Positions 1-64,000 of a DNA stretch of 64,000 nucleotides are shown in pieces; positions within the stretch are counted from its first letter, which is position 1; every line of letters begins with the position of its first letter. The notes below the pieces were generated by a model. The model did no database searches, was not told the DNA's origin, and saw only the letters and a list, made by a program, of their open reading frames with translations. The stretch covers positions 21,289-85,288 of the IMG/VR virus record IMGVR_UViG_3300021376_000029. One strand, given 5' to 3'. Source of the stretch: a virus. The translations under genes were made by a program, and so were the position numbers.

Positions 1-751
1 ACTCTGCCAGAATTTTTTCAATCTCTACCTCAGCATCTTCATAAATTTCTCTACCATTTAATGTAATACCTCCAGGAAGAGATACATTTCTAAACTTAAT
101 TAAGTTCTGTCCCCACTGACGTTTGATAAGTGCAGTTGCATACTTCTTCATCCAAACATCATTCCACACCTCAGTGCATTGAGCGGGGTCAAGCATTCTG
201 TAACAATCAATTAAGATATAATTACCTGACGTTAGTTGATCAAAATCAGTATCCAGCCAAAGTTTATTTTCTCTTTTATTAAAACGAATCGGTTTGAAGT
301 TTGAAATAACCCAATCAAGAGTTTCCAAGTAACTCTTAATCATATAGTAATTAAGAATTTCCATTGAACCAAAGTTATAAAAATCATTCAAAAACAATTG
401 ATACTTGATACTAAAAATATTTCCTGATACTGATGATACACTATTATCCTGAGCATATACTTGAGTAATGCCAAGAATATGATCTGGAATTTGAATGTAA
501 TTATTTTGTTCTATTAATGTTGTGCCTGATATTGTTGTATTAGTTTTTGCTGCAGCAACCATCTGAGGTGTAATCTGCATTTTAAGAATGGTACGAATAC
601 TACCATCAAAGTGACGCTCTTGAAAGAATTGAATAGCATCATCAATCGCATCTTCAATCTGATCATCATCCACATTAATTTCAAGCACAGGAAAACCAAG
701 TTTCCTTAAGCAATAATCAATTAATTGTTGTCTGGAGGCGGGACGAGCCAT
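1..751 (-). CDS. 13: Neck protein gp13 (3' end cut by window edge)
   Basis: I translated this myself: about 250 codons from the ATG at 751, open to the window edge, so the C-terminus is missing. The N-terminus (MARPASRQQLIDYCLRKLGF, then an acidic DDDQIEDAIDDAIQFF stretch) is typical of cyanophage homologues of T4 gp13, which with gp14 forms the neck joining portal and tail. T4 gp13 is 309 aa, so only the last residues should be lost. It sits downstream of the fibre and accessory genes on the same strand and has its own late promoter box at 785-792. Gene order baseplate, fibres, then gp13 fits cyanomyoviruses. Naming rests on remembered family sequence plus context. Confidence 0.85.
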   Translation of the reverse strand, partial: MARPASRQQLIDYCLRKLGFPVLEINVDDDQIEDAIDDAIQFFQERHFDGSIRTILKMQITPQMVAAAKTNTTISGTTLIEQNNYIQIPDHILGITQVYAQDNSVSSVSGNIFSIKYQLFLNDFYNFGSMEILNYYMIKSYLETLDWVISNFKPIRFNKRENKLWLDTDFDQLTSGNYILIDCYRMLDPAQCTEVWNDVWMKKYATALIKRQWGQNLIKFRNVSLPGGITLNGREIYEDAEVEIEKILAE

Positions 752-784
752 GAATACAAAAATAACCCTTAGTTTCCTAAAAGA

Positions 785-792
785 TATTTATA
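785..792 (-). promoter_or_regulatory. T4-type late promoter box for gp13
   Basis: The minus strand reads TATAAATA, the exact T4 late promoter hexamer-plus core recognised by the gp55 sigma factor. It lies about 33 nt upstream of the gp13 start, in the short gap after the halogenase stop codon. Confidence 0.7.
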
Positions 793-794
793 AA

Positions 795-2030
795 TTAATA
801 TTTAAATTCAGCACCAGACCATCTGATTTTAGGTCGGTTTTCATCAGTCCAAGTATCTGTCATCCAACGATGAACATATGCAAGGTCTTCTCTTGAATGC
901 ATAAAAATTCTTTGAAGTGTATTAGTAGCAACCTCTCCATTGTTCACAACCTCAGTCAATTTATCAATACCAGCGGAAGGATGATAATATGTTACACGCT
1001 TAGCTTCTTCAGATTTATCTTGCCAAAATTTACTATCTTTGAAAATTGAACCATATTGATAATGAAAAGCTAATTCTTGTTCATAACTAATCATTAACCT
1101 TTCATACTTGACATTATAGATGCATCTCTTAAGATAATCTATTTTTTCATTAAGATAGTCACAAATTTGACTAGCAAATTCAACATACATTAAAATTGAA
1201 TATGCTTGTAAAGGTTCTACGAAAAATAAACGATTTCCATTTGCTGCAACTCTGGGGGATTCAAGAATAAATCTTGCTCTTTTTGGATTCCAAGTTATAA
1301 CTTTTCCTTTTTTACCACGACTCTCTAATTTATATGTAACTTCTTCGGGAGAAATATAATTTGTATTGAATAAGTATCCCTTTCTTACAACATTTTCTTT
1401 TGGAAATGGTAAATTAAATTCCCATCCATCCTCAGTAGCATTATGAACGGTACAATCTTTGCTTATAATTCCTGGATAAACTTCAAAATCGTCATCTCTA
1501 TATAAGTATCCTGCATTTACGGTGTGAAAAGCAGGTGTTACGGATTTGTTATGATCATAATTCCAACCAGTACAATTAATAACAAAATCGTACCTTTTAT
1601 CATTGACCATCACATAATCACCATAATCTTTTAAATCTGAAACTTTTTCAGCATGATACTTTATTCCACGTTCTTCTAATGCATCATTTAAAAATTTATT
1701 TAATACTACAGTATCAAAATGAAATGAACCTATACCACTGTTTGCATCTGGAGGATGCCCACCAAATCCATGTACCCACGGAACACCAGTACCCCAGTTA
1801 ATAAATGTAACACCACGTTTTCTGGACATCAATCCTTTTTCAATAAGATCATCCATACGAAAACCAAGTGCTTCATAAAGAAGATTTGGGAAATGTGGAG
1901 TTGTTGATTCTCCTACAGAAACAGGAGGGATATCTGGATCATAAAAAATTTCTATATCATGTTTATTCAATATACAAACACACGCTTGAATAATAGAAGA
2001 AGTGCCTTTACCAATGATTGCGATTTTCAT
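795..2030 (-). CDS. Flavin-dependent (tryptophan) halogenase-like protein
   Basis: A 411-aa protein resembling FAD-dependent tryptophan halogenases of the PrnA type, which use FADH2, O2 and halide to make HOCl and halogenate aromatic substrates. Visible marks are an N-terminal dinucleotide fold (KIAIIGKGTSS), the VGES segment near residues 39-42 equivalent to VGEA of PrnA, and K71 in SRKRGVTFINW, which aligns with the catalytic lysine (K79 of PrnA). A later FVEPLQAYS segment matches the FAD-side FxDP region. The diagnostic W-x-W-x-I-P is degenerate (WEFNLP), and the protein is about 100 residues shorter than typical family members, so the chemistry and substrate are uncertain. It is the last gene of a minus-strand group with three oxygenase-like genes (gaps of 5-20 bp or overlaps). 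It could be a flavin monooxygenase that does not halogenate. Confidence 0.75.
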   Translation of the reverse strand: MKIAIIGKGTSSIIQACVCILNKHDIEIFYDPDIPPVSVGESTTPHFPNLLYEALGFRMDDLIEKGLMSRKRGVTFINWGTGVPWVHGFGGHPPDANSGIGSFHFDTVVLNKFLNDALEERGIKYHAEKVSDLKDYGDYVMVNDKRYDFVINCTGWNYDHNKSVTPAFHTVNAGYLYRDDDFEVYPGIISKDCTVHNATEDGWEFNLPFPKENVVRKGYLFNTNYISPEEVTYKLESRGKKGKVITWNPKRARFILESPRVAANGNRLFFVEPLQAYSILMYVEFASQICDYLNEKIDYLKRCIYNVKYERLMISYEQELAFHYQYGSIFKDSKFWQDKSEEAKRVTYYHPSAGIDKLTEVVNNGEVATNTLQRIFMHSREDLAYVHRWMTDTWTDENRPKIRWSGAEFKY

Positions 2031-2035
2031 AATAG

Positions 2036-2581
2036 TTATCTAAGATTAAATGATAAAATAGTACGTTTAGAATTATTAAAACTAGGAACAGTAAAATGCA
2101 GTAAAGATGCTGGAAAAAGTATTAGAGATCCTTCAAATATATTTTTGGGTACAAATATTTGCTGAGAACCTGTTACAAAATCATTGTATGGGCATATAAA
2201 GTGAGTGGGTTTATGGTATTTGGGATCAAAATCCATGAAACAAACCGCACTAAATCCAAGACCACCATGATTATGAACTTGATGAAACATATCGTTGTAG
2301 GTAGTTTCAATCCAAGAATCACTAATTTTATATGGTGGTAATCTAAATTGAATTAAAAATTGATTAATTTCTGGTTTTAAAATATTATAAACTTTTTCAG
2401 AGTAGTTATATTTTGCTTCTGCATTTTTATGATAGTCCGTTATTAAATTTTCAGTATTATGTGATGGTGCTCCTTCAAATTTTTTTAAAGATAATAATTT
2501 TTGTTTTTTATTATCCCAATCACTTATTCTAAAATGAACAAGTGGTATTTTAAACATATCAAATACACTGACCGTACTCAT
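2036..2581 (-). CDS. 2OG-Fe(II) oxygenase-like protein (Oxy_5 type)
   Basis: A 181-aa protein with the layout of the short phage 2-oxoglutarate/Fe(II) oxygenases (PF13759-like). It has an HNHGGLGFS segment at residues 103-111 corresponding to the HxHPxxxxSG metal-site strand, then GSLILFPASLLHFTVP with the distal histidine at 162, and a C-terminal RTILSFNL with R173 as the likely 2OG-binding arginine. Such enzymes hydroxylate or otherwise oxidise protein, nucleotide or small-molecule substrates. It ends 5 bp before the halogenase start and has a late box (CATAAATA) upstream, so the two are probably co-expressed late. Substrate unknown. Confidence 0.7.
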   Translation of the reverse strand: MSTVSVFDMFKIPLVHFRISDWDNKKQKLLSLKKFEGAPSHNTENLITDYHKNAEAKYNYSEKVYNILKPEINQFLIQFRLPPYKISDSWIETTYNDMFHQVHNHGGLGFSAVCFMDFDPKYHKPTHFICPYNDFVTGSQQIFVPKNIFEGSLILFPASLLHFTVPSFNNSKRTILSFNLR

Positions 2582-2601
2582 ACTTTGAATCTCACTTAAA
2601 A

Positions 2602-3225
2602 TTATTTATGGTTAAAAAAGAAAACTTGATTTACTCTGTAAGTATCAAAATAGTAATCATCTTCAATATTCATTCCATGTAAAAATTTCAATCCATCAAA
2701 TAGTACAAGACTATTGAATGTTGATTTAAAAGTTTTAATAACTCTCCATTTGTTTTTATCTCTCCAAGGACAATTATGTTCACTGGTTGTTATACTGTCA
2801 TTTATATTTTCATATAAGTTAGTTCCAGCATTTTCATTTTCAGTAAAGTATACAATACCATTGTATCCATTATCTCTATGAGGCCACCAATAATTATTTT
2901 TATAATCGTTAAAATCTTTACTTATAAATTTGGTAATATTATTGACAATATAATTTTGTTTTTGAGAAGATTGAATGCAAATATTTTCTAGGTAACGATT
3001 GACATGTATTATTTGATCAGTTTCAATCCTTTGTCTTCTATCATCAAAATGCACACCATTATAAGATGGTTTTTGATCTGCTTTCCATAAAGAAGTTTGA
3101 TATTGACTAAAAAAATTAAAAACTTCTATAGGATATTTGTAAAAATTTTGTATAGTATACACAGGTGAATTGTCAATGTATTCTATATTAATTTCACTAG
3201 ATGTATTGATTTCAAAAATATTCAT
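2602..3225 (-). CDS. Beta-helix oxygenase-like protein (DUF6445-like)
   Basis: 207 aa. I see a complete facial-triad pattern: WWPHRDN gives H116 and D118, NSLVLFDGLKFLHGMN gives H183, and YRVNQVFFF gives R197. Spacing and the GIVYFTENENAGTNLY strand fit a double-stranded beta-helix Fe(II)/2OG enzyme of the DUF6445 kind, a family that I recall being encoded near tryptophan halogenases in bacteria. The start overlaps the stop of the upstream oxygenase gene (3222) by 4 bp, implying translational coupling. It shares fold pattern but little sequence with its neighbours at 2036 and 3222; its closest relatives in the window seem to be the two plus-strand genes at 4791 and 5602. Function inferred, substrate unknown. 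Confidence 0.65.
   Translation of the reverse strand: MNIFEINTSSEINIEYIDNSPVYTIQNFYKYPIEVFNFFSQYQTSLWKADQKPSYNGVHFDDRRQRIETDQIIHVNRYLENICIQSSQKQNYIVNNITKFISKDFNDYKNNYWWPHRDNGYNGIVYFTENENAGTNLYENINDSITTSEHNCPWRDKNKWRVIKTFKSTFNSLVLFDGLKFLHGMNIEDDYYFDTYRVNQVFFFNHK
2603..2610 (-). promoter_or_regulatory. Late promoter box (CATAAATA)
   Basis: The minus strand reads CATAAATA, matching NATAAATA, about 22-29 nt upstream of the ATG at 2581. It overlaps the stop-codon end of the preceding gene (2602-3225). Confidence 0.55.
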
Positions 3226-3818
3226 GTTTTTTTATTTTCTAATACTATGTTAAATGAAACTACAATTTTTTCACCAGGATTATACTGAATGGGTGTTGAG
3301 TGTTCTAAATTGCTATGAAATATAAGTAATCTTCCTGGTTCACATTTTACAGGATGTATCATGGTACTCAATTCATTCATCTTTTCTGGATTTTCATAAA
3401 AATTTTTCTGTTCGTCATGAAAAAGAATATGATTTTCTTGAGTAGTTTTTATATAGTATGCTCCAGATAAGAAAGAACCAGGATGTAAATGAGGAAATAA
3501 GAAATCACCTTTATCACTAATATTAAACCACATTGTCTGTATGAATGCTTGAGGAATCCTTGAGCGTTGATATCCATATTCAATCATAAATTCTTTTGTT
3601 GATTTAATAATTTCATCAGCAAGTAAATTAAATGGTTGCATCTTGTGCAAATTATCAGCTCCTCCATGAGAAGAGTTGACATTAAAGTTTGCTGCTCTTC
3701 TAGTTCTAGATTTTAAATTATGAACACTTTTTTCTAATTCAGATAAAATTTCAGAACAAACATTATCTTTTATGTAATAACATTTGGGAAATATTGGTAA
3801 GATTTTACCACTCATCAT
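3222..3818 (-). CDS. 2OG-Fe(II) oxygenase-like protein (Oxy_5 type)
   Basis: About 198 aa if it starts at the tandem ATGATG at 3818/3815, chosen because a GAGAGG ribosome site sits about 9 nt upstream; an in-frame ATG at 3854 would overlap the upstream gene by about 50 nt. It carries the classic PF13759 signature FPHLHPGSFLSGAYYI followed by GRLLIFHSNLEHSTP and KIVVSFNI, i.e. HxHP, distal His and terminal strand. Family members are short stand-alone oxygenases common in cyanophages, usually without known substrate. The start overlaps the stop of the 110-aa gene (3805) and the stop overlaps the next start by 4 bp, so it belongs to one coupled operon with the halogenase. Confidence 0.75.
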   Translation of the reverse strand: MMSGKILPIFPKCYYIKDNVCSEILSELEKSVHNLKSRTRRAANFNVNSSHGGADNLHKMQPFNLLADEIIKSTKEFMIEYGYQRSRIPQAFIQTMWFNISDKGDFLFPHLHPGSFLSGAYYIKTTQENHILFHDEQKNFYENPEKMNELSTMIHPVKCEPGRLLIFHSNLEHSTPIQYNPGEKIVVSFNIVLENKKT

Positions 3819-4137
3819 TTTCAGATTCCTCTCCATCTCTAGGTACAAAATCAATTACAACTTCAGGTCCTTTTCCAGTTTTTACAGCTTCTTCTAAAAG
3901 AAAATGTTTTACCATATTAAAAGTTTCAAATACTAATTGCTGATATTCAAATTCAACCCACCATAACACATCTTCTTCATCAACATTATCATAATCTGTA
4001 TCAAACGTTTCGTCATTTTCATCTACTTCCTTTGGTTTTTTTAAAACAACTTCAATTACCATGTGAGTATCAACGCCATGTTTTTCTTCTGCTTGTAAAG
4101 CAATGTCCATTATAGGAAGTTCAGAAACTAATGCCAT
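3805..4137 (-). CDS. Acidic hypothetical protein
   Basis: 110 aa, first gene of the minus-strand halogenase operon. It has a strongly acidic middle (VDENDETFDTDYDNVDEED) and a Trp pair (LWWVEFEY). No catalytic motif or membrane segment is seen. It may be a small adaptor or regulator of the oxygenase group or an unrelated virion-associated protein; I do not recognise a family. The 3' end overlaps the next gene's start by about 14 bp. Confidence 0.6.
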   Translation of the reverse strand: MALVSELPIMDIALQAEEKHGVDTHMVIEVVLKKPKEVDENDETFDTDYDNVDEEDVLWWVEFEYQQLVFETFNMVKHFLLEEAVKTGKGPEVVIDFVPRDGEESENDEW

Positions 4138-4252
4138 ATAAAATCTCCGTTTATAATCTATGTAGGAACAATAAATTTATGTATATGTAGTAATAGCACT
4201 ACATTTAATCTAAAATTCAAGTACTAAATAATTTAAATTCCTTAAGTATATA

Positions 4253-4281
4253 TTGACTTGACGGGATTGACTTTTTATACT
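4253..4281 (+). promoter_or_regulatory. Sigma70-type promoter for the plus-strand trio
   Basis: TTGACT (4253-4258), a 17-bp spacer and TATACT (4276-4281) form a near-consensus host-type promoter. The predicted start is near 4288, about 22 nt before the ATG at 4310. It lies in the 172-bp divergent gap between the two oxygenase groups and drives the only plus-strand genes in the window. Confidence 0.65.
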
Positions 4282-4309
4282 AAAATTGTAGTTAGAGATT
4301 TTTAAAACA

Positions 4310-4780
4310 ATGAGTGTTAAACTTTGCTTACTTAAAACAGGTCAAACTGTAATTGGCGATCTTAAAGAGGTAGTTGATCATGCAGAAAACAAAACCATGG
4401 GATATAAAATTATTGAACCCTATTCAATAGATTTTGAATACAGAAACACACTTACTGTTGATGGGAATGAAAAAGTTAAAAATTCAACTTTAGATAACGC
4501 AGGGGTAAAGTTTAATTTTTGGGCTCCTCTTTCTGCACAAAGAGAATTTAATTTTCCATATGAATTTATTGATGTAATTTATGAACCACATCAAGAAATT
4601 GTAAGTTTATATAATTCTGTAGTTAATCATTACATTGAAGAAAATACAATTACTCAAACCGTTAATGGTGAAGATGTAATCATTACTTACAATCAAGATC
4701 TTGAAGAAAAAATTCAAGAATCAAATCAGGTTAGATTAAAAGAAGCAGAAAATAACGAAGAACCTGAAAATCTTAACTAA
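4310..4780 (+). CDS. Conserved cyanophage hypothetical protein
   Basis: 156 aa. The opening MSVKLCLLKTGQTVIGDLKE looks like a short Sm-like beta-barrel start, a pattern I remember from unannotated cyanophage proteins; the C-terminal third is charged and probably disordered or coiled (EKIQESNQVRLKEAENNEE). It is the first gene after a strong sigma70-like promoter and is followed 10 bp later by a beta-helix oxygenase-like gene with an AAGAGGT ribosome site. Function unknown. Confidence 0.65.
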   Translation: MSVKLCLLKTGQTVIGDLKEVVDHAENKTMGYKIIEPYSIDFEYRNTLTVDGNEKVKNSTLDNAGVKFNFWAPLSAQREFNFPYEFIDVIYEPHQEIVSLYNSVVNHYIEENTITQTVNGEDVIITYNQDLEEKIQESNQVRLKEAENNEEPENLN

Positions 4781-4790
4781 AGAGGTTATT

Positions 4791-5618
4791 ATGTTTGAAA
4801 ATATTGACGAAATTAAAAAAATAGATTTTACTAAACTGTTTGAAATAAATGGTTCTGAAGTTCAGTCTCAAATTTATGATAATTTAAATTATATCACCAT
4901 TGACAATTTTTTTAAAAATCCACATGATATAGTTGATGTATTGAAATTATTTCCAATAAATGACAAAAGTAAATTTTACGAAAAAATTTCCGAACTGAAA
5001 AAAACTAAGTGGTTACAGCAACCAGGACTACAACAGTTTTTTCCAATTAACTACCTAGAAAGTCTTTCATTTACTTTATATAAACTTCTCGCAGAATATG
5101 ATTATGTTCCATATGATATTGAAAATAGTGGAGACTATCTGCGTTTAGGTAGACAATTATCTCAATTTGTATATTATAGTAATATTTTTTACCCAGGAAT
5201 TTTAAAAATAAGCAATAACAACCTACCTCATTTTGATCAAAGTCAATTTGCATTTAATATTTTTCTTAGCGAAAATGTTGGTGGAGGGACATCATTCTAT
5301 AACTTAGTCTACAACAATAAGAGATATGCAAGTTTAAATGCTGTTTTATCAGAAACAGATCCTGCAATGAAAGAGGGCATCAAAAATGAATTAAATAAGA
5401 TGAATGATACTTGCGAAGTTGCACCTTATGATGCTTTTGAAGGAAATGAAATGTGGGAAAAATACCACACCATTGAATATAAATTTAATAGACTATGCCT
5501 TTATAAAGGTAACTTTTGGCATAATGTATATTATGACGCAAATACAGAAACTAATATAAGATATTCTTTATCAGCTACTTACTCGCCATCAATGGATCCA
5601 AATGAAGAACATTATTGA
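4791..5618 (+). CDS. Beta-helix Fe(II)/2OG-like protein, paralogue A
   Basis: 275 aa. The metal-site pattern is intact: LPHFDQ gives H147 and D149, KGNFWHNVYYD gives H244, and NIRYSL gives R257. The strand FNIFLSENVGGGTSFYN after the HxD is shared with the minus-strand gene at 2602. The adjacent gene at 5602 is a clear paralogue (shared LPH-D, GxFWHNV, RIRYSL/NIRYSL), so this is a tandem duplication that has diverged. Likely a DUF6445-like oxidoreductase; the N-terminal 100 residues are a helical domain of unknown role. The strong upstream promoter suggests expression separate from the late minus-strand group. Confidence 0.65.
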   Translation: MFENIDEIKKIDFTKLFEINGSEVQSQIYDNLNYITIDNFFKNPHDIVDVLKLFPINDKSKFYEKISELKKTKWLQQPGLQQFFPINYLESLSFTLYKLLAEYDYVPYDIENSGDYLRLGRQLSQFVYYSNIFYPGILKISNNNLPHFDQSQFAFNIFLSENVGGGTSFYNLVYNNKRYASLNAVLSETDPAMKEGIKNELNKMNDTCEVAPYDAFEGNEMWEKYHTIEYKFNRLCLYKGNFWHNVYYDANTETNIRYSLSATYSPSMDPNEEHY

Positions 5619-6390
5619 TCATAAAAATAATATTTCAATATCTGATTTTAATTTATTTTCTATAAAAGAATTAGAAAATCTATTTTCTATTAATGATAAT
5701 ATTGAAATTAATTTTCATAGAGCTGATCAATTAGAGTATATAACAATATCTGATTTTTTAAGGTATCCAGAAGATGTAAAAAAATTTCTAATCAAATTTC
5801 CTTCCGAAGATAGATTACAAAGTATTATAGAAATAAATCAGATAGTAGTAAATAAAGCTCCTGGATTTCAACAACCATTTAATAATATATTCTTTCTTCC
5901 ATTATCAAATGCATTACATAAAATAGCTTTTGATCATGGATTCTGTAACTATGAATATGATAAAAGATATTGGGATTTTTATTCCAATTGTCTTCATTCG
6001 GGAATGCCCTCATTCAAGAAAAATTATTTACCGCACATTGATTCATTTGCTTTAGCTGCAAATTTATACCTTACTGATATTGAAGATACTTATACAGCAT
6101 TCTTTAAATTTATTGACTGTCAAGGAAATCAATATCCTAGCGTGCATAAATTAAAACTAAATCAACTTGCGATGAATGAATATATTAGTACGATGGCAGA
6201 TTACTCTGCATCTGAAGATTTAGGTGAGTGGCAAGTATTTCGTGGCAATAAACATTTTGTTGAGTATCATAGAATACCTTCTAACTTTAATTGCATAAGT
6301 ATGTACAGAGGTAAGTTCTGGCATAATGTACAGTTTGATGCTACTATACCAGACAGAATAAGATATTCTTTAGTTTGTGTACTTAAATAA
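5602..6390 (+). CDS. Beta-helix Fe(II)/2OG-like protein, paralogue B
   Basis: 262 aa, overlapping the end of paralogue A by 17 bp, so translation is probably coupled; I see no strong ribosome site of its own. Metal-site residues are LPHID (H145, D147), KFWHNV (H241) and RIRYSL (R254). The strand after HxD reads AANLYLTDIEDTYTAFF and lacks the GGG turn of paralogue A, which may alter substrate access. It ends a few bases before a strong bidirectional terminator. Function inferred from fold pattern only. Confidence 0.65.
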   Translation: MKNIIDHKNNISISDFNLFSIKELENLFSINDNIEINFHRADQLEYITISDFLRYPEDVKKFLIKFPSEDRLQSIIEINQIVVNKAPGFQQPFNNIFFLPLSNALHKIAFDHGFCNYEYDKRYWDFYSNCLHSGMPSFKKNYLPHIDSFALAANLYLTDIEDTYTAFFKFIDCQGNQYPSVHKLKLNQLAMNEYISTMADYSASEDLGEWQVFRGNKHFVEYHRIPSNFNCISMYRGKFWHNVQFDATIPDRIRYSLVCVLK

Positions 6391-6421
6391 AAAGAAACCC
6401 TCCTTTCGGAGGGTCTTTTTT
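6391..6421. terminator. Bidirectional rho-independent terminator
   Basis: A 7-bp stem ACCCTCC / GGAGGGT (6397-6414) with a TTTC loop is followed by CTTTTTT on the plus strand and preceded by an A-rich run (6390-6397) that gives a T-run on the minus strand. It separates the convergent genes ending at 6390 and 6426. Confidence 0.85.
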
Positions 6422-6425
6422 ATGC

Positions 6426-6728
6426 TTATGATGGCAGTTGATATTTTACTGGTACGTGTTGATTATATACTTTTTTAATCTTAGCACTAAGAATAGGATC
6501 TTCAAAATATTTAAGTGTCAATGCATCTTTACACGATATAACTTTTTCATAAGATTGTTTTGCTGGAAGAAATTCTTCCGATTCTGGATCTATCATATGC
6601 CAATCAAAATCACATGCTTGAATTGCTTCAACTAAATCTTCAAGGGTTACTTTATATTGTTTTGCTGAAGTATTTTCATATGGTTGAAGTGAAATATTAA
6701 GTTGTTTTGGATCTTGGATTTCTTCCAT
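6426..6728 (-). CDS. Hypothetical protein
   Basis: 100 aa, soluble, mixed charge (MEEIQDPKQLNISLQPYENT at the start). No recognised motif. It follows the 1896-aa fibre gene on the same strand, with an AGGAG ribosome site a few bases before the ATG (complement of ctcct at about 6737), and is closed by the terminator at 6391-6421. Probably the last gene of the fibre transcript; it could be a small assembly factor, but nothing in the sequence proves this. Confidence 0.6.
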   Translation of the reverse strand: MEEIQDPKQLNISLQPYENTSAKQYKVTLEDLVEAIQACDFDWHMIDPESEEFLPAKQSYEKVISCKDALTLKYFEDPILSAKIKKVYNQHVPVKYQLPS

Positions 6729-6763
6729 TTTAATTCTCCTAGTGTTTAAATTATATATTTAAA

Positions 6764-9700
6764 TTATGCCTGTGATTCTTTCCAGGTAACACGAGCGGTA
6801 GCTGAATATGGGTTTGCACTTGAAACACCAGTAGAGTCAATAACTTCCGCCACAAGTGTCAGAAGGTCAGGTCCATTTGGATATACACCATCACCACCGA
6901 GAATAGAGTTGCCCAGAGCACTGAGTTCACTAAGATCATAGGCAGTTGCAGCAGCAAGTCTTCTTGTACCTTCAATAGGACCACCAGCGGCTCTGAAGGC
7001 AAGAATCTTTTGGCCTCCAGATAAAGTTTCATTAGAGTTGTGTCTAACTAATTGACATAAAGAAGGACTATCAACATTAGCGAATGCATCAGTACTCAGT
7101 TCTGGATTAATAATCAATGAAATTTCAGTTTCATGAGTAACTTGAACTCCAACTGACTGAAGATTTAATTGCATTCTATTAATAATTTCTCTTTGACCAA
7201 CACTTCCAGTGATAGAAGAATCAACAGAAGGTGCAAGACGAATACTCAGAAGAGGAATATATGATGGAATCAAGTTGTCACTACCAGCAGGAGCGCCAAC
7301 GTTAAACGATGTCGTAGTTGGAACTGCGGGGTTTCCTATTCTGGCATTGATAGTTGAAGCATAGCCTCTGGGGAAGACGGTTGCAGAACCTTCTTGATAC
7401 TGAATATAAACAAAGTAAGTTGAACCACTAACGAACGAACGAGAATTAATATTTCTTCCGTTTGAGAAATATCCCTGTGCAATTGCTGTATTATAGATTA
7501 GAGTATTAATGGTCAATTTACTTGCTTCACTGCTCGGAAATGGGATTCTAATAAAGTATTGTGAGTTGAAAGTATTGATTCTTTCTTCAATAATAACAGA
7601 ATTTCCATTAGATGATGAAGTTTGAGTTGTTGCATTAGTAAACTTAAGAACATTACCAGATGCAGTAAACAGATATGCTTCGTCATCCTGGAACATACCG
7701 TCCATAATTACCGAAGTACCCCAGTGGAACAAGGAAGGAACAAATGTTGGTGTTCCAATATTTTCAATTTCATAACGAGCAGGCAGGTTACCAGAACGGA
7801 AGTAAGATTCAAGAAGTTTATTATTGTGTTTGAACTCATGAACATACTTTACATGACCATGTTGGTCTTTAAATCCAAAACGAATCTTACCAGCACCATA
7901 CCATGAATAATCTGCATAGCACATTTGAATTCTACCAATATTTAATACATAACCAGATGGACCAGATCCATCACACTTATCAATATTCCATTGAAGTTGT
8001 GGAACTCTTACATCAATCGTCTTAGTTCCAATAACGTTACTATTTGTTACACCCTTATATGATGGTTGAACCGTTATTGAAGTGTTATTGGTTATTTTTA
8101 CAACCTTGTGAGTCATACCACGAATAACAATTTTATCACCTTTTTGAAGTTGTGAACTAAACTGAGTACTCGTGCCTACGATAATTCCAGATCCTTTTGT
8201 TACTGAAAGAGTACCCGTCAACTGTTGTACTGAAGATCTTCTGACACAATTTATATTTTGACCATCAAATTCAAAGAAGAATCCATTTTGGAAATCAAAC
8301 ATTCCAGCACGTACTGAGGAATTATTCCATTTTTCTACAGCAAATGATGGGAATCCACCTGAAGTACTAACTCCAGCAGGAACATCTTTAAGTTGAACTC
8401 TAAATGTAAAGTCATCAATTATAGTAGCAACAGAAACTTTCTTATTAAATACATCATTATCAGATCCTACAATACATACATATGAACCAACGATACAATT
8501 ATGAGGTCTATTTGATACAATTGTTGCTAATTTTGCTGGTTCTAATGTAATAGGAACATCAGTTATAGATGCAGTTAATGTTTGTGATAAGACAAGAGTG
8601 GTACTATTTAATACAGAATCAATTTGACAAGCATCAAGTGTTACACCAGAGGGAAGTCCAGTGATTTCCATGTAAGGAACAACACCAGCAGTTGAACCAC
8701 TGACCACAGTAAGTCTATTTTCCCCTGAAACACCAGTAACACGCAGTGAAGTTGTAGTTCCTTGTGGAGTATATGCTAAGGATGTAATTGGATTTTGTGG
8801 AATAAAGTTAATAGCAAATGAAGTTTGAATACCTTTACCTGACTGATAACGGAAATACTTACGAGTTTGACGGCAAATAAGACCATCAGGAGATTTAGAA
8901 GTACCAATTTCCATACCACCATCAAATGGTCTATGTAGATAGTAACCATCAGGTCTTACATAAATGAATGTAGGAATGAAGTACTTGAGACTACTTCCAG
9001 TAAATGTAAATGGCGTATCAACTAATATAGAACCATCATCTTTAATTGCATTAATAGATCTTGTGACAATAGTTCCAGGGGTCGTTGCACTATTAACAAT
9101 ACGAATAGTATCACCTACTTTAAAGTAACGTTTAAAGTTGGTATTATTACCAAGGATTGTTCTTGCTGTAATAGTAGTACCACTAGTGACTGATACAGTA
9201 CCAGCGCCAGTGATTAATCCTGAAAGATTTGCTGTGATTAATTGATGTGAACCAGAGCCAGTAGAAGTCATTGTTACAGCAGTGCCACTTTGAGCATTAG
9301 CAAGAGTAGTGGCAAGTCTAATTCTGGTATCATCAAGTACAATGACAAAATAATCTGTATTATGTGTCAAACCACCAATCGCAGTGCCACCAGCAGTATT
9401 GTAAATAATTCTTGTTCCTGGTGAGAAGAAGTGATTTGGTATTGTAAGGAATCCATTAGCACCTGTTGTTACTGCAAGAGCAGCATTGAAAGGTTTATTA
9501 CCTGGAGATAATTTAAATGGAAGGGTAATTTCAAGAGTTTTATCATTGATTGCTCTAGTAGTGGTATAAGAACCGTCAACTGCACCAAATGTTGCGGATG
9601 CATTTTCAAATGACTGAATGCCAGTACCAGTGCTTGTAAGTACAATTTCATTAGTAAATCCTACCGTAGTTCCGAGTTGGAATCTATTGTTATTAATTGC

Positions 9701-12454
9701 CTTGAGGTAGTAAGTACCGTTATTTGATAAACCACTGACAACAGTTGCTGGAGAGGCAAAAGTATAAAGAATAAGTTCGTTATTTGAGAATTGATTATTG
9801 CCAATGTAGATACTATTCTTGAAAGGATTAATAATAGTAGCAGCCATAATGTAATTACCATCAGCAGCAGCTAGTCTATATGGAGTATCATTTACTCCAG
9901 GTTTAATTCTCCATCTAGTGCTATCAATTTTTTCTACATAGAATTGTGCGCCTGTACCTAAAGTAGCAGTACCGCCTGCATTATCATTCCAATATCTAAT
10001 ATTATTGCCTGAAGTTACTGTCAGCGTAATGAGATTATTTGTTTCAAATCCATGATCTTGTTTGAAGAATGAATCATTAGTACTTGTGTTTCTCTTCATC
10101 AACATGAAGTACATGTTGGTACTACCATCAGAACTAACATCACCGAAATATCTATCATTACTATTGCTATATCCATTTCTTCCTGCCCACCAACCATTGG
10201 TATCACCTTGATATGCCCAATAGTAATATTCATTACCATACAATCTCAAGTATGCGGAGTTCATGAAATTAGCCGAGAAGGTAGATGTCCAATAAGTTCT
10301 TCCGTTTACATCATTATATCCACCTACGGTATATCCATGGCCTTGGCCACCATTATTATTACCATTTACTCCAAAATTATTATTGTCAGTGATAAAATCA
10401 TAAGAACCCTGATAAATTGCAGTAGTACCTAAAGGTAATGTTTGCAGGTGATATCCATATGTTCTCCAGGAAGTTCCAAAGACGTTATACCAAGTCCAGT
10501 TATATATGTATTGGTTATGTCCACCATATCCAGGTCTTGCACATGAGAAGTATGCAACGTTATCCCACGCCTGACCACCTAATCCAAAGGTGCCATTTAC
10601 GTTTGCAAAATCATGTCCTGAATATGTTCCTTGCCAGTTCCAATAATAAGTATAATAGTAAGCATAGAAATCACCCCATTGCTTGTATTCTCTATAGCAG
10701 TTATATACCAAACCTAAAGTATGTTTACCATAATTAAATGTACCACCAGTTTGAAGATCCTTGAGAATATTCATTCTCTGAGAATCATGTAATCTAATAG
10801 TATTATCATTAATTCTTTCTGCATAATATACAAGCATTCTATTTAAACCACCAATTGGAGTATCTCCAGGTGCAGGATAATAGAGCACTGCATAACTATT
10901 TCGTAAACCGTGATTTGGAATAGTAATAGTATTTGCGGCATAATCAATATCATTAGCACCAAACCTTAAGGTATATGTTGATTCATTGTTGTAAGGAATA
11001 GTTTCAGTTGCTACAGGAACATTTTGTACTACGATTGAATTTACAGTATCAATAAAAGGTCTGCCATCAGGCGCTGTTGCAGTTGGATCAGTAACTTCAA
11101 GAATTTTTGGTGCAATACTATTTACAAAGTAAAAATTAGTATTGTCTGCAAAACCATGTTCGTTTGTTGTTGTCAAATAAATTTTAGATTCCGTAGCAGT
11201 AACTACTGGCAGATCACCGCCCATGCCAGTATGTAGTGTGCAATAATATGTAAGTAAATTTGGCGTTCCCTGAGTTATATAAAGTCTTATAAAAGCACCA
11301 GGAGTTCCAGCAGTCCCTTGTGAATAAACAAAAGTGGTATATGGTGACCCATCAGTTGCAGTACCAATTTCAAAAGTATGACCAGTTATAGTAGGACTGG
11401 AAATATCAAAAATATAAATTGCCTTTCTATTTAAATTTAAAGCTGGTTGTTGCACTCCATCAATGAAGAATTTATTGCTGGTGGAGCCTACAGTAGCAAT
11501 TGTCCTAGTGAAAGAAGATCCAGTTGCAGATAGAGTATTACCATTGCCAAAAGAACCAGAAGCAGTTATAACACTAATTACTAAACCATCAATTTTAGTT
11601 ATAGTACCAGAGGCACCAGATGGTGAACTAATGGTTGCTCCAACTGCCCAAGTATAATGAGGAGCTGATGTAAGTGTAAGTTCTATTACTGCGATTCTTG
11701 TTACAACTTTTGTAAAAGTATCTGACACAATACCAATTGCTTCATCAACAGCAATTTGTGAACCTTGGAAAAACTGACCAGGAATAATAGAGGTGTAAGT
11801 ACCCTGAAGTTCTCTAGTGGATATTTGTTTTGCCCTTGCTTTATATGTAAAGGTTTTAGTAGTAGGAACAGATTGAATTAGATAAGTTCCTTCTGCTGTA
11901 ACACTTGAAAGACCAGTTACAGTAATTGGCGTACCAGTAGTTAAGTTATGCTCAAATGTAGTAGTAATAGTAATCAGTTCACTATTTGAAGTTGATTCTA
12001 CTTTCTCAATAAATGGAATAGTAGTATCAGCTGTACTTGAAAAGAATGATGGGATTTGGTTAATTAATTGAAGAGTTTCCCACTTAGAAGCCTGTGGACC
12101 ATATTCAAAGTCAGTATCAATCAGGTTTTGTGGCGTTGAAACACGGAACTTTGAAACGGGGTCAACATATGTTTCAGACGGTTCTATTTCAACATGATCC
12201 TGTTCATAAAAAATTTGCAGAGTGTCTGTAGCACTCATTAAGTTACAATCTTTATCAAGAACTACTGTTGTAGATTCAGTAGAATCATTATAAGTAACAG
12301 TGCCACCCGCTTGTTCATCAGCAAAATTATAAAGGACAACACCTGTCGTTACGTTAGTGATCAGCAGTAATCTTTTGTGTGCTACATGACCGTCAATGAT
12401 TACGGTGTCCAGTGAAGGAACGAAAGTGTATTTTTGTACTAAATGCTTTGCCAT
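6764..12454 (-). CDS. Giant virion protein, probable fibre (1896 aa)
   Basis: 1896 aa. The N-terminus (MAKHLVQKYTFVPSLDTVII) and a folded C-terminal part (about residues 1390-1700, with GKIRFGFKDQHGHVKYVHEF) look like conserved cyanophage structural protein ends. Between them lie repeated beta-rich modules of the kind LTTGTPITVTGLSSVTAEGT seen in phage fibres and baseplate adhesins. Residues about 591-771 are strikingly rich in Trp, Tyr, Gly and Asn (for example AYYYTYYWNWQGTYSGH) and lack the Thr/Ser repeat style of the flanks, which suggests an inserted or exchanged receptor-contact domain. It lies in the late fibre module between the Mtd-N-like gene and the oxygenase cassette. Role as tail fibre or other surface protein is inferred. 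Confidence 0.75.
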   Translation of the reverse strand: MAKHLVQKYTFVPSLDTVIIDGHVAHKRLLLITNVTTGVVLYNFADEQAGGTVTYNDSTESTTVVLDKDCNLMSATDTLQIFYEQDHVEIEPSETYVDPVSKFRVSTPQNLIDTDFEYGPQASKWETLQLINQIPSFFSSTADTTIPFIEKVESTSNSELITITTTFEHNLTTGTPITVTGLSSVTAEGTYLIQSVPTTKTFTYKARAKQISTRELQGTYTSIIPGQFFQGSQIAVDEAIGIVSDTFTKVVTRIAVIELTLTSAPHYTWAVGATISSPSGASGTITKIDGLVISVITASGSFGNGNTLSATGSSFTRTIATVGSTSNKFFIDGVQQPALNLNRKAIYIFDISSPTITGHTFEIGTATDGSPYTTFVYSQGTAGTPGAFIRLYITQGTPNLLTYYCTLHTGMGGDLPVVTATESKIYLTTTNEHGFADNTNFYFVNSIAPKILEVTDPTATAPDGRPFIDTVNSIVVQNVPVATETIPYNNESTYTLRFGANDIDYAANTITIPNHGLRNSYAVLYYPAPGDTPIGGLNRMLVYYAERINDNTIRLHDSQRMNILKDLQTGGTFNYGKHTLGLVYNCYREYKQWGDFYAYYYTYYWNWQGTYSGHDFANVNGTFGLGGQAWDNVAYFSCARPGYGGHNQYIYNWTWYNVFGTSWRTYGYHLQTLPLGTTAIYQGSYDFITDNNNFGVNGNNNGGQGHGYTVGGYNDVNGRTYWTSTFSANFMNSAYLRLYGNEYYYWAYQGDTNGWWAGRNGYSNSNDRYFGDVSSDGSTNMYFMLMKRNTSTNDSFFKQDHGFETNNLITLTVTSGNNIRYWNDNAGGTATLGTGAQFYVEKIDSTRWRIKPGVNDTPYRLAAADGNYIMAATIINPFKNSIYIGNNQFSNNELILYTFASPATVVSGLSNNGTYYLKAINNNRFQLGTTVGFTNEIVLTSTGTGIQSFENASATFGAVDGSYTTTRAINDKTLEITLPFKLSPGNKPFNAALAVTTGANGFLTIPNHFFSPGTRIIYNTAGGTAIGGLTHNTDYFVIVLDDTRIRLATTLANAQSGTAVTMTSTGSGSHQLITANLSGLITGAGTVSVTSGTTITARTILGNNTNFKRYFKVGDTIRIVNSATTPGTIVTRSINAIKDDGSILVDTPFTFTGSSLKYFIPTFIYVRPDGYYLHRPFDGGMEIGTSKSPDGLICRQTRKYFRYQSGKGIQTSFAINFIPQNPITSLAYTPQGTTTSLRVTGVSGENRLTVVSGSTAGVVPYMEITGLPSGVTLDACQIDSVLNSTTLVLSQTLTASITDVPITLEPAKLATIVSNRPHNCIVGSYVCIVGSDNDVFNKKVSVATIIDDFTFRVQLKDVPAGVSTSGGFPSFAVEKWNNSSVRAGMFDFQNGFFFEFDGQNINCVRRSSVQQLTGTLSVTKGSGIIVGTSTQFSSQLQKGDKIVIRGMTHKVVKITNNTSITVQPSYKGVTNSNVIGTKTIDVRVPQLQWNIDKCDGSGPSGYVLNIGRIQMCYADYSWYGAGKIRFGFKDQHGHVKYVHEFKHNNKLLESYFRSGNLPARYEIENIGTPTFVPSLFHWGTSVIMDGMFQDDEAYLFTASGNVLKFTNATTQTSSSNGNSVIIEERINTFNSQYFIRIPFPSSEASKLTINTLIYNTAIAQGYFSNGRNINSRSFVSGSTYFVYIQYQEGSATVFPRGYASTINARIGNPAVPTTTSFNVGAPAGSDNLIPSYIPLLSIRLAPSVDSSITGSVGQREIINRMQLNLQSVGVQVTHETEISLIINPELSTDAFANVDSPSLCQLVRHNSNETLSGGQKILAFRAAGGPIEGTRRLAAATAYDLSELSALGNSILGGDGVYPNGPDLLTLVAEVIDSTGVSSANPYSATARVTWKESQA

Positions 12455-12492
12455 CTCTTAATTACCGTGCAGAATTGTGTTTAAAATATAAA

Positions 12493-12681
12493 TTACCAAC
12501 CCATCCCAACGGACAGGGCTACTACAAGTGTTTTTTGTGCTAACTCATGCCCACCCGCTTTCTGACCATCATGAACGATGGCAGTATTTTTGTCGGTGTC
12601 AACTGTAATTTCACCTTCAGCACCAGTGAACGTTTGATGTTGAATGGTAGTTCCTCTTCGGAATTGTACTTGGGTTGTCAT
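12493..12681 (-). CDS. Mtd N-terminal-domain-like protein, stand-alone
   Basis: 62 aa. The sequence QFRRGTTIQHQTFTGAEGEI followed by TVDTDKNTAIVHDGQKAGGH matches the consensus of the major-tropism-determinant N-terminal domain, normally the first about 45 residues of long phage receptor-binding proteins. Here the reading frame stops after 62 codons, ending VALSVGMGW. It may act as a small trimerising cap or chaperone for the neighbouring 1896-aa or 2508-aa proteins, or be a remnant of a longer fibre. A perfect late box (12710-12717) lies about 30 nt upstream, arguing that it is expressed. Confidence 0.7.
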   Translation of the reverse strand: MTTQVQFRRGTTIQHQTFTGAEGEITVDTDKNTAIVHDGQKAGGHELAQKTLVVALSVGMGW

Positions 12682-12709
12682 TGACTAGCTCTGTAGTTTT
12701 TTCTTCTTT

Positions 12710-12717
12710 TATTTATA
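12710..12717 (-). promoter_or_regulatory. Late promoter box (TATAAATA)
   Basis: Exact TATAAATA on the minus strand about 30 nt upstream of the 62-aa Mtd-N-like gene (start 12681), in the gap after the 2508-aa gene. It probably also drives the 1896-aa gene downstream. Confidence 0.7.
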
Positions 12718-12724
12718 ACAATTG

Positions 12725-15700
12725 TTATATTATACTTCCGAATATTCTTGCGGGGCTAAAGAGAATAACAATATCTTTTGAAGCACCACTAATTTCAATA
12801 TTAAATTTATTCGTAACAGAAATTCTTGAATAACTATTGCGTTCAATACCACTAATTCTGAACAGAGAAGTTCTAGTATCAGTTTCCTCAACAACAAGTC
12901 TGTTGATAGATGCATTACCGATTCCAAACAGAGATCCTTTACCACGATAAGAATCTGTTTGCTTCTCAATTCCGATTCCAGAAATAAATTCTGTACCCGA
13001 ACCAGGGTATCTGGAGATATACTTGAATTTAGATTCCCCATTAAATCTAAACAGAATAGTATTTTCAGGAGTTTGTGCAACAAACGCTATGACAGCGGTA
13101 TTAGTACCGAAGGAAATATTTCCTTTACCAACATAGGATCTCGTGAACTTAGCAGCAACATTGCCAGAAATTGTTGCATTACCAGAACCCTTATAATTCT
13201 CTGTATTTTTCTCAACCGCAGATCCAGTAAATTTAAAGAGTGCCGCTTCTTCTGGTGGGTTAGAAGTCTTAGATTCTGCAGCACCTTGGAATGCAAACAG
13301 AGAACCTGAACCTTGATATGGTGCCTTACTATATTTTTCCTGAATGTAACCAGTAAGATTAATATTACCTGATGCTTTTTCAATTACTGTTCTAGATTCA
13401 ATCTTCTCACCAACAGTAAAGATATTGCCAGTACCAACATAATTCTCAGTGTTCTTCTCAATCGCTGAACCAGAGAATCTGAAGAGTTGAACATTTGCTG
13501 ATATAGCAAATACTACAGACTCACTAGTTTCATTAAATGCGAACAGCGAACCTGTGCCGATGTAATTCTCAGTATTCTTCTCTGTTGCAGAACCAGTAAA
13601 TCTGAAGAGTATAGTTTCTTCTGATGGATTAAATGATACTTTGCTTTCTGACTGCAAGAATGAGAAGATATTGCCAGTACCAACATAATTCTCAGTGTTC
13701 TTCTCAATTGCACTTCCAGAAATTTGTGCTGAACCTGTGCTGATATATCTTTCGGTGTGAGATTCAATAGCAGAACCATATACATTAAACAGTTGAACAT
13801 TTTCAGTTGGGTTAAATGCTACTGCTGCAGCACTTGAACCAACAGTTAGAATATTTCCTGTTCCTAGGTAATTCTCAGTATTTTTTTCAATAAGAGTTCC
13901 AGTGATATCAATCTGACCAGAACCATCATGCTTATTAGATTTCTTGAGTGTCCCAGAACCACTAATTTGATATAAAGCAGTATTTTCAACAGGGTTAAAT
14001 ACTACTTTGCTTGTGGATTCTCCATAATTGAACAGGAAACCAGAGCCATAATGTAAGAGTGAAATAACTGGAATTGCGGCGCCAGAAACTTTGAACAGTG
14101 CTGTGGATACTGCAGCAGAAATAAGGATAGTTTCCGTTGCAGTTCCAAATGAGAATGCTGAACCAGAACCTCTGTATTTCTCTGTATTTTTCTCTACCGC
14201 AGAACCAGAGAATGTATAAAGGAATGTATTTTCTGGGGTCTGTGCAGAGAATGCTTCTGCAACACCCTTAAGAACAGAGAATCTTCCTGTAGATGAGTAT
14301 GCTCTTGCTCTATCAGTATCACCATTTCCAGAAACATTGATCTTGCCAGTTCCATACCAAGAATCTGTTTGTTTCTCAATGATATAACCACTAATAAATT
14401 CTACACCAGAACCAACCTTAGTATAAACTCTAATTGGTTTTGTAATTCCATCACCAGAAACATTAAGTGTACCACCAATATTTCCATGGATTGCACTAAC
14501 ATAACGAGGTGTTGGTCTGTAGTTACGGAACTCAGGGAATCTGCCAGTTGAAAGTCTGATATTTCCTTTACCAACATAAGATTCTGTATTTGCTTCAGAC
14601 GCTGCAGGGAATCTTTCTTCAAATACAAGACTTACATAACCAACATAAGATTCAGTATGTCTTTCTATAACATTACCAGTGACTTTTACTGCATCGCCAG
14701 AACCAATAAATTCTCTGGTACGAGGAGTTATAGCAGAACCAAAGAATGTATAAAGGAATGTATTCTCTGGAGTCTGTGCAGAGAATGCTTCTGCAGCATT
14801 ACCAATAGCAAATAGTGAACCAGATCCATAATAGGATCTTTCAAATGGTGTAACAGCAATACCACTAATTCTGAATAATCCAAATGGTTTTTCACTACCG
14901 ATAGTATTAATTACAGAACCATAATCAATTTCACCACCATCAGCATTACTGGTTATTAAACCATTATCAAGATTTTGTGTTGAATTAGAAAGATTACCAT
15001 AATCAACTTCATTGACTGCATCAATTTCAGATGATGTATTATATGAGAAGGTTCTTCTCTCAACTCTGTCACCAATGTGGAACAGTGAACCTGAAGCAAC
15101 ATAAGACTTATTACGTGATTCGTTAGCGTTACCAGAAACATTATAAAGGAATGTATTCTCTGGAGTCTGTGCAGAGAATGCTTCTGCAGCATTACCAATA
15201 GCAAATAGTGAACCAGATCCAACTTTGGTGAATACTTGAATCCAGCGATCATCAGAGTTACCGTTAACTTTGAATAGACCAAATGGATATGTGATGTCAA
15301 GATTAATTATCGCACCATAATCAATTTCACCACTAGTTGCTGTTTGAGTTACATATCCATTGTCAATAATTGTTCCTGATGCAGTAATAAGACCATAATC
15401 AGATGCATCATATTCAGATACTGATGAAGAATTATAAGAGAATGTTCTTTTCTCAATTCTGTCACCAATGTGGAACAGTGAACCTGAAGCAACATAAGAC
15501 TTATTACGTGATTCGTTAGCGTTACCAGAAACATTATAAAGCAATGTATTCTCTGGAATCCGTGCAGAGAAGGACTCGGTGAGACCATTAAATTCAAACA
15601 GTGATCCAGATCCAACTTTGGTGAATACTTGGATCCAGCGATCATCAGAGTCACCGCTAACTTTGAACAGACCAAATGGATATGTAATATTAAGATCAAT

Positions 15701-18700
15701 TACATTACCAAGATCAACTTCACCACCAGTTGCTGTCTGAGTTACATATCCATGGTCAATAATTGTTCCTGATGTAGTAACAAAACCATAATCAAATGAG
15801 TCATAATCAGATACTGATGAAGAGTTATAGGAGAACGTTGCTTTTTCAACTCTGTCGCCAATGTGGAACAGTGAACCTGAAGCGACATAAGAATTGTTAC
15901 GTGATTCTGATAATGTACCATCAACAAATAATCCACCAACTGATCTCCAATGTGGTCTAAATCTGACAAAGGTGCGATCAGAAGCAATTGTGAATCTACC
16001 AGAACCTTTATGAGCAAATGCTGGTTTATATTGATCCTCTGCCGCCCCAGTAAATTTAAAGAGTACATTTACTGGATAATCATAATCATATAAAGTAACT
16101 GAACCATAATCAATTTCACCATCAGTTGCTATTTGATTTACATAACCAAGATCTATAGTTATTCCCGAAGTTGTTACAGAACCATAGTCAACTTCAGTTT
16201 CATAAGCAACTATTGAAGACTCATTATAATTATAAGTTACTCTCTCAACTTTATCGCCTACTTCAAATAGAGATCCAAAACCTACATAAGAGTTATTTCT
16301 ACTTTCAATTGCGTTACCAGAAACATTATAAAGGAATGTATTCTCTGGAGTCTGTGCAGAGAATGCTTCTGTTGCGCCAGTGAATTCAAACAGTGATCCA
16401 GATCCAATCTTAGTAAATACTTGAATCCAACGATCATCAGAGTTACCACTAACTTTGAATAGACCAAATGGATATGTAATATCAAGATTAATTATCGCAC
16501 CATAATCAATTTCACCACCAGACGATACTTTGGTAATTAATCCATAATCATTAGTTAATCCTGATGCAGTAATAAGACCATAATCAAGTTCATCATAATC
16601 AGATACTGATGAAGAATTATAAGAGAACGTTGCTTTTTCAACTCTGTCACCAATATGGAACAGAGATCCAAAACCTACATAAGAGTTATTTCTACTCTCA
16701 ATTGCGTTACCAGAAACATTATAAAGGAATGTATTCTCTGGAATCCTTGCGGAGAATGACTCAGTGAGACCATTAAATTCAAACAGTGATCCAGATCCAA
16801 CCTTAGTAAATACTTGAATCCAACGATCATCAGAGTTACCGTTAACTTTGAATAGACCAAATGGATATGTGATATCAAGATTAATTACATTACCATAATT
16901 AACCTCTCCACCAAAAGTAGACTGAGTAATCTGACCCAGATCAATAGGTGTTCCTGACGCAGTAATAAGACCATAATCAAGTTCATCATAATCAGATACT
17001 GATGAAGAATTATAAGAGAATGTTCTTTTCTCAACTTTGTCGCCAATGTGGAACAGTGAACCTGAAGCAACATAAGATTTTGATTCAGATTGATTTGCAG
17101 AACCATCAACAAATAATCCACCAACTGATCTCCAATGTGGTCTAAATCTGACAAAGGTACGATCAGATTGAATATTGATTATTCCTTTTCCTTTGAAATT
17201 AAAGGAAGGTTTAAGTTCAGTAAATGCAGCACTACCAAATTTAAACAATACATTTACAGGATAATCATAATCATGTAAAGTAACTGAACCATAATCAATT
17301 TCGCCGCCATCAGTTACTTGATTAATTAAACCGTAATCAATAGTAGAACCAGAAGTAGTGACTAATCCATAATCTACTTCGGGTTCATATACAACTATAG
17401 ATGAAGTATTATAGGAGAATGTCGCTCTTTCAATTCTATCCCCAACATGGAATAGAGATCCAAAACCTACATAAGAGTTATTTTTACTTTCAACCGCACC
17501 ACCACCAGAAATACTATAAAGAAGTGTATTCTCTGGAATCTGTGCAGAGAATGCTTCTGTTGCGCCATTGAATTCAAAGAGAGATCCAGATCCAACTTTG
17601 GTGAACACTTGGATCCAGCGATCATCAGAGTTACCGCTAACTTTGAACAGACCAAATGGATATGTAATATTAAGATCAATTACATTACCATAATTAATCT
17701 CTCCCCCAGAAGCAGACTGGGTAATTTGACCAAGATCAACAGGTGTTCCTGATGCAGTAATAAGACCATAATCAGATGCATCATAATCAGATACTGATGA
17801 AGAATTATAAGAGAACGTTGCTTTTTCAACTCTGTCACCAATATGGAACAGCGATCCAGATCCAACATATTTTTCTGTATTCTTTTCGTCTGCAGAACCA
17901 GTAATTCTTACATTTAAATTGCCCCGCCATGCATCACTTTGACGAATAGAATGATAACCAGCAAATTGAATTCCACCTCTTCCTCTATAAGGACCACGAA
18001 TAAATTGTCCTATACCCTCTCCAGAGAAGTTATAAAGGACATTGAGAGGATAAACAATATCAAGATTAACTATGCTTGAATAATCAATTACAGCAGTATT
18101 ATCTTCATTTACATGACCAAGATCTACAGAAGTTCCTGATGTGGTTATAGTTCCATAGTTTTCTGTATTGAAATATTCAATGGAAGTAGAATTATAATCA
18201 TATGTTACACTCTCAACTTTATCGCCAATACTGAACAATCTTCCCTTACCAATGTAAGGTCTAGAGAAAGCATCTGGAATAATTCTGTTAGAAACAATAA
18301 ATTCTCCATATCCTCTCCACCAAGGAATAAATCTTGTATCAGTAGGAGATGGTTGATGATGAACTTTAAATCCACCAGAACCAGTTTGTGCAAAAATTGG
18401 TTTGTACTGAACAGTTGCGTTACCAGTAAATGTGAATAATGGATTAGTAGCATACTCAGTTAAACCAGTGTTGATAAATCCATAATTAATTTCACCTTGA
18501 TTTACTACTTGATTGATCAAGCCATGGTCAATTGTAGATCCAGAAGTAGTAACTAATCCATAATCAGATTCTGAATATTCAACTATTGCAGATGAGTTAT
18601 ATGCATATGTTGCTCTTTCAATTCTATCACCAACATGGAATAGAGATCCAAAACCAATAAATGGTCTAGTAAATGAATTATGTCCCGTTCCTCTGAGTTC

Positions 18701-20251
18701 AAATAAATATGTTGATTTATAAGATGATTGTTTAGATTCTGATAAACCTTTAAATGCAAATAGATTGCCAGAACCCGAATATTTTCCGTAAATAAATCTT
18801 TCTGTTTTAGATCCATTGATATTCAGAGAACCAAAAGCATAATTAGTTTGAGAAGAAGTTACGTCACCGTAATTAATATCGCCAACATTAGTTTGAGTTA
18901 CAGTACCATAATCTTGTGTGGTTGTGGTTGATCCTAATGATCCATAATTAGTTTCACTGTAAACACTTACAGAAGATGTATTATAGTCAAAGGTTACATT
19001 CTCAGTTGATCCTGTAAATGAATACAGTGAACCAAATCCATTATATGGTGCTTTGCTAAATTTATTTTGTACTGTTCCAGAAATTTTAAATAAATCAGTG
19101 CTTGTGATTTTATAAATCTGTGGCGTTGGTTCTTGCAATGCAGTAACTGCAGAACCAGAAAGTGATATTGATCCTTGTGATTGATGACCAAAAGATCTCA
19201 GGAGATTACTAAATCCTCCTTGTGAAACAAGAGTTCCATATGGATATATTGTTTGAGTATTAAATGTATATCCATATATTATTGATCCTCCAGAATTAAT
19301 AATATATCCATAATCAATAGTAGAACCTGAGGTAGTTATAGATCCTGAATCTAAAATATTGAAATATGAAATAGAAAATTCATTATAAGTAAATAACACA
19401 TTTTCATTTGCTTTATCAGATATTCCAAAATTAATAAATCCATCATAAGTTTTTCTGACAAACGCTTCATTTGCAGAACCACGTACTCGTATATTATCCT
19501 TAGTTTTTACTAAGTAAATTTGTGGTGTTGGTTCGTTGAATATTACAGATGCTGAACCAGAAACACCAATAATGCCTGAAGATTGATGCCCAAATGCAAG
19601 AGTAAGATTTGAGAAATTACCATTAAACGAGAACAGTCCATAAGGATATGTAATGTCGGTTATTACAATAGATCCTTGATCTATTTCGCCAGATGTAACT
19701 TCTGTAATTTGTCCATAATTACTAGAAGTATTGTTTGTAGAGGAAACACTTCCATAGTCACCCGAAGAAAATACAGCAATTGCTGAGTTGTTATATTGAT
19801 AAACCGCTGACGATGCAGCACTTCCTGATACTCGGAGCGGTCCTGAGGATCCAACCCAAGGTGCAACAATTCTTTCTTGACCCCCAGCAATTTCAAACAG
19901 ACTACCTGAACCAACCCAAGCAGATCTTAGTTTTACTTTATAAGTACCGTCAAGTTTTATTTGAGGTTGAGCAGCAACAAATTTAACAGATGCAGAGACT
20001 TTTGTTGCATTTGAAATATTTAAACCACCGAAAGGATATGTAGTTTCGGTAAATACTATAAATCCATAACTTGGCTCAATAGCGTAATCACTAACAATAT
20101 AATCATTTGTTACGATAAAATCTGCAGAGGGTTCTAACTCACTATAAACTGTACCATCATCCACTAATGATGTTGGAGTATCACCTATACTTCCTAAATC
20201 TTGAGTGGTATAATAGTTTATAGAGGTTGAGTTGTATTGGAATGTGTTCAT
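12725..20251 (-). CDS. Giant repeat-built virion adhesin (2508 aa)
   Basis: 2508 aa made almost wholly of repeats. The C-terminal third uses short units of about 40-50 aa (GSGSLFAF, then ESVVF, then LFRFSGSAIEKNTENY). The central part has 131-aa units of the type YVGFGSLFHIGDRVEKATF, NSSSVSDYD, DYGLITASG, ITYPFGLFKVSGNSDDR, WIQVFTKVGSGSLFEF, PENTFLYNVSGN. The N-terminus (NTFQYNSTSINYYTTQDLGS) is a variant of the same unit. No enzymatic motif, signal peptide or membrane segment. Repeat architecture, length and location between virion genes fit a very long fibre or surface decoration; function is inferred. Unit copies are nearly identical at DNA level, so copy number may vary between isolates. 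Confidence 0.75.
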   Translation of the reverse strand: MNTFQYNSTSINYYTTQDLGSIGDTPTSLVDDGTVYSELEPSADFIVTNDYIVSDYAIEPSYGFIVFTETTYPFGGLNISNATKVSASVKFVAAQPQIKLDGTYKVKLRSAWVGSGSLFEIAGGQERIVAPWVGSSGPLRVSGSAASSAVYQYNNSAIAVFSSGDYGSVSSTNNTSSNYGQITEVTSGEIDQGSIVITDITYPYGLFSFNGNFSNLTLAFGHQSSGIIGVSGSASVIFNEPTPQIYLVKTKDNIRVRGSANEAFVRKTYDGFINFGISDKANENVLFTYNEFSISYFNILDSGSITTSGSTIDYGYIINSGGSIIYGYTFNTQTIYPYGTLVSQGGFSNLLRSFGHQSQGSISLSGSAVTALQEPTPQIYKITSTDLFKISGTVQNKFSKAPYNGFGSLYSFTGSTENVTFDYNTSSVSVYSETNYGSLGSTTTTQDYGTVTQTNVGDINYGDVTSSQTNYAFGSLNINGSKTERFIYGKYSGSGNLFAFKGLSESKQSSYKSTYLFELRGTGHNSFTRPFIGFGSLFHVGDRIERATYAYNSSAIVEYSESDYGLVTTSGSTIDHGLINQVVNQGEINYGFINTGLTEYATNPLFTFTGNATVQYKPIFAQTGSGGFKVHHQPSPTDTRFIPWWRGYGEFIVSNRIIPDAFSRPYIGKGRLFSIGDKVESVTYDYNSTSIEYFNTENYGTITTSGTSVDLGHVNEDNTAVIDYSSIVNLDIVYPLNVLYNFSGEGIGQFIRGPYRGRGGIQFAGYHSIRQSDAWRGNLNVRITGSADEKNTEKYVGSGSLFHIGDRVEKATFSYNSSSVSDYDASDYGLITASGTPVDLGQITQSASGGEINYGNVIDLNITYPFGLFKVSGNSDDRWIQVFTKVGSGSLFEFNGATEAFSAQIPENTLLYSISGGGAVESKNNSYVGFGSLFHVGDRIERATFSYNTSSIVVYEPEVDYGLVTTSGSTIDYGLINQVTDGGEIDYGSVTLHDYDYPVNVLFKFGSAAFTELKPSFNFKGKGIINIQSDRTFVRFRPHWRSVGGLFVDGSANQSESKSYVASGSLFHIGDKVEKRTFSYNSSSVSDYDELDYGLITASGTPIDLGQITQSTFGGEVNYGNVINLDITYPFGLFKVNGNSDDRWIQVFTKVGSGSLFEFNGLTESFSARIPENTFLYNVSGNAIESRNNSYVGFGSLFHIGDRVEKATFSYNSSSVSDYDELDYGLITASGLTNDYGLITKVSSGGEIDYGAIINLDITYPFGLFKVSGNSDDRWIQVFTKIGSGSLFEFTGATEAFSAQTPENTFLYNVSGNAIESRNNSYVGFGSLFEVGDKVERVTYNYNESSIVAYETEVDYGSVTTSGITIDLGYVNQIATDGEIDYGSVTLYDYDYPVNVLFKFTGAAEDQYKPAFAHKGSGRFTIASDRTFVRFRPHWRSVGGLFVDGTLSESRNNSYVASGSLFHIGDRVEKATFSYNSSSVSDYDSFDYGFVTTSGTIIDHGYVTQTATGGEVDLGNVIDLNITYPFGLFKVSGDSDDRWIQVFTKVGSGSLFEFNGLTESFSARIPENTLLYNVSGNANESRNKSYVASGSLFHIGDRIEKRTFSYNSSSVSEYDASDYGLITASGTIIDNGYVTQTATSGEIDYGAIINLDITYPFGLFKVNGNSDDRWIQVFTKVGSGSLFAIGNAAEAFSAQTPENTFLYNVSGNANESRNKSYVASGSLFHIGDRVERRTFSYNTSSEIDAVNEVDYGNLSNSTQNLDNGLITSNADGGEIDYGSVINTIGSEKPFGLFRISGIAVTPFERSYYGSGSLFAIGNAAEAFSAQTPENTFLYTFFGSAITPRTREFIGSGDAVKVTGNVIERHTESYVGYVSLVFEERFPAASEANTESYVGKGNIRLSTGRFPEFRNYRPTPRYVSAIHGNIGGTLNVSGDGITKPIRVYTKVGSGVEFISGYIIEKQTDSWYGTGKINVSGNGDTDRARAYSSTGRFSVLKGVAEAFSAQTPENTFLYTFSGSAVEKNTEKYRGSGSAFSFGTATETILISAAVSTALFKVSGAAIPVISLLHYGSGFLFNYGESTSKVVFNPVENTALYQISGSGTLKKSNKHDGSGQIDITGTLIEKNTENYLGTGNILTVGSSAAAVAFNPTENVQLFNVYGSAIESHTERYISTGSAQISGSAIEKNTENYVGTGNIFSFLQSESKVSFNPSEETILFRFTGSATEKNTENYIGTGSLFAFNETSESVVFAISANVQLFRFSGSAIEKNTENYVGTGNIFTVGEKIESRTVIEKASGNINLTGYIQEKYSKAPYQGSGSLFAFQGAAESKTSNPPEEAALFKFTGSAVEKNTENYKGSGNATISGNVAAKFTRSYVGKGNISFGTNTAVIAFVAQTPENTILFRFNGESKFKYISRYPGSGTEFISGIGIEKQTDSYRGKGSLFGIGNASINRLVVEETDTRTSLFRISGIERNSYSRISVTNKFNIEISGASKDIVILFSPARIFGSII
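15050..17640. repeat. Tandem 393-397-bp DNA repeats inside the 2508-aa gene
   Basis: The marker gatcatcagag recurs at about 15247, 15640, 16432, 16825 and 17620, spacings of 393, 792, 393 and 795 bp, i.e. one or two units of about 393-397 bp (131-132 codons). Flanking sequence such as tgttctctgg-type stretches is also near-identical between copies. The alternation 393/795 suggests two interleaved unit variants. Confidence 0.85.
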
Positions 20252-20266
20252 CCAGACCCTCTACAA

Positions 20267-20292
20267 TAAAAAGGGGGATAAAAGAATCCCCC
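20267..20292 (-). terminator. Rho-independent terminator
   Basis: Stem GGGGGAT / ATCCCCC (20273-20279 with 20286-20292), 6-nt loop, followed in the minus direction by TTTTTATT. It closes the 392-aa gene and precedes the 2508-aa gene. Confidence 0.8.
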
Positions 20293-20326
20293 AGAAAATC
20301 ATAATGTAAAGTATATAGTTAAAATA

Positions 20327-21505
20327 TCAGTCAAGGCTAACATTCAGAGTAATCTTAATTTGGTCACCCTGGTTTTGAATTGGGTATGGACCATTAGTGA
20401 ATCTTTCAGCAAACATGATGCTGCTGTAAAGAGTTGCAGCTCCAAGACCATCAAGTGCAGGAGTAAGATTGAACTCGTTTGCACTAGGGACTGAGAATAC
20501 AGTATATGTTCCTGCAGTGGTTGTAGTATTACCAGCAGCACGAGCGATGTAAATAACATCACCAGCAACAAGACCATGTGCAGTTGCAGTTACTTTGGAG
20601 AACTCCAGAGTGATGGATGAGTCAGTTGCAACCTGAACGTTATCAGTTAATGCATTACTAAGGTGAATAATTCTTTGCAGAAGATCAATACCGATGATCT
20701 TAGTTCCAGCTGGTACAGCGTTGTTGCCGCCAACTACTTGACCTACCGTAATGTCATCCATAATTGATGCTACGTTAGGCAGAGTAATGTAACTATTTCC
20801 GATAACGCCGATACAAGGATTAGTATTATCACCTTTATTCAGAACTGTTCCAGCAGCAATAGTTGCGCCACCCTCATAACCATGGAGTGCCACAGGCATA
20901 TTGTTTGCTCTTACCAGATAATAACCATAAACATTACCAGCAGCGCCTTGGAATGTGAAAGTTTGTTCTGGATAAGTAGCAGTAGTAACTCCACCAGCGA
21001 AGTTAATTACACCACTTACTGCACCAGAATTTTTAACCGTAAGAATTATAGTATTACCAGAAACTCTTGATACTTTAGCGCCAGCTGCGATACCAGTACC
21101 AGTAACAGTGTTACCAACACTGACAGTTCCTGAGAGACCTGATACTGTGATTTCGTATGAATCCTGTGCGCCACTTGAATTAGTTGTAGTAGCTACTGGA
21201 TCTGAAGCAGTTGTGATCGCCCAACGCGAACCATTGAGCAGAATACCATATTGTCCAGCATAGTTCTGATCCGCACGATTATTGATAACTGATGGATAAC
21301 CTGTATTTGGTGCAGTGCCATAAGTGTTTTGATTACCATCAGCATATGGCTCGTAATAAGCAGTTGCCGAAGGAACATCTGCTTCGTCTGGTGTGGTGTT
21401 TGACGTAAAAAGTTTCAGAATTAAATTTCTTGGGATATTATGAGTAGAATTCAACAGATAACGAAGTGATTCTACCTCACCAATATTAGGTACTAAAAGT
21501 GCCAT
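20327..21505 (-). CDS. Conserved cyanophage virion structural protein (392 aa)
   Basis: 392 aa. The N-terminus MALLVPNIGEVESLRYLLNS, then LILKLFTSNTTP and the NYAGQYGILLNGSRWAITT region, is a pattern I recall from cyanophage virion proteins of unknown exact position. The middle has an insert-like beta module (TVSGLSGTVSVGNTVTGTGI). A GGAGGAAC ribosome site and the late box at 21551-21558 support this start, and a terminator follows. Likely a fibre-attachment or fibre-associated protein; no enzymatic residues seen. Confidence 0.75.
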   Translation of the reverse strand: MALLVPNIGEVESLRYLLNSTHNIPRNLILKLFTSNTTPDEADVPSATAYYEPYADGNQNTYGTAPNTGYPSVINNRADQNYAGQYGILLNGSRWAITTASDPVATTTNSSGAQDSYEITVSGLSGTVSVGNTVTGTGIAAGAKVSRVSGNTIILTVKNSGAVSGVINFAGGVTTATYPEQTFTFQGAAGNVYGYYLVRANNMPVALHGYEGGATIAAGTVLNKGDNTNPCIGVIGNSYITLPNVASIMDDITVGQVVGGNNAVPAGTKIIGIDLLQRIIHLSNALTDNVQVATDSSITLEFSKVTATAHGLVAGDVIYIARAAGNTTTTAGTYTVFSVPSANEFNLTPALDGLGAATLYSSIMFAERFTNGPYPIQNQGDQIKITLNVSLD

Positions 21506-21550
21506 TTAAATGTTCCTCCAGGGATTTCTGTTTTTTTAAATATCTAGTTA

Positions 21551-21558
21551 TATTTATA
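21551..21558 (-). promoter_or_regulatory. Late promoter box (TATAAATA)
   Basis: Exact TATAAATA on the minus strand overlapping the last codons of the 234-aa gene, 46 nt upstream of the 392-aa gene start. Confidence 0.65.
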
Positions 21559-22258
21559 ATTTTACTTTCAAAGCAATAGAGAATTTATTGATGACAGTAC
21601 TGGTATTTATAACTTCATAGTTTAAAATATCACCAGCATTTAATGTTCTATTCCATCCCGTTAAAATATCATCAGTATTTTTATTCTGACTACTTAAAGT
21701 AGGTCTATTTGATCCGCATATACTAACAAGATTAGGATAATCATTAAAAGAGCATTTTTTTATATCAACAACTAAATTTCCTATTTTATCCGCAACAATT
21801 AACCATGATTGAATTGTACCAGTAACATCAATTGATAGAGATCCTTTGTCGCCAATAGTCATAGGCAAAGAACCATAATCAACAACAAAATTAATAGTTC
21901 GGGTTAAGTCTGCAGTGTTTGCCATACCAATACCAAAAAATTGTGTATTGCAAGGCGCTGTAGCAAAAGTAATAGTACTACCAGAAATAGAATATCCTAC
22001 TCCTGGTTGTAAAATAACATTATTAACAGATATAATTAACTGTTGATCATTCAGGGGAAAATATGGAACTCCATTTACTTTTATGTCAAAAGTTTTTCGT
22101 ACACAGTCAAACTGAGCTGAAATATTATCTAAAAGTAAATTTTGATATTGAATGCCTTTTGATGGTGGTTCATAATTAAGTCCAACTTTATATAAATCGG
22201 GACTTGCTTGAACTACATTATAATTTGTAGGGTTTAGCGTTACCTGATAATTTGACAC
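21554..22258 (-). CDS. Probable virion protein (234 aa)
   Basis: 234 aa, beta-rich, with an FDCVRKTFDIKVNGVPYFPL segment followed by QLIISVNNVILQPGVGYSIS and TITFATAPCNTQFFGIG. This NNVILQPGxxYxIxGxxIxFxxAP pattern is widespread in phage fibre and baseplate proteins. Its start shares a base with the stop of the 110-aa gene upstream, so the two are translationally coupled and probably partners. Exact role unknown; a fibre adaptor is a reasonable guess. Confidence 0.65.
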   Translation of the reverse strand: MSNYQVTLNPTNYNVVQASPDLYKVGLNYEPPSKGIQYQNLLLDNISAQFDCVRKTFDIKVNGVPYFPLNDQQLIISVNNVILQPGVGYSISGSTITFATAPCNTQFFGIGMANTADLTRTINFVVDYGSLPMTIGDKGSLSIDVTGTIQSWLIVADKIGNLVVDIKKCSFNDYPNLVSICGSNRPTLSSQNKNTDDILTGWNRTLNAGDILNYEVINTSTVINKFSIALKVKL

Positions 22259-22590
22259 TATGTTACTCCTGGTGTTACAGTTGCAATTCCTTCAATTACT
22301 CTTGTTTTTACTCCACTAGGAGATGTCAAAATAATATCATAAACATATCTTTTAGGACTGAGCGTAGTGGTTACACTAGCAGGTAACGATAATGTAATAA
22401 CTCCTTCTGGTCTGTTAGTGAATGAAACACTTAACGGAACTGAAGTAGAAGTATAATAACTCTTCTTCATTTTACTTTCAGCGGTAAAACCGAGAAGATT
22501 GAGATATGAATTATCTGCAGTCTTAATCGTAAAGGTCGCTGAAAAATCAGACCCCTGCTCTATTACTATGTTAATCGTTATAGCAGACAT
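22258..22590 (-). CDS. Small probable virion protein (110 aa)
   Basis: 110 aa. The MSAITINIVIEQGSDFSATF start, then YLNLLGFTAESKMKKSYYTS and KRYVYDIILTSPSGVKTRVI, is the pattern of small phage proteins (BppU-like N-terminal domains) that sit at fibre or baseplate junctions. Start is 23 nt after a late box (22613-22620). It abuts the 234-aa gene. Role inferred from pattern and context. Confidence 0.65.
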   Translation of the reverse strand: MSAITINIVIEQGSDFSATFTIKTADNSYLNLLGFTAESKMKKSYYTSTSVPLSVSFTNRPEGVITLSLPASVTTTLSPKRYVYDIILTSPSGVKTRVIEGIATVTPGVT

Positions 22591-22601
22591 GTAATAAAAA
22601 A

Positions 22602-22628
22602 ACCTTCCTTGTTATTTATAAAGAAGGT
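22602..22628 (-). terminator. Terminator whose loop holds a late promoter
   Basis: Minus strand: ACCTTC, 15-nt loop, GAAGGT, then seven T. The loop contains TATAAATA (22613-22620), a late promoter box for the gene starting at 22590. A second box, GATAAATA, lies at 22632-22639. Confidence 0.65.
22613..22620 (-). promoter_or_regulatory. Late promoter box (TATAAATA)
   Basis: Exact late-promoter core inside the loop of the terminator hairpin, 23 nt upstream of the 110-aa gene. A weaker GATAAATA copy is at 22632-22639, overlapping the stop of the 61-aa gene. Confidence 0.65.
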
Positions 22629-22637
22629 CTGTATTTA

Positions 22638-22823
22638 TCACTCTTCTGGGGATTCTTCCTGAGGCGGTTCGCCATTCTCAAGAATAGTTAATGCTTCAAG
22701 TGCCCCTTTAAGTTTCAGTGCTAATTCACGTTTAGCATTGAGTTGAGATTCAAGATTTTTGATTTCATCAACCACTGTACTAAATTGATTAGTAAAATTT
22801 TCTTCAAGTTCTTTAGCGTTCAT
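22638..22823 (-). CDS. Small coiled-coil protein (61 aa)
   Basis: 61 aa with a long heptad-like helix (VVDEIKNLESQLNAKRELALKL) and a Pro/Glu-rich tail. No motif recognised. It directly follows the glycosyltransferase gene (2-bp gap) and precedes the terminator. Similar tiny coiled-coil proteins (compare 26212-26418) are frequent between cyanophage virion genes; it could be a chaperone or minor structural piece. Confidence 0.65.
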   Translation of the reverse strand: MNAKELEENFTNQFSTVVDEIKNLESQLNAKRELALKLKGALEALTILENGEPPQEESPEE

Positions 22824-22825
22824 TT

Positions 22826-24010
22826 TTAGTCTCCTAAATTAGTTAAATAACCAAGCATTTTGTTGGCAATTACATCCCAAGTATATCTGGGATCGCTTGC
22901 CATAGTAGAACATGCTTTTGCTTTTTCAGCATAATACTTTTTATCTGAATATAATTTATTCAGTTTTTCAACAACACTATCAACAGATACATATGCTCTG
23001 TCAATACCATAGTTGACATCTTTACCCATGAAAATAATTTCAGCAAGTTCACCGCAATTAGCAAAAAGTTCAGCACTTGCTGCATAATCGGGAAGAACTT
23101 GTGGGCACCCAGTTGCTGCCATTTCAAATGGCACCAGACCCCATCCTTCACCCTCTGAAGTATTTACTCCAACATCACATGAATTATAAATGACGTTCAA
23201 GACTTGTGGAGTAATTGTATTTTTTTCTGGTGTCATTTCTAACCCAGAAAGATATAATTTTCCCTGAGGATCAAGACCATTCCTTTCCATCTCAACATTG
23301 AACAGTGGAATAATATCCCATCCACAATCTTTAGTCCCCATATGGAGATATAACTTTGCATTTGGTTTGCCAACTGCAAACTTGGCAAATGCTATAATAG
23401 TCAAATCAATTCTTTTACGAGGTTGGTTTCTATTGCCATTAAAGACAATAAAATCATCCTTTTTCATTTGACCAATCAATTCTCTACATTCCTGTTTATT
23501 CTTTCTGAAAAAAATGTCAGTATCAACACCATGCTCTAGTGTTTCAATACGTCCAGTATATCCAGCATCTTTCATTACTTGTTTGCCGAAATCAGTATAA
23601 GTAATTGAAAGATCAAAATCATTTAAGAATGAAACAACAGAAGGGAACCATCCTCCGCCATCAATAGGGAAGTACGCTACAAATTTAAAATCATCAGTCT
23701 CTTTATATTTTTTTAGAATATCCCAATAAAATTTAATAATCCAAACATCATTGAAAGCAACAATAATGTCAGGTTTAATTTCATTATAAAGTTCGTCAAT
23801 ATAATTGAAACCATAGGGATCTTGGGAACCACCCTTCTTTGATGCTTGGTAAATCTTAAAGTCAAAGGTATGTACTTGCCCAAAATAGTTGATACCCATA
23901 ACATGAGTATCAAATTCTTTATGAATCCTTGTCAGGATAGATTCAGAAACTCTACCAAATCCACTCGGAATAACACAATCACCAATCCACAATAATTTTT
24001 TCTTTCTCAT
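22826..24010 (-). CDS. Glycosyltransferase, GT4 family
   Basis: 394 aa, GT-B type. The N-terminal GFGRVSESI loop, central NGNRNQPRKRIDLTI (phosphate-contacting Arg/Lys near residues 194-200) and the C-terminal EGWGLVPFE with E288-x7-E296 are the retaining GT4 hallmarks for binding a nucleotide-sugar donor. It probably transfers a sugar to a phage or host acceptor; possible targets are fibre proteins, DNA bases or host surface glycan. It is embedded among virion genes but has a consensus sigma70 promoter (24034-24062) instead of a late box, so expression may start early. No signal peptide, so cytoplasmic. Family confident, substrate unknown. Confidence 0.88.
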   Translation of the reverse strand: MRKKKLLWIGDCVIPSGFGRVSESILTRIHKEFDTHVMGINYFGQVHTFDFKIYQASKKGGSQDPYGFNYIDELYNEIKPDIIVAFNDVWIIKFYWDILKKYKETDDFKFVAYFPIDGGGWFPSVVSFLNDFDLSITYTDFGKQVMKDAGYTGRIETLEHGVDTDIFFRKNKQECRELIGQMKKDDFIVFNGNRNQPRKRIDLTIIAFAKFAVGKPNAKLYLHMGTKDCGWDIIPLFNVEMERNGLDPQGKLYLSGLEMTPEKNTITPQVLNVIYNSCDVGVNTSEGEGWGLVPFEMAATGCPQVLPDYAASAELFANCGELAEIIFMGKDVNYGIDRAYVSVDSVVEKLNKLYSDKKYYAEKAKACSTMASDPRYTWDVIANKMLGYLTNLGD

Positions 24011-24033
24011 AGAAATGACAATTTTTCATAAAC

Positions 24034-24062
24034 ATCATACTATAATTTATAAGGGTTGTCAA
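24034..24062 (-). promoter_or_regulatory. Consensus sigma70 promoter for the glycosyltransferase
   Basis: Minus strand: TTGACA (24057-24062), 17-bp spacer, TATGAT (24034-24039). Transcription would begin near 24027, about 17 nt upstream of the ATG at 24010. It lies in the 58-bp gap after the 717-aa fibre gene. Confidence 0.75.
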
Positions 24063-24068
24063 GGACTA

Positions 24069-26222
24069 TTATGAAATGCTTCCTCCAATCGTACCATTAG
24101 CATTAAATACTGTGACAACAGCAGTTCCAGTATTTGCTGATAAAGTTACAGATGTTTGACTTGTGCCACCTGCATCACCTTTTGAAAGGTTTACTGCCGA
24201 AAACCCTGTAGTTGTTGTACTTGCAGTAATATTAATTTGCTTTGTTGAAGAATTAGTATTTCTTAAATAAATTTGAATCATTCTGCCTGCAGTAAGGTTA
24301 CTAATATTAATAGTTCTTGTTGAACTGCTAGCACTTTGAACATATGCATAATATGACGTAGTTGCAGAATCTACAGTTGCATCTGCATCACTTGTTGAAC
24401 TTGAGTTTCCGTAGGTTGCACCATTAACTACTGGAGCGGTTAACGTTTTAGTTGTCAGTGTTTGTGTATCATCAATTGTTACAATATCACCAGCAGTTGT
24501 TCCTCCAGGAGTTCTGCCAAGAACCGCAGTAGATGAAAGAACTGTAGTTCCAGCAATCTGATATGTCTTCCCTGTTGCAATATTTAAGTTTTCTGTTGAT
24601 GACCAACGAGTTCCAGTGTTTGAATAAGTGAAAGTAATACCAGTTGTTCCGAGTGTAATACCAGCACCATCTACTGCTGCAGAAGTCGTTGCACCATCAG
24701 CAAGAACAATATTAACATCATCAATGCTTAATACTGTTGAATTAATTGTTGTTGTAGATCCATTAACAACTAGATCTCCCGAAAGAGTTAATCCCGAAGC
24801 AACAATATCTCCAGATACTGTAATACCAGTAGAAGTAGTCTCTAGTTTTTTAGAATTATCATAATAAAGTTCTACAGAACCATCAGGTACTGCTTTCAGA
24901 AAATAATCACTACTTGCATAAGATCTTAGTGCCAGTTGATCTCCATTCGTTTGAATATAAAGACCACCAGTTCCTTGATCGTTGATATAAGAAACTGATC
25001 CATCATGATATAGTGCTAAATCACTACCATCACCCAAAATAATACTATCATTATCACCAAAATAAGCATTGCTTGCAAAATTTACATTTTTATGGAAAAT
25101 AACTTTTTCGGCAGTAACAGTAGTTTGTATACTTAAATAATCATTAGATCCTTCTTTAATTGTTAATGCAGGATTTAAATTATCCTTTACTGATATAGTA
25201 ACACCTTGATTAGATAAATCAAGAGTTGAACCCTTTACCTTAAAAGAATTATTGATTATAGTGGTGCCAGTTCCTGTTGCCGCTCCGATTCTTACATCAC
25301 CGTTGTTGATTAACAGATCAAACGTATTTTCACTTGAAAGTATTTCACCACCATTAACGTTCAAGTCTCCCACAAGAATTGTGTCATTACTGTAAATTGT
25401 AAAGTTACTATTACTTCCTGGAACACCACTTAAGGTTGTTCCCATATGAACATTAGAAGCGTTCCCAAAAGCATAAACCGTGGTGGGAACAGTGTTAAAA
25501 AGATCTTGTATTAACTGTGTTCCTTCTATAAAAGGATTTCTTAAAGTCAGTGTACCATTTGTTGCACCGATTCTAATACTAGTCGCTGCTCCAAATGCTT
25601 CAACTGTAGTTGCATAATCATCAAAGAAATCAACAGTTGTTACACCAGAACTTACTGAGATAGTTCCAGTATCGCTTGTTAAAGTTCCTGCAATTGTAGC
25701 ATCCTCATCTACTTGTAACGTATCAACTTGAGCAATCCCATCAATATAAATGTCTCTCCATTCTTGTGTTGAACTACCTAAATCATAGGTGTCATCTAAA
25801 TTTGGGAGAGCGTTTGAATTTAAATCAGCATTAAAAACAATATTATCAGTATTTAAATCCCCAAAGATAATACTACCAGCACTGCTATTACCAGCTCTAA
25901 ATGTAATATCTCCTTCTACTGTAAGACCACTGGCAACATAGAGACTTTTGCTAACACCAAGAGTATTTGAATCTACTTTATAAAGACCTAAATCAGTTGT
26001 ACTATCAAAAGATAAACTCGGTGCATTTAATGTGCCGTCTTCAAGTTGAATGGTTTGTCCTGAAAGAGTTACAAAACCAGCAACTACCTGATTAATTGAA
26101 GTAGATAATACTTTTGATGGTGTTACTAAAAGTGCAGCATCGCCTATATCAGTGCCGATGAGGTTAATCATCTGACGCTGTTGTTCAAAAGTATTGCTTA
26201 TTAAAACTTCTCTAATTGCCAT
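24069..26222 (-). CDS. Tail fibre-like virion protein (717 aa)
   Basis: 717 aa. The N-terminus (FEQQRQMINLIGTDIGDAAL) is followed by stacked short beta repeats (GLTVEGDITFRAG, LDDTYDLGSSTQEWRDIYID). The segment VVNGSTTTINSTVLSIDDVN then NIVLADGA is common to cyanophage fibre proteins, as is STENLNIATGKTYQIAGT. The C-terminus is Thr/Ser-rich with no chaperone or peptidase motif visible. It overlaps the 68-aa upstream gene by 11 bp, so they are coupled. Likely part of a tail fibre or baseplate-attached fibre. Confidence 0.75.
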   Translation of the reverse strand: MAIREVLISNTFEQQRQMINLIGTDIGDAALLVTPSKVLSTSINQVVAGFVTLSGQTIQLEDGTLNAPSLSFDSTTDLGLYKVDSNTLGVSKSLYVASGLTVEGDITFRAGNSSAGSIIFGDLNTDNIVFNADLNSNALPNLDDTYDLGSSTQEWRDIYIDGIAQVDTLQVDEDATIAGTLTSDTGTISVSSGVTTVDFFDDYATTVEAFGAATSIRIGATNGTLTLRNPFIEGTQLIQDLFNTVPTTVYAFGNASNVHMGTTLSGVPGSNSNFTIYSNDTILVGDLNVNGGEILSSENTFDLLINNGDVRIGAATGTGTTIINNSFKVKGSTLDLSNQGVTISVKDNLNPALTIKEGSNDYLSIQTTVTAEKVIFHKNVNFASNAYFGDNDSIILGDGSDLALYHDGSVSYINDQGTGGLYIQTNGDQLALRSYASSDYFLKAVPDGSVELYYDNSKKLETTSTGITVSGDIVASGLTLSGDLVVNGSTTTINSTVLSIDDVNIVLADGATTSAAVDGAGITLGTTGITFTYSNTGTRWSSTENLNIATGKTYQIAGTTVLSSTAVLGRTPGGTTAGDIVTIDDTQTLTTKTLTAPVVNGATYGNSSSTSDADATVDSATTSYYAYVQSASSSTRTINISNLTAGRMIQIYLRNTNSSTKQINITASTTTTGFSAVNLSKGDAGGTSQTSVTLSANTGTAVVTVFNANGTIGGSIS

Positions 26223-26418
26223 TTGTAAGTTTCTTTAATAGTTGCTTGATTTCATCAAGTTCTTGCTTCAAAGTATTTATCTCATTATTCATATTGTCGC
26301 GGTTTGCTTTTGCTTTCATATAATGTTCATACTCATCACGATTAGAGTTGATCACAGCACCACTATTTGTATCTCTATAAAGATTGCTGTGACCCTCTAC
26401 TTTAAGTTTATCTATCAT
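26212..26418 (-). CDS. Small coiled-coil protein (68 aa)
   Basis: 68 aa. The first half includes SNLYRDTNSGAVINSNRDEY, a motif I recall from small cyanophage virion-region proteins; the second half is a leucine-rich coiled coil (INTLKQELDEIKQLLKKL). Its ATG overlaps the stop of the 2524-aa gene by 4 bp and its end overlaps the 717-aa fibre gene. Probably a minor structural or assembly protein coupled to the large neighbours. Confidence 0.7.
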   Translation of the reverse strand: MIDKLKVEGHSNLYRDTNSGAVINSNRDEYEHYMKAKANRDNMNNEINTLKQELDEIKQLLKKLTNGN

Positions 26419-29400
26419 GAGTGTGCAATTACGCGAAGATCTTCAAGACGAGGAGCAAGTGCTGGATTTGATCCGACAAATACAATTTTGATTGCAAAAG
26501 AACCGAATGGACTTAAGTTATTTGCAGTATACTTATATTCAATGTAAGAATCTAAATCTTCAGAACTTGATGAGAAAGCTCTTAGATTAGATGGAGTAAT
26601 TGACGCAGTATTATCGGAATAACCAGTTTGATTAAAATATGTCCAATTTATCTTATTGAAATCTTCAGAACTTCCATCAGGTCTTAATTTATACATAACC
26701 TTGATATCTCTGTTGTTAAAAAGATTTGCAGTTATCTTACAATCAAGAGATGTAGCTGGAGCATCAAGGGTGATCTCTTTAGTCACATACTTAGAAACTG
26801 ATGAACTTCCATAAGAGTTTGTCTCAGGAACAAATAAGAATCCTCCAGTATCAGAAACACTAGAAACTGTTCTACCAGTAACTGGAACTGTTCCTGCGTC
26901 TGTATCATTAACAATATCACCAGATACAAATGGATTTGGTGATGTTAATTTAATTTTCAGTGAACCAGTTCCAGAATCCCAACCAATAATTTGACCACTC
27001 TTAAGAGTTACTGTAGTAGAATTAGCAACAACAGATCCTTGAGTTACAGGATTATTTCCTACAAAATCACCAACAATATCAATCACTTTGATCTTGCGAT
27101 TAATAGAGTCTACACTTACAATTTGTCCAGATGCACCACTGACTGCTTGTGTTAGTCTCGTATTACTATCAACAGTATTAGTAAATGATCCTCCACTAAT
27201 ATTGCTATAATCAATAATAACACTCCTAACAAATTTTGCAATATTTGTGATAGTATATGCAGAACTAGTTGGTACTATTAAAGTTTGTGATTTAGTACCA
27301 AAACGATCTTCACTACCTGTGGGGGCATCAATTCTAGATCCAATAGTGATTACATTCGCTCTATTTACATCTAAAACAGGAGATACATTATCTTTTGTTG
27401 TTTCCAGGGAAACAAAATACGATAATGATGATTTTCTATTCAATAAATTTGGATTAGCACGATAAACTTCATTTACTCTTGAAGCAATTACTCTACTGTC
27501 TTCAAAATAATAATTATCATTTGAAGTAACAGTAACAGGTAATGCTAAAGTATATTCGTTCGTTGTTCTAGAATCAACTGATTTACCATATGCAGTTTCA
27601 ATTGTAGTTGAGACATTTGAAGATGGGAATGATACTATAGAAATTTGTGATTGCAGAATTTCATATACTTTATTAGTTGTTGCAAAAACATTATTTCCAC
27701 CACCACCACCAGCACCAGTCATGGCTGGATTAGCAGTATTCCAAAGAGTAGAATCAATTTGAATGCAATATGTATCATAACCAACATTACTTACTGAATG
27801 TAATCCATTAATTAAGGATACTGGAATTCCAAAAATATTTTCTGGAGTTCCAATACCAGAAACATTAGATAATACTACAACGTCACCTTCTTTCATTCCA
27901 TGATTTGGTTGTGTTACTCTAATTACTTTTTGATTTGCACCAAACAGTGAAGAAGTGCCAAGAGTATTATCTACTTGTATTGGGTTAATAGGAAGTTTTA
28001 CAGATCCTATTACATCATTTGTTAATTGAATTGTAGATGTAGTAGAAGTATTAAATACACATCTATTGATATTAAACTTGAGATCTTCAATTTCATCTTC
28101 AACCCAAGCAGATGAATTTTGAGACTTGAATAAAGACCCAACGTTTGGTTGGTTAGATGATACAATAATACTATTAAGAAGTGGACTTCCTACTCGTGAA
28201 CTATAAAGTTTATAGTCAGAACTTGGCGTAGAAACAACGAAAGCATAAGTTGCATTGTTTTCAAGATAAACTGGTGATTTAAACTTGAAGGTAGTTTTTA
28301 CACTAGCATCTGTTGAAGTAGCAACACCCATTTTCACAGCTGGGTTAGTGATTCTTAAAATAGATTCAGCAGTTGCAAGACCATCACCACCAATAATTGT
28401 TACAGTAGGTGGTGTATAATATCCAGAACCAGAGTTTGTAATATTAATTTCATAAATTTTTCCACCATAAATTTTTGGTGATGCTGTAGCAACAGACCCA
28501 AATGTTCCGCCATTATCACCATTAATTGTTACTGTAGTCGCGCCTGATACTGTAGAATAACTAGAACCAAAAGTATTAACTTTAATAGATTCAATAATTC
28601 CAGAATCTTGATCTATAAAGAAAGAAGTAGATGTTATAGCAGGTGATCTGTTGACAACAAATTCTTCACCAGCAATGAAAGAAACACCATTATGATTTGA
28701 AAGTATTAGATTATATCTAGTATTTGCTGAAGAAACAATAGACTGTTTCTTAATAACACCAGTAGCACCAGAAGTTTTTCCAGTTATAGTTTCACCAACA
28801 AAGAGAGTTATTCCTTGTGGAATAGTCGTTGAAATCTTTATTCTAAGGATAGTATCAGAATTCAATGAAACTTCACTAAATGGTAAAATATTTCTAGTAG
28901 GAATTCCTCCATTGGTTTCTACTAAGTAGAGAGATACAGGACGTTCAGTGTCTGCGTTAGTTGGATTTAATTTATTTTGGAAATAAAGATTAACACTAGA
29001 AAGGAAGACTCCTTCATCAAAACCTGTTACGGCAAAAGTTTGTGCCAGAGGATCTAGAAGACCAGATTGGTTAATATTTACTTGAGAACTTCCGATAAGT
29101 TGGACTGTATCTGAATTTAGTACAGATCTTCTGCTGATAGATGTAAATCTACTAGAACCTAAAGAAGTTTCTACCAAACCAGCAGCACGATATTCTGTTT
29201 CTGCAAATGTAGAAACTTTAGTATTATCGTTAGAGTTTATTGAACTTGACGTTAATCTGAAAGACTTACTACCACAAACAAATCTTCTTTGATTTCCAGA
29301 TGTCTGGAAGAATGTTTCAACTGAGGAGTTTAAATCAAATGTCTTTTTGCCTAAAACAGGTGCATATCCAGTAGGAATTAAAAACTGTCCGCTTATATTA

Positions 29401-32400
29401 CCATTTATATCAGTAATAATAGAAGTTCCAAAACCTTTTTCTGCATATCCAGCAATTCCAGTGAATGGAGTAGTTATATTAGTAACATCATCTGGGTTTA
29501 TCCACGACGAAACATCAATGCCGTCAAAGAATGCATATAATCTAGTTTCTGGTTCTAATCCTCTAGCAACAAACTTAACTACATTTCGGCGCATATATGG
29601 ATTATATGCTGTAGATAAAACTCTGTCGTTTGCAGATACAGTCGCTGCCCCATATGGGGTCAATCTATTCTGAGTTCCATTTCTAGTTCTAGTCCTTGTT
29701 TTTCCTTTGAGAACTGAGGTAGAATTATTACTGATAGAATTGAATTGAGAACCTGAGGTTGAATTGCTCAAAGAATAATTAGCAGATCCAGTCCAAGCAA
29801 ACTGCCATTCATTCCAAATAGTTCCCCATGAACCAGGAATATTATTTTGAATGGTATCAAAAATTGAATTTTCATTTACAATCAATTCTGGTGCAATGGT
29901 AGTATCTTTCCATTCATCAATATTTGGTTCTAATGTTACTATCCCACCAAATTTTGCTGCTCTTCCAGGATTAATTGTAATCGTGGTTGAAGCATGTGGG
30001 TTATTAATAGTAGACTGTTCTGTGAATGGAAGAGTAATTAATTCACCAGTTTTCTTATATCCACTTGCAGATCTTTGTAAATCATTAGTATTTTTTTCAA
30101 TTAATTTTGTTTGAGATGCATAGTAACTTGGTCTTGCAACTCCTGTTTGCATATCAATAGAACATGAGTAATCAATTGAATTAGTATTGCCAATATTATG
30201 ACCTTCAAAATTATCTACTAAAATACCATTCTTAAATCTTTCATTTCCAAATTCATCACGAACTTGGGTGTTAAATGTATCTTGCTCAAGAAGACTTAAT
30301 ACAGTATAGTATTCAAGTTTTTCAATCCTCTTTTCAAGTTTACCAATATCACGCATTGTATAGCGACGATTATCAATGCTCTTGGTTTTGATATCAAAAA
30401 TATTAAAAGTATATGCAGGAATATTGAAATAGTATAAAAGCATTCCATCTGAAATTTCAGAAGGTACTTGAGGATTCAGTGAAGGTGTTCCTTTAGATAC
30501 AGTAAATGAACCATCTTTAGTGAGATATAAAGCATCAATTCTATTCAGATAAAATCTATATCCAGTATCATATGAAGTTCCAAATAAAGGAATTGCTGGA
30601 GAAGCAGAACCAACACCATTGAACTTGAGGGCATCAGTAGTTTTCTTATCACTATATCCTGGAAGAACAGTTTCAGTATCAAGTCCAGTGTAGTCTGAAA
30701 CTCTAGGTCTGAAATCAACTACATCTCTCAGAGAAATTTCTCCATATACAGATGAAGTAAATGAAGGTATATTTTTATAATTAATGTTCGTATAAGAATC
30801 TACAGTAAAGTAATCACCAGTATTTGTATTACCAATATGTCTAAAGTAATCATACACTACTAAAAGTTTATTGGTAGGAATTTGAGCATCTGGTTTTCTA
30901 ATAATTCTTGCTAAATCATAATGAGTATCTCTTTGACCACCATCAAAAATAAATCTATCAGTTACATTAGTATCATTTTTAGTGGCATCAGCTCCACTGG
31001 AAGACATGTATATTGCTTGTAATGTATAACCATCTGCATATTGTAGAGGAATAACTGGATCAGAAAATCCTGTCGCTACTTGATATTCTTGTGAATATAC
31101 TAATACTTTAGTTTTTGGTATAGTATCACTTTTGTTAACAGGAGCAATTAACTTAAATGGTGCCGAAGCAAATGATCCAGTTAATGTAATAGTAAGAGAT
31201 TTATTGCTATTTGAATACGAAACTACGCCAGATCCTGATATATCAATTAAGTTACCATTAGATGGATTGCTAAGAATATAATTATCAGATGAATAATTTA
31301 AGAAACTTTCATTAGTACCTACAGTTACAGTAAATGCTCCTGATGCATCAAAATTACCAATGAATTCTTTCTGAACAGTATAATTGATATTTGTATTATT
31401 AGGATTAAGAATTGTAGTTTGTACATTCTTATTTGGTAAAGGAAGTAATAAGGAATTGCCTGTCAGACCATTCAGTTTTGTTCTGACTCTTGAAATAACT
31501 TTACCTGTAAATGAACTTAAGATTAGACCATAAACATAAATTCTGCTGGTAAAACCTGAACCCTCTCTTACAGCAAATCTTACTAAGTATTTTCTAGTAA
31601 TACCAGCGTTATCTGTAACTTCAATAATATCACCTTTACTTAAGTCTAGATCAGGACGTGAGGCTAAATTATCAGCACTAATATAGTATGATCCTTCTAC
31701 TGCATTAAATGTTGCGCCGTTAGCAACATTGAATATATCCTGTTTAGATGTAATATCACCAGCAAATGGATTCCCCGTAGTAGAACCATAAAAACTTTTA
31801 ATATATGAAGCATCATAAGAAATAACGTTATTTTTATTCAGAATAGCTTCAAATGCACACCCATTTCCTCCATAATTACTAGTAACAGTCACTACAGGAG
31901 ATGAATTATAATTACCTAAAGATAAACGAGCTGCGTTAGTTATTCTAATAGATCTTAATTCACCGTTCGTTATAGTAATATTAGATGCTTGAATAATAGA
32001 AGTTACATCAGTACCACCAATTGATATAGTTAGACTACTAGCAGTAGTATAACCACTTCCAAATGATTTTGGTTTTAAATATGCAATAGTGCTATCTTCT
32101 TCAATAATATTGTATGGAGTAGAAGTGCCATCCAGTTCAGACAATATAGTTTCATTATCCTGAAAAATTCCATTAACACGAGATAATACTACTTCATTTG
32201 TATCTGATAAAATTTGTTCAACAATACCCTCTGCTCCACTAGATTGTCCTGTAACGAATTTTCCTACGCTAAAGTTTACAGGATTTTTGCATAATACTTT
32301 AGTATAATACTCAGTACCAAAAAGACCTAATTTATATAATGATGATGTTTTATCGTAAATATTAGCATTTGAATTGCCAGTTAAAAATTTCAGATATTTT

Positions 32401-33989
32401 GTTTTTGAAATACCAATATATGATGTGGTAATTCTATCTGCATCCATCAGTGTTCCACTAACAGAACCCATAGTTATCGTTTGACCAATTATAAAATCAA
32501 CACTGGATGGTTTTGTTACCAAAACAACTGCTTTAGTTTGTGAAGCATTTTGTTGATAAACTCTGACTTCACCGCTAATAGATCCAATAGAATATGGCGT
32601 ATTTACTGCAACCTGACCAGATGAAGAAATGTTAGATACTGTTAAAATCCAGAATTTTTCACTTTCTGGTGAATCTGCGTTTAAGTTTGCTGTTGTATCA
32701 CCATATAATACATCACTATGAGTATCATAAAGTTTAATTTCTTGATATGGATTAGTACTTAATAATCCAGAACCAGTTAAGTTTTGAGTTTTACCTTCAA
32801 TATCAGGAAAAGAATATAGATTTTTTACTGTATAATTAGAACCTTCTAAAGGTGATATGAAAATATTTTCTTGAGTTTCTGTATCTCTTGCCTTGTCAAC
32901 TACAATATATTTTGTAGAGGTTGTTTCTATTTCATATCCTCTAACATATGCTTTTCCAGGATTTAATGAAATGGCAAATTTATTTTCATCACCACCTTGT
33001 TGAGTAGTATAAAGTCCATTGTTTGATCCATTATTTAAATGTTCTTGCAGATTTATTGTAAAGTCTCTTACAATATAATCTCCAGATTCATCCTGGGTTC
33101 TTCTAGCAAGAATGGCGAGAATATCATTAACACTAAAATTAAGATTTCCAATTGGGGTTGTAATTTGACTATTACCACCAATAATGACCATTAACTGAAC
33201 AAAATCTTTTTGATCAGGACTTGAAATATCTCTTTTTACCAATGAAACAGTGATCTTTAATCTATGTGATCCAGGAGCACTAAAATTTGAATATCCCTGA
33301 GCATTATCAAGAAGAGAAAGATCTTCTTCTGAAGTTACCAACTGTTCATTTATAACAAAACCAACTTTGTATGAAGGAGTATTGCTATATTTGTCTAATA
33401 TTACTGTTTCAGTATTATTTCTTACTAATGTGCCGTTTATGAAATAAACTCCTTCTTTTACAGTTACCGCAGATCCAAATCCCATGGCTGGACTTGATGT
33501 TGGTTTTACATTACCAGTAATACCAACAATTGCTGTCGGTGATCCAGGAGAATTTGCAATAATCGTTTCGCCTTCTGCAAATGTTTTTTGAACATTTGAA
33601 GTTCCGCTGTTTTCATATTTGACAAATAATGTTGCTGAATCTGTATCAGTAAAAGCAGTAGCATCTATGACTGTTGCAACAATTCCAGTAGTTGCACCAG
33701 TCATTTTTTTACCAATGTAATCAGTAATTTGTAAATTATTGGTAAAAGAACTTACTTTAACATAAGAATATTGACTATCAAAAATAATTTCCCCAGGTAC
33801 TACTACAGAACCTTGCTTAAACTTTGATTTAGCAAGAGTTTCTATTTGAGTTTGTAATATTGATTGTAATGTAGTTAATTCTCTTGATTGGATTGAATAT
33901 CCAGGTCTAAACAGAACCCTATAAAAATTTTTTAAGGGATCAAAATCATCAAAATATGGAGCTTTATTAAGATTCGTACTCTGGGGCAT
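26415..33989 (-). CDS. DUF4815 giant virion protein (2524 aa)
   Basis: 2524 aa. The N-terminus NKAPYFDDFDPLKNFYRVLF then RPGYSIQSRELTTLQSILQT matches the DUF4815 consensus (about the first 550-1200 residues), a family of large phage virion proteins. Later regions have repeated GSGY-type beta-helix turns (SGSGYYTPPTVTIIGGDG) and sections such as SLYLVETNGGIPTRNILPFS with PVYLENNATYAFVVSTPSSD found in T4 gp10/gp9-like cyanophage proteins. It follows gp8 in transcription order, the place of gp9-gp12 in T4, so a role at the baseplate periphery or in fibre attachment is likely. No late box found directly upstream; probably read through from gp8. Confidence 0.8.
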   Translation of the reverse strand: MPQSTNLNKAPYFDDFDPLKNFYRVLFRPGYSIQSRELTTLQSILQTQIETLAKSKFKQGSVVVPGEIIFDSQYSYVKVSSFTNNLQITDYIGKKMTGATTGIVATVIDATAFTDTDSATLFVKYENSGTSNVQKTFAEGETIIANSPGSPTAIVGITGNVKPTSSPAMGFGSAVTVKEGVYFINGTLVRNNTETVILDKYSNTPSYKVGFVINEQLVTSEEDLSLLDNAQGYSNFSAPGSHRLKITVSLVKRDISSPDQKDFVQLMVIIGGNSQITTPIGNLNFSVNDILAILARRTQDESGDYIVRDFTINLQEHLNNGSNNGLYTTQQGGDENKFAISLNPGKAYVRGYEIETTSTKYIVVDKARDTETQENIFISPLEGSNYTVKNLYSFPDIEGKTQNLTGSGLLSTNPYQEIKLYDTHSDVLYGDTTANLNADSPESEKFWILTVSNISSSGQVAVNTPYSIGSISGEVRVYQQNASQTKAVVLVTKPSSVDFIIGQTITMGSVSGTLMDADRITTSYIGISKTKYLKFLTGNSNANIYDKTSSLYKLGLFGTEYYTKVLCKNPVNFSVGKFVTGQSSGAEGIVEQILSDTNEVVLSRVNGIFQDNETILSELDGTSTPYNIIEEDSTIAYLKPKSFGSGYTTASSLTISIGGTDVTSIIQASNITITNGELRSIRITNAARLSLGNYNSSPVVTVTSNYGGNGCAFEAILNKNNVISYDASYIKSFYGSTTGNPFAGDITSKQDIFNVANGATFNAVEGSYYISADNLASRPDLDLSKGDIIEVTDNAGITRKYLVRFAVREGSGFTSRIYVYGLILSSFTGKVISRVRTKLNGLTGNSLLLPLPNKNVQTTILNPNNTNINYTVQKEFIGNFDASGAFTVTVGTNESFLNYSSDNYILSNPSNGNLIDISGSGVVSYSNSNKSLTITLTGSFASAPFKLIAPVNKSDTIPKTKVLVYSQEYQVATGFSDPVIPLQYADGYTLQAIYMSSSGADATKNDTNVTDRFIFDGGQRDTHYDLARIIRKPDAQIPTNKLLVVYDYFRHIGNTNTGDYFTVDSYTNINYKNIPSFTSSVYGEISLRDVVDFRPRVSDYTGLDTETVLPGYSDKKTTDALKFNGVGSASPAIPLFGTSYDTGYRFYLNRIDALYLTKDGSFTVSKGTPSLNPQVPSEISDGMLLYYFNIPAYTFNIFDIKTKSIDNRRYTMRDIGKLEKRIEKLEYYTVLSLLEQDTFNTQVRDEFGNERFKNGILVDNFEGHNIGNTNSIDYSCSIDMQTGVARPSYYASQTKLIEKNTNDLQRSASGYKKTGELITLPFTEQSTINNPHASTTITINPGRAAKFGGIVTLEPNIDEWKDTTIAPELIVNENSIFDTIQNNIPGSWGTIWNEWQFAWTGSANYSLSNSTSGSQFNSISNNSTSVLKGKTRTRTRNGTQNRLTPYGAATVSANDRVLSTAYNPYMRRNVVKFVARGLEPETRLYAFFDGIDVSSWINPDDVTNITTPFTGIAGYAEKGFGTSIITDINGNISGQFLIPTGYAPVLGKKTFDLNSSVETFFQTSGNQRRFVCGSKSFRLTSSSINSNDNTKVSTFAETEYRAAGLVETSLGSSRFTSISRRSVLNSDTVQLIGSSQVNINQSGLLDPLAQTFAVTGFDEGVFLSSVNLYFQNKLNPTNADTERPVSLYLVETNGGIPTRNILPFSEVSLNSDTILRIKISTTIPQGITLFVGETITGKTSGATGVIKKQSIVSSANTRYNLILSNHNGVSFIAGEEFVVNRSPAITSTSFFIDQDSGIIESIKVNTFGSSYSTVSGATTVTINGDNGGTFGSVATASPKIYGGKIYEINITNSGSGYYTPPTVTIIGGDGLATAESILRITNPAVKMGVATSTDASVKTTFKFKSPVYLENNATYAFVVSTPSSDYKLYSSRVGSPLLNSIIVSSNQPNVGSLFKSQNSSAWVEDEIEDLKFNINRCVFNTSTTSTIQLTNDVIGSVKLPINPIQVDNTLGTSSLFGANQKVIRVTQPNHGMKEGDVVVLSNVSGIGTPENIFGIPVSLINGLHSVSNVGYDTYCIQIDSTLWNTANPAMTGAGGGGGNNVFATTNKVYEILQSQISIVSFPSSNVSTTIETAYGKSVDSRTTNEYTLALPVTVTSNDNYYFEDSRVIASRVNEVYRANPNLLNRKSSLSYFVSLETTKDNVSPVLDVNRANVITIGSRIDAPTGSEDRFGTKSQTLIVPTSSAYTITNIAKFVRSVIIDYSNISGGSFTNTVDSNTRLTQAVSGASGQIVSVDSINRKIKVIDIVGDFVGNNPVTQGSVVANSTTVTLKSGQIIGWDSGTGSLKIKLTSPNPFVSGDIVNDTDAGTVPVTGRTVSSVSDTGGFLFVPETNSYGSSSVSKYVTKEITLDAPATSLDCKITANLFNNRDIKVMYKLRPDGSSEDFNKINWTYFNQTGYSDNTASITPSNLRAFSSSSEDLDSYIEYKYTANNLSPFGSFAIKIVFVGSNPALAPRLEDLRVIAHS

Positions 33990-34027
33990 ATTATTAAACT
34001 ATTAATGAGTTTGATCTATGATATATA

Positions 34028-35590
34028 TTAGAATTCTACAACTAGTTTAACATCTTCAATTTGATCAACTGCTCTTGAGACAGTTCTTCTATTTTCAACA
34101 TAAAGAATATCACCTGTATATTTTTCAATTTCTGGTCTTGAATAACCAGTAGTAAAAGTCAAATTAGATACAGTTAAACTATAGGTAATATCTGGAGTTT
34201 CTGATGCTGTTGATGTAGCTCCAGTGATTGCATTTGCGCCAGAAAACTGAGGAAGAGAACCTCCCTGGGCTCCAGTTTGAATATGCTCATAGCTACTTTG
34301 ATATACTTTTAAAATCTTAGTAGTAGGATCCCATGAAACTACTCTTCCTTTTGCATTAGTATTTGCTTGAGTAACGACTTCATCAAGGCTAAAAGATGCA
34401 GTAGTTGAACTTGGGAATTTGATTGAGGTAAGAGCACTATAAGTAGATGATGTAGCACTTACACCTGATGATTCTTTAGGATCTCTCACAATACCAATTC
34501 TTCTAAAATCAGTGTCAATTGGGAATTCAAAGTTTTCATCATACTGAACTCTGGAGTTAATCATAACTCTCTTAGTCCCAAGTTCTTTGTATATATTAAA
34601 TCCATGGCCGCCAGGAGGTGGAATAATTACTTCAAGAACTGCACCAGATCCAGCTCCAATGCCAGAAATTTCGGTGGAGTTGACATTTACAGAGCCGAAA
34701 GTATACCCAGATCCGTTAGTCGTCACTGTAACACTAGTAACTGCACCACTAACAATAACAATAGTACACAATGCTTGAACACCACCAGTTATAGAAGTAT
34801 AGTCTCCGCGAATAGGAACGTTAGTATATGTGCCGTCAGTATATCCACTACCAGCATTTTTAATAATTACTGTATCAATAGAACCATTGATTGCTGCTGT
34901 TTTTACGTCTGTACCATTCGCAGGATCGCCTGCAGCACCTGTTCCCCAAGTTGCTGGTACGGGAATATAGGATGTAGTGAAAAACTTGATAACATCGTCT
35001 GTACCGATGCTGTACATAAACTTCCACCTATAACCATCTGCAGTATTAAAAGTAGAAGTTCCTGTTCCAGTTGGTGCTACCGAAGAAGCAATACCATTTG
35101 GGTTTGCAACCGTAGAACCATTATAAATGCACTTGTAAACTTTATAGTTATGTACTACATAAAATTTTGCATTATATAAATTTGTAGCATTTTGCCCTGA
35201 TGAAACTGCTCTATAATCAACACTATAATTAGGACGGTACATATCATAAATTTGTCCCGAAGTCCAATTATAACGAGGAATTACAAGTCTCACATCAGAG
35301 GATTGAATTCTCTTAAGAGAAATCATATCATCAAAGGTTTCTCTTTCATAATCAAAATTATCAATAGGTGTTGGGGGATTATTTTCGTTTGGAGTAGCAA
35401 GATATGAAGCACTATGTTGACTGCCCGCAGGTTGTCCTACATATGCTGTTGCGCCAGGCGCCGCCGCAGTATCCCAATTTTGGGGTCTGCCCATGAAAAA
35501 GTACATATTTGTAGCAGCAGTTTCACTAAAAGCTTCTTCAAACTGCTGTGCATTATGAATTCTAAACTGTTCAGAAATAAGTGCTGGCAT
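34028..35590 (-). CDS. 8: Baseplate wedge protein gp8
   Basis: 520 aa, longer than T4 gp8 (334 aa) but collinear with it: FFMGRPQNWD matches the FGRSEPW strand, IPRYNWTSGQIYDMY matches IPRRDWG, YKVYKCIYN matches VYRCLD, and GYRWKFMYSI then FFTTSYIPVP matches GYVWEYLFEI and its following strand. gp8 is a dimeric wedge protein of the baseplate. Middle residues (about 215-310) hold extra GSGYT-type beta-helix repeats not in T4. Two overlapping late boxes lie just upstream (35620-35633). Confidence 0.9.
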   Translation of the reverse strand: MPALISEQFRIHNAQQFEEAFSETAATNMYFFMGRPQNWDTAAAPGATAYVGQPAGSQHSASYLATPNENNPPTPIDNFDYERETFDDMISLKRIQSSDVRLVIPRYNWTSGQIYDMYRPNYSVDYRAVSSGQNATNLYNAKFYVVHNYKVYKCIYNGSTVANPNGIASSVAPTGTGTSTFNTADGYRWKFMYSIGTDDVIKFFTTSYIPVPATWGTGAAGDPANGTDVKTAAINGSIDTVIIKNAGSGYTDGTYTNVPIRGDYTSITGGVQALCTIVIVSGAVTSVTVTTNGSGYTFGSVNVNSTEISGIGAGSGAVLEVIIPPPGGHGFNIYKELGTKRVMINSRVQYDENFEFPIDTDFRRIGIVRDPKESSGVSATSSTYSALTSIKFPSSTTASFSLDEVVTQANTNAKGRVVSWDPTTKILKVYQSSYEHIQTGAQGGSLPQFSGANAITGATSTASETPDITYSLTVSNLTFTTGYSRPEIEKYTGDILYVENRRTVSRAVDQIEDVKLVVEF

Positions 35591-35619
35591 TTTTATTTAA
35601 TCTTTAGAAATTTCTGTGT

Positions 35620-35633
35620 TATTTATATTTATC
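35620..35633 (-). promoter_or_regulatory. Two overlapping late promoter boxes
   Basis: TATAAATA (35620-35627) and GATAAATA (35626-35633) on the minus strand, 30-43 nt upstream of the gp8 start and overlapping the end of the 3032-aa gene. Confidence 0.7.
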
Positions 35634-38600
35634 ATCCTCGCCAAGCAAGTCTCATATAATCACCTTGATTATGAGATGTTGAAGATGTATTGAGTACACC
35701 ACGCTGGCAATTCAATAATTGACCGCTAAAGATAGATGAATAGAAAATGGTTTCATCACCAAATTCAATATATCCTGAAGGAGGCAAATTATAAGTATTT
35801 CCACTAATTAAAATAGTTTGATCAAGATCAGTAATTCCAGAGGCAAGAGTTAATCCAAAACTGATATAAGAATCTTCACCGTAATTAATAATTATATTAT
35901 CGCTAGCGCCAGTAGTACTCCCAGGTCTATTTACAAAATCAGCAATAGTTAAATTAGGTGCATAACGAGAAACATTTTCAATATTTACATTTGTTCCCAA
36001 ATAAGAAGATAAAGGATCATTAATATTCAATGGTTCATACTTAAATTTATTTTCTTCAAATGTATTCAAGACATAGGCTAATGCTGGTCGTGAAACATCA
36101 CGATTTGTTCTATTTTCTGTTTCAATAGTTGTAACTTTTGTGCTACTGATACTTGTTTGTATCACAGGAATTTCATATTTTTCTTCGCTTCCAATTGCAG
36201 TGCTTCCAGTTAATCCAGCAGAAGTAAGTAATGCAATACCATCATTTGCTTTCATATCTATTATTATATCTTTAAAGTCATAAACTGGTTTCTTTCTGAT
36301 TAATTCATATCGTTTAGCAAAAATAATTTCTGGTGCTGTTGTATAACCAGATCCAGGATTTGTAATAGTTACCGATACCACACGACCATTTTCAATTGTA
36401 GAATACGCTTCTGCACCTGTTCCTGGATTACCACATGCTGGTTTGAATAAAACTATAGGTGCTGTTTCATATTCCATACCACCATTATTGACATCAATTC
36501 TTGTAATTAGGTTATTATAAACTGATGGAATAGAAACAGTTCCTGAAATTGAAGTAGTTCCGCTTACTGAAACTGGATTAGCACCAGATACAGCGACTCC
36601 AGAAACTACTGCAGTTGCAACAGCATTTTTACCCTTAATATATGAGTTATCGGTATAAACAAAAGCAGTATAAAGTAAATCATCTCCTTGTTCCAAAACA
36701 TTTTGTTCTATAGAAATAAGTTCTTTAGGTGTTTCGCCTTGGATTTTAATTAAATCTCCTGGTTTGAGATATTCATAAGTCTGATTAACTTTTTTCAAAT
36801 ATCTACATCCATCTATAGTATTTTCACCAATATAATGGATATCCTCAAAAACTTTACCATTCCATATAGAGATAGTTTTATCAAATGTTTTTCCGTAGAA
36901 ATATAATAAATTACACTTTTTACCCTTGGTAGGAGCTTCCTTGAATGTCAGAATATTATCTGATATAGTATAAGTGTCATTTTCATTTTGAGGAACACCA
37001 TCAAGAAGTATTAATAATTGATGAACATCAGGAAGTTTTATAATATCATCCTGATATTTCAGTTCAAAAACAGTTTGCCTGTCATTAAATTGATCTGAAA
37101 TATTATTAAGCATTTTGTACTTACTAAAAGAGTATCCAAAGAAATTACGACTTGCATCAAAAGATTCATAAAAAACTATTTTATTTGGATAAACCGATCT
37201 ATTAATAATATAACTTTCTCCATAAATTTGCAGAACGCCATCAACAAATATCAAGAGATTTTCATCTTGCTCTGTAACAAGATTTGCTCCATCTAGTTTA
37301 TAAAGATTAAATTCTTTGGTGACTCCATCAAATAAAATATTCTTCAATTTATAAGAATACCTAATGTCATCAGAAGAATTAGTCAACTTATATAATACCG
37401 AATAGAAAGTAGAACCTTCTTTTGGTGGTTCATACATTCTAAGAGTATTATTTGTAGTATTGAACTCAAATTGTCCTTTAATTACTTTAGCATTTGTTAA
37501 TCTTGAACTCAATATAGTATCAGAAGTTCCTAAGAAATCAGGTAAAATATTAAAATCCTTAACATACAATTGATTTGCTAATGCAAGTTTCATCATATTT
37601 TTTGCCTTATTAAAGGCAACAATAGATTCTGATACTTCACCCTGAACACCATTTGAAATTAATGTGTTTCCAGATGTAGTTAAATATGAATTTGTAGCAT
37701 CAAGTATATTAGAATTACCGCCATAGAAAAGATCTAAAACAACAGCATCAACAATAATTCCAATATCTCTTTTACACTTTGTTTCTCCTGATGCTGTGGT
37801 TCCAGAAGATACCGCTGGAATAGGAGTTGGATATGTTAAAGATCCTTGATTTAAATGGAATGTTACGATTCCAGAAAGAATATCAATATTATTTCTGACA
37901 TTAGTACATGATGTTGGATTAGTATTTGAAGAAACACCAGATGCAGGTAATGGATCTGCAGTAATTGTAAGATCTTTAGTAAACAACTGGTTGGTGATTG
38001 CCAGTTTCATTACATCACGAGCTTTGTTGAATGCTGTGATAGATTCAGCTATTTCTCCTTGAAGTCCGTTAGAAGTTAATGAAGTTCCAGTAGCATTAAA
38101 ATATTGTTTTAAAAATTCAATAACATATCTATTGCTTCCTACATGTACATCTAAAGAAACTGCATCAATAAAAATACCGATATCTCTCTTGCATTTTGCC
38201 TCTCCAGCAGGAACAGTAGTTGATACTGATTCAGCAGGAAGACCAGTTACGTTACCAGCAGTAATATGAGAAGTAATAATTAATGTTAGGTTTGTAATAG
38301 CAGTTTGAATATCTGAGCAAGCAGTTGGACTAGTATTACTAACATTACCGCCAGTGCCACCATAATTAGCTGCACCACTAGTAATAGTGAGATCTTTGAT
38401 TGTCAGTTGGTTAGCAACTGCCTTTTTCATTTCATCTCTTGCCTTATTAAAAGCAAGAACTGATTGTGCTTCTTCTCCCACAAGACCATTTGTAATAGGA
38501 CTGCCATTATTAAAATATGAAAGAACAAATTGACGACTGTATACATTTCCGCCAGCTTGAGCAATGTCTAAAGATACAGAATCAATGAAGATACCAATAT

Positions 38601-41600
38601 CTCTCTTACACTTATCTGTATTTGTTGCATTGATGACAAAAGTTGGGAATGCAGGAGCAATTGCAGCAAAAGCAGTATCAATAATTTCCTGTCTGTTTAG
38701 TTGGATTAATCGGTAACCATCCTTAAATCTAGATACAGCAGTTGTTTGTGGATCACCAGGATAGGAAAAATCTGGATGTTGAACTGCAATTTCAGCAGCA
38801 GCACGGTCAATAATTTCTCGTCTATTTTGCTGGATTAATCTATAAGAATCTTTGAACCTACTTTTATCAGTAGTTTGAGGATCATTAGGATAATAAAAAT
38901 CAGGGAATAAAACAGAAATTTCTGCATTTGCACGATCTACAATTTCTTGTTTATTTGCAGAAATCAAAGCACTAGCATCACGATGTCTATTAGCACTAAC
39001 TATTGTAGATACACCAGAAGTTGTCCAGATACCAGTATTTCTAATTGGTAAAGTGATTCCAGATGGATTTGCTAATTTTGTAGTTAAAATGCCGACTAAA
39101 TTATCAACCGTATTCTGAACATCAGCACACACACCAGGATCATTATTAGTCAAATATCCATTAGGATTATTGAATAATACCGTAAATGTATTTGAAGAGT
39201 TTACAGAATAAATTTCAAACTTATCATTGAAGTTTATATTGCCAGATGGTGTTACACCTGAGATATGAACATATAAATCTGTTGGATAAGTTACACCTGA
39301 ATAAGTATATGCATATCCATGATCTCCTACTGTAGTTATAGTAGCAAGATTGTTTACATATGATATATCTGAAATATTTCTCAATTCATATGGTTCTTGG
39401 AAAATCTCATTTATTGCTAATAATATAGAAGTATTTTTTATATTTTCTGGGAATGTTCCGTCTTGAGTAGTTAATGGGTAATTAGTTTTAACATTATCAA
39501 AAGTATTTGAAATATCAGTCAGTTTAACTGCTTCTACTTGATTATCTAAGAAATTCAAAAGACTAGCTCCCAGACCTTCTATTTTCTGGGTCAATGCAGT
39601 ATTTACAATTTGAACTTCATATTTTCTATAACTTAACTGAGATTCTACAGTTATGCCACTTACTGGTATAACAATTACTGAATTTGCACTATAATCTCTC
39701 GGCAGAGTAACACTTCCAGAACCAGTGAGACCAGAATTGGTAATGCTAGAAAAATTTTCAACAGATACTTCACCAAAAAGTTTGAATCCAAGAGGATGAA
39801 GACTCTTATCAACAATTGACTTATAATCTCTTAATGACTTTGTACTTCTTATTACATAGGAAAAATCCTGATAATATCTACTGTCAATTATTTTTTGTGA
39901 TGATGCATTCAGTTTTCCAAGATCACTGTCAAAAAATCCTACTCTACTTAAATAACCAGAAATATTTCCAAAAATATCAGCAAGTTTAACTTCATGAATT
40001 TTTGATGTAGTTTGTCTGATGGATCCCGTTAAAATAGTATCAGCAAGTAGGACTCCAGTTAATAACTTAACATCAAGTAAATATGAGTTATTTCCTATTT
40101 TTTGTGTTGCATCTACTCGCACAACAGCACCATTTGATGCAGTCAAAAATTCAGAATTGCTGTAAATTTGATTAGATAAATTTGTTATAATTAATTTATA
40201 ATTAAGTATTAATTGCTTCTGTAATGTTCTATCAGAACTATACTGTGTTCCATAGTTGGCAAATCTTGTAGTCTTTACTTTTGCTATTGTATTGCTAATT
40301 GGAAAGATTTCTGGATTTGTATCAACAGCAAGGATATAATCATTATTAGTATAATTTCTACCACCATTGGTAACTTCTACAGAAACTATTCTACCATTAA
40401 CTATTGTTGGTTTTATTATAGCGCCAGAACCCGTAGAACTGATAACTTTTAATATAGTATTAGAAGAATATCTTCTTCCTTGATTTAATACTGAAATATT
40501 GTTGGTTAAAGAACCAGAAGAAAGAGAATATGTAAATTTAGCGTTATCAAGATCAGAATGAATTATACCTTCAACTAAAGGAAGTTTTTTATATCCTTCG
40601 CCACCATCAATATTTTTTATTTTTGAAATTTTACCTATAGATGATATTGATGTAGTAGTGTAAGAAACATTGCTATAAGATAAACTTTCAAGTTGCGATG
40701 AAATACTAAATTTAAACTTAGTAGGAGATATAACATCAATTACATGAGAACTAATAAAATAATTATCTCTAATATTAAAGTATGTTTTATTGTTTTCAAT
40801 TCTATTAGTTTTATCAAAATAATAAACTCTTGAAATAGAATTTATATTAAAGATTGAATAATTTATAGTAATTGTAGATCCAGAAACTCCTGGTGTACCT
40901 GATCTAACAATATTAGGTATAGCACTAATATTGCTTGAATCTTCGCTAAAAGACATAACATTACCAAAATTACTTCCATCACTTATATCAAATACATAAG
41001 TGCTACCTCTAATCATGTCTAGAGACAAATCTCTGACATAATAATTTCCTGTATTTGTTGGATCTATTTCCCAATAAATTTTTTTGGGAGTAACTGATGA
41101 TATTGTTATCTGTCTTGCACTAGGAGTAGATGAATCTGATACTACACTAGTATTAATGATAGTACCTGATAAGATTTTAACTTCTATTTTAGAATTAAGC
41201 TTATCAATACTATAAATTGTTCCAGAAATTCCAGATGAAATTAAAGAATTTCCAATTTGAATGTTATAATCATTTTGAAAATCGGGAATGTATAATTTTA
41301 CACTATTTGTTGCAGCATGTAATCTCAAAGGAGAATTTAATTGTGCTCTACTAACTGTAAACTGATTATTAGTATAATTGATACTAATAATTCTCATAAT
41401 TTCATCATTAATTAAAATATAATCATTATTTCTATATTGAGAGGCATTAATAACGTTAATTGTAGACTGATTCAAAGATACATCAACATCAAGAGTTGTT
41501 GTAATGTTAGGTTTTGTATAATGTATTGTTTGATATGTACCTACTCTTACTTTAAATGTTTTGGTTGTTTGTAAAACATTATTATCAATATTTAAAATTA

Positions 41601-44600
41601 CAGAATCTCTGTTTGATAATAGATGTGGTTGAGTAGTAGTAACAATGGCTTCATAAGGAATAGAATATTGAGGAGCACTAATTTTAGTTGGGTATGGAAA
41701 TTGAGAAATGCCATTTGTAATAGTAACACCAGAGGCAGTATATCCAGAAAGAACTGCATAAGTAACAGAACTCACAGTAACACCAAATATAGATTCAATA
41801 CTAGCTAAAGAACCAGAACCTTCAGTATTATCGCTGTTAATAAAAAGAAAATCATTAACTTTATAATCAGAACTTGAATTTGAACAAATATATGAATCTA
41901 CAGATCCTCTTTCAACGCTATTAATTAAAATTCGTGCATCAAATCCCTTATTTGGTGTATTTAAAGTTCTTATTCTTTTTGCGTCTTGTGGTAAATTAGA
42001 TTCAATTTGATTGTGTGATATAGTATTGTTTAATTTTGATGGTACTGAATTATAATTTTTTCCTATAATATAAGGGAATATTCCTTCACCAAAAGGATCA
42101 ACTGATATAAAATATGCATAAGTTCCATTCGGAAACTCAGGAGTCTTGCAAAAACGACCATTATTTTCATCTAAATCTCCAAGAGCAGAAACAAAATCAT
42201 AGTCTTCAATAAATGCTCCAAATGGATACTCAGAAACACTAGGACGATTTGATGTAGTAGTATTCAACGAATAACTACTCACCATTCTTCTTATAGTAGA
42301 AACACTGGCAGGGTTAGTATAACCATATGGACCATAAATTGGATTTCCATCATACGCCCATCCTAAAATAGGAGAATGACTAAAATTAGAATCTATTTCA
42401 GCATAATCAAAAGAAGGACCCTTAACATTATCATTTAATTCACTTCTAAGTAATTTTGGGTTAAGTGCATATGCATATTGCAATCCATAACGAACATCTG
42501 CACTATTATACAAGTAACCATTACCACCATCAACCCTTTTATTTTGAGATAACTGCCATTGTCCAGAAGTATTTCTGACATATTTTAATTTAAATACTCT
42601 ATCATAATTCCATCTTCTTACTTTTGCTGTTGCCTGTACTCCAGTACCATTTGATATTAAAGAAATTCTAATATTACTTCTATTTGAATAGTCAATTCCA
42701 CCAGATATCACGTCAATACTAGTAACAGAACCATTATTAATATTTGCTCTTGCAAAAGCACCTTTACCAGTACCAGATAAATCTGTAATTAAAACATTAG
42801 GTGCAACGATATAATTATTCCCACCATTAGTTACTGTAATATTTCTAATCTGACCCCTAACAATATCAAAATCATTGGCAATTGTTGCTGTTGCATCAAA
42901 ACCATATGCAACTTCTAAATTAAAATCATCAGTATAATTGATTCCACCATTTAATACATTAATTGATAATACTTTACCATTACTTATATTTGCACTAAAA
43001 GTAGCACCAGATCCAGTTGCACCTAAAAGTCTAAAAACAGGTTGGACATTATCCAAAAATCCATATCCATTCTGAATAAGTTCTACTGAAATTATATTAC
43101 CAAATTTTTCTGATTCTAGATCTTGGCAACTATAAGCTTCTACGCCATTTACAAACAGACCAATTGACCTATTGCCAACTGGTTGAAGTTGAGTAACTTT
43201 TTCTGTTTTAAGAGGTATTGCTTTTAATAAAAATTGATTTGATAAATTGTTACCTACACCAATAAAAGGACCTACAGGATGACTAGGTAATCCAGTAGAT
43301 GATACATAAGCAAAATTATTTGTTTTATATACTGCTCCAATTTCAGTAATGATATTTTTTATTAGATTGTTTATCACTACGTTTGAACTAGTTGCAGTAA
43401 AACCATTTTCATTAATTCTCCATGAAGTAAATTGTTTTCTGCTATCCAATACACCATTTTGAGATATTTCAATATTCTCATTCTCATTGTAATAAGAAGA
43501 ACCATCTACAATACTAGTTGATGACATGACTCCTAAGAGTCTCATTGTAATAGTATTAATTTTACTCTTAATTCCACTCTTATATCCATAAAGATACTCA
43601 GTAGTGGTAATAGATGTAAAATTTTGATGTGTAGAAGCTACTGTGTTATAAGATCCCCTAGAACAATCAAAAAATTGATTAAACGATTTATAGCGGTACG
43701 TTATAACTTCATTATTAATCTGTATAACACCATTTTCCTCTGGGAACCCAATAGTGCTATCTACAGTAATAGTAGTATCATTTGGTGTTAACTGCTTTCT
43801 CAAGATTGTTTCTTGAGGCACAGAAAAATTCTGTCTATTTAAAATATTCAGTCTTATTTCGTAAATATTTTTATTTCCAGAAGCATAGTTTGTGATGTTA
43901 TTTACTAAAATACTATCAACAACTGCAGTAACTTGTATGTTCCCTGTAATATCAGTTTGAATTAATTCATTTCCGACTAAATCATACGGATTTCCTATTA
44001 TAGATTCTACTTTGATAATATCATCTACTGTCCAATCAGAATATGATGATTTTATCAGATAATCTTTTGGATATCTAATTTCAATTTCTTCATCAAAGAT
44101 AGATCTGAATAAAAATTGAATTGATACGTTAGTTCCTTTGTAACTATAAAAATCTTTTATATTTTCTAAGATAGTTACAATATCAATATCAGAATCTATC
44201 CTTTTATATGGGAATCCTTCTAAATATTGCTCTTCATAATTTTTTAAAATGGAATATAAAAATAAATTAGATAAATTAATTACACTGGTTCCAGAAAAAT
44301 GAGATGCCGCTACAGATTGCTGTACTTTAGTACCAAAATCTTTTAATTCAGTTGTTGCTGAATAACCTCTATAACAATTTAAAAGAGTTTTAGTGCGATA
44401 ATTAATATCTTTATAAAAAATTATTTCATTATCAATTTGTATAATTCCTTCACTTTTAACAAAACCATCTGTTGATTTTAACCTTATAGTAGTTTGAGTA
44501 GCAGATATATTTTGATCTAATGATGAAGTTTTTATTAGATTATTTTTTGACAAATGATCTAGATCTTTATATTCTATAATATTTTCAGATATATCAAGAA

Positions 44601-44730
44601 TTCCGCCTCTTATCTCAAGGGACTTATAGTACTCTTCAAAAAATTTTACAAAAGTAGGAAATTCATTGACAATAAAATCTGGTAATAAGTGTTCAATAAA
44701 ATCTGAAACGGTTAACTTTGCAAAACTCAT
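35632..44730 (-). CDS. Giant baseplate-region protein with YHYH motif (3032 aa)
   Basis: 3032 aa, the largest gene here (9.1 kb). The N-terminus MSFAKLTVSDFIEHLLPDFI then FPTFVKFFEEYYKSLE is conserved in cyanophage baseplate-region proteins. Visible parts in order: GSGYT/NGGxxY beta-helix turns (about residues 540-690); a YHYH-like LGWAYDGNPIYGPYGY (about 790-805); a helical repeat RFKDxYRLIQxNRxEIID occurring about three times with a threefold CKRDIGIFIDAVSLD module (about 1910-2390); and C-terminal FxDGVxQ domains. It lies exactly between gp6 and gp8, the slot of T4 gp7 (1032 aa), so it may play the gp7 role with large insertions. That is inference from position; I see no clear gp7 sequence match. 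Confidence 0.75.
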   Translation of the reverse strand: MSFAKLTVSDFIEHLLPDFIVNEFPTFVKFFEEYYKSLEIRGGILDISENIIEYKDLDHLSKNNLIKTSSLDQNISATQTTIRLKSTDGFVKSEGIIQIDNEIIFYKDINYRTKTLLNCYRGYSATTELKDFGTKVQQSVAASHFSGTSVINLSNLFLYSILKNYEEQYLEGFPYKRIDSDIDIVTILENIKDFYSYKGTNVSIQFLFRSIFDEEIEIRYPKDYLIKSSYSDWTVDDIIKVESIIGNPYDLVGNELIQTDITGNIQVTAVVDSILVNNITNYASGNKNIYEIRLNILNRQNFSVPQETILRKQLTPNDTTITVDSTIGFPEENGVIQINNEVITYRYKSFNQFFDCSRGSYNTVASTHQNFTSITTTEYLYGYKSGIKSKINTITMRLLGVMSSTSIVDGSSYYNENENIEISQNGVLDSRKQFTSWRINENGFTATSSNVVINNLIKNIITEIGAVYKTNNFAYVSSTGLPSHPVGPFIGVGNNLSNQFLLKAIPLKTEKVTQLQPVGNRSIGLFVNGVEAYSCQDLESEKFGNIISVELIQNGYGFLDNVQPVFRLLGATGSGATFSANISNGKVLSINVLNGGINYTDDFNLEVAYGFDATATIANDFDIVRGQIRNITVTNGGNNYIVAPNVLITDLSGTGKGAFARANINNGSVTSIDVISGGIDYSNRSNIRISLISNGTGVQATAKVRRWNYDRVFKLKYVRNTSGQWQLSQNKRVDGGNGYLYNSADVRYGLQYAYALNPKLLRSELNDNVKGPSFDYAEIDSNFSHSPILGWAYDGNPIYGPYGYTNPASVSTIRRMVSSYSLNTTTSNRPSVSEYPFGAFIEDYDFVSALGDLDENNGRFCKTPEFPNGTYAYFISVDPFGEGIFPYIIGKNYNSVPSKLNNTISHNQIESNLPQDAKRIRTLNTPNKGFDARILINSVERGSVDSYICSNSSSDYKVNDFLFINSDNTEGSGSLASIESIFGVTVSSVTYAVLSGYTASGVTITNGISQFPYPTKISAPQYSIPYEAIVTTTQPHLLSNRDSVILNIDNNVLQTTKTFKVRVGTYQTIHYTKPNITTTLDVDVSLNQSTINVINASQYRNNDYILINDEIMRIISINYTNNQFTVSRAQLNSPLRLHAATNSVKLYIPDFQNDYNIQIGNSLISSGISGTIYSIDKLNSKIEVKILSGTIINTSVVSDSSTPSARQITISSVTPKKIYWEIDPTNTGNYYVRDLSLDMIRGSTYVFDISDGSNFGNVMSFSEDSSNISAIPNIVRSGTPGVSGSTITINYSIFNINSISRVYYFDKTNRIENNKTYFNIRDNYFISSHVIDVISPTKFKFSISSQLESLSYSNVSYTTTSISSIGKISKIKNIDGGEGYKKLPLVEGIIHSDLDNAKFTYSLSSGSLTNNISVLNQGRRYSSNTILKVISSTGSGAIIKPTIVNGRIVSVEVTNGGRNYTNNDYILAVDTNPEIFPISNTIAKVKTTRFANYGTQYSSDRTLQKQLILNYKLIITNLSNQIYSNSEFLTASNGAVVRVDATQKIGNNSYLLDVKLLTGVLLADTILTGSIRQTTSKIHEVKLADIFGNISGYLSRVGFFDSDLGKLNASSQKIIDSRYYQDFSYVIRSTKSLRDYKSIVDKSLHPLGFKLFGEVSVENFSSITNSGLTGSGSVTLPRDYSANSVIVIPVSGITVESQLSYRKYEVQIVNTALTQKIEGLGASLLNFLDNQVEAVKLTDISNTFDNVKTNYPLTTQDGTFPENIKNTSILLAINEIFQEPYELRNISDISYVNNLATITTVGDHGYAYTYSGVTYPTDLYVHISGVTPSGNINFNDKFEIYSVNSSNTFTVLFNNPNGYLTNNDPGVCADVQNTVDNLVGILTTKLANPSGITLPIRNTGIWTTSGVSTIVSANRHRDASALISANKQEIVDRANAEISVLFPDFYYPNDPQTTDKSRFKDSYRLIQQNRREIIDRAAAEIAVQHPDFSYPGDPQTTAVSRFKDGYRLIQLNRQEIIDTAFAAIAPAFPTFVINATNTDKCKRDIGIFIDSVSLDIAQAGGNVYSRQFVLSYFNNGSPITNGLVGEEAQSVLAFNKARDEMKKAVANQLTIKDLTITSGAANYGGTGGNVSNTSPTACSDIQTAITNLTLIITSHITAGNVTGLPAESVSTTVPAGEAKCKRDIGIFIDAVSLDVHVGSNRYVIEFLKQYFNATGTSLTSNGLQGEIAESITAFNKARDVMKLAITNQLFTKDLTITADPLPASGVSSNTNPTSCTNVRNNIDILSGIVTFHLNQGSLTYPTPIPAVSSGTTASGETKCKRDIGIIVDAVVLDLFYGGNSNILDATNSYLTTSGNTLISNGVQGEVSESIVAFNKAKNMMKLALANQLYVKDFNILPDFLGTSDTILSSRLTNAKVIKGQFEFNTTNNTLRMYEPPKEGSTFYSVLYKLTNSSDDIRYSYKLKNILFDGVTKEFNLYKLDGANLVTEQDENLLIFVDGVLQIYGESYIINRSVYPNKIVFYESFDASRNFFGYSFSKYKMLNNISDQFNDRQTVFELKYQDDIIKLPDVHQLLILLDGVPQNENDTYTISDNILTFKEAPTKGKKCNLLYFYGKTFDKTISIWNGKVFEDIHYIGENTIDGCRYLKKVNQTYEYLKPGDLIKIQGETPKELISIEQNVLEQGDDLLYTAFVYTDNSYIKGKNAVATAVVSGVAVSGANPVSVSGTTSISGTVSIPSVYNNLITRIDVNNGGMEYETAPIVLFKPACGNPGTGAEAYSTIENGRVVSVTITNPGSGYTTAPEIIFAKRYELIRKKPVYDFKDIIIDMKANDGIALLTSAGLTGSTAIGSEEKYEIPVIQTSISSTKVTTIETENRTNRDVSRPALAYVLNTFEENKFKYEPLNINDPLSSYLGTNVNIENVSRYAPNLTIADFVNRPGSTTGASDNIIINYGEDSYISFGLTLASGITDLDQTILISGNTYNLPPSGYIEFGDETIFYSSIFSGQLLNCQRGVLNTSSTSHNQGDYMRLAWRG
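37560..38990. repeat. Internal repeats in the 3032-aa gene
   Basis: Three units of about 415-420 bp encode CKRDIGIFID, then NGLQGE, AFNKARDxMKxAxxNQL and KDLTI, with marker codons near 37,770, 38,190 and 38,610. Adjacent at 38,660-38,990 are about three shorter helical repeats (NRxEIIDxAxAxI). Protein-level similarity is clear; DNA copies have drifted. Confidence 0.7.
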
Positions 44731-44731
44731 T

Positions 44732-46585
44732 TTAGTTTACTTCTGGTAATATCTGGAAATTGCTATTATCTACTAAAAGTTCCAAATAAACTTCTCTAAC
44801 GGCATAAATATCTGGATTTTTTGGAATTACAGTAACAAAAATTTCATTATTATCATTACTACCTTTGGTTATTTGTAAAAGGTCTATTCTAACTTCACCT
44901 TTCGCAAAATTTATATTTCCAATATTGTCAATTCGTATTATTTTGGTAGCAGTTATCGGATTAATACTATATATTCTAATTGTTCCATCAGTAGTATTCT
45001 CAAGATATACGTCTATACCAGGGAAGTTGGCAACCCTAAAAGCAGATGAAACTATATTAGTCTCATCATTGCATTTCTGAAGAAGAGGATTAACAAAACA
45101 AAGTAAATATTGAGCATTTGTATTTAATGCTGGTTGCAATCTTTTTCTTAAAGATAAATTAGTCACATTTGATGTAATTGAATCTTCTGATGAATCTATC
45201 ACAGTGCTTAATTTACTTTTCTTAATCGCACCACCGAATTTATTTAAATTGTTAGTATCACGATATTGTATCAAATTTTGACTTACAGTGTTCTTTATTT
45301 GTTCTGGAGTTAAATTAGTACTTGCTGAATTATAAGAAATTCTAGAATCCATCAATATTTCAATAATTGATGGATCAATTATAACAGGAGTTACAGAAGC
45401 AACTGTATAGGTTTTTAATTTAGTTAAAATATCTCTTTTAGTTGAATTACTTAATTTAGTTGAATATTTTGGTTTAATAGCAATTTTTACTCTACCATAT
45501 TCTGGGGGAGATTCAGTCTCACCACCATATACAATAATATCAGCAATAGAAGAATAAAGTTTCTTAGTGATAATTTTATAATCATCTAATGTAACTGCTC
45601 TATTCTGTGAAGAGTAGAATTGAGGGGCATTTACCTTAATTTCATCTGAAGACTCAGCATCATCGCCACCTTCACTTTTTGAAACTAAAGTTAGAGTGAT
45701 GTTTTGAAGAACTCTATTTAAATTCTCATCATATATTTCACCAGAAAATACAAAAGATCTAATATCATTGGCAGAAGATCCCATTGATGAAAGATAGGTA
45801 ACTTCTATAATTTCGCCATTTTCAAGTTTTCTTCCAATTACGCCATCCCCAAAAACTAATTCATAACGCATGTCAGAAATTTCACGAACAAAAAATATAG
45901 TATCAGTTGATTTTACATTTAAGATATTATCAGCTTGAGTATAAGTAGTTAACTTTGATGAAGTAGCAGATTCTCTTACTTTAATTCTTATAGAACTGGT
46001 ATCAATATTTTGGGTTGTTAAAATAAATTTTTGATTTGAAATAGTATTATCTACTGTAAACTTAAAGTTTAAATATACACCTTCTGTTATCTTAAGTTGA
46101 TTAATCCCTTCAATATTAGATAAGTAAGAAATATTGTTTATTACAGGAGCAACAATATCCTCTAATATTGAGAATTGATAAGTTTCAGATCTGTTTTCTG
46201 AATTTGATGCAATAAAACAGTTGCCTTTTTTTAGAGTTAAAAATTTGGGTACTAACCTTGGATCTATAGCGGCAACAGAAGAATAATCAACCTTTAGTTG
46301 AACATATGCATTTGCAGAAGTTCTTGATTTGGGTGTATATCCTAATTGTCTAGCTATTTTTACAATATTGTCTCTTAATGAGGCTGATGTAAGAAAAGTT
46401 TCATTAACTGCCATCGTAGTATTGAAGGCAGTATAATAAGTATTATATGCTAATAGATCAAGAATAGACGATAAAGTAGATGATTCAAAATCATAGTCAG
46501 TAAAATCTGTATTGCGCCTCAGGTACTCACGCAATGTAATTTTTATATCTGTAAAATCTAAAGAACTGACTTGAGTGAATGCCAT
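44732..46585 (-). CDS. 6: Baseplate wedge protein gp6
   Basis: 617 aa, close to T4 gp6 (660 aa). The start FTQVSSLDFTDIKITLREYL then DYDFESSTLSSILDLLAYNT and LTSASLRDNIVKIARQLGYT is characteristic of gp6 and the related baseplate J-like family that forms the wedge ring around the hub. Its stop is one base from the start of the 3032-aa gene and its start abuts gp25, the T4 order. No frame disruption. Confidence 0.93.
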   Translation of the reverse strand: MAFTQVSSLDFTDIKITLREYLRRNTDFTDYDFESSTLSSILDLLAYNTYYTAFNTTMAVNETFLTSASLRDNIVKIARQLGYTPKSRTSANAYVQLKVDYSSVAAIDPRLVPKFLTLKKGNCFIASNSENRSETYQFSILEDIVAPVINNISYLSNIEGINQLKITEGVYLNFKFTVDNTISNQKFILTTQNIDTSSIRIKVRESATSSKLTTYTQADNILNVKSTDTIFFVREISDMRYELVFGDGVIGRKLENGEIIEVTYLSSMGSSANDIRSFVFSGEIYDENLNRVLQNITLTLVSKSEGGDDAESSDEIKVNAPQFYSSQNRAVTLDDYKIITKKLYSSIADIIVYGGETESPPEYGRVKIAIKPKYSTKLSNSTKRDILTKLKTYTVASVTPVIIDPSIIEILMDSRISYNSASTNLTPEQIKNTVSQNLIQYRDTNNLNKFGGAIKKSKLSTVIDSSEDSITSNVTNLSLRKRLQPALNTNAQYLLCFVNPLLQKCNDETNIVSSAFRVANFPGIDVYLENTTDGTIRIYSINPITATKIIRIDNIGNINFAKGEVRIDLLQITKGSNDNNEIFVTVIPKNPDIYAVREVYLELLVDNSNFQILPEVN

Positions 46586-46990
46586 TTATACTTTGCTTGA
46601 GGAAGTTAAAGACAAATTAACATTATAAAATTTTGGAGAAATGTCTGGTATAGAATAATTAATTTCAATTTCATATGTATTCTCATCATCATTCAAATTT
46701 ATTGCTATATCTAATAAATTAACTCTAGGTTCATATGACTGAATCAAATTTATAATATTTTCTTTGATGGAACCAGCAGTTACAAAATCAAAAGGTTCAA
46801 ACAGCAAATCAGGAATACCACTCCCAAAAGTTGAGTTAAAAAACTTTTCACCTTTTCTATAAGAGAAAAGATTTAATAAGGAACGCTTGATAGCATTCTC
46901 ATTTTTTAGAATGACAAGATCTTTTTTTAAAGGATTTGTCTTAAAAGTAAAGCTCAAGTCCTTATATGATCTTGACGGTTTTAACGCCAT
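46586..46990 (-). CDS. 25: Baseplate wedge protein gp25
   Basis: 134 aa versus 132 in T4. It has the gp25/lysozyme-like wedge pattern: RSLLNLFSYRKGEKFFNSTF, then GSGIPDLLFEPFDFVTAGSI, then IQSYEPRVNLLDIAINLN. In the family (also T6SS TssE) the EPR motif contacts sheath and wedge; EPR is present. It abuts gp6 without a gap, and a late box lies 20-27 nt upstream. Confidence 0.95.
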   Translation of the reverse strand: MALKPSRSYKDLSFTFKTNPLKKDLVILKNENAIKRSLLNLFSYRKGEKFFNSTFGSGIPDLLFEPFDFVTAGSIKENIINLIQSYEPRVNLLDIAINLNDDENTYEIEINYSIPDISPKFYNVNLSLTSSSKV

Positions 46991-47009
46991 TTTTAATAAT
47001 AGTTTTATT

Positions 47010-47017
47010 TATTTATC
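47010..47017 (-). promoter_or_regulatory. Late promoter box (GATAAATA)
   Basis: GATAAATA on the minus strand about 20 nt upstream of gp25, next to the end of the 68-aa gene. It likely drives the gp25-gp6-3032-aa block. Confidence 0.65.
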
Positions 47018-47018
47018 G

Positions 47019-47225
47019 TCATTCATGCCACCTCTCTACATAATCATCAAAACCACCTTTACCGCCACAAGGTCTTGAATATCTATCTGACGGTGGTTGA
47101 TTAACATGTTCTTGATTTGTGTTAATTTTTTGGTTATTTGGTAACATGTAATCGGTAATTAACCGATTTGTGCCCCAATTTTGTTTCATAAACTCAACAT
47201 CACGATCTACTTGGTATTTTGCCAT
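47019..47225 (-). CDS. Small conserved hypothetical (68 aa)
   Basis: 68 aa. Contains EFMKQNWGTNRLITDYMLPN and a Gly/Cys-containing RYSRPCGGKGGFDDYVERWH tail. I recall this kind of protein just upstream of gp25 in cyanophages. A TAGGAG ribosome site precedes the ATG. No metal-binding cluster beyond one Cys; role unknown. Confidence 0.65.
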   Translation of the reverse strand: MAKYQVDRDVEFMKQNWGTNRLITDYMLPNNQKINTNQEHVNQPPSDRYSRPCGGKGGFDDYVERWHE

Positions 47226-47269
47226 CTGTTTTCTCCTAAAAAGGTTAAACAGAACTTTTTACGGGGTTG

Positions 47270-47728
47270 CTATCCCGAATTTTTGACCATTTCGTAGTCA
47301 TCACCAAGAATTTCTCTTAAGTATGCGTCATTCCAGTGGTGATAATATCCTGTTTTTGCTAATTTTTCTCTATTTTTTTGTAAATCTTTTTTATTTTGCA
47401 TCAAAATAAGGTTATATTTACCATTATTTGACTGAATTCCATTGATGTAAGTGTTATAAGTAGCACAATCTTCTAAAAATATGTAGTCTGGAAACTTTTT
47501 ATTGTAAAATTCTACCCAAAATTGAATACTAGTTAGGTCAAGATAGTCCTCAACCACATAAAAAACGACATCATACCCAGAAACAGGCATGATGTCCTCT
47601 GCTTGACACTCCACATTTAAGGTTTTTGCTTTAGAGGCAAAAGGACAAACTGCAAAACCTTCTAATTCTGGACGAACTTCAGATATTCTTGCAATCCACT
47701 CCTGTATATCTGCCTCAATTTGATTCAT
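47270..47728 (-). CDS. Hypothetical protein with CPFA motif (152 aa)
   Basis: 152 aa, soluble. The sequence ELEGFAVCPFASKAK resembles the CPFA segment of DUF1415 proteins, but the rest does not allow a firm assignment. Cysteines at CPF, VECQ and EDCA could matter. Its ATG overlaps the stop of the 52-aa gene by 3 bases (ATGA), so the two are coupled. Present in the virion-gene transcript but not obviously structural. Confidence 0.65.
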   Translation of the reverse strand: MNQIEADIQEWIARISEVRPELEGFAVCPFASKAKTLNVECQAEDIMPVSGYDVVFYVVEDYLDLTSIQFWVEFYNKKFPDYIFLEDCATYNTYINGIQSNNGKYNLILMQNKKDLQKNREKLAKTGYYHHWNDAYLREILGDDYEMVKNSG

Positions 47729-47883
47729 TTATTGTTTGGATGTACTTGTTCTGCAACTGGTTTACCAGCAACCCATCCAAAAACTTTGGGTTCGGTATCT
47801 TCAACTTCAATGGTATCTAATTCATCAACAATATCATCGTTATTTACATCAGTAGTTGCTTGTACAGTCTTTTTACGTGCCAT
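47725..47883 (-). CDS. Small conserved hypothetical (52 aa)
   Basis: Translated by hand: MARKKTVQATTDVNNDDIVD, acidic centre, then EPKVFGWVAGKPVAEQVHPN and stop. It starts at the TAATG junction with the 47-aa gene and ends in ATGA with the 152-aa gene, so its existence is supported by two coupling overlaps. Basic N-terminus plus acidic middle; function unknown. Confidence 0.65.
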   Translation of the reverse strand: MARKKTVQATTDVNNDDIVDELDTIEVEDTEPKVFGWVAGKPVAEQVHPNNK

Positions 47884-48026
47884 TAGTTTCCCTGTCCTCG
47901 GTAACGTTTCTTTGCTCCATTACGTGAGCTTGCACTGTATTTAGTATGCTTACCAGCTCCCTGACGACTTTTTTTAGGTTTAGATTCAATTACAACTTTA
48001 TTAGTGAGTGAAGGACGCTTTGCCAT
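47883..48026 (-). CDS. Very basic conserved microprotein (47 aa)
   Basis: Translated by hand: MAKRPSLTNKVVIESKPKKS, then RQGAGKHTKYSASSRNGAKK and RYRGQGN. About a third of residues are Lys/Arg, suggesting nucleic-acid or ribosome binding. I recall near-identical microproteins in many cyanomyoviruses at this place. It is coupled by TAATG to the next gene. No close late box found; the 50 bp upstream hold no gene. Confidence 0.7.
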   Translation of the reverse strand: MAKRPSLTNKVVIESKPKKSRQGAGKHTKYSASSRNGAKKRYRGQGN

Positions 48027-48075
48027 GGTTTATGAAGTACGACAATCTATATTGTAATGCTCTTTAAAAAATTTG

Positions 48076-51000
48076 TCAAGTAGTTATTACAACTCTAGAA
48101 CTATAACCATTACCACCAGCATTTCCTCTGTTTGGATCATTAACTCCACCTTCAACAGTGTTTGCAAATAATCTAGTTTCTCCACTGGAAACTAGTGAAC
48201 CATTTATATAACCAGATCCACCACCACCTCCAGAAGCGTTTCTAGTACCCTGACCAAAGTCATTTCCACCGCCGCCACCACCACCACCGTAGTAACCACC
48301 GCCACCACCGCCGCCGCCACCAGCATTTGGATAACCACCTGTTTGTCCAGCGCCACCAGAACCACCCTGTAAGGCGCCACCCGAACTTCCTCCAGCGGAT
48401 CCGCCACCGCCGCCACTATTTTGTGTACCTCCGCCGCCGCCAGTTGAACCAATTTGCGAATCAGAAGAACTAGCACCTGAATTTCCAGAAAGACCACCGC
48501 CATGACCGCCAGCAGATGAACCATGACCAAATCCAGTTCCTCCAGCTCCACCAGCCATCATAATGGCATTTCCTTGAGTAATACTAGTTCCAGAAAATAA
48601 TCCTGCATATCCTCCTCCATTTTCTCTACTAGGCCATCCAGAACTAGAACCAGCACTGCCATCACCAGCATTTAATCTTACACTATAAGTATTTCCATTA
48701 GTAAATGATACATTACCATAAGAATATCCGCCAGTACCGCTGGACCTTCCCTGACCCCACATTTTTACAGTGCGTGAAATAGTTCGCAATGCAGTTAATG
48801 TATAGGTAGTTGAATTGCTTCCATCTAAAATTAATGGTCCATCCATAATTAAAGACCAGTTTGTTTTACCAGCAATAGCAGGAGAAATTTCAAAATCGTA
48901 CCCATATGTCAATACAAAAATAATTAATCCATCTTGACCACTTCTACCTGCCTGATATCCTCCAGCACTAGCTACAAAATCATTCCATAAGGTTCCAATT
49001 CCTCCTGGATTTGCACCACCAGCAGCTCCACCAGCGCCTGGAGCCGATATAATACTAGTATCCGATGGACCCAAATATGCAGTATCAACAAATCCAGAAC
49101 CGCCGCCGCCACCGCCGCCAGAACAATCATTATTTCCCCCGCCACCTCCGCCACCGCCGTAGTAACCACCACCGCCACCACCGCCTCTTCTGCTGACATT
49201 AGTGGCAGTGCCACCACCGAATCCACCATTCATGAATCCAGATCCACCACCAGACGTATAAAAAGAACCATTCTGACCACCAGCTACGCCGCTGCCGCCA
49301 AAACTTTGTGTGCCTGGATTACCACCATTTCCTGAAGGCTGGCCACCGCCGCCGCTTCCATTACCATTACCGCCGCCGCCAGGACCAGCTTGACCTGCGC
49401 CGCCACCGCCGCCAGCAATCGCAACTAGATTTTGAGCGCCGCCTGCTGTGCCAGAAGCATATTTAAATAATCCCGCCCAACCACCACCTCGTCCTGCTCC
49501 AAATCCAGCTTGACCAGTATCAGATCCATTAGATGTAGATCCAACTTTTGCAAGGAACATATCTCCACTTGTCACATCAATAACACCACTTATATAACCA
49601 CCAGCACCACCACTACTACTTACGCATTCGCCAGTTCCTTCACCACCCGCACCCCATATATGAAATCTAATTTTTTCTACTCCCGTTGGTATAGTAAAAT
49701 TAGCAACACCTGCTGTTCTATAAACTACTGTCTCACTTGACTGAATTACAGTTATATCAGCTTCATTTGATAAAATTGTTATAGAATATGGATTACTTAA
49801 AATACATCGGTAGAGATCACGATTATCTGATGAACTAGCAGATAAAATAGTATAAGAAGAAGAATTGGCACCAGTTATAGAATTCCATGTTGAAGTTCCA
49901 TAATCTTTTTTCTGCCATTGATATTGTATTGTTTCATTTGGTAATTGTGGAATTGATGCTGCGAGACTGACAACAGCATTAGTTCCAGCTTGAACAATAA
50001 TTGATGTTGGTTGCTGTGATATTATAATATTGGTTTGTTCTATAATTAATCTTGAGTCGCTGTTTACATCTCCAGCACCATCTCTATATGGATCTGATGT
50101 ATTTGCAAGTGTTGAAGTATATCCACTTACTGCAGATACTGCAACAAATCCAGATCCACCACCACCTCCTGTTGAACGATCATAAAATCCAGCACCACCG
50201 CCCCCACCAAAATATCCACCACCACCGCCGCCGCCACCATAAGTAGAAACACCCCCATTTCCACCTTGAAGGGCAGAACCATTTATACCATCATTAACTA
50301 CTGTAGTATATGTTATTTTAATATATGCATTTGTAGTTCCTGTTGAAACAGAAGCACCAGAAACATAAGTACTACTGTAATAACCATTTCCACCCTGGCC
50401 GCCGCCGCCAGTGGTACTATTACCAGACCTCATACCACCACCTTGTACGCCACCAGGGGCACCGCCGCCACCACCTCCCCCTGCACTGTTGAAAGCATCA
50501 GAAGGAGTTCCGCCTGTGCCACCATTGGAAGCATTGAGAGTGGTTGTTAATTGATTAGAGGTACTTCCATTGATATCTCCCGTCAGTTCAGGTATGTAAA
50601 TTTGCATACCACCGCCACCGCCGCCGCCACCACCTGCAATAAGTAAACGAGTAGTGCCTATAGAAATAGAACTGGATCCACCACCACCACCGCCAGAGGC
50701 ACCCCAATGTTCATCATCATCGCTAACAGGAGTGGAACCACCAGTTCCACCACTGTTTAGACCAGCGCCAGCTGCGCCACCAGAAGCACCAAAATAATTA
50801 GCAGATCCATTACCTCCATTTCCAGCTATATGCAAAGATAATGTTTGACCAGCAACTTGAGAAGGATTTAGCGTACCAACAATTTTTTGACCTCTTGCTC
50901 CAGATCCGCCTGGATAAGTTTGGTTAGTACTCCCCTGTTTAACACCAGTACCACCAGTACCACCAGTACCACCTACAATTTCATAAGTTATATTTGAAAC

Positions 51001-53538
51001 TCCTGCAGGAATATTAATAGTACTAGTACCTACAGTATTAAAAGTTTCAGTTCCTGACTCACCAAATCCCGATCCACCCGCACCAGAACTTGATTGTGTA
51101 GCACCTTTACCTCCATCATAACTATTAATTGGAGATCTGTAAATATTAAAAGCGTTTCCAAAATCTCCTGCTCCGAGCCCGCATGTTCCACATGTTGTTC
51201 CATCACCACACCAACCATAGACAGAACCCTGATAAGTTGATGGGTAATACCGATAATCATTAACTAAAACAAAACCATTAGTAACTATAGTAGAAGGACC
51301 ATTATAAATTACTGATCCATCCCATTTAATAACTAATTGTCTTATATCTCCTGTTCCTCCTATTCCTGGAGTAGGACTAGAACTACTTCCACCCGTTCTT
51401 GTGTACCATCCATAACTAGGACCACCAGCACAAGCTGGGTTTGAATTGACTACAGATGCAGTTTGAATGGCACTTGTTCCTCCACCAACACCAGGAATAT
51501 TAAATGCATCTCCACCAACCAATCCACCACCAGAACCACCAGAATATACACAAGTGTTAGTGGTACTAGCACCACCACCACCAGCCCCGCCAGCAATTGC
51601 TAATGCATTCGCCTGATCAACAGTAGTACCATTGAATAATCCAGCATAACCACCTCCAGAAGAGGAACTACCAGAACCTTGAGCAGTTCCCACATTTGTA
51701 CTTGGGAATGCTTTATTTCCCCCCCACACAATTCTTACAGCACCACCACCTGGAATTCCACCAAAAGTTCCTGGTATCCAAGCTGATGCAAACTCATTCG
51801 CTCCTCCACTACCACCACCATATAATCCACCAGCACCACCATTATGAACACTAGATGGATCTCCATTAGCGCCACCAGATCCACCTCCACCACCATCACC
51901 CCCATAAGATGTTGAAGGTGCTCCTACACCATTAGCACCCTGACCAAATAATCCTACGCCGCCTCCACCGCCGCCTTTTCTTTTACCATCATTTGAATCT
52001 GTGTTTGAATGTCCAGAGCCGCCTCCACCGCCGCCGCCAGAACCAGAGTATCCAAAAAGAGTATCAGCATTACCACCATTTCCACTATATCCACCAGCAC
52101 CACCGCCACCACCTCCCCATGAAGTTTGAACACTGCCATTACCACCATTTCCACCACCAGTTCCAGTGTAGGAACCGCCAGAAGTATCACCCAAACAACC
52201 ACTCCTTCCTCCACCACCTTTAACGGTGGACGAATTAATGAAGTATGAATCACCACCATGACTTGAAGTAGTTCCAGCTGCGCCAACAACTACTGTATAA
52301 GATTGTCCTGGTGTGACACTGATACTATTTTTCCAACCAAGGCCGCCACCGCCGCCACCAGATCCACCGCCTCGGCCGCCTCCACCGACACAAACAACAC
52401 TAACTGAATTAACTCCTGCTGGGCAAATCCAAGTATAAGTTCCTGCTGCTGCATATACTGATTCATTGGCAGGAGTAGTACCAGAACCAGCACCAGCATT
52501 TAATTTTACAGTAAAAACTTGAGATTGAATTACTGGAAATGCAGCTTCAGTATATCCTCCTGTTGAACTGCAACTTCCTTGTCCCCACATTTTTGATAGA
52601 AACTTTGTTCTATTTGGATCCAGAGATTTAATTGTATATTGCTGAGCGTTTGACGGATCCAAAATTAATGGACCATCAACAGATAATCTCCAAAATGCAA
52701 TATTATTGATAGCAGGTGTTACTTCAAAATCTGCACCAGTAACAATAATTCTTACAGTATCACTAATTTTAGTATCTGCATCAGGATGACTGACAATACA
52801 TCTGTAACTATCACCGCTATCTATTAATGTGCTTAAATTTGGTGTAGTATAAGAAGTTGATGTTGCACCAGATATATTTTGAAAAGTTTCGGATTCAAAT
52901 TCACGCTTCTGCCATTGATATTGTATTCCAGTTCCACTGCTCAATGTTACAGCAACAGAAAATGTTGCAGTGGTTCCATTAACATATGATGCCTGAGCAG
53001 TTGGTTGCTGAGTGATTGTAAGAACACGACGAACTGTTAATAATGCTTCGCTTGATGTAACGGGACTATTTTCAACACCTGTTGCAGATACAACACAACG
53101 ATAACTATCACCATTATCACTATCAAAACTTAAAGTAGCAATAGTATATTGAGAACTAGTAGCACCACTAATTGTACTCCAAGTACTAGTATTAAATTCT
53201 TTTTTCTGCCATTGATACTCTGGTATTGCATCACTGTTTAATACTAGTGCTGATACTAAAAACGTAGCGGTTGAAGTTTCATTAGCAGTAACATTAACTG
53301 GTCCCGAAACAAGTAGTGTGGGAGTTCTAGTTATACCACTACCGCTAGTGTAAGAATTATAAACATCAGCACTAACAACTGGACTTACATCTTTTGTATT
53401 AATTTCATAATCTTGTGCATTAATATTTGTTTCTGTTACTGCCCAATATGTACTCGGTTCAACTCCATTCCCACTAGTATTTTCAGAATCTTTGGGAATA
53501 TATTGTATGTTATTATGAAATGGTGTTATTTCACTCAT
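48076..53538 (-). CDS. Giant Ig-like and glycine-rich adhesin (1820 aa)
   Basis: 1820 aa. Order: N-terminal linker; two Ig-like domains (about 77-265) with paired YQWQKKEF...YRCVV strands; a DGPLILD...KMWGQG module (about 268-335); a long poly-Gly region (about 340-1160) with GGGGGG runs and GYYGGGGGGG; a third Ig-like domain (about 1175-1270); a further Gly-rich block; a second copy of the DGPLILD...KMWGQG module (about 1480-1560); and a final Gly-rich tip ending GNGYSSRVVITT. Gly-rich stretches of this kind form polyglycine-II helices in phage adhesins such as S16/T2 gp38. Ig-like domains are common on phage surfaces for carbohydrate contact. Likely receptor-binding or capsid/tail decoration. 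It overlaps the PAAR gene by 4 bp. Confidence 0.8.
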   Translation of the reverse strand: MSEITPFHNNIQYIPKDSENTSGNGVEPSTYWAVTETNINAQDYEINTKDVSPVVSADVYNSYTSGSGITRTPTLLVSGPVNVTANETSTATFLVSALVLNSDAIPEYQWQKKEFNTSTWSTISGATSSQYTIATLSFDSDNGDSYRCVVSATGVENSPVTSSEALLTVRRVLTITQQPTAQASYVNGTTATFSVAVTLSSGTGIQYQWQKREFESETFQNISGATSTSYTTPNLSTLIDSGDSYRCIVSHPDADTKISDTVRIIVTGADFEVTPAINNIAFWRLSVDGPLILDPSNAQQYTIKSLDPNRTKFLSKMWGQGSCSSTGGYTEAAFPVIQSQVFTVKLNAGAGSGTTPANESVYAAAGTYTWICPAGVNSVSVVCVGGGGRGGGSGGGGGGLGWKNSISVTPGQSYTVVVGAAGTTSSHGGDSYFINSSTVKGGGGRSGCLGDTSGGSYTGTGGGNGGNGSVQTSWGGGGGGAGGYSGNGGNADTLFGYSGSGGGGGGGSGHSNTDSNDGKRKGGGGGGVGLFGQGANGVGAPSTSYGGDGGGGGSGGANGDPSSVHNGGAGGLYGGGSGGANEFASAWIPGTFGGIPGGGAVRIVWGGNKAFPSTNVGTAQGSGSSSSGGGYAGLFNGTTVDQANALAIAGGAGGGGASTTNTCVYSGGSGGGLVGGDAFNIPGVGGGTSAIQTASVVNSNPACAGGPSYGWYTRTGGSSSSPTPGIGGTGDIRQLVIKWDGSVIYNGPSTIVTNGFVLVNDYRYYPSTYQGSVYGWCGDGTTCGTCGLGAGDFGNAFNIYRSPINSYDGGKGATQSSSGAGGSGFGESGTETFNTVGTSTINIPAGVSNITYEIVGGTGGTGGTGVKQGSTNQTYPGGSGARGQKIVGTLNPSQVAGQTLSLHIAGNGGNGSANYFGASGGAAGAGLNSGGTGGSTPVSDDDEHWGASGGGGGGSSSISIGTTRLLIAGGGGGGGGGMQIYIPELTGDINGSTSNQLTTTLNASNGGTGGTPSDAFNSAGGGGGGGAPGGVQGGGMRSGNSTTGGGGQGGNGYYSSTYVSGASVSTGTTNAYIKITYTTVVNDGINGSALQGGNGGVSTYGGGGGGGGYFGGGGGAGFYDRSTGGGGGSGFVAVSAVSGYTSTLANTSDPYRDGAGDVNSDSRLIIEQTNIIISQQPTSIIVQAGTNAVVSLAASIPQLPNETIQYQWQKKDYGTSTWNSITGANSSSYTILSASSSDNRDLYRCILSNPYSITILSNEADITVIQSSETVVYRTAGVANFTIPTGVEKIRFHIWGAGGEGTGECVSSSGGAGGYISGVIDVTSGDMFLAKVGSTSNGSDTGQAGFGAGRGGGWAGLFKYASGTAGGAQNLVAIAGGGGGAGQAGPGGGGNGNGSGGGGQPSGNGGNPGTQSFGGSGVAGGQNGSFYTSGGGSGFMNGGFGGGTATNVSRRGGGGGGGYYGGGGGGGGNNDCSGGGGGGGSGFVDTAYLGPSDTSIISAPGAGGAAGGANPGGIGTLWNDFVASAGGYQAGRSGQDGLIIFVLTYGYDFEISPAIAGKTNWSLIMDGPLILDGSNSTTYTLTALRTISRTVKMWGQGRSSGTGGYSYGNVSFTNGNTYSVRLNAGDGSAGSSSGWPSRENGGGYAGLFSGTSITQGNAIMMAGGAGGTGFGHGSSAGGHGGGLSGNSGASSSDSQIGSTGGGGGTQNSGGGGGSAGGSSGGALQGGSGGAGQTGGYPNAGGGGGGGGGYYGGGGGGGGNDFGQGTRNASGGGGGSGYINGSLVSSGETRLFANTVEGGVNDPNRGNAGGNGYSSRVVITT

Positions 53539-53840
53539 ACCACAAACACTTTTGGAGATCCAGTAATTTCAGGAAAACTTCCTGTAATACCAAGTGCGAG
53601 TGAAGATAGTCTTCCTACAGCAAGTTTATTCACAAAAACTTTTGGTGAACCAGTGAGAACTGGTGCCACATGTGTTTGGCAGCATGTGGGACAGGGAACT
53701 ATTTCCTGATAAGGAATAGTTTGTTTACCAATGGTACTAACTGCGAGTACATTTGCAAAGACATTAGGAGATCCTGTTCCTTGAGTAGGAACATTACATC
53801 TTTTCATGTATTGATCCCCAATCCTCCCTGCTGCTAACAT
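53535..53840 (-). CDS. PAAR-repeat spike-tip protein
   Basis: 101 aa. It has the PAAR pattern of repeated GSPNVFANVLAVS and GSPKVFVNKLAVGR turns, a CPTCCQTHVAPV segment supplying Cys/His for a metal at the tip, and a terminal GSPKVFVV. T4 gp5.4 is the equivalent, a sharp cap on the tail spike that binds Zn or Fe. Here it begins 22 nt after a late box. Assignment is from repeat pattern, Cys/His cluster and size. Confidence 0.88.
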   Translation of the reverse strand: MLAAGRIGDQYMKRCNVPTQGTGSPNVFANVLAVSTIGKQTIPYQEIVPCPTCCQTHVAPVLTGSPKVFVNKLAVGRLSSLALGITGSFPEITGSPKVFVV

Positions 53841-53861
53841 CTTACTATATCAACCAAAATT

Positions 53862-53869
53862 TATTTATG
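53862..53869 (-). promoter_or_regulatory. Late promoter box (CATAAATA)
   Basis: CATAAATA on the minus strand, 22 nt upstream of the PAAR gene start and overlapping the end of the 344-aa gene. Confidence 0.6.
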
Positions 53870-54899
53870 TCGGAGGTAACGTATAAGTCACCCCTGAAAG
53901 AGTTGCAACACCGATGGTTTCTTTAGGATACTTTGGACCATAGGTTTTTGTAGTGAACGTTGTTGATGTGAACGTTTGACCATAACGTTGATCTTGTTCT
54001 GTTAATGGTCTTTGACGTGTTTTTAAAATTTCATCTAAAATTTTAGAATAATCATTTGTGTTTTTTACAACATGAGTAATGTTATGATATTCAGTTCCTG
54101 ATTCAGGAATTGTGTAATTATTCAACCAAGAGTTTTTAATAGATGAATCAACATATTCCCATATTCCCCAATTAACATGACGAACCCAATCTACTTTAAT
54201 TTTAAATGTTAATGTGGTTTTCTCTCTCTGATCTGGAATAAAAGAAACTAAATTATCAATTCTTTCAGGAAGTTCAAATAAACTTCTTGCAGTATAAATT
54301 GTACCTTTATCATCATTCGTATAATCAAGTTGATTATAACAAAATACAGCGTTATTATATGCGCCCGCAATCCTAAGATCAGGCCATGTGGGGACAGATA
54401 CACTGTATGAGGATGATACAGTTCTAGAACCTGCCATTGCATTTGTAATTAATATTGCATTTTTAGTACCCGTATTAATAATTTTAGTTAAACGAACCCC
54501 CTGACCTTGAGAATCTGCAGTACCTAGCGCCTCAGCGGTAAACCAATCTCCTTTTTCATTATGACAAATACCATCACCATTAGGTCCATTATCTACAACC
54601 CAATTAACATCTGATGGTATTTTAAAAATATTTACTCCTTCAATACCAACATCAGTTGATAATGCTGCCCTACCGCCCCTGACACCAGTATTCGCAAATC
54701 CAGTGTATGAACCACGAGTCGTTCCAGCATAGGTAGCTGACCGTATTGAATTTGCTGAATTAGCGAAAATGGTATGAGAAAAACTTCTAAACAGATTTAC
54801 ATCAGGAATTATAGGAGTTTTATATCCCGACAAAAAATCATAATTCCCTTTAGCACCAGGATAATTATTATATTCAGTACTAACATAGATCTGACTCAT
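53865..54899 (-). CDS. Probable virion protein (344 aa)
   Basis: 344 aa with a folded appearance (PDVNLFRSFSHTIFANSANS, then RAALSTDVGIEGVNIFKIPS, then WVRHVNWGIWEYV). No LysM or lysozyme motif, so I do not call gp53 or gp5. It lies immediately upstream of the PAAR spike gene with an overlap to the small 63-aa gene, suggesting a baseplate or spike role. Alternative: tail-tube-associated protein. Family not recognised. Confidence 0.6.
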   Translation of the reverse strand: MSQIYVSTEYNNYPGAKGNYDFLSGYKTPIIPDVNLFRSFSHTIFANSANSIRSATYAGTTRGSYTGFANTGVRGGRAALSTDVGIEGVNIFKIPSDVNWVVDNGPNGDGICHNEKGDWFTAEALGTADSQGQGVRLTKIINTGTKNAILITNAMAGSRTVSSSYSVSVPTWPDLRIAGAYNNAVFCYNQLDYTNDDKGTIYTARSLFELPERIDNLVSFIPDQREKTTLTFKIKVDWVRHVNWGIWEYVDSSIKNSWLNNYTIPESGTEYHNITHVVKNTNDYSKILDEILKTRQRPLTEQDQRYGQTFTSTTFTTKTYGPKYPKETIGVATLSGVTYTLPPT

Positions 54900-55087
54900 T
54901 TTTCTTCTAATTCTTTTATTTTATGATGTAAATAATCTAATGTATCTGTAATCTTTTCGTACTCTTCACTTCCTGGTCTCTTATACATTAGATCAGGATT
55001 TATTAAACGAACAACAATTTCTTCTAGATTATTTATTCTCTGTAATACATCATTAAAGTCTAATAAGTAACTATCATCATTCTCCAT
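54896..55087 (-). CDS. Small hypothetical, coiled coil (63 aa)
   Basis: Start taken at the ATG at 55087 (MENDDSYLLDFNDVLQRINN), which overlaps the stop of the 62-aa gene by 11 bp; an in-frame ATG at 55108 would overlap more. It has a helical LEEIVVRLINPDLMY section and ends DTLDYLHHKIKELEEK. Its stop overlaps the start of the 344-aa gene by 4 bp. Function unknown. Confidence 0.6.
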   Translation of the reverse strand: MENDDSYLLDFNDVLQRINNLEEIVVRLINPDLMYKRPGSEEYEKITDTLDYLHHKIKELEEK

Positions 55088-55265
55088 AGACCTCCCCTCC
55101 AATTTCAAGGCTTAAAGCGGTTACTTGTTTTTTTGTCCTATATTTTTTTGCTTTGTCAATATTAGTTGTCCAACAATCATCTCCACCAACATAATAAAGA
55201 TAAGGATCTTTAAGGTATTTTGAAGTATTCTCCCTACGCAAATACCAATCTTTATTCGTTGCCAT
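55077..55265 (-). CDS. Small hypothetical (62 aa)
   Basis: 62 aa (MATNKDWYLRRENTSKYLKD, then YYVGGDDCWTTNIDKAKKYR). Tyr/Lys-rich and short, it resembles small cyanophage proteins with a WYLRR/YYVG pattern of unknown role. It overlaps genes on both sides (14 bp upstream, 11 bp downstream) in a coupled string with glutaredoxin. Confidence 0.6.
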   Translation of the reverse strand: MATNKDWYLRRENTSKYLKDPYLYYVGGDDCWTTNIDKAKKYRTKKQVTALSLEIGGEVYGE

Positions 55266-55404
55266 AATAGTTGATTATAATATCATCTGTACTTATATTT
55301 AACGATTCAATCTCTGTCATAAAGCTCTCAATGTAATCCATTGCTTCATCATAATCTTTAAAGAATTTTTCTTCATTCCGACAAACCTTTACTCCTATGT
55401 TCAT
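55252..55404 (-). CDS. Small hypothetical (50 aa)
   Basis: Translated by hand: MNIGVKVCRNEEKFFKDYDE, then AMDYIESFMTEIESLNISTD and DIIINYYGNE. Its ATG overlaps the glutaredoxin stop as ATGA and its end overlaps the 62-aa gene by 14 bp. Acidic, one Cys. Function unknown; the overlap structure is the main evidence that it is translated. Confidence 0.6.
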   Translation of the reverse strand: MNIGVKVCRNEEKFFKDYDEAMDYIESFMTEIESLNISTDDIIINYYGNE

Positions 55405-55634
55405 AGTAACCCAACATTCCTTAGATAAACAATCGTCTCATTACATCCCCCTAACAGAGCACCATCTTTGAATATCTTCGGAAATGTAGCACCATGTCCG
55501 AATTGCTCAACAAATTGCTCTTTCGTGTACTGGGAGTCTAATTTCATTTCTACATAAGATTCTCCAATATTACTCAGTACAGTTTTAATCTGTTCGCAAT
55601 ATCCACAACCATCGCGTGTATAAATCGTGTACAT
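55401..55634 (-). CDS. Glutaredoxin
   Basis: 77 aa with the CGYC redox active site (C10, C13), the cis-Pro segment TFPKIF (P52) and the glutathione-contact GGCNET near residues 62-67. It is a compact class I glutaredoxin that reduces disulfides such as ribonucleotide reductase with glutathione; phage copies often feed nucleotide synthesis. A TTAGAGAAAC stretch precedes the ATG. It is coupled to the 50-aa gene by ATGA. No partner reductase gene is in the window. Confidence 0.92.
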   Translation of the reverse strand: MYTIYTRDGCGYCEQIKTVLSNIGESYVEMKLDSQYTKEQFVEQFGHGATFPKIFKDGALLGGCNETIVYLRNVGLL

Positions 55635-55651
55635 AAAGTTTCTCTAAAATT

Positions 55652-55840
55652 TTATTCTACCTCATCCTCTTCATCTTCGTCAAGCTTTCTCTGAAGATCA
55701 TAAAGGACTTCTTCATATTCATCCCTATCATACTCATCAGAGTTCTCTACGGCAAATTCAAGGGCATTTAATATAATGTCTATTTCTTGTTCGCTAAGTG
55801 TTAAAATTACGTCGGTCATCTGAGATTGGTCAACTGTCAT
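55652..55840 (-). CDS. Acidic hypothetical (62 aa)
   Basis: 62 aa, strongly acidic (pattern YDRDEYEEVLYDLQRKLDED), beginning MTVDQSQMTDVILTLSEQEI. A single helical domain is likely. Upstream is AT-rich with a weak -10-like stretch. Position immediately before the GC-rich island marks the start of the glutaredoxin operon. Function unknown. Confidence 0.6.
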   Translation of the reverse strand: MTVDQSQMTDVILTLSEQEIDIILNALEFAVENSDEYDRDEYEEVLYDLQRKLDEDEEDEVE

Positions 55841-55992
55841 TATATATGAAATTGGAAAATTTTTTGGAAAAATTTTTTTATAAAACAGAGTACCTTAAGG
55901 TCGGTTGGGAACCTTTGTAGGTTAGAAGGGACCCTTAAGTTTTCAACACGGCGCCTCGGGGTCAACCCCGCTCGGGGCGGGGCAACTGCTGA
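55841..55992. other. Intergenic region with nested inverted repeats
   Basis: 152 bp without a gene. Holds a T/A-rich run (55858-55885), the perfect palindrome ACCTTAAGGT (55892-55901), a matching CTTAAG at 55934-55939, and a GC-rich fold around GGGGTCAACCCCG (55957-55980). The sharp GC change to the island begins about 55,940. It may terminate the 64-aa gene and carry the promoter of the glutaredoxin operon. Confidence 0.5.
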
Positions 55993-56187
55993 TCACTGCC
56001 AGCGGGTCTGGTGGTCGGTGTCTGCCATGAAGCGAGCGGACCCGCTGCTGCCCATGACTCGGGTCATGATAAGATCAGCACGGCGTGGGCGGCGGGTCGG
56101 AAGTCGTTTGATCTTGAACTCGCCTGCCTCAATCTTGGCGGTCAGTTCGGCAGAGGTCATCGGAGCGGGGAGGGTGTTCAGTGCCAT
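55993..56187 (-). CDS. GC-island small protein (64 aa)
   Basis: 64 aa (MALNTLPAPMTSAELTAKIE, then Arg-rich IKRLPTRRPRRADLI). It is preceded by the repeated promoter-leader cassette (56192-56220), which makes this frame more credible than the antisense one. Arg-rich middle suggests nucleic-acid contact. No known family. GC content and codon use differ strongly from the rest of the window. Confidence 0.55.
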   Translation of the reverse strand: MALNTLPAPMTSAELTAKIEAGEFKIKRLPTRRPRRADLIMTRVMGSSGSARFMADTDHQTRWQ

Positions 56188-56208
56188 GGGTGTTTGGTTG
56201 ATGTGGTT

Positions 56209-56267
56209 AGTCTAGACGGTCTGGAGGGTCAGCGACCATCCCAGCAGTCAGTTGTCCAACCGTCGCG
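56209..56267 (-). promoter_or_regulatory. Cassette promoter with degenerate upstream element
   Basis: -10-like TAGACT at 56209-56214 (minus strand) followed by the ACCACATCAACCAAAC leader. At 56244-56267, about 29 nt upstream, is only a weak match to the palindrome element (GTTGTCC core). Confidence 0.4.
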
Positions 56268-56396
56268 CTCAGCACGGCGGCGGTCGTAGGCGTCTGCATC
56301 CATCAGGTCGTCATGCTCGGGAAGCATCCACCCATCGGGCAGGGTCTCGTATTGACCAGTCTGGAAGTTGTAGCGAGTGGGTTGGTTGTTTTTCAT
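56229..56396 (-). CDS. GC-island small protein (55 aa)
   Basis: Translated by hand: MKNNQPTRYNFQTGQYETLP, then DGWMLPEHDDLMDADAYDRR, RAERDGWTTDCWDGR. Acidic with Trp; family unknown. The -10 hexamer TAGACT (56403-56408) ends only 6 nt before the ATG, so the mRNA is predicted to be leaderless or nearly so. The leader of the other cassettes is missing here. Confidence 0.55.
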   Translation of the reverse strand: MKNNQPTRYNFQTGQYETLPDGWMLPEHDDLMDADAYDRRRAERDGWTTDCWDGR

Positions 56397-56402
56397 GCTG
56401 TC

Positions 56403-56462
56403 AGTCTACAGGGTCGCGGTCAGTGGTTGGCGGCGAACTGTGCCACCTTGTCTGCTGTCACA
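56403..56462 (-). promoter_or_regulatory. Cassette promoter with TGTG(A/C)CA palindrome
   Basis: Element at 56439-56462 reads TGTGCCA-N10-TGTCACA on the plus strand; 30 nt then the -10 TAGACT (56403-56408, minus). No -35 match. It lies inside the 3' part of the 48-aa gene. Confidence 0.55.
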
Positions 56463-56566
56463 CGGTCTAGGGTTTGGGCGGCGTTGACCAGCGACCCTAG
56501 GGTGTTGCTGAACATCAGGCAGATCCCAGCGATGAGAGCAAGACGGATCAGGTTAGGCATGGGCAT
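56420..56566 (-). CDS. Small membrane or exported protein (48 aa)
   Basis: MPMPNLIRLALIAGICLMFS then NTLGSLVNAAQTLDRVTADK and VAQFAANH. The first 25 residues form one hydrophobic helix with a basic start, so a membrane anchor or a signal peptide is likely. It begins 2 bp after the stop of the 57-aa gene, suggesting co-transcription. A longer ATG in the same frame (92 aa from 56698) is less likely because it would cross the 57-aa gene. Confidence 0.5.
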   Translation of the reverse strand: MPMPNLIRLALIAGICLMFSNTLGSLVNAAQTLDRVTADKVAQFAANH

Positions 56567-56568
56567 GA

Positions 56569-56742
56569 TCAGGAAGGGATCAGGTGGGCGAACTGTGCCA
56601 TGCTGCTGGGGGCAACATGGGCGGGTGATCCACAGGAGCGGTAGAAGTCTACCATGCTCTCTGCCTCTGCCAGAGTGGGGAACCACTGTGACCGCCACTC
56701 CTGCTGGTTGTATGGGGTCTGGTAGCGGATCTCAATCTTCAT
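56569..56742 (-). CDS. GC-island small protein (57 aa)
   Basis: Translated by hand: MKIEIRYQTPYNQQEWRSQW, then FPTLAEAESMVDFYRSCGSP and AHVAPSSMAQFAHLIPS. Looks like a small alpha/beta protein of the type IEIRYxxPYxxxEWRSxWFxTLAEAE seen in cyanophages. Preceded by a full promoter-leader cassette (56754-56783). Function unknown. Confidence 0.6.
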   Translation of the reverse strand: MKIEIRYQTPYNQQEWRSQWFPTLAEAESMVDFYRSCGSPAHVAPSSMAQFAHLIPS

Positions 56743-56770
56743 AGGTCTGTTTCGTTTGGTTGATGTGGTT

Positions 56771-56830
56771 AGTCTAGACGGTCACGGTCAGGTGTCGTTG
56801 CAGGAGTGTGCGGTTGATCCACTGACCCAT
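56771..56830 (-). promoter_or_regulatory. Cassette promoter with weak upstream element
   Basis: -10 TAGACT at 56771-56776 with the CATCAACCAAACGAA leader. About 30 nt upstream (56807 on) only the TGTG half of the palindrome is clear. Confidence 0.45.
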
Positions 56831-57019
56831 GCTACCCTGGCGGTTGACCAGCAGACGCAGCATATCACGACGGCGGCAGTCATGGGCGGACACGCTGCCC
56901 GAGTGCCACTGTACGATGGCACGACGGGTCAGAGGCGACAGGATCACACGCTCACAGGCAGACGAGGGACGCTGCACGTTGATGAAGACGGGCAGGTGAT
57001 CAAGAGCGAAGTTGGTCAT
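56774..57019 (-). CDS. GC-island hypothetical (81 aa)
   Basis: Start chosen at 57019 (MTNFALDHLPVFINVQRPSS), directly after the cassette leader CAACCAAACGAACC; the upstream in-frame ATG at 57073 would start before the promoter. Arg-rich centre (LSPLTRRAIVQWHSGSVSAH, then DCRRRDMLRLLVN). No recognised motif. Possibly a small nucleic-acid-binding protein. Confidence 0.55.
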   Translation of the reverse strand: MTNFALDHLPVFINVQRPSSACERVILSPLTRRAIVQWHSGSVSAHDCRRRDMLRLLVNRQGSMGQWINRTLLQRHLTVTV

Positions 57020-57043
57020 GGTTCGTTTGGTTGAACTGAGATC

Positions 57044-57103
57044 AGTATAAGGGATCGGGTGGGGGGACTGCAACCCCCCTGTGGACGGTTCAGAAATCGG
57101 TCA
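57044..57103 (-). promoter_or_regulatory. Cassette promoter with degenerate element
   Basis: -10 TATACT at 57044-57049; a TTGCAG lies near the -35 position with an 18-nt spacer. The element site at 57080-57103 matches the palindrome at about 14 of 24 positions. Confidence 0.5.
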
Positions 57104-57311
57104 GCATGTCATCCAGTTCGTCGGTGTCAATCTTAGCGTCCATCCAACGGGCACCGTCTGGGGTCATCTGCCCCCACAGCATCTCAAGATGGGGAATGAG
57201 AGCATTGTAGCGGGTGAACTTCTGAGCGAGGTTGTAGGTCGTCTCGTCGTTCTGAATCCAGAGAGCGACGTTCCAGGTCTCCCAGTTTGCCCATCCGTTG
57301 AAGGTGGTCAT
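57090..57311 (-). CDS. NGW-N-TWNVALW family small protein (73 aa)
   Basis: 73 aa starting MTTFNGWANWETWNVALWIQ. The NGWxNxxTWNVALWI opening defines a small family found in cyanophages and other phages (DUF7249-like by memory), function unknown. The rest has MLWGQMTPDGARWMDAKIDT. Preceded by a cassette promoter and leader. The best recognised gene in the GC island, it supports the reading direction. Confidence 0.7.
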   Translation of the reverse strand: MTTFNGWANWETWNVALWIQNDETTYNLAQKFTRYNALIPHLEMLWGQMTPDGARWMDAKIDTDELDDMLTDF

Positions 57312-57338
57312 GATTCGGTTCGTTTGGTTGATGTGGTT

Positions 57339-57396
57339 AGTCTACAGGGTCAGGGGGGAGAATGGGGGCAGCGGTGCCACCCCCTTGACTGTCACA
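57339..57396 (-). promoter_or_regulatory. Cassette promoter with TGTG(A/C)CA palindrome
   Basis: Element 57373-57396 reads GGTGCCA-N10-TGTCACA; 28 nt further is TAGACT (57339-57344), then the CATCAACCAAAC leader (57322-57345) and the ATG at 57311. Confidence 0.55.
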
Positions 57397-57589
57397 TGCC
57401 GTTCAGGAAGTCGTGCAGATCCTCGCGGTATTCTGCCTCGGTCTGGTAGACTCGCCCGTGAATCTCGCGGGGATAGGTGGCAGTGGCAGCGGGTGCCTTG
57501 CTGGGCTCTTTGCCCTGGGAGAGGATCTGAGCAACGTAGGGGTTCACGTCGTAGATCTCGCCAGGCATGTCTTGGATCTCATCCCACAT
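57392..57589 (-). CDS. GC-island hypothetical (65 aa)
   Basis: 65 aa (MWDEIQDMPGEIYDVNPYVA, then ATYPREIHGRVYQTEAEYRE and DLHDFLNGM). Soluble and acidic; the YQTEAEYREDLHDFL helix is amphipathic. Preceded by a promoter-leader cassette (57601-57623). No family recognised. Confidence 0.55.
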   Translation of the reverse strand: MWDEIQDMPGEIYDVNPYVAQILSQGKEPSKAPAATATYPREIHGRVYQTEAEYREDLHDFLNGM

Positions 57590-57617
57590 AGGTTTGGTTC
57601 GTTTGGTTGATGCTGTT

Positions 57618-57676
57618 AGTATGGCAGCCCCTGATGGGGTTTGGGGCAGTTGGTGGACAGTGCCTCAACTGTCACA
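57618..57676 (-). promoter_or_regulatory. Cassette promoter with TGTG(A/C)CA palindrome
   Basis: Element 57653-57676 (GTGGACA-N10-TGTCACA), 29 nt spacer, -10 CATACT (57618-57623), then leader 57601-57623. A CCCCATCAGGGG stem lies in the spacer. Confidence 0.55.
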
Positions 57677-57683
57677 TAGTACC

Positions 57684-57857
57684 TTATTCCTCCAGCAGTT
57701 CGGGATAGTATTCTTCAACCTCTGCAATCAGTTCCTCGTCGCTATAACCAGAGAGGTTTTCTTCAATCTGATCGCCTACAATACGCATCAGATCTTTGGT
57801 GGACATGTTATCAAGCAAACGATCAACGTATGCTTCCAGAAGTTCTTGACGGTTCAT
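57684..57857 (-). CDS. Small conserved cyanophage protein (57 aa)
   Basis: Translated by hand: MNRQELLEAYVDRLLDNMST, then KDLMRIVGDQIEENLSGYSD and EELIAEVEEYYPELLEE. All-helical and acidic; a pattern familiar from many cyanophage genomes, function unknown. The TAA lies 8 bp from the palindrome element. It is the third gene of a unit starting at 58226. Confidence 0.65.
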   Translation of the reverse strand: MNRQELLEAYVDRLLDNMSTKDLMRIVGDQIEENLSGYSDEELIAEVEEYYPELLEE

Positions 57858-57862
57858 GATGT

Positions 57863-58063
57863 TCAGTTCAGAATGTGACGATAATCAATGGATTTGATAC
57901 ACCAACCTGTCCATGATGTGATCTCTTCAATGAGATCATCTTCATCATCTGCTTCCCAGATATGTCCTACTGTATCGTCAATGATGTCATTCATCTCAGC
58001 AGATGTGATCTCATCTTCAGAACCAGTGAAATCATACTCAATGGAAGTAACTTGGAATTGCAT
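57863..58063 (-). CDS. Small conserved hypothetical (66 aa)
   Basis: Start at 58063 (MQFQVTSIEYDFTGSEDEIT), 1 bp after the stop of the 53-aa gene; an ATG at 58150 would overlap that gene. The body is acidic with DDEDDLIEEITSWTGWCIKS. I recall similar proteins in cyanophages with a YDF..(D/E)-rich..GW pattern. Function unknown. Confidence 0.6.
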   Translation of the reverse strand: MQFQVTSIEYDFTGSEDEITSAEMNDIIDDTVGHIWEADDEDDLIEEITSWTGWCIKSIDYRHILN

Positions 58064-58064
58064 T

Positions 58065-58226
58065 TCAGTTGCACTCCTGATAGGCATCGTGGATCTTATC
58101 TTGCACACTCTCAAACACTTTCTGATCCATCCATTCTGGACACTCATCATGGAAACAGACCAGATCGTAGAGCACTGCCATCTCGTCGGAAGTAAAGGCG
58201 GTCAACATGTCGTAACGGTTGTGCAT
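58065..58226 (-). CDS. Small hypothetical (53 aa)
   Basis: Translated by hand: MHNRYDMLTAFTSDEMAVLY, then DLVCFHDECPEWMDQKVFES and VQDKIHDAYQECN. Three Cys and a CFHDEC stretch could bind metal, but the spacing does not match a standard zinc finger. First gene after the cassette promoter at 58248-58306; co-transcribed with the next two. Confidence 0.6.
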   Translation of the reverse strand: MHNRYDMLTAFTSDEMAVLYDLVCFHDECPEWMDQKVFESVQDKIHDAYQECN

Positions 58227-58247
58227 GGTTGTTTGGTTGACTCTGTT

Positions 58248-58306
58248 AGTATTGCACCCCCTGAAGTGGTTTGGTGGGATGCTGTGCCAGTTGTCAAAGT
58301 GTCACT
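58248..58306 (-). promoter_or_regulatory. Cassette promoter with TGTG(A/C)CA palindrome
   Basis: Element 58283-58306 reads TGTGCCA-N10-TGTCACT; exactly 29 nt then AATACT (58248-58253), then the GTCAACCAAAC leader (58231-58253) and the ATG at 58226. This is the last cassette of the GC island. Confidence 0.6.
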
Positions 58307-58326
58307 AGTACACTTGACAATTGATA

Positions 58327-58488
58327 TCAGAATTCAATAGAATCAAGAGTAGGTTCGTTATACTCACTGCTCTGATCTTGAGCAGTGATAGTATCAAGAA
58401 TGGTGAGCAATTCATCACCATTCTTTGCTTGTTTGAGCATAGAAACCATCAATTGAGTAGGCATAATCAAAGAAGAATCAAAGGACAT
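58327..58488 (-). CDS. Small conserved cyanophage protein (53 aa)
   Basis: Translated by hand: MSFDSSLIMPTQLMVSMLKQ, then AKNGDELLTILDTITAQDQS and SEYNEPTLDSIEF. The MPTQLM...LKQAKNGDELLTILD helix is familiar from T4-like cyanophages (function unknown). A -10-like TATAGT (58496-58501) ends 7 nt before the ATG, so the transcript may be nearly leaderless; no palindrome element is seen upstream. Confidence 0.65.
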   Translation of the reverse strand: MSFDSSLIMPTQLMVSMLKQAKNGDELLTILDTITAQDQSSEYNEPTLDSIEF

Positions 58489-58660
58489 TTGTTATACTAT
58501 AATAGTTAATACTAGTATAGTATTGTTAATATTATAATCTTTATGATTATAATAGTTTTGTAAAAATCTTAAATTTAAAGTTTTTAAGATTTTTAAGATT
58601 TTTATAAAATTAAAGATTCTGTGGAATTTGAGTTTTCCACAGAATCTTAAATTTTGAAAT
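58489..58660. other. AT-rich intergenic region
   Basis: 172 bp without a gene. Holds repeated AAATCTTAAA-type stretches, several TATA-like boxes in 58491-58560, and the long terminator hairpin at its right end. Confidence 0.5.
58613..58648 (-). terminator. Strong hairpin terminator with DnaA-box-like arm
   Basis: Perfect 14-bp stem AAGATTCTGTGGAA / TTCCACAGAATCTT, 8-nt loop, then TTTAATTTTAT in the minus direction. Closes the 108-aa gene. The right part includes TTTTCCACA (58633-58641). Confidence 0.75.
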
Positions 58661-58987
58661 TTATGCCAGTTTCATAGAATTACGAAAAGGCACAGTTTCA
58701 ATACCTCGGTCAGTGTTCAGGTTAATGAACCATTCCCACTGCTTTTGAAACACACACTCACCAGGACGACCATGCTCCCGAAGGATAGCATTGAGACGAG
58801 ATTTGGTGGTATTAGATTGCCAACCTCCATCAAACAGTCGGACAAAAGTATCACCAATCTCAGCAATACAATTGCCATGAAGAAATACAGAACTGACACC
58901 ATCAATAGTGACAACTTCAGTGTTGTCACGTTTCCAATCACGTTGATCGGTGATGGCAGCATTCATCAGACGTTCAATTTTTCTCAT
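58661..58987 (-). CDS. Conserved phage hypothetical (108 aa)
   Basis: 108 aa starting MRKIERLMNAAITDQRDWKR. The VFLHGNCIAEIGDTFVRLFD then GGWQSNTTKSRLNAILREHG pattern recurs in unrelated phages as a small early protein of unknown function. Its promoter (TATATT at 59012-59017) carries a near-perfect palindrome element 29 nt upstream. A strong terminator follows. It could bind nucleic acid, but no motif proves this. Confidence 0.75.
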   Translation of the reverse strand: MRKIERLMNAAITDQRDWKRDNTEVVTIDGVSSVFLHGNCIAEIGDTFVRLFDGGWQSNTTKSRLNAILREHGRPGECVFQKQWEWFINLNTDRGIETVPFRNSMKLA

Positions 58988-59011
58988 GGGGGAATTCCCG
59001 ACGACTCATGT

Positions 59012-59070
59012 AATATAACCCCACCAGACCCCCCTGGGAGGTCCTGTGTGCCACTTTCTAAACTGTCACA
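59012..59070 (-). promoter_or_regulatory. Promoter with TGTG(A/C)CA palindrome
   Basis: Element 59047-59070 reads TGTGCCA-N10-TGTCACA, 29 nt then -10 TATATT (59012-59017), about 25 nt before the ATG at 58987. No -35 match. The element overlaps the stop of the 47-aa gene. Confidence 0.6.
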
Positions 59071-59209
59071 TAAACTCTTGCATAAAATAGTCTACTGTGA
59101 CATGTAGTGCTGCTGCCTGTGCCTCAATATCCAGGGCAAATGCTTCGGCATCTGCTTTATCACTAAGCAACTCTAAAGTACTATCAGACAGAAAGCTTTC
59201 GGGTTTCAT
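59066..59209 (-). CDS. Small acidic protein (47 aa)
   Basis: Start taken at 59209 (MKPESFLSDSTLELLSDKAD, then AEAFALDIEAQAAALHVTVD, YFMQEFM), inside the end of the 78-aa gene; the in-frame ATG at 59329 would bury it fully. Helical, acidic, with Ala/Glu-rich centre. It is the last gene of the 59.7-59.1 kb unit. Function unknown. Confidence 0.5.
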   Translation of the reverse strand: MKPESFLSDSTLELLSDKADAEAFALDIEAQAAALHVTVDYFMQEFM

Positions 59210-59420
59210 TGAGTAGTTGTCGTTGGGCAGATTTGATGAACTGTAAACTATCATAGATTGAATGTACAATTCCGATATCAGGTCCACTAGAGGATTTAAT
59301 ATCAATCTTGGTAACATTCTTCCAATCAATTGTAGAGTCAGGATTCACTGACGTAGTATAATAGTTGCCATCTTTCTCATAATAGGCAACACCTTCTACG
59401 ACAACATAAGTGTCATTCAT
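59184..59420 (-). CDS. Small hypothetical (78 aa)
   Basis: Start at 59420 (MNDTYVVVEGVAYYEKDGNY), 5 nt upstream of the preceding gene's TGA, so coupled. Small beta-rich N-terminus with YVVVEGVAYYEKDGNYYTTS, then a helix IVHSIYDSLQFIKSAQRQLL. No recognised family. Overlaps the next gene by 26 bp. Confidence 0.6.
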   Translation of the reverse strand: MNDTYVVVEGVAYYEKDGNYYTTSVNPDSTIDWKNVTKIDIKSSSGPDIGIVHSIYDSLQFIKSAQRQLLNETRKLSV

Positions 59421-59541
59421 AGTCAAAGTCTCCAGGAGTTTCATAGTCATCATACTCAATTTCTTCTAGATTGTCAAGATCCTCCTCCAAATAGGGGATT
59501 TGAAATGTTTCTTCAGAAAGATCGTAGAATTCTTTATCCAT
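59413..59541 (-). CDS. Acidic microprotein (42 aa)
   Basis: Translated by hand: MDKEFYDLSEETFQIPYLEE, then DLDNLEEIEYDDYETPGDFD, YE. About 40 percent Asp/Glu, resembling a DNA-mimic-like acidic phage protein, though this is only composition. Begins 1 bp after the 52-aa gene's TAA and overlaps the next start. Function unknown. Confidence 0.55.
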   Translation of the reverse strand: MDKEFYDLSEETFQIPYLEEDLDNLEEIEYDDYETPGDFDYE

Positions 59542-59542
59542 A

Positions 59543-59701
59543 TTAGTAGAGAGGTTGAACATCCAGATAGGTAATTTTGAATTTCTTATTTTCTTTTTTT
59601 ACCTTTTTGATAGCATTCTGGTGATTGTTTGCTGTTACATACCCCTCTTGAGTATGTCCTTCAGCAGTCTCTATATAATATTCAAATTTGGTTGAAGACA
59701 T
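59543..59701 (-). CDS. Small basic hypothetical (52 aa)
   Basis: Translated by hand: MSSTKFEYYIETAEGHTQEG, then YVTANNHQNAIKKVKKENKK and FKITYLDVQPLY. The EYYIETAEGHTQEGYV...NAIKKVKKENKKFK pattern is a small beta-alpha protein with a basic helix. First gene of a unit driven by a near-consensus promoter with a perfect palindrome element upstream. Function unknown. Confidence 0.65.
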   Translation of the reverse strand: MSSTKFEYYIETAEGHTQEGYVTANNHQNAIKKVKKENKKFKITYLDVQPLY

Positions 59702-59723
59702 TGAATTAATTGTTTACTTGTTA

Positions 59724-59782
59724 ACTATAAAGCATTTGTATTTAGAAGTCAAGTATTTTGTGACACTTTATAAACTGTCACA
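59724..59782 (-). promoter_or_regulatory. Sigma70 promoter with perfect palindrome element
   Basis: Element 59759-59782: TGTGACA-N10-TGTCACA, both 7-bp arms perfect. Then TTGACT (59747-59752), 17 bp, TATAGT (59724-59729). The element ends 6 nt upstream of the -35 and 29 nt upstream of the -10. It also sits 1 bp from the tRNA-Leu 3' end. Confidence 0.75.
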
Positions 59783-59783
59783 A

Positions 59784-59866
59784 TAGGACTAGTCGGACTT
59801 GAACCGACAAGGATACAATCCGACAGATTTTAAGTCTGTTGTGTTTACCAATTTCACCATAGTCCC
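59784..59866 (-). tRNA. tRNA-Leu (anticodon UAA)
   Basis: Minus strand, 83 nt, class II with a long variable arm (CGGATTGTATCCTTG region). Acceptor GGGACTA pairs with TAGTCCT (one G-T pair), anticodon loop CTTAAAA gives TAA, T-arm GTCGG...CCGAC. CCA is not encoded. Leu-UAA suits an AT-rich phage in a host of different codon use. Confidence 0.9.
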
Positions 59867-60127
59867 TTATAAAAAAGAGTATTATAATTGCAGTTATAAT
59901 ACTCTAATAAGAAGAAGACAAAATAAAACTATACAAAGGTAAATCCATGAACACAGATATCTGCAAATATCTTATAAATTATAATTATTATAATTTCTGA
60001 ATTTCTATAAAATTCTCAGAATTAAGATTTCTGAGGGTTTTATAAATTTACAGTTTTTATAAAAATTACAATTTTGGGGTTTTAGAGATTTCTTAGAATT
60101 TTAGATTTCTTAGAATTCTCTGAAACC

Positions 60128-60156
60128 ATTATAGAGGGTTTTATCAGGTTTGTCAA
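60128..60156 (-). promoter_or_regulatory. Perfect consensus sigma70 promoter, proximal
   Basis: TTGACA (60151-60156), 17-bp spacer, TATAAT (60128-60133) on the minus strand. Predicted start about 60121, roughly 255 nt before tRNA-Leu. Confidence 0.85.
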
Positions 60157-60209
60157 GGGGTTTCTGATATCAGAGAACCTTATTGTTCCTTTGAACCCTC
60201 ACAGAGTTA

Positions 60210-60238
60210 ATTATAGGGGGATCTGAGAGTTTTGTCAA
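60210..60238 (-). promoter_or_regulatory. Perfect consensus sigma70 promoter, distal
   Basis: TTGACA (60233-60238), 17-bp spacer, TATAAT (60210-60215) on the minus strand, 82 bp upstream of the proximal copy and in tandem with it. Confidence 0.85.
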
Positions 60239-60330
60239 GGGGGTGGGAGTAATTGTGAAGATTTTATACAAGAGCTTGACAAATCGGTACACTGCGGGCT
60301 TAGATGACTATAAGATCCTCCATTATAAAG

Positions 60331-60374
60331 TTTTCCACAGGTTTTTCCACAGTTTCCACAGACCTTGTGGAAAA
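60331..60374. other. Cluster of cyanobacterial-type DnaA boxes
   Basis: TTTTCCACA at 60331-60339 and 60343-60351, a one-mismatch GTTTCCACA at 60352-60360, and an inverted TTTTCCACA at 60366-60374: four sites in 44 bp. The cyanobacterial DnaA box is TTTTCCACA by established work. Could be an origin, a DnaA titration site or a host-protein-controlled promoter. Confidence 0.6.
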
Positions 60375-60410
60375 CTCTACCATATTTTAATTAACATTTA
60401 ATTTATGATT

Positions 60411-60432
60411 AAAGGGGGACATATAAGTCCCC
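60411..60432 (-). terminator. Hairpin terminator
   Basis: GGGGAC / GTCCCC stem (60415-60432) with a 6-nt loop, followed in the minus direction by CCTTTAATC. Ends the 84-aa gene. Confidence 0.6.
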
Positions 60433-60441
60433 ATAATGCCT

Positions 60442-60696
60442 TCAGGAAGGGTCTACAAGGTCACCAACACGACGAGCATCACTAATCATTCCACCCAAAG
60501 AAATACCACCGAAATCCTCTGCTTGAAGCACTTCAGTCAGTTGTTGAGCAAATTCCGCATCTGCAGTATAAGTATAAAGATTACTAGGATTAGACTGATA
60601 GGCAACAGTCACAGTACGATCTTCAACCTTTACAAATGCAATAGCACTGGATTGTTCTCCAGTAATCATACGAGCAATGGGAGCAGTCACGGTCAT
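60442..60696 (-). CDS. KTSC-like small protein (84 aa)
   Basis: 84 aa. The GEQSSAIAFVKVEDRTVTVA then YQSNPSNLYTYTADAEFAQQ pattern resembles the KTSC domain (SSxIxxVxYd...LxVxFxxG..YxY), a small fold of unknown, possibly nucleic-acid-related role. Family match is by eye and moderate. It follows tRNA-Met by 46 bp and ends at a hairpin, so the two may share a transcript. Confidence 0.65.
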   Translation of the reverse strand: MTVTAPIARMITGEQSSAIAFVKVEDRTVTVAYQSNPSNLYTYTADAEFAQQLTEVLQAEDFGGISLGGMISDARRVGDLVDPS

Positions 60697-60741
60697 GGTT
60701 TAATACAAAATAAAGAACAATTTGGGTATTTGATTACCCAA

Positions 60742-60814
60742 TGCGGGTTGTGGGGAACGATCCCACCTTTTCCGAATTATGAGTTCGGTGCATTCACCAG
60801 ATTGCTAAACCCGC
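60742..60814 (-). tRNA. tRNA-Met (anticodon CAU)
   Basis: Minus strand, 73 nt. Acceptor GCGGGTT / AACCCGC (7 bp), D-arm GCA...TGC, anticodon arm CCGAA-CTCATAA-TTCGG with anticodon CAT, T-arm GTGGG-ATCGTTC-CCCAC. No encoded CCA. The anticodon stem lacks the three G-C pairs of initiator tRNAs, so elongator Met (or a lysidine-modified Ile) is likely. Its 5' half overlaps the end of the 63-aa gene. Confidence 0.85.
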
Positions 60815-60968
60815 TCAAGAGAGCACGACGGGCATCATATGCTTGAGTCTGAGAAGCAAACTCTGCTATCTTCTGGAAAGTGTCACGAGAGTACAATCCC
60901 CAACGTGATGTACCGATGATACCACGGATGATATAAGGATTGTCTAAACCCAGGGGGTAGGATTTCAT
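60777..60968 (-). CDS. Small hypothetical overlapping tRNA-Met (63 aa)
   Basis: 63 aa (MKSYPLGLDNPYIIRGIIGT, then SRWGLYSRDTFQKIAEFASQ and TQAYDARRALLSGFSNLVNA). The last 13 codons (SGFSNLVNAPNS and stop) lie inside tRNA-Met, and the TAA uses the third anticodon base. The promoter at 60993-61052 with a clear palindrome element makes the ORF credible. Function unknown. Confidence 0.6.
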   Translation of the reverse strand: MKSYPLGLDNPYIIRGIIGTSRWGLYSRDTFQKIAEFASQTQAYDARRALLSGFSNLVNAPNS

Positions 60969-60992
60969 GGGGGTTCCCTTGACTACCTCTGT

Positions 60993-61052
60993 AGTATAAG
61001 GTCTCTAAGAGGGTGCTGGGGGCGGTGGTGTGACACTTTAAGAACTGGCACA
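60993..61052 (-). promoter_or_regulatory. Promoter with TGTG(A/C)CA palindrome
   Basis: Element 61029-61052 reads TGTGACA-N10-TGGCACA, then 30 nt, then -10 TATACT (60993-60998), about 25 nt before the ATG at 60968. No -35 match. Confidence 0.65.
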
Positions 61053-61057
61053 CACAA

Positions 61058-61075
61058 TTCCGCAGCAATGCGGAA
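61058..61075 (-). terminator. Hairpin terminator after the small-gene operon
   Basis: TTCCGCA / TGCGGAA stem with a 4-nt loop, followed in the minus direction by TTGTGTGTG. Closes the operon that ends at 61100; the poor T-run makes it a moderate candidate. Confidence 0.5.
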
Positions 61076-61099
61076 ACGTTTAATCTGATGCCTCTTGAT

Positions 61100-61384
61100 T
61101 CAATCAATGGATTCATATCTATCTCCTGTACGATACCATTCTAAGTTGCGTGGTTTGAAATGTAATAGGTTGAAGCGAATCTCAAACTTTCTGTATCGGA
61201 TTGAGAGACCAAATAGGTCATGTGGTCCGATGCCAAACAGAATGGATGGAAACCATTCAGTAGCAGGAAACTCATCCCATTGCACTACACAATCAATGAA
61301 TGCAAACTTAGGATAGTTTGAGAGCACATGGAAATACCATTCGTGCCCATAGTCTTCATAGTAGACGTAATCAAAGAGTTTCAT
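61100..61384 (-). CDS. Small hypothetical, aromatic-rich (94 aa)
   Basis: Start at 61384 (MKLFDYVYYEDYGHEWYFHV), the ATG overlapping the upstream TGA as ATGA. Rich in Tyr/Trp/Phe and hydrophobic strands (VLSNYPKFAFIDCVVQWDEF). No family recognised. Last gene of a ten-gene coupled operon. Confidence 0.65.
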   Translation of the reverse strand: MKLFDYVYYEDYGHEWYFHVLSNYPKFAFIDCVVQWDEFPATEWFPSILFGIGPHDLFGLSIRYRKFEIRFNLLHFKPRNLEWYRTGDRYESID

Positions 61385-61584
61385 TTTGGGCAATGCAGAA
61401 AGTATTTGTATTCAGCAAGTCCATTATCACTCCAACGGACTAAATCACAATTCTTATATTTATCTACTACCTCAAAGTTAGATTGTGGTTTAGATGGTTT
61501 GCTTTCTACCCAGTTTGCTGCAGCATTTAGTGCAAGTGCTAGAACAGAAAGTCCAACAAAGAAGATAATAATACCTTTAGTCAT
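61381..61584 (-). CDS. Small membrane-anchored or exported protein (67 aa)
   Basis: 67 aa. N-terminal hydrophobic helix GIIIFFVGLSVLALALNAAA after MTK, then a soluble tail (FEVVDKYKNCDLVRWSDNGL, EYKYFLHCPK) with two Cys. Likely anchored in the inner membrane or exported. The ribosome site and ATGA coupling to the 71-aa gene support translation. Function unknown. Confidence 0.65.
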   Translation of the reverse strand: MTKGIIIFFVGLSVLALALNAAANWVESKPSKPQSNFEVVDKYKNCDLVRWSDNGLAEYKYFLHCPK

Positions 61585-61796
61585 TGTCCTAACCTCAACT
61601 TGCGTTCTGGTGAAATGGTGCGATTGAATGGATCATCATAGTCCCAGATATAAATTTGCATCCAACCATAAGAAAGTGCTTCCCAGAACTCATCATAACC
61701 CCATTCATCACCATCATTATAACAATCCAGACAGTTCCAGAAGTTATGGAAACCATCAAGGAAGAGTTCCCATCTTGTTGGTTCTTCAAATCTCAT
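61581..61796 (-). CDS. Aromatic acidic protein (71 aa)
   Basis: 71 aa, unusually rich in Trp, Tyr, Asp and Glu (WELFLDGFHNFWNCLDCYND, then YDEFWEALSYGWMQIYIWDY). Contains NCLDCYND with two Cys. Coupled by overlap to both neighbours. No family recognised; composition suggests a small inhibitor-like protein but this is not shown. Confidence 0.6.
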   Translation of the reverse strand: MRFEEPTRWELFLDGFHNFWNCLDCYNDGDEWGYDEFWEALSYGWMQIYIWDYDDPFNRTISPERKLRLGQ

Positions 61797-62113
61797 TTGT
61801 CTTTACCATTAAGAATCTTGTCAGCATCAGTGTGATAGAAATCCATTGGTTTATTCTTACCAAGCAACTGCAGCACATGACCTTCAAAGTCAGTAGAATC
61901 TGACTCGTAGATGACATGACCGAAGTTATTATCACTCTCGGTATAGTTACCAAGAAAGTCAGCAAAGGTTAGAAATACTGCCATAGCACGAGATTTGTCA
62001 TGCTGAGTGATTGCTGTGTGTGGGTGTGCCACAATGCGAGTGATACAATCAAACAACTCTTCTTTAGTATAAGAAAACGCTGGTGCCTCTTGATTCAGTT
62101 TCATGCTTTTCAT
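61793..62113 (-). CDS. Small hypothetical (106 aa)
   Basis: 106 aa (MKSMKLNQEAPAFSYTKEEL, then FDCITRIVAHPHTAITQHDK). Helical soluble protein. Start at 62113 chosen because it gives an ATGA overlap with the upstream stop. Function unknown. Confidence 0.65.
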   Translation of the reverse strand: MKSMKLNQEAPAFSYTKEELFDCITRIVAHPHTAITQHDKSRAMAVFLTFADFLGNYTESDNNFGHVIYESDSTDFEGHVLQLLGKNKPMDFYHTDADKILNGKDK

Positions 62114-62364
62114 ACTTCACAGGATTCATTACTATAGTATACTTTGAGATTGTCACCACCAATGTTCATATGATAGATTGACCCATCATTTTGATAGATA
62201 CCAATCCACACATGACGACCTTCTTCCATTGTTTCATAGTGAAACATCTTCACATCTTCCAGCACGATTTCGTCTGGATTCTTTTCAAATCTACTCATTT
62301 TGTGTACCTTCCATGATCCACCGACACCACCATCCATGTTAACAGTAATGCTTTCATTGATCAT
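62110..62364 (-). CDS. Small beta-rich hypothetical (84 aa)
   Basis: 84 aa (MINESITVNMDGGVGGSWKV, then FEKNPDEIVLEDVKMFHYET, HVWIGIYQNDGSIYHMNIGG). Regular beta-strand pattern ending in an YSNESCEV tail. Coupled by ATGA on both sides. Function unknown. Confidence 0.65.
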   Translation of the reverse strand: MINESITVNMDGGVGGSWKVHKMSRFEKNPDEIVLEDVKMFHYETMEEGRHVWIGIYQNDGSIYHMNIGGDNLKVYYSNESCEV

Positions 62365-62549
62365 ACTTCTTCTAAGTAATACTTCATGTGTGAAAAGTTT
62401 TTATCTTTATTGCGGATTGTTTTTCCACGAAACCTAAGAAGTTTCTGGTTGCCTTCATCAGACACAACCCACATGACAGGTCCTTGTGATGTATGTTGGA
62501 ACATAAACTTTGCTTTTTCTGGAGCAATAAAAGATGTTAGTGTTTTCAT
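62361..62549 (-). CDS. Small basic hypothetical (62 aa)
   Basis: 62 aa (MKTLTSFIAPEKAKFMFQHT, then WVVSDEGNQKLLRFRGKTIR). Basic, beta-rich. Overlaps neighbours by 4 bp each side. Function unknown. Confidence 0.6.
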   Translation of the reverse strand: MKTLTSFIAPEKAKFMFQHTSQGPVMWVVSDEGNQKLLRFRGKTIRNKDKNFSHMKYYLEEV

Positions 62550-62761
62550 AATTCTTTATTTTTACTAATGTCGTTTTGCATTTTATCCAATGTATCTAAA
62601 ATACCATCAAATGATTTAAGATGGTCAATACGACACATAATTTCAGAAATACTACTGCAAACTACTGGTCGTTCTTGTCGGGCAGCAAATGCTAATGCAT
62701 TACGCAATGCTGCTGTTGCTTCATCTAATGAATCTGTTACTTGTTGTGCTAGTGCCATCAT
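62546..62761 (-). CDS. Small helical hypothetical (71 aa)
   Basis: 71 aa (MMALAQQVTDSLDEATAALR, then NALAFAARQERPVVCSSISE, IMCRIDHLKSFDGILDTLDK). Mostly helical, two Cys in the middle. ATGA overlap with the 53-aa gene fixes the start. Function unknown. Confidence 0.6.
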   Translation of the reverse strand: MMALAQQVTDSLDEATAALRNALAFAARQERPVVCSSISEIMCRIDHLKSFDGILDTLDKMQNDISKNKEL

Positions 62762-62919
62762 TGTTTAATGTTGTTTTGCATTTCGTCAGGATGAGGTTCT
62801 TGATTCATCATAAGTTCTCTGATTTTCTCCTTTCCGTATTGTGTGAGTTCTTGTTTTTGTTTGCGAAGTTCTTCAACCTCTTCTTGAGTCAGATTGATCC
62901 AGGGCATATCATGATTCAT
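62758..62919 (-). CDS. Small charged coiled-coil protein (53 aa)
   Basis: Translated by hand: MNHDMPWINLTQEEVEELRK, then QKQELTQYGKEKIRELMMNQ, EPHPDEMQNNIKQ. One long charged helix. Bounded by ATGA overlaps on both sides, which is the main evidence that it is translated. Function unknown. Confidence 0.6.
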   Translation of the reverse strand: MNHDMPWINLTQEEVEELRKQKQELTQYGKEKIRELMMNQEPHPDEMQNNIKQ

Positions 62920-63356
62920 GATTTATCAAACACATACATATCTGTTCCTCCCCATACAATTTGATCATCCTTGACACCAACATCATAACATAGTATTTGG
63001 TCTTTTGTCAATGTTATTCTAGATTCTAATTTAGCACCCTTAACAATACATTCTCCACAATTAACACCTGTCCATGATGTATCCGCATAGGTGAACAACA
63101 TATCGCAAGGATACTTTTGCCATTGAATCGTGTAATTTTTTACAAGAATAGAATCATTAACGACTTCAATGCAATGATATTTTTCTCTGTACGGAGCATC
63201 CTCTCCTTGATCATTATACCAGTGTTTAGAATGAAATTGATTTTCACCAATTTGTTCCCAATATCCACAAATGTGTGCAAATCTACAAGGATCGGAAAAT
63301 GCTTGATTTTGATTATTAAAACGACAAAGTAAAAAAGATAAGAAGTTCCGTACCAT
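62916..63356 (-). CDS. cpeT: CpeT/CpcT-like phycobiliprotein-lyase family protein
   Basis: 146 aa. It shows the CpeT pattern FNNQNQAFSDPCRFAHICGY, then the PYREKYHCIE strand, WTGVNCGECIVKGAKLESRI and the C-terminal DDQIVWGGTDMYVFDKS. CpeT/CpcT proteins attach phycobilin chromophores to phycobiliproteins in cyanobacteria; phage versions are shorter and proposed to hold or process chromophores during infection. Start at 63356 (MVRNFLSFLLCRF) by the TAATG overlap with the upstream stop. It is the clearest host-related gene here and points to a phycobilisome-bearing host such as marine Synechococcus, or to a Prochlorococcus phage retaining it. Confidence 0.88.
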   Translation of the reverse strand: MVRNFLSFLLCRFNNQNQAFSDPCRFAHICGYWEQIGENQFHSKHWYNDQGEDAPYREKYHCIEVVNDSILVKNYTIQWQKYPCDMLFTYADTSWTGVNCGECIVKGAKLESRITLTKDQILCYDVGVKDDQIVWGGTDMYVFDKS

Positions 63357-63817
63357 TACAACCAACCTGCAAAACTAAAAATGTATGATAGTCCCCACTC
63401 TAATGTATGAGGTGGCAGTTCATTAATGTGCTCAAATGCAAGACGTTTGGCATGTAGAATACGAGTTTTGCCCACAGCAATCAAATTAGCTTTAGATCCT
63501 TTGAGAAACTCATTGAAATCTTCTTGATTATTTTGTTTCGCACCAGAGATATACAATCGTCTCATTTCAGTGAAGAGTTCCGCAGTTTCAGGTGCAAATG
63601 TAACCACTTTATCTCCTACAGGTATTTCCATACGCTTCATACATCCCATAGAGAACTTCATCGCATCTCTGACTTCATCAACAGTCAATGTATCATCATC
63701 TCCAGCACGATAGGTGTGTTGAATAATACCATTCGTACATTCAATCACTCGCAACAGAGCAATCTTATCTTTTTCTACATCGGGCAGAGCTTCAAATCTC
63801 GTTGTCCAGTCAATCAT
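63356..63817 (-). CDS. Conserved hypothetical (153 aa)
   Basis: 153 aa (MIDWTTRFEALPDVEKDKIA, then TVDEVRDAMKFSMGCMKRME, ETAELFTEMRRLYISGAKQN). Helical, soluble, basic-acidic mix, no known motif. Ends in TAATG coupling to CpeT, so it may work with it. Function unknown. Confidence 0.65.
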   Translation of the reverse strand: MIDWTTRFEALPDVEKDKIALLRVIECTNGIIQHTYRAGDDDTLTVDEVRDAMKFSMGCMKRMEIPVGDKVVTFAPETAELFTEMRRLYISGAKQNNQEDFNEFLKGSKANLIAVGKTRILHAKRLAFEHINELPPHTLEWGLSYIFSFAGWL

Positions 63818-63819
63818 AA

Positions 63820-64000
63820 TCAGAATCCCTTTTTATTCTTTTTCTTCGGTTCTTTATGATCTAGAACCTCAATGTGACTTAAAAAATTACCACCACGCTC
63901 AAACCACCTACGCTGCACATCTTCATAATTATCAAAGATAACAGATTCGCCAGTGCTTGTTACTAATTTATAATCGTGACGGAGATATGGTTCGTCAGAT
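63820..64000 (-). CDS. Small basic-tailed protein (5' end cut by window edge)
   Basis: Only the last 59 residues are visible: DYKLVTSTGESVIFDNYEDV, then QRRWFERGGNFLSHIEVLDH and the basic tail KEPKKKNKKGF. The stop is 2 bp from the next ATG. The visible part looks like a small beta protein with a nuclear-style Lys-rich tail; family unknown. Confidence 0.6.
   Translation of the reverse strand, partial: SDEPYLRHDYKLVTSTGESVIFDNYEDVQRRWFERGGNFLSHIEVLDHKEPKKKNKKGF

Follow-up and report, generated by a model that had tools for sequence, protein, structure and literature searches.

A palindromic element at non-late promoters of cyanophages that probably corresponds to the host PlmA operator

Introduction

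Middle promoters of bacteriophage T4 carry a MotA box at -30 and are used together with AsiA. In cyanobacteria, the CGRE1 element of yfr2 promoters is reportedly the subject of Lambrecht 2018. A GntR factor common to all cyanobacteria, PMM1637 in Prochlorococcus MED4, binds CGRE1-containing yfr2 promoters and mediates the induction of Yfr2 under nitrogen starvation and high light; in MED4, CGRE1 is confined to yfr2 (PMC6778093). According to reviews PMM1637 is PlmA, which forms complexes with PII-PipX and is reduced by thioredoxin, and the PlmA regulon has been called undefined (PMC6243067). MotA and AsiA are absent from cyanomyoviruses, and the control of early and middle genes in these phages without MotA, AsiA, Alt and Mod has been called unclear (PMC2984593).

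Here we describe a palindromic element at a fixed distance upstream of promoters in T4-like cyanophages. It shares with CGRE1 of the yfr2 (RF01701) promoters a palindromic core, the distance to the -10 and the distance to the RNA 5' end, but it occurs in up to tens of copies before protein genes rather than at yfr2 only, and it is a fuller palindrome than the picocyanobacterial yfr2 copies; the likeness was drawn from the sequences of yfr2 loci. As at T4 middle promoters, an upstream element stands in for a poor -35 at non-late promoters, but MotA and AsiA are phage proteins, whereas the palindrome is centred at -53.5 and its factor is apparently the host's. T4-like cyanophages also make use of NtcA and Pho-box sites, which serve host transcription factors, but these sites belong to other factors, have other sequences (GTA-N8-TAC and CTTA-N7-CTTA) than the phage palindrome, and are mentioned, in the available excerpt of that report, with no fixed geometry over a large gene set (PMC3037559).

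Results

Palindromic sites in a T4-like cyanophage fragment

The window is a stretch of 64,000 nucleotides (positions 21,289 to 85,288 of IMG/VR record IMGVR_UViG_3300021376_000029) from a fragment of a T4-like cyanophage, in which capsid and baseplate homologues were found. The original prediction placed seven clear copies of TGTG(A/C)CA-N10-TG(T/G)CACA at 56439-61052, each with a -10 hexamer 28-30 nt downstream and mostly without a -35. All seven palindromes are present (Table 1), although genes, promoters and palindromes lie on the minus strand, which corrects the earlier reading; on that strand the consensus is TGTG(A/C)CAGTTNNNNAA(C/G)TG(G/T)CACA. Four copies are exact, two have one mismatch, and the weak copy at 57653 has three. 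The -10 hexamers are found at the predicted offsets, those of the 57653 and 58283 copies being deviant in sequence, and a clear -35 (spacer 17) accompanies the 59759 copy only. Degenerate copies had also been proposed before three more genes (ATGs at 56187, 56742 and 57019), but their scores of -0.4, -7.7 and -4.5 are at or close to the background level (95th percentile -1.9), and these copies are not established.

Table 1 Palindromic sites, -10 hexamers and downstream genes in the window
Feature	Position	Strand	Sequence	Match to consensus	Score (PWM)	Distance from site	Downstream gene and other features
Palindromic site	56439..56462	-	TGTGACAGCAGACAAGGTGGCACA	exact	25.9		
-10	56403..56408	-	TAGACT			30 nt (56439 site)	56396-56229 (55 aa)
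Palindromic site	57373..57396	-	TGTGACAGTCAAGGGGGTGGCACC	1 mismatch	20.3		
-10	57339..57344	-	TAGACT			28 nt (57373 site)	57311-57090 (DUF7249, PF23907)
Weak site	57653..57676	-	TGTGACAGTTGAGGCACTGTCCAC	3 mismatches	12.9		
-10	57618..57623	-	CATACT			29 nt (57653 site)	57589-57392 (65 aa)
Palindromic site	58283..58306	-	AGTGACACTTTGACAACTGGCACA	1 mismatch	27.3		
-10	58248..58253	-	AATACT			29 nt (58283 site)	58226-58065 (53 aa)
Palindromic site	59047..59070	-	TGTGACAGTTTAGAAAGTGGCACA	exact	31.5		
-10	59012..59017	-	TATATT			29 nt (59047 site)	58987-58661 (Kyanoviridae Gp96 family, PF23790)
Palindromic site	59759..59782	-	TGTGACAGTTTATAAAGTGTCACA	exact	29.8		
-10	59724..59729	-	TATAGT			29 nt (59759 site)	59701-59543 (52 aa); -35 TTGACT
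Palindromic site	61029..61052	-	TGTGCCAGTTCTTAAAGTGTCACA	exact	32.4		
-10	60993..60998	-	TATACT			30 nt (61029 site)	60968-60777 (63 aa)

Occurrence across phage genomes

A plain consensus search of the window allowing three mismatches gave 14 hits where 8.8 were expected, which is near background, because loose matches are counted along with good ones. A position weight matrix, trained on 262 IMG/VR sites with the window and named phages left out, separated the family more sharply. At a score of at least 14, the 85-kb record containing the window has six matches (shuffle mean 0.1), none of which falls in the structural block even though this block makes up 80% of the record (P 6e-5). At the same threshold there are 8 matches in Syn9, 15 in S-PM2, 15 in P-SSM2 and 23 in S-CRM01 (shuffle means 0.4-1.15), and none in S-TIM5. 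Searches with at most one mismatch gave six matches in P-HM2, low counts in P-SSM4 (3), the T4-like S-RSM4 (2, both with one mismatch) and CL131 (1), and zero in T4, Ma-LMM01, S-TIM5, P-SSP7, Syn5, P60, S-CBS2, Nostoc phage A-1 and Pf-WMP4.

The family thus stands far above shuffled sequence in T4-like cyanophages, and the original prediction is also borne out in that the sites are not equally frequent in late regions: 1 of 67 matches in five records falls in a structural block, so that late (gp55-type) promoters, upstream of structural genes, are not where the element is found. This scarcity in the late block is the one observation behind the proposed "early" regulon, and it does not separate early from middle promoters.

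Promoter geometry and downstream genes

Downstream of 292 environmental sites, the start of a TA...T hexamer peaks at 29 nt (180) and 30 nt (124) over a background of about 10, and the next open reading frame begins a median of 30 nt past the -10. The 245 oriented sites, all picked because a -10 lies between 26 and 33, carry a weak TTG at -35. Their predicted +1 is a purine, which places the palindrome centre at -53.5/-54.5. The palindromes therefore lie, as an operator would, at a fixed distance directly upstream of the core promoter, and the earlier suggestion of a regulator site centred near -53 holds as that of a putative protein-binding site at -53.5 of non-late promoters. As had been stated, the element matches neither CRP (TGTGA-N6-TCACA) nor NtcA (GTA-N8-TAC) sites, since its half-sites are N10 apart and extend inward as GTT...AAC.

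The genes downstream of the sites fall into 214 families, for the most part of small proteins. Orthologous genes of several families retain the upstream site in different contigs, among them the Kyanoviridae Gp96 family, with a site in 8 other contigs, and the DUF7249 family, with a site in 6. Incomplete sites are also informative: across five genomes, proximal half-sites correctly spaced from a -10 number 58 against 14 expected, and matches to one half only comprise 32 proximal and 17 distal, the latter being about background.

Palindromes often come after a gene end, and in S-CRM01 the annotation has a terminator (154634-154661) that overlaps one copy, so we considered whether the family consists of RNA hairpins, either intrinsic terminators of the upstream gene or promoter-stem-loop shuffling cassettes. 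The arms do not covary, however: positions 5/20 give a Fisher P of 0.16 with 63 A-G combinations, and positions 8/17 are mostly G-G or C-C. The compensatory pairing that would identify a hairpin or terminator is thus lacking, and the location upstream of the predicted +1 and the fixed spacing to the -10 also speak against this explanation, which we regard as very improbable.

An identical palindrome in a Microcystis siphovirus

The siphovirus Mic1, which infects Microcystis and is unrelated to T4-like phages, has 26 exact copies of the palindrome. One environmental contig is a relative of Mic1 (L068), as is a second (L063) through a shared repeat. Many Mic1 copies sit in tandem arrays with a period of 57-58 bp and no -10, and for three the -10 is displaced by one helical turn, to 39 nt. 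The excerpted report of Mic1 describes GTGCCAGTTYATAAAGTGTCACA...TTGACA...ATAAT repeated 8 times (PMC7156551), and the palindrome within this repeat is identical to ours; in that excerpt the repeat is given with a predicted promoter only, and no factor, yfr2 or link to T4-like cyanophages is mentioned (PMC7156551). Because 26 exact copies occur in an unrelated siphovirus, a host factor is pointed to.

The same element upstream of host yfr2

Among 50 Microcystaceae-family genomes we found 10 exact palindromes in 9 genomes. Nine of the 10 are followed 29-30 nt on by TA...T and then by a Cyano-1 RNA (RF01701; Rfam, 49-59 bits), which we take to be the Yfr2 sRNA; this identity fits with a 5' UGUGUGAGGAGU that is nearly complementary to the Yfr1 motif, and with the occurrence of the RNA in almost every genome searched. 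The sequence and spacing of the phage element are thus those found at yfr2, in full at these nine Microcystaceae loci. When yfr2 upstream regions were scored with the phage-derived matrix, the highest-scoring site lay within a single 11-nt interval at 18 of 29 Cyanobiaceae loci (P 1e-12) and at 14 of 30 Microcystaceae loci (P 6e-8); the position of this interval was fixed after a first inspection of the yfr2 upstream matches. The Cyanobiaceae copies are half-degenerate but locked in position. Several other yfr2 loci are without the element; in one group of them the -35 is TTGACA.

These loci bear on the original view that no described factor has such a site, which now looks mistaken: the same element occurs with the same spacing upstream of yfr2, whose CGRE1 promoters are published targets of PMM1637/PlmA. 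Three observations count against PlmA: picocyanobacterial yfr2 sites chiefly retain the distal half (6.0/7 against 3.3/7), unlike degenerate phage sites, which retain the proximal half; most of the Mic1 copies stand in arrays that have no -10; and sites are few in some T4-like cyanophages, such as S-RSM4.

Full palindromes are scarce in host genomes, and picocyanobacteria show no regulon built on them: 400 Cyanobiaceae genomes hold 14 exact matches, at most one per genome, with about 12 expected by our own estimate under uniform base composition and 0 in a reversed control. Pure chance may account for these 14. One of them lies in a sequence that resembles a phage contig.

A host or a phage factor

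A GntR/PlmA gene is present in all five cyanobacteria sampled, and is the single GntR gene in both picocyanobacteria; its helix-turn-helix, the DNA-binding region, is nearly identical between Cyanobiaceae and Microcystaceae. No PlmA homologue was found encoded in the cyanophage records. The protein acting on the phage sites is most likely a host protein, to judge from these comparisons.

A regulator encoded and conserved in T4-like cyanophages could instead bind the palindrome, with the likeness to yfr2 being due to convergence or past capture. A small uncharacterised protein that may contain a helix-turn-helix (phrog_1308/1920) is indeed common to four T4-like cyanophages, but it was not found in the 85-kb record of the window, itself a fragment. 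Moreover, a matrix built from phage sites alone picks host yfr2 promoters at equal spacing, and Mic1, another phage type with another host, has the identical site; we therefore consider a phage-encoded regulator unlikely. DUF7717, an early-region gene product common to four T4-like cyanophages, was tried as such a regulator and gave no DNA-binding match.

Alternatively, the sites might chiefly titrate host PlmA, altering Yfr2 and host metabolism without driving phage genes. The Mic1 arrays without a -10 would fit such decoys, as would the scarcity of PlmA, of which an S. elongatus cell contains about 400 chains (PMC6243067), and scores of up to about 34 for phage copies against about 15 for picocyanobacterial yfr2, given by a matrix that was phage-trained. 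In T4-like phages, however, most sites stand at a fixed 29-30 nt from a -10, with a gene start about 30 nt beyond; a decoy would need neither, and we judge titration as the main role to be distinctly improbable.

Discussion

Taken together, the positions and conservation of these sites suggest that the phage palindromes are probably copies of the host PlmA operator, CGRE1, serving as activator sites for early/middle promoters. The phage motif is equated with CGRE1 from its position at yfr2 and its conservation, and both the binding of PlmA to the phage copies and its activation of phage promoters are predicted on the same sequence grounds. As the same switch stands before a host small-RNA gene, phages probably use the host-made regulator. 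In the mechanism we propose, a PlmA dimer would occupy the 24-bp site, from -65 to -42, beside a weak or absent -35, and would aid unmodified host sigma-70 RNA polymerase to start at the -10 located 29-30 nt downstream; small non-structural phage genes would thereby be run by a regulator found in every cyanobacterial host. Activation is consistent with the position beside a poor -35, with the promoter-proximal half retained in weak phage copies, and with the reported role of PlmA at yfr2. Titration of PlmA may be an added effect, above all for the Mic1 arrays.

The element occurs in viruses of both marine and freshwater cyanobacteria, at promoters of non-structural genes. A host-factor site at many promoters would offer a concrete, testable answer to how early and middle genes are controlled in cyanomyoviruses, and PlmA would gain a large target set in phage DNA. 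Cyanophage transcription is much stronger in the light than in the dark (PMC5082946), and a host-factor site at phage promoters could bear on this difference. More tentatively, PlmA could be a single host factor on which early/middle transcription depends both in T4-like cyanophages and in at least one unrelated Microcystis siphovirus. Because PlmA reportedly joins the PII-PipX nitrogen complex and undergoes reduction by thioredoxin, such a dependency would tie infection directly to the nitrogen and redox state of the host, and the more complete phage copies would at the same time pull PlmA from yfr2.

Palindrome sites in host and phage genomes

At Cyanobiaceae loci of the host sRNA gene yfr2 (L303-L329), the sites have kept the half of the palindrome distal to the promoter, TGTGACAGTT, and have lost the proximal half, a pattern of half-site retention opposite to that of weak phage copies. 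Contig L283 of Cyanobiaceae genome G398, which carries a palindrome site with a -10 at 30 nt together with small phage-like genes, is probably phage DNA within the host assembly. The S-CRM01 record (NC_015569) labels one copy of the palindrome, at 154634-154661, a Rho-independent terminator; this label is probably wrong.

Several genes at window positions 56187-57640 are preceded by a repeated promoter/leader module resembling TAGACTAACCACATCAACCAAACGAAC, within a GC-rich stretch that begins near 55930. A small conserved protein, possibly helix-turn-helix, is found in T4-like cyanophages.

Locations of the small phrog_1308/1920 protein
Phage	Coordinates
P-SSM2	138979-139191
Syn9	57929-58093
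S-PM2	93932-94144
S-CRM01	76306-76488

Palindrome arrays

The palindrome recurs in tandem with a 57-58 bp period in L063 and L068 (316-2322), contigs of Microcystis phage Mic1 relatives, and in MN013189 (65948-72125), most units lacking a -10. These arrays may serve for titration, as decoys binding the host factor PlmA, or as a multi-site enhancer.
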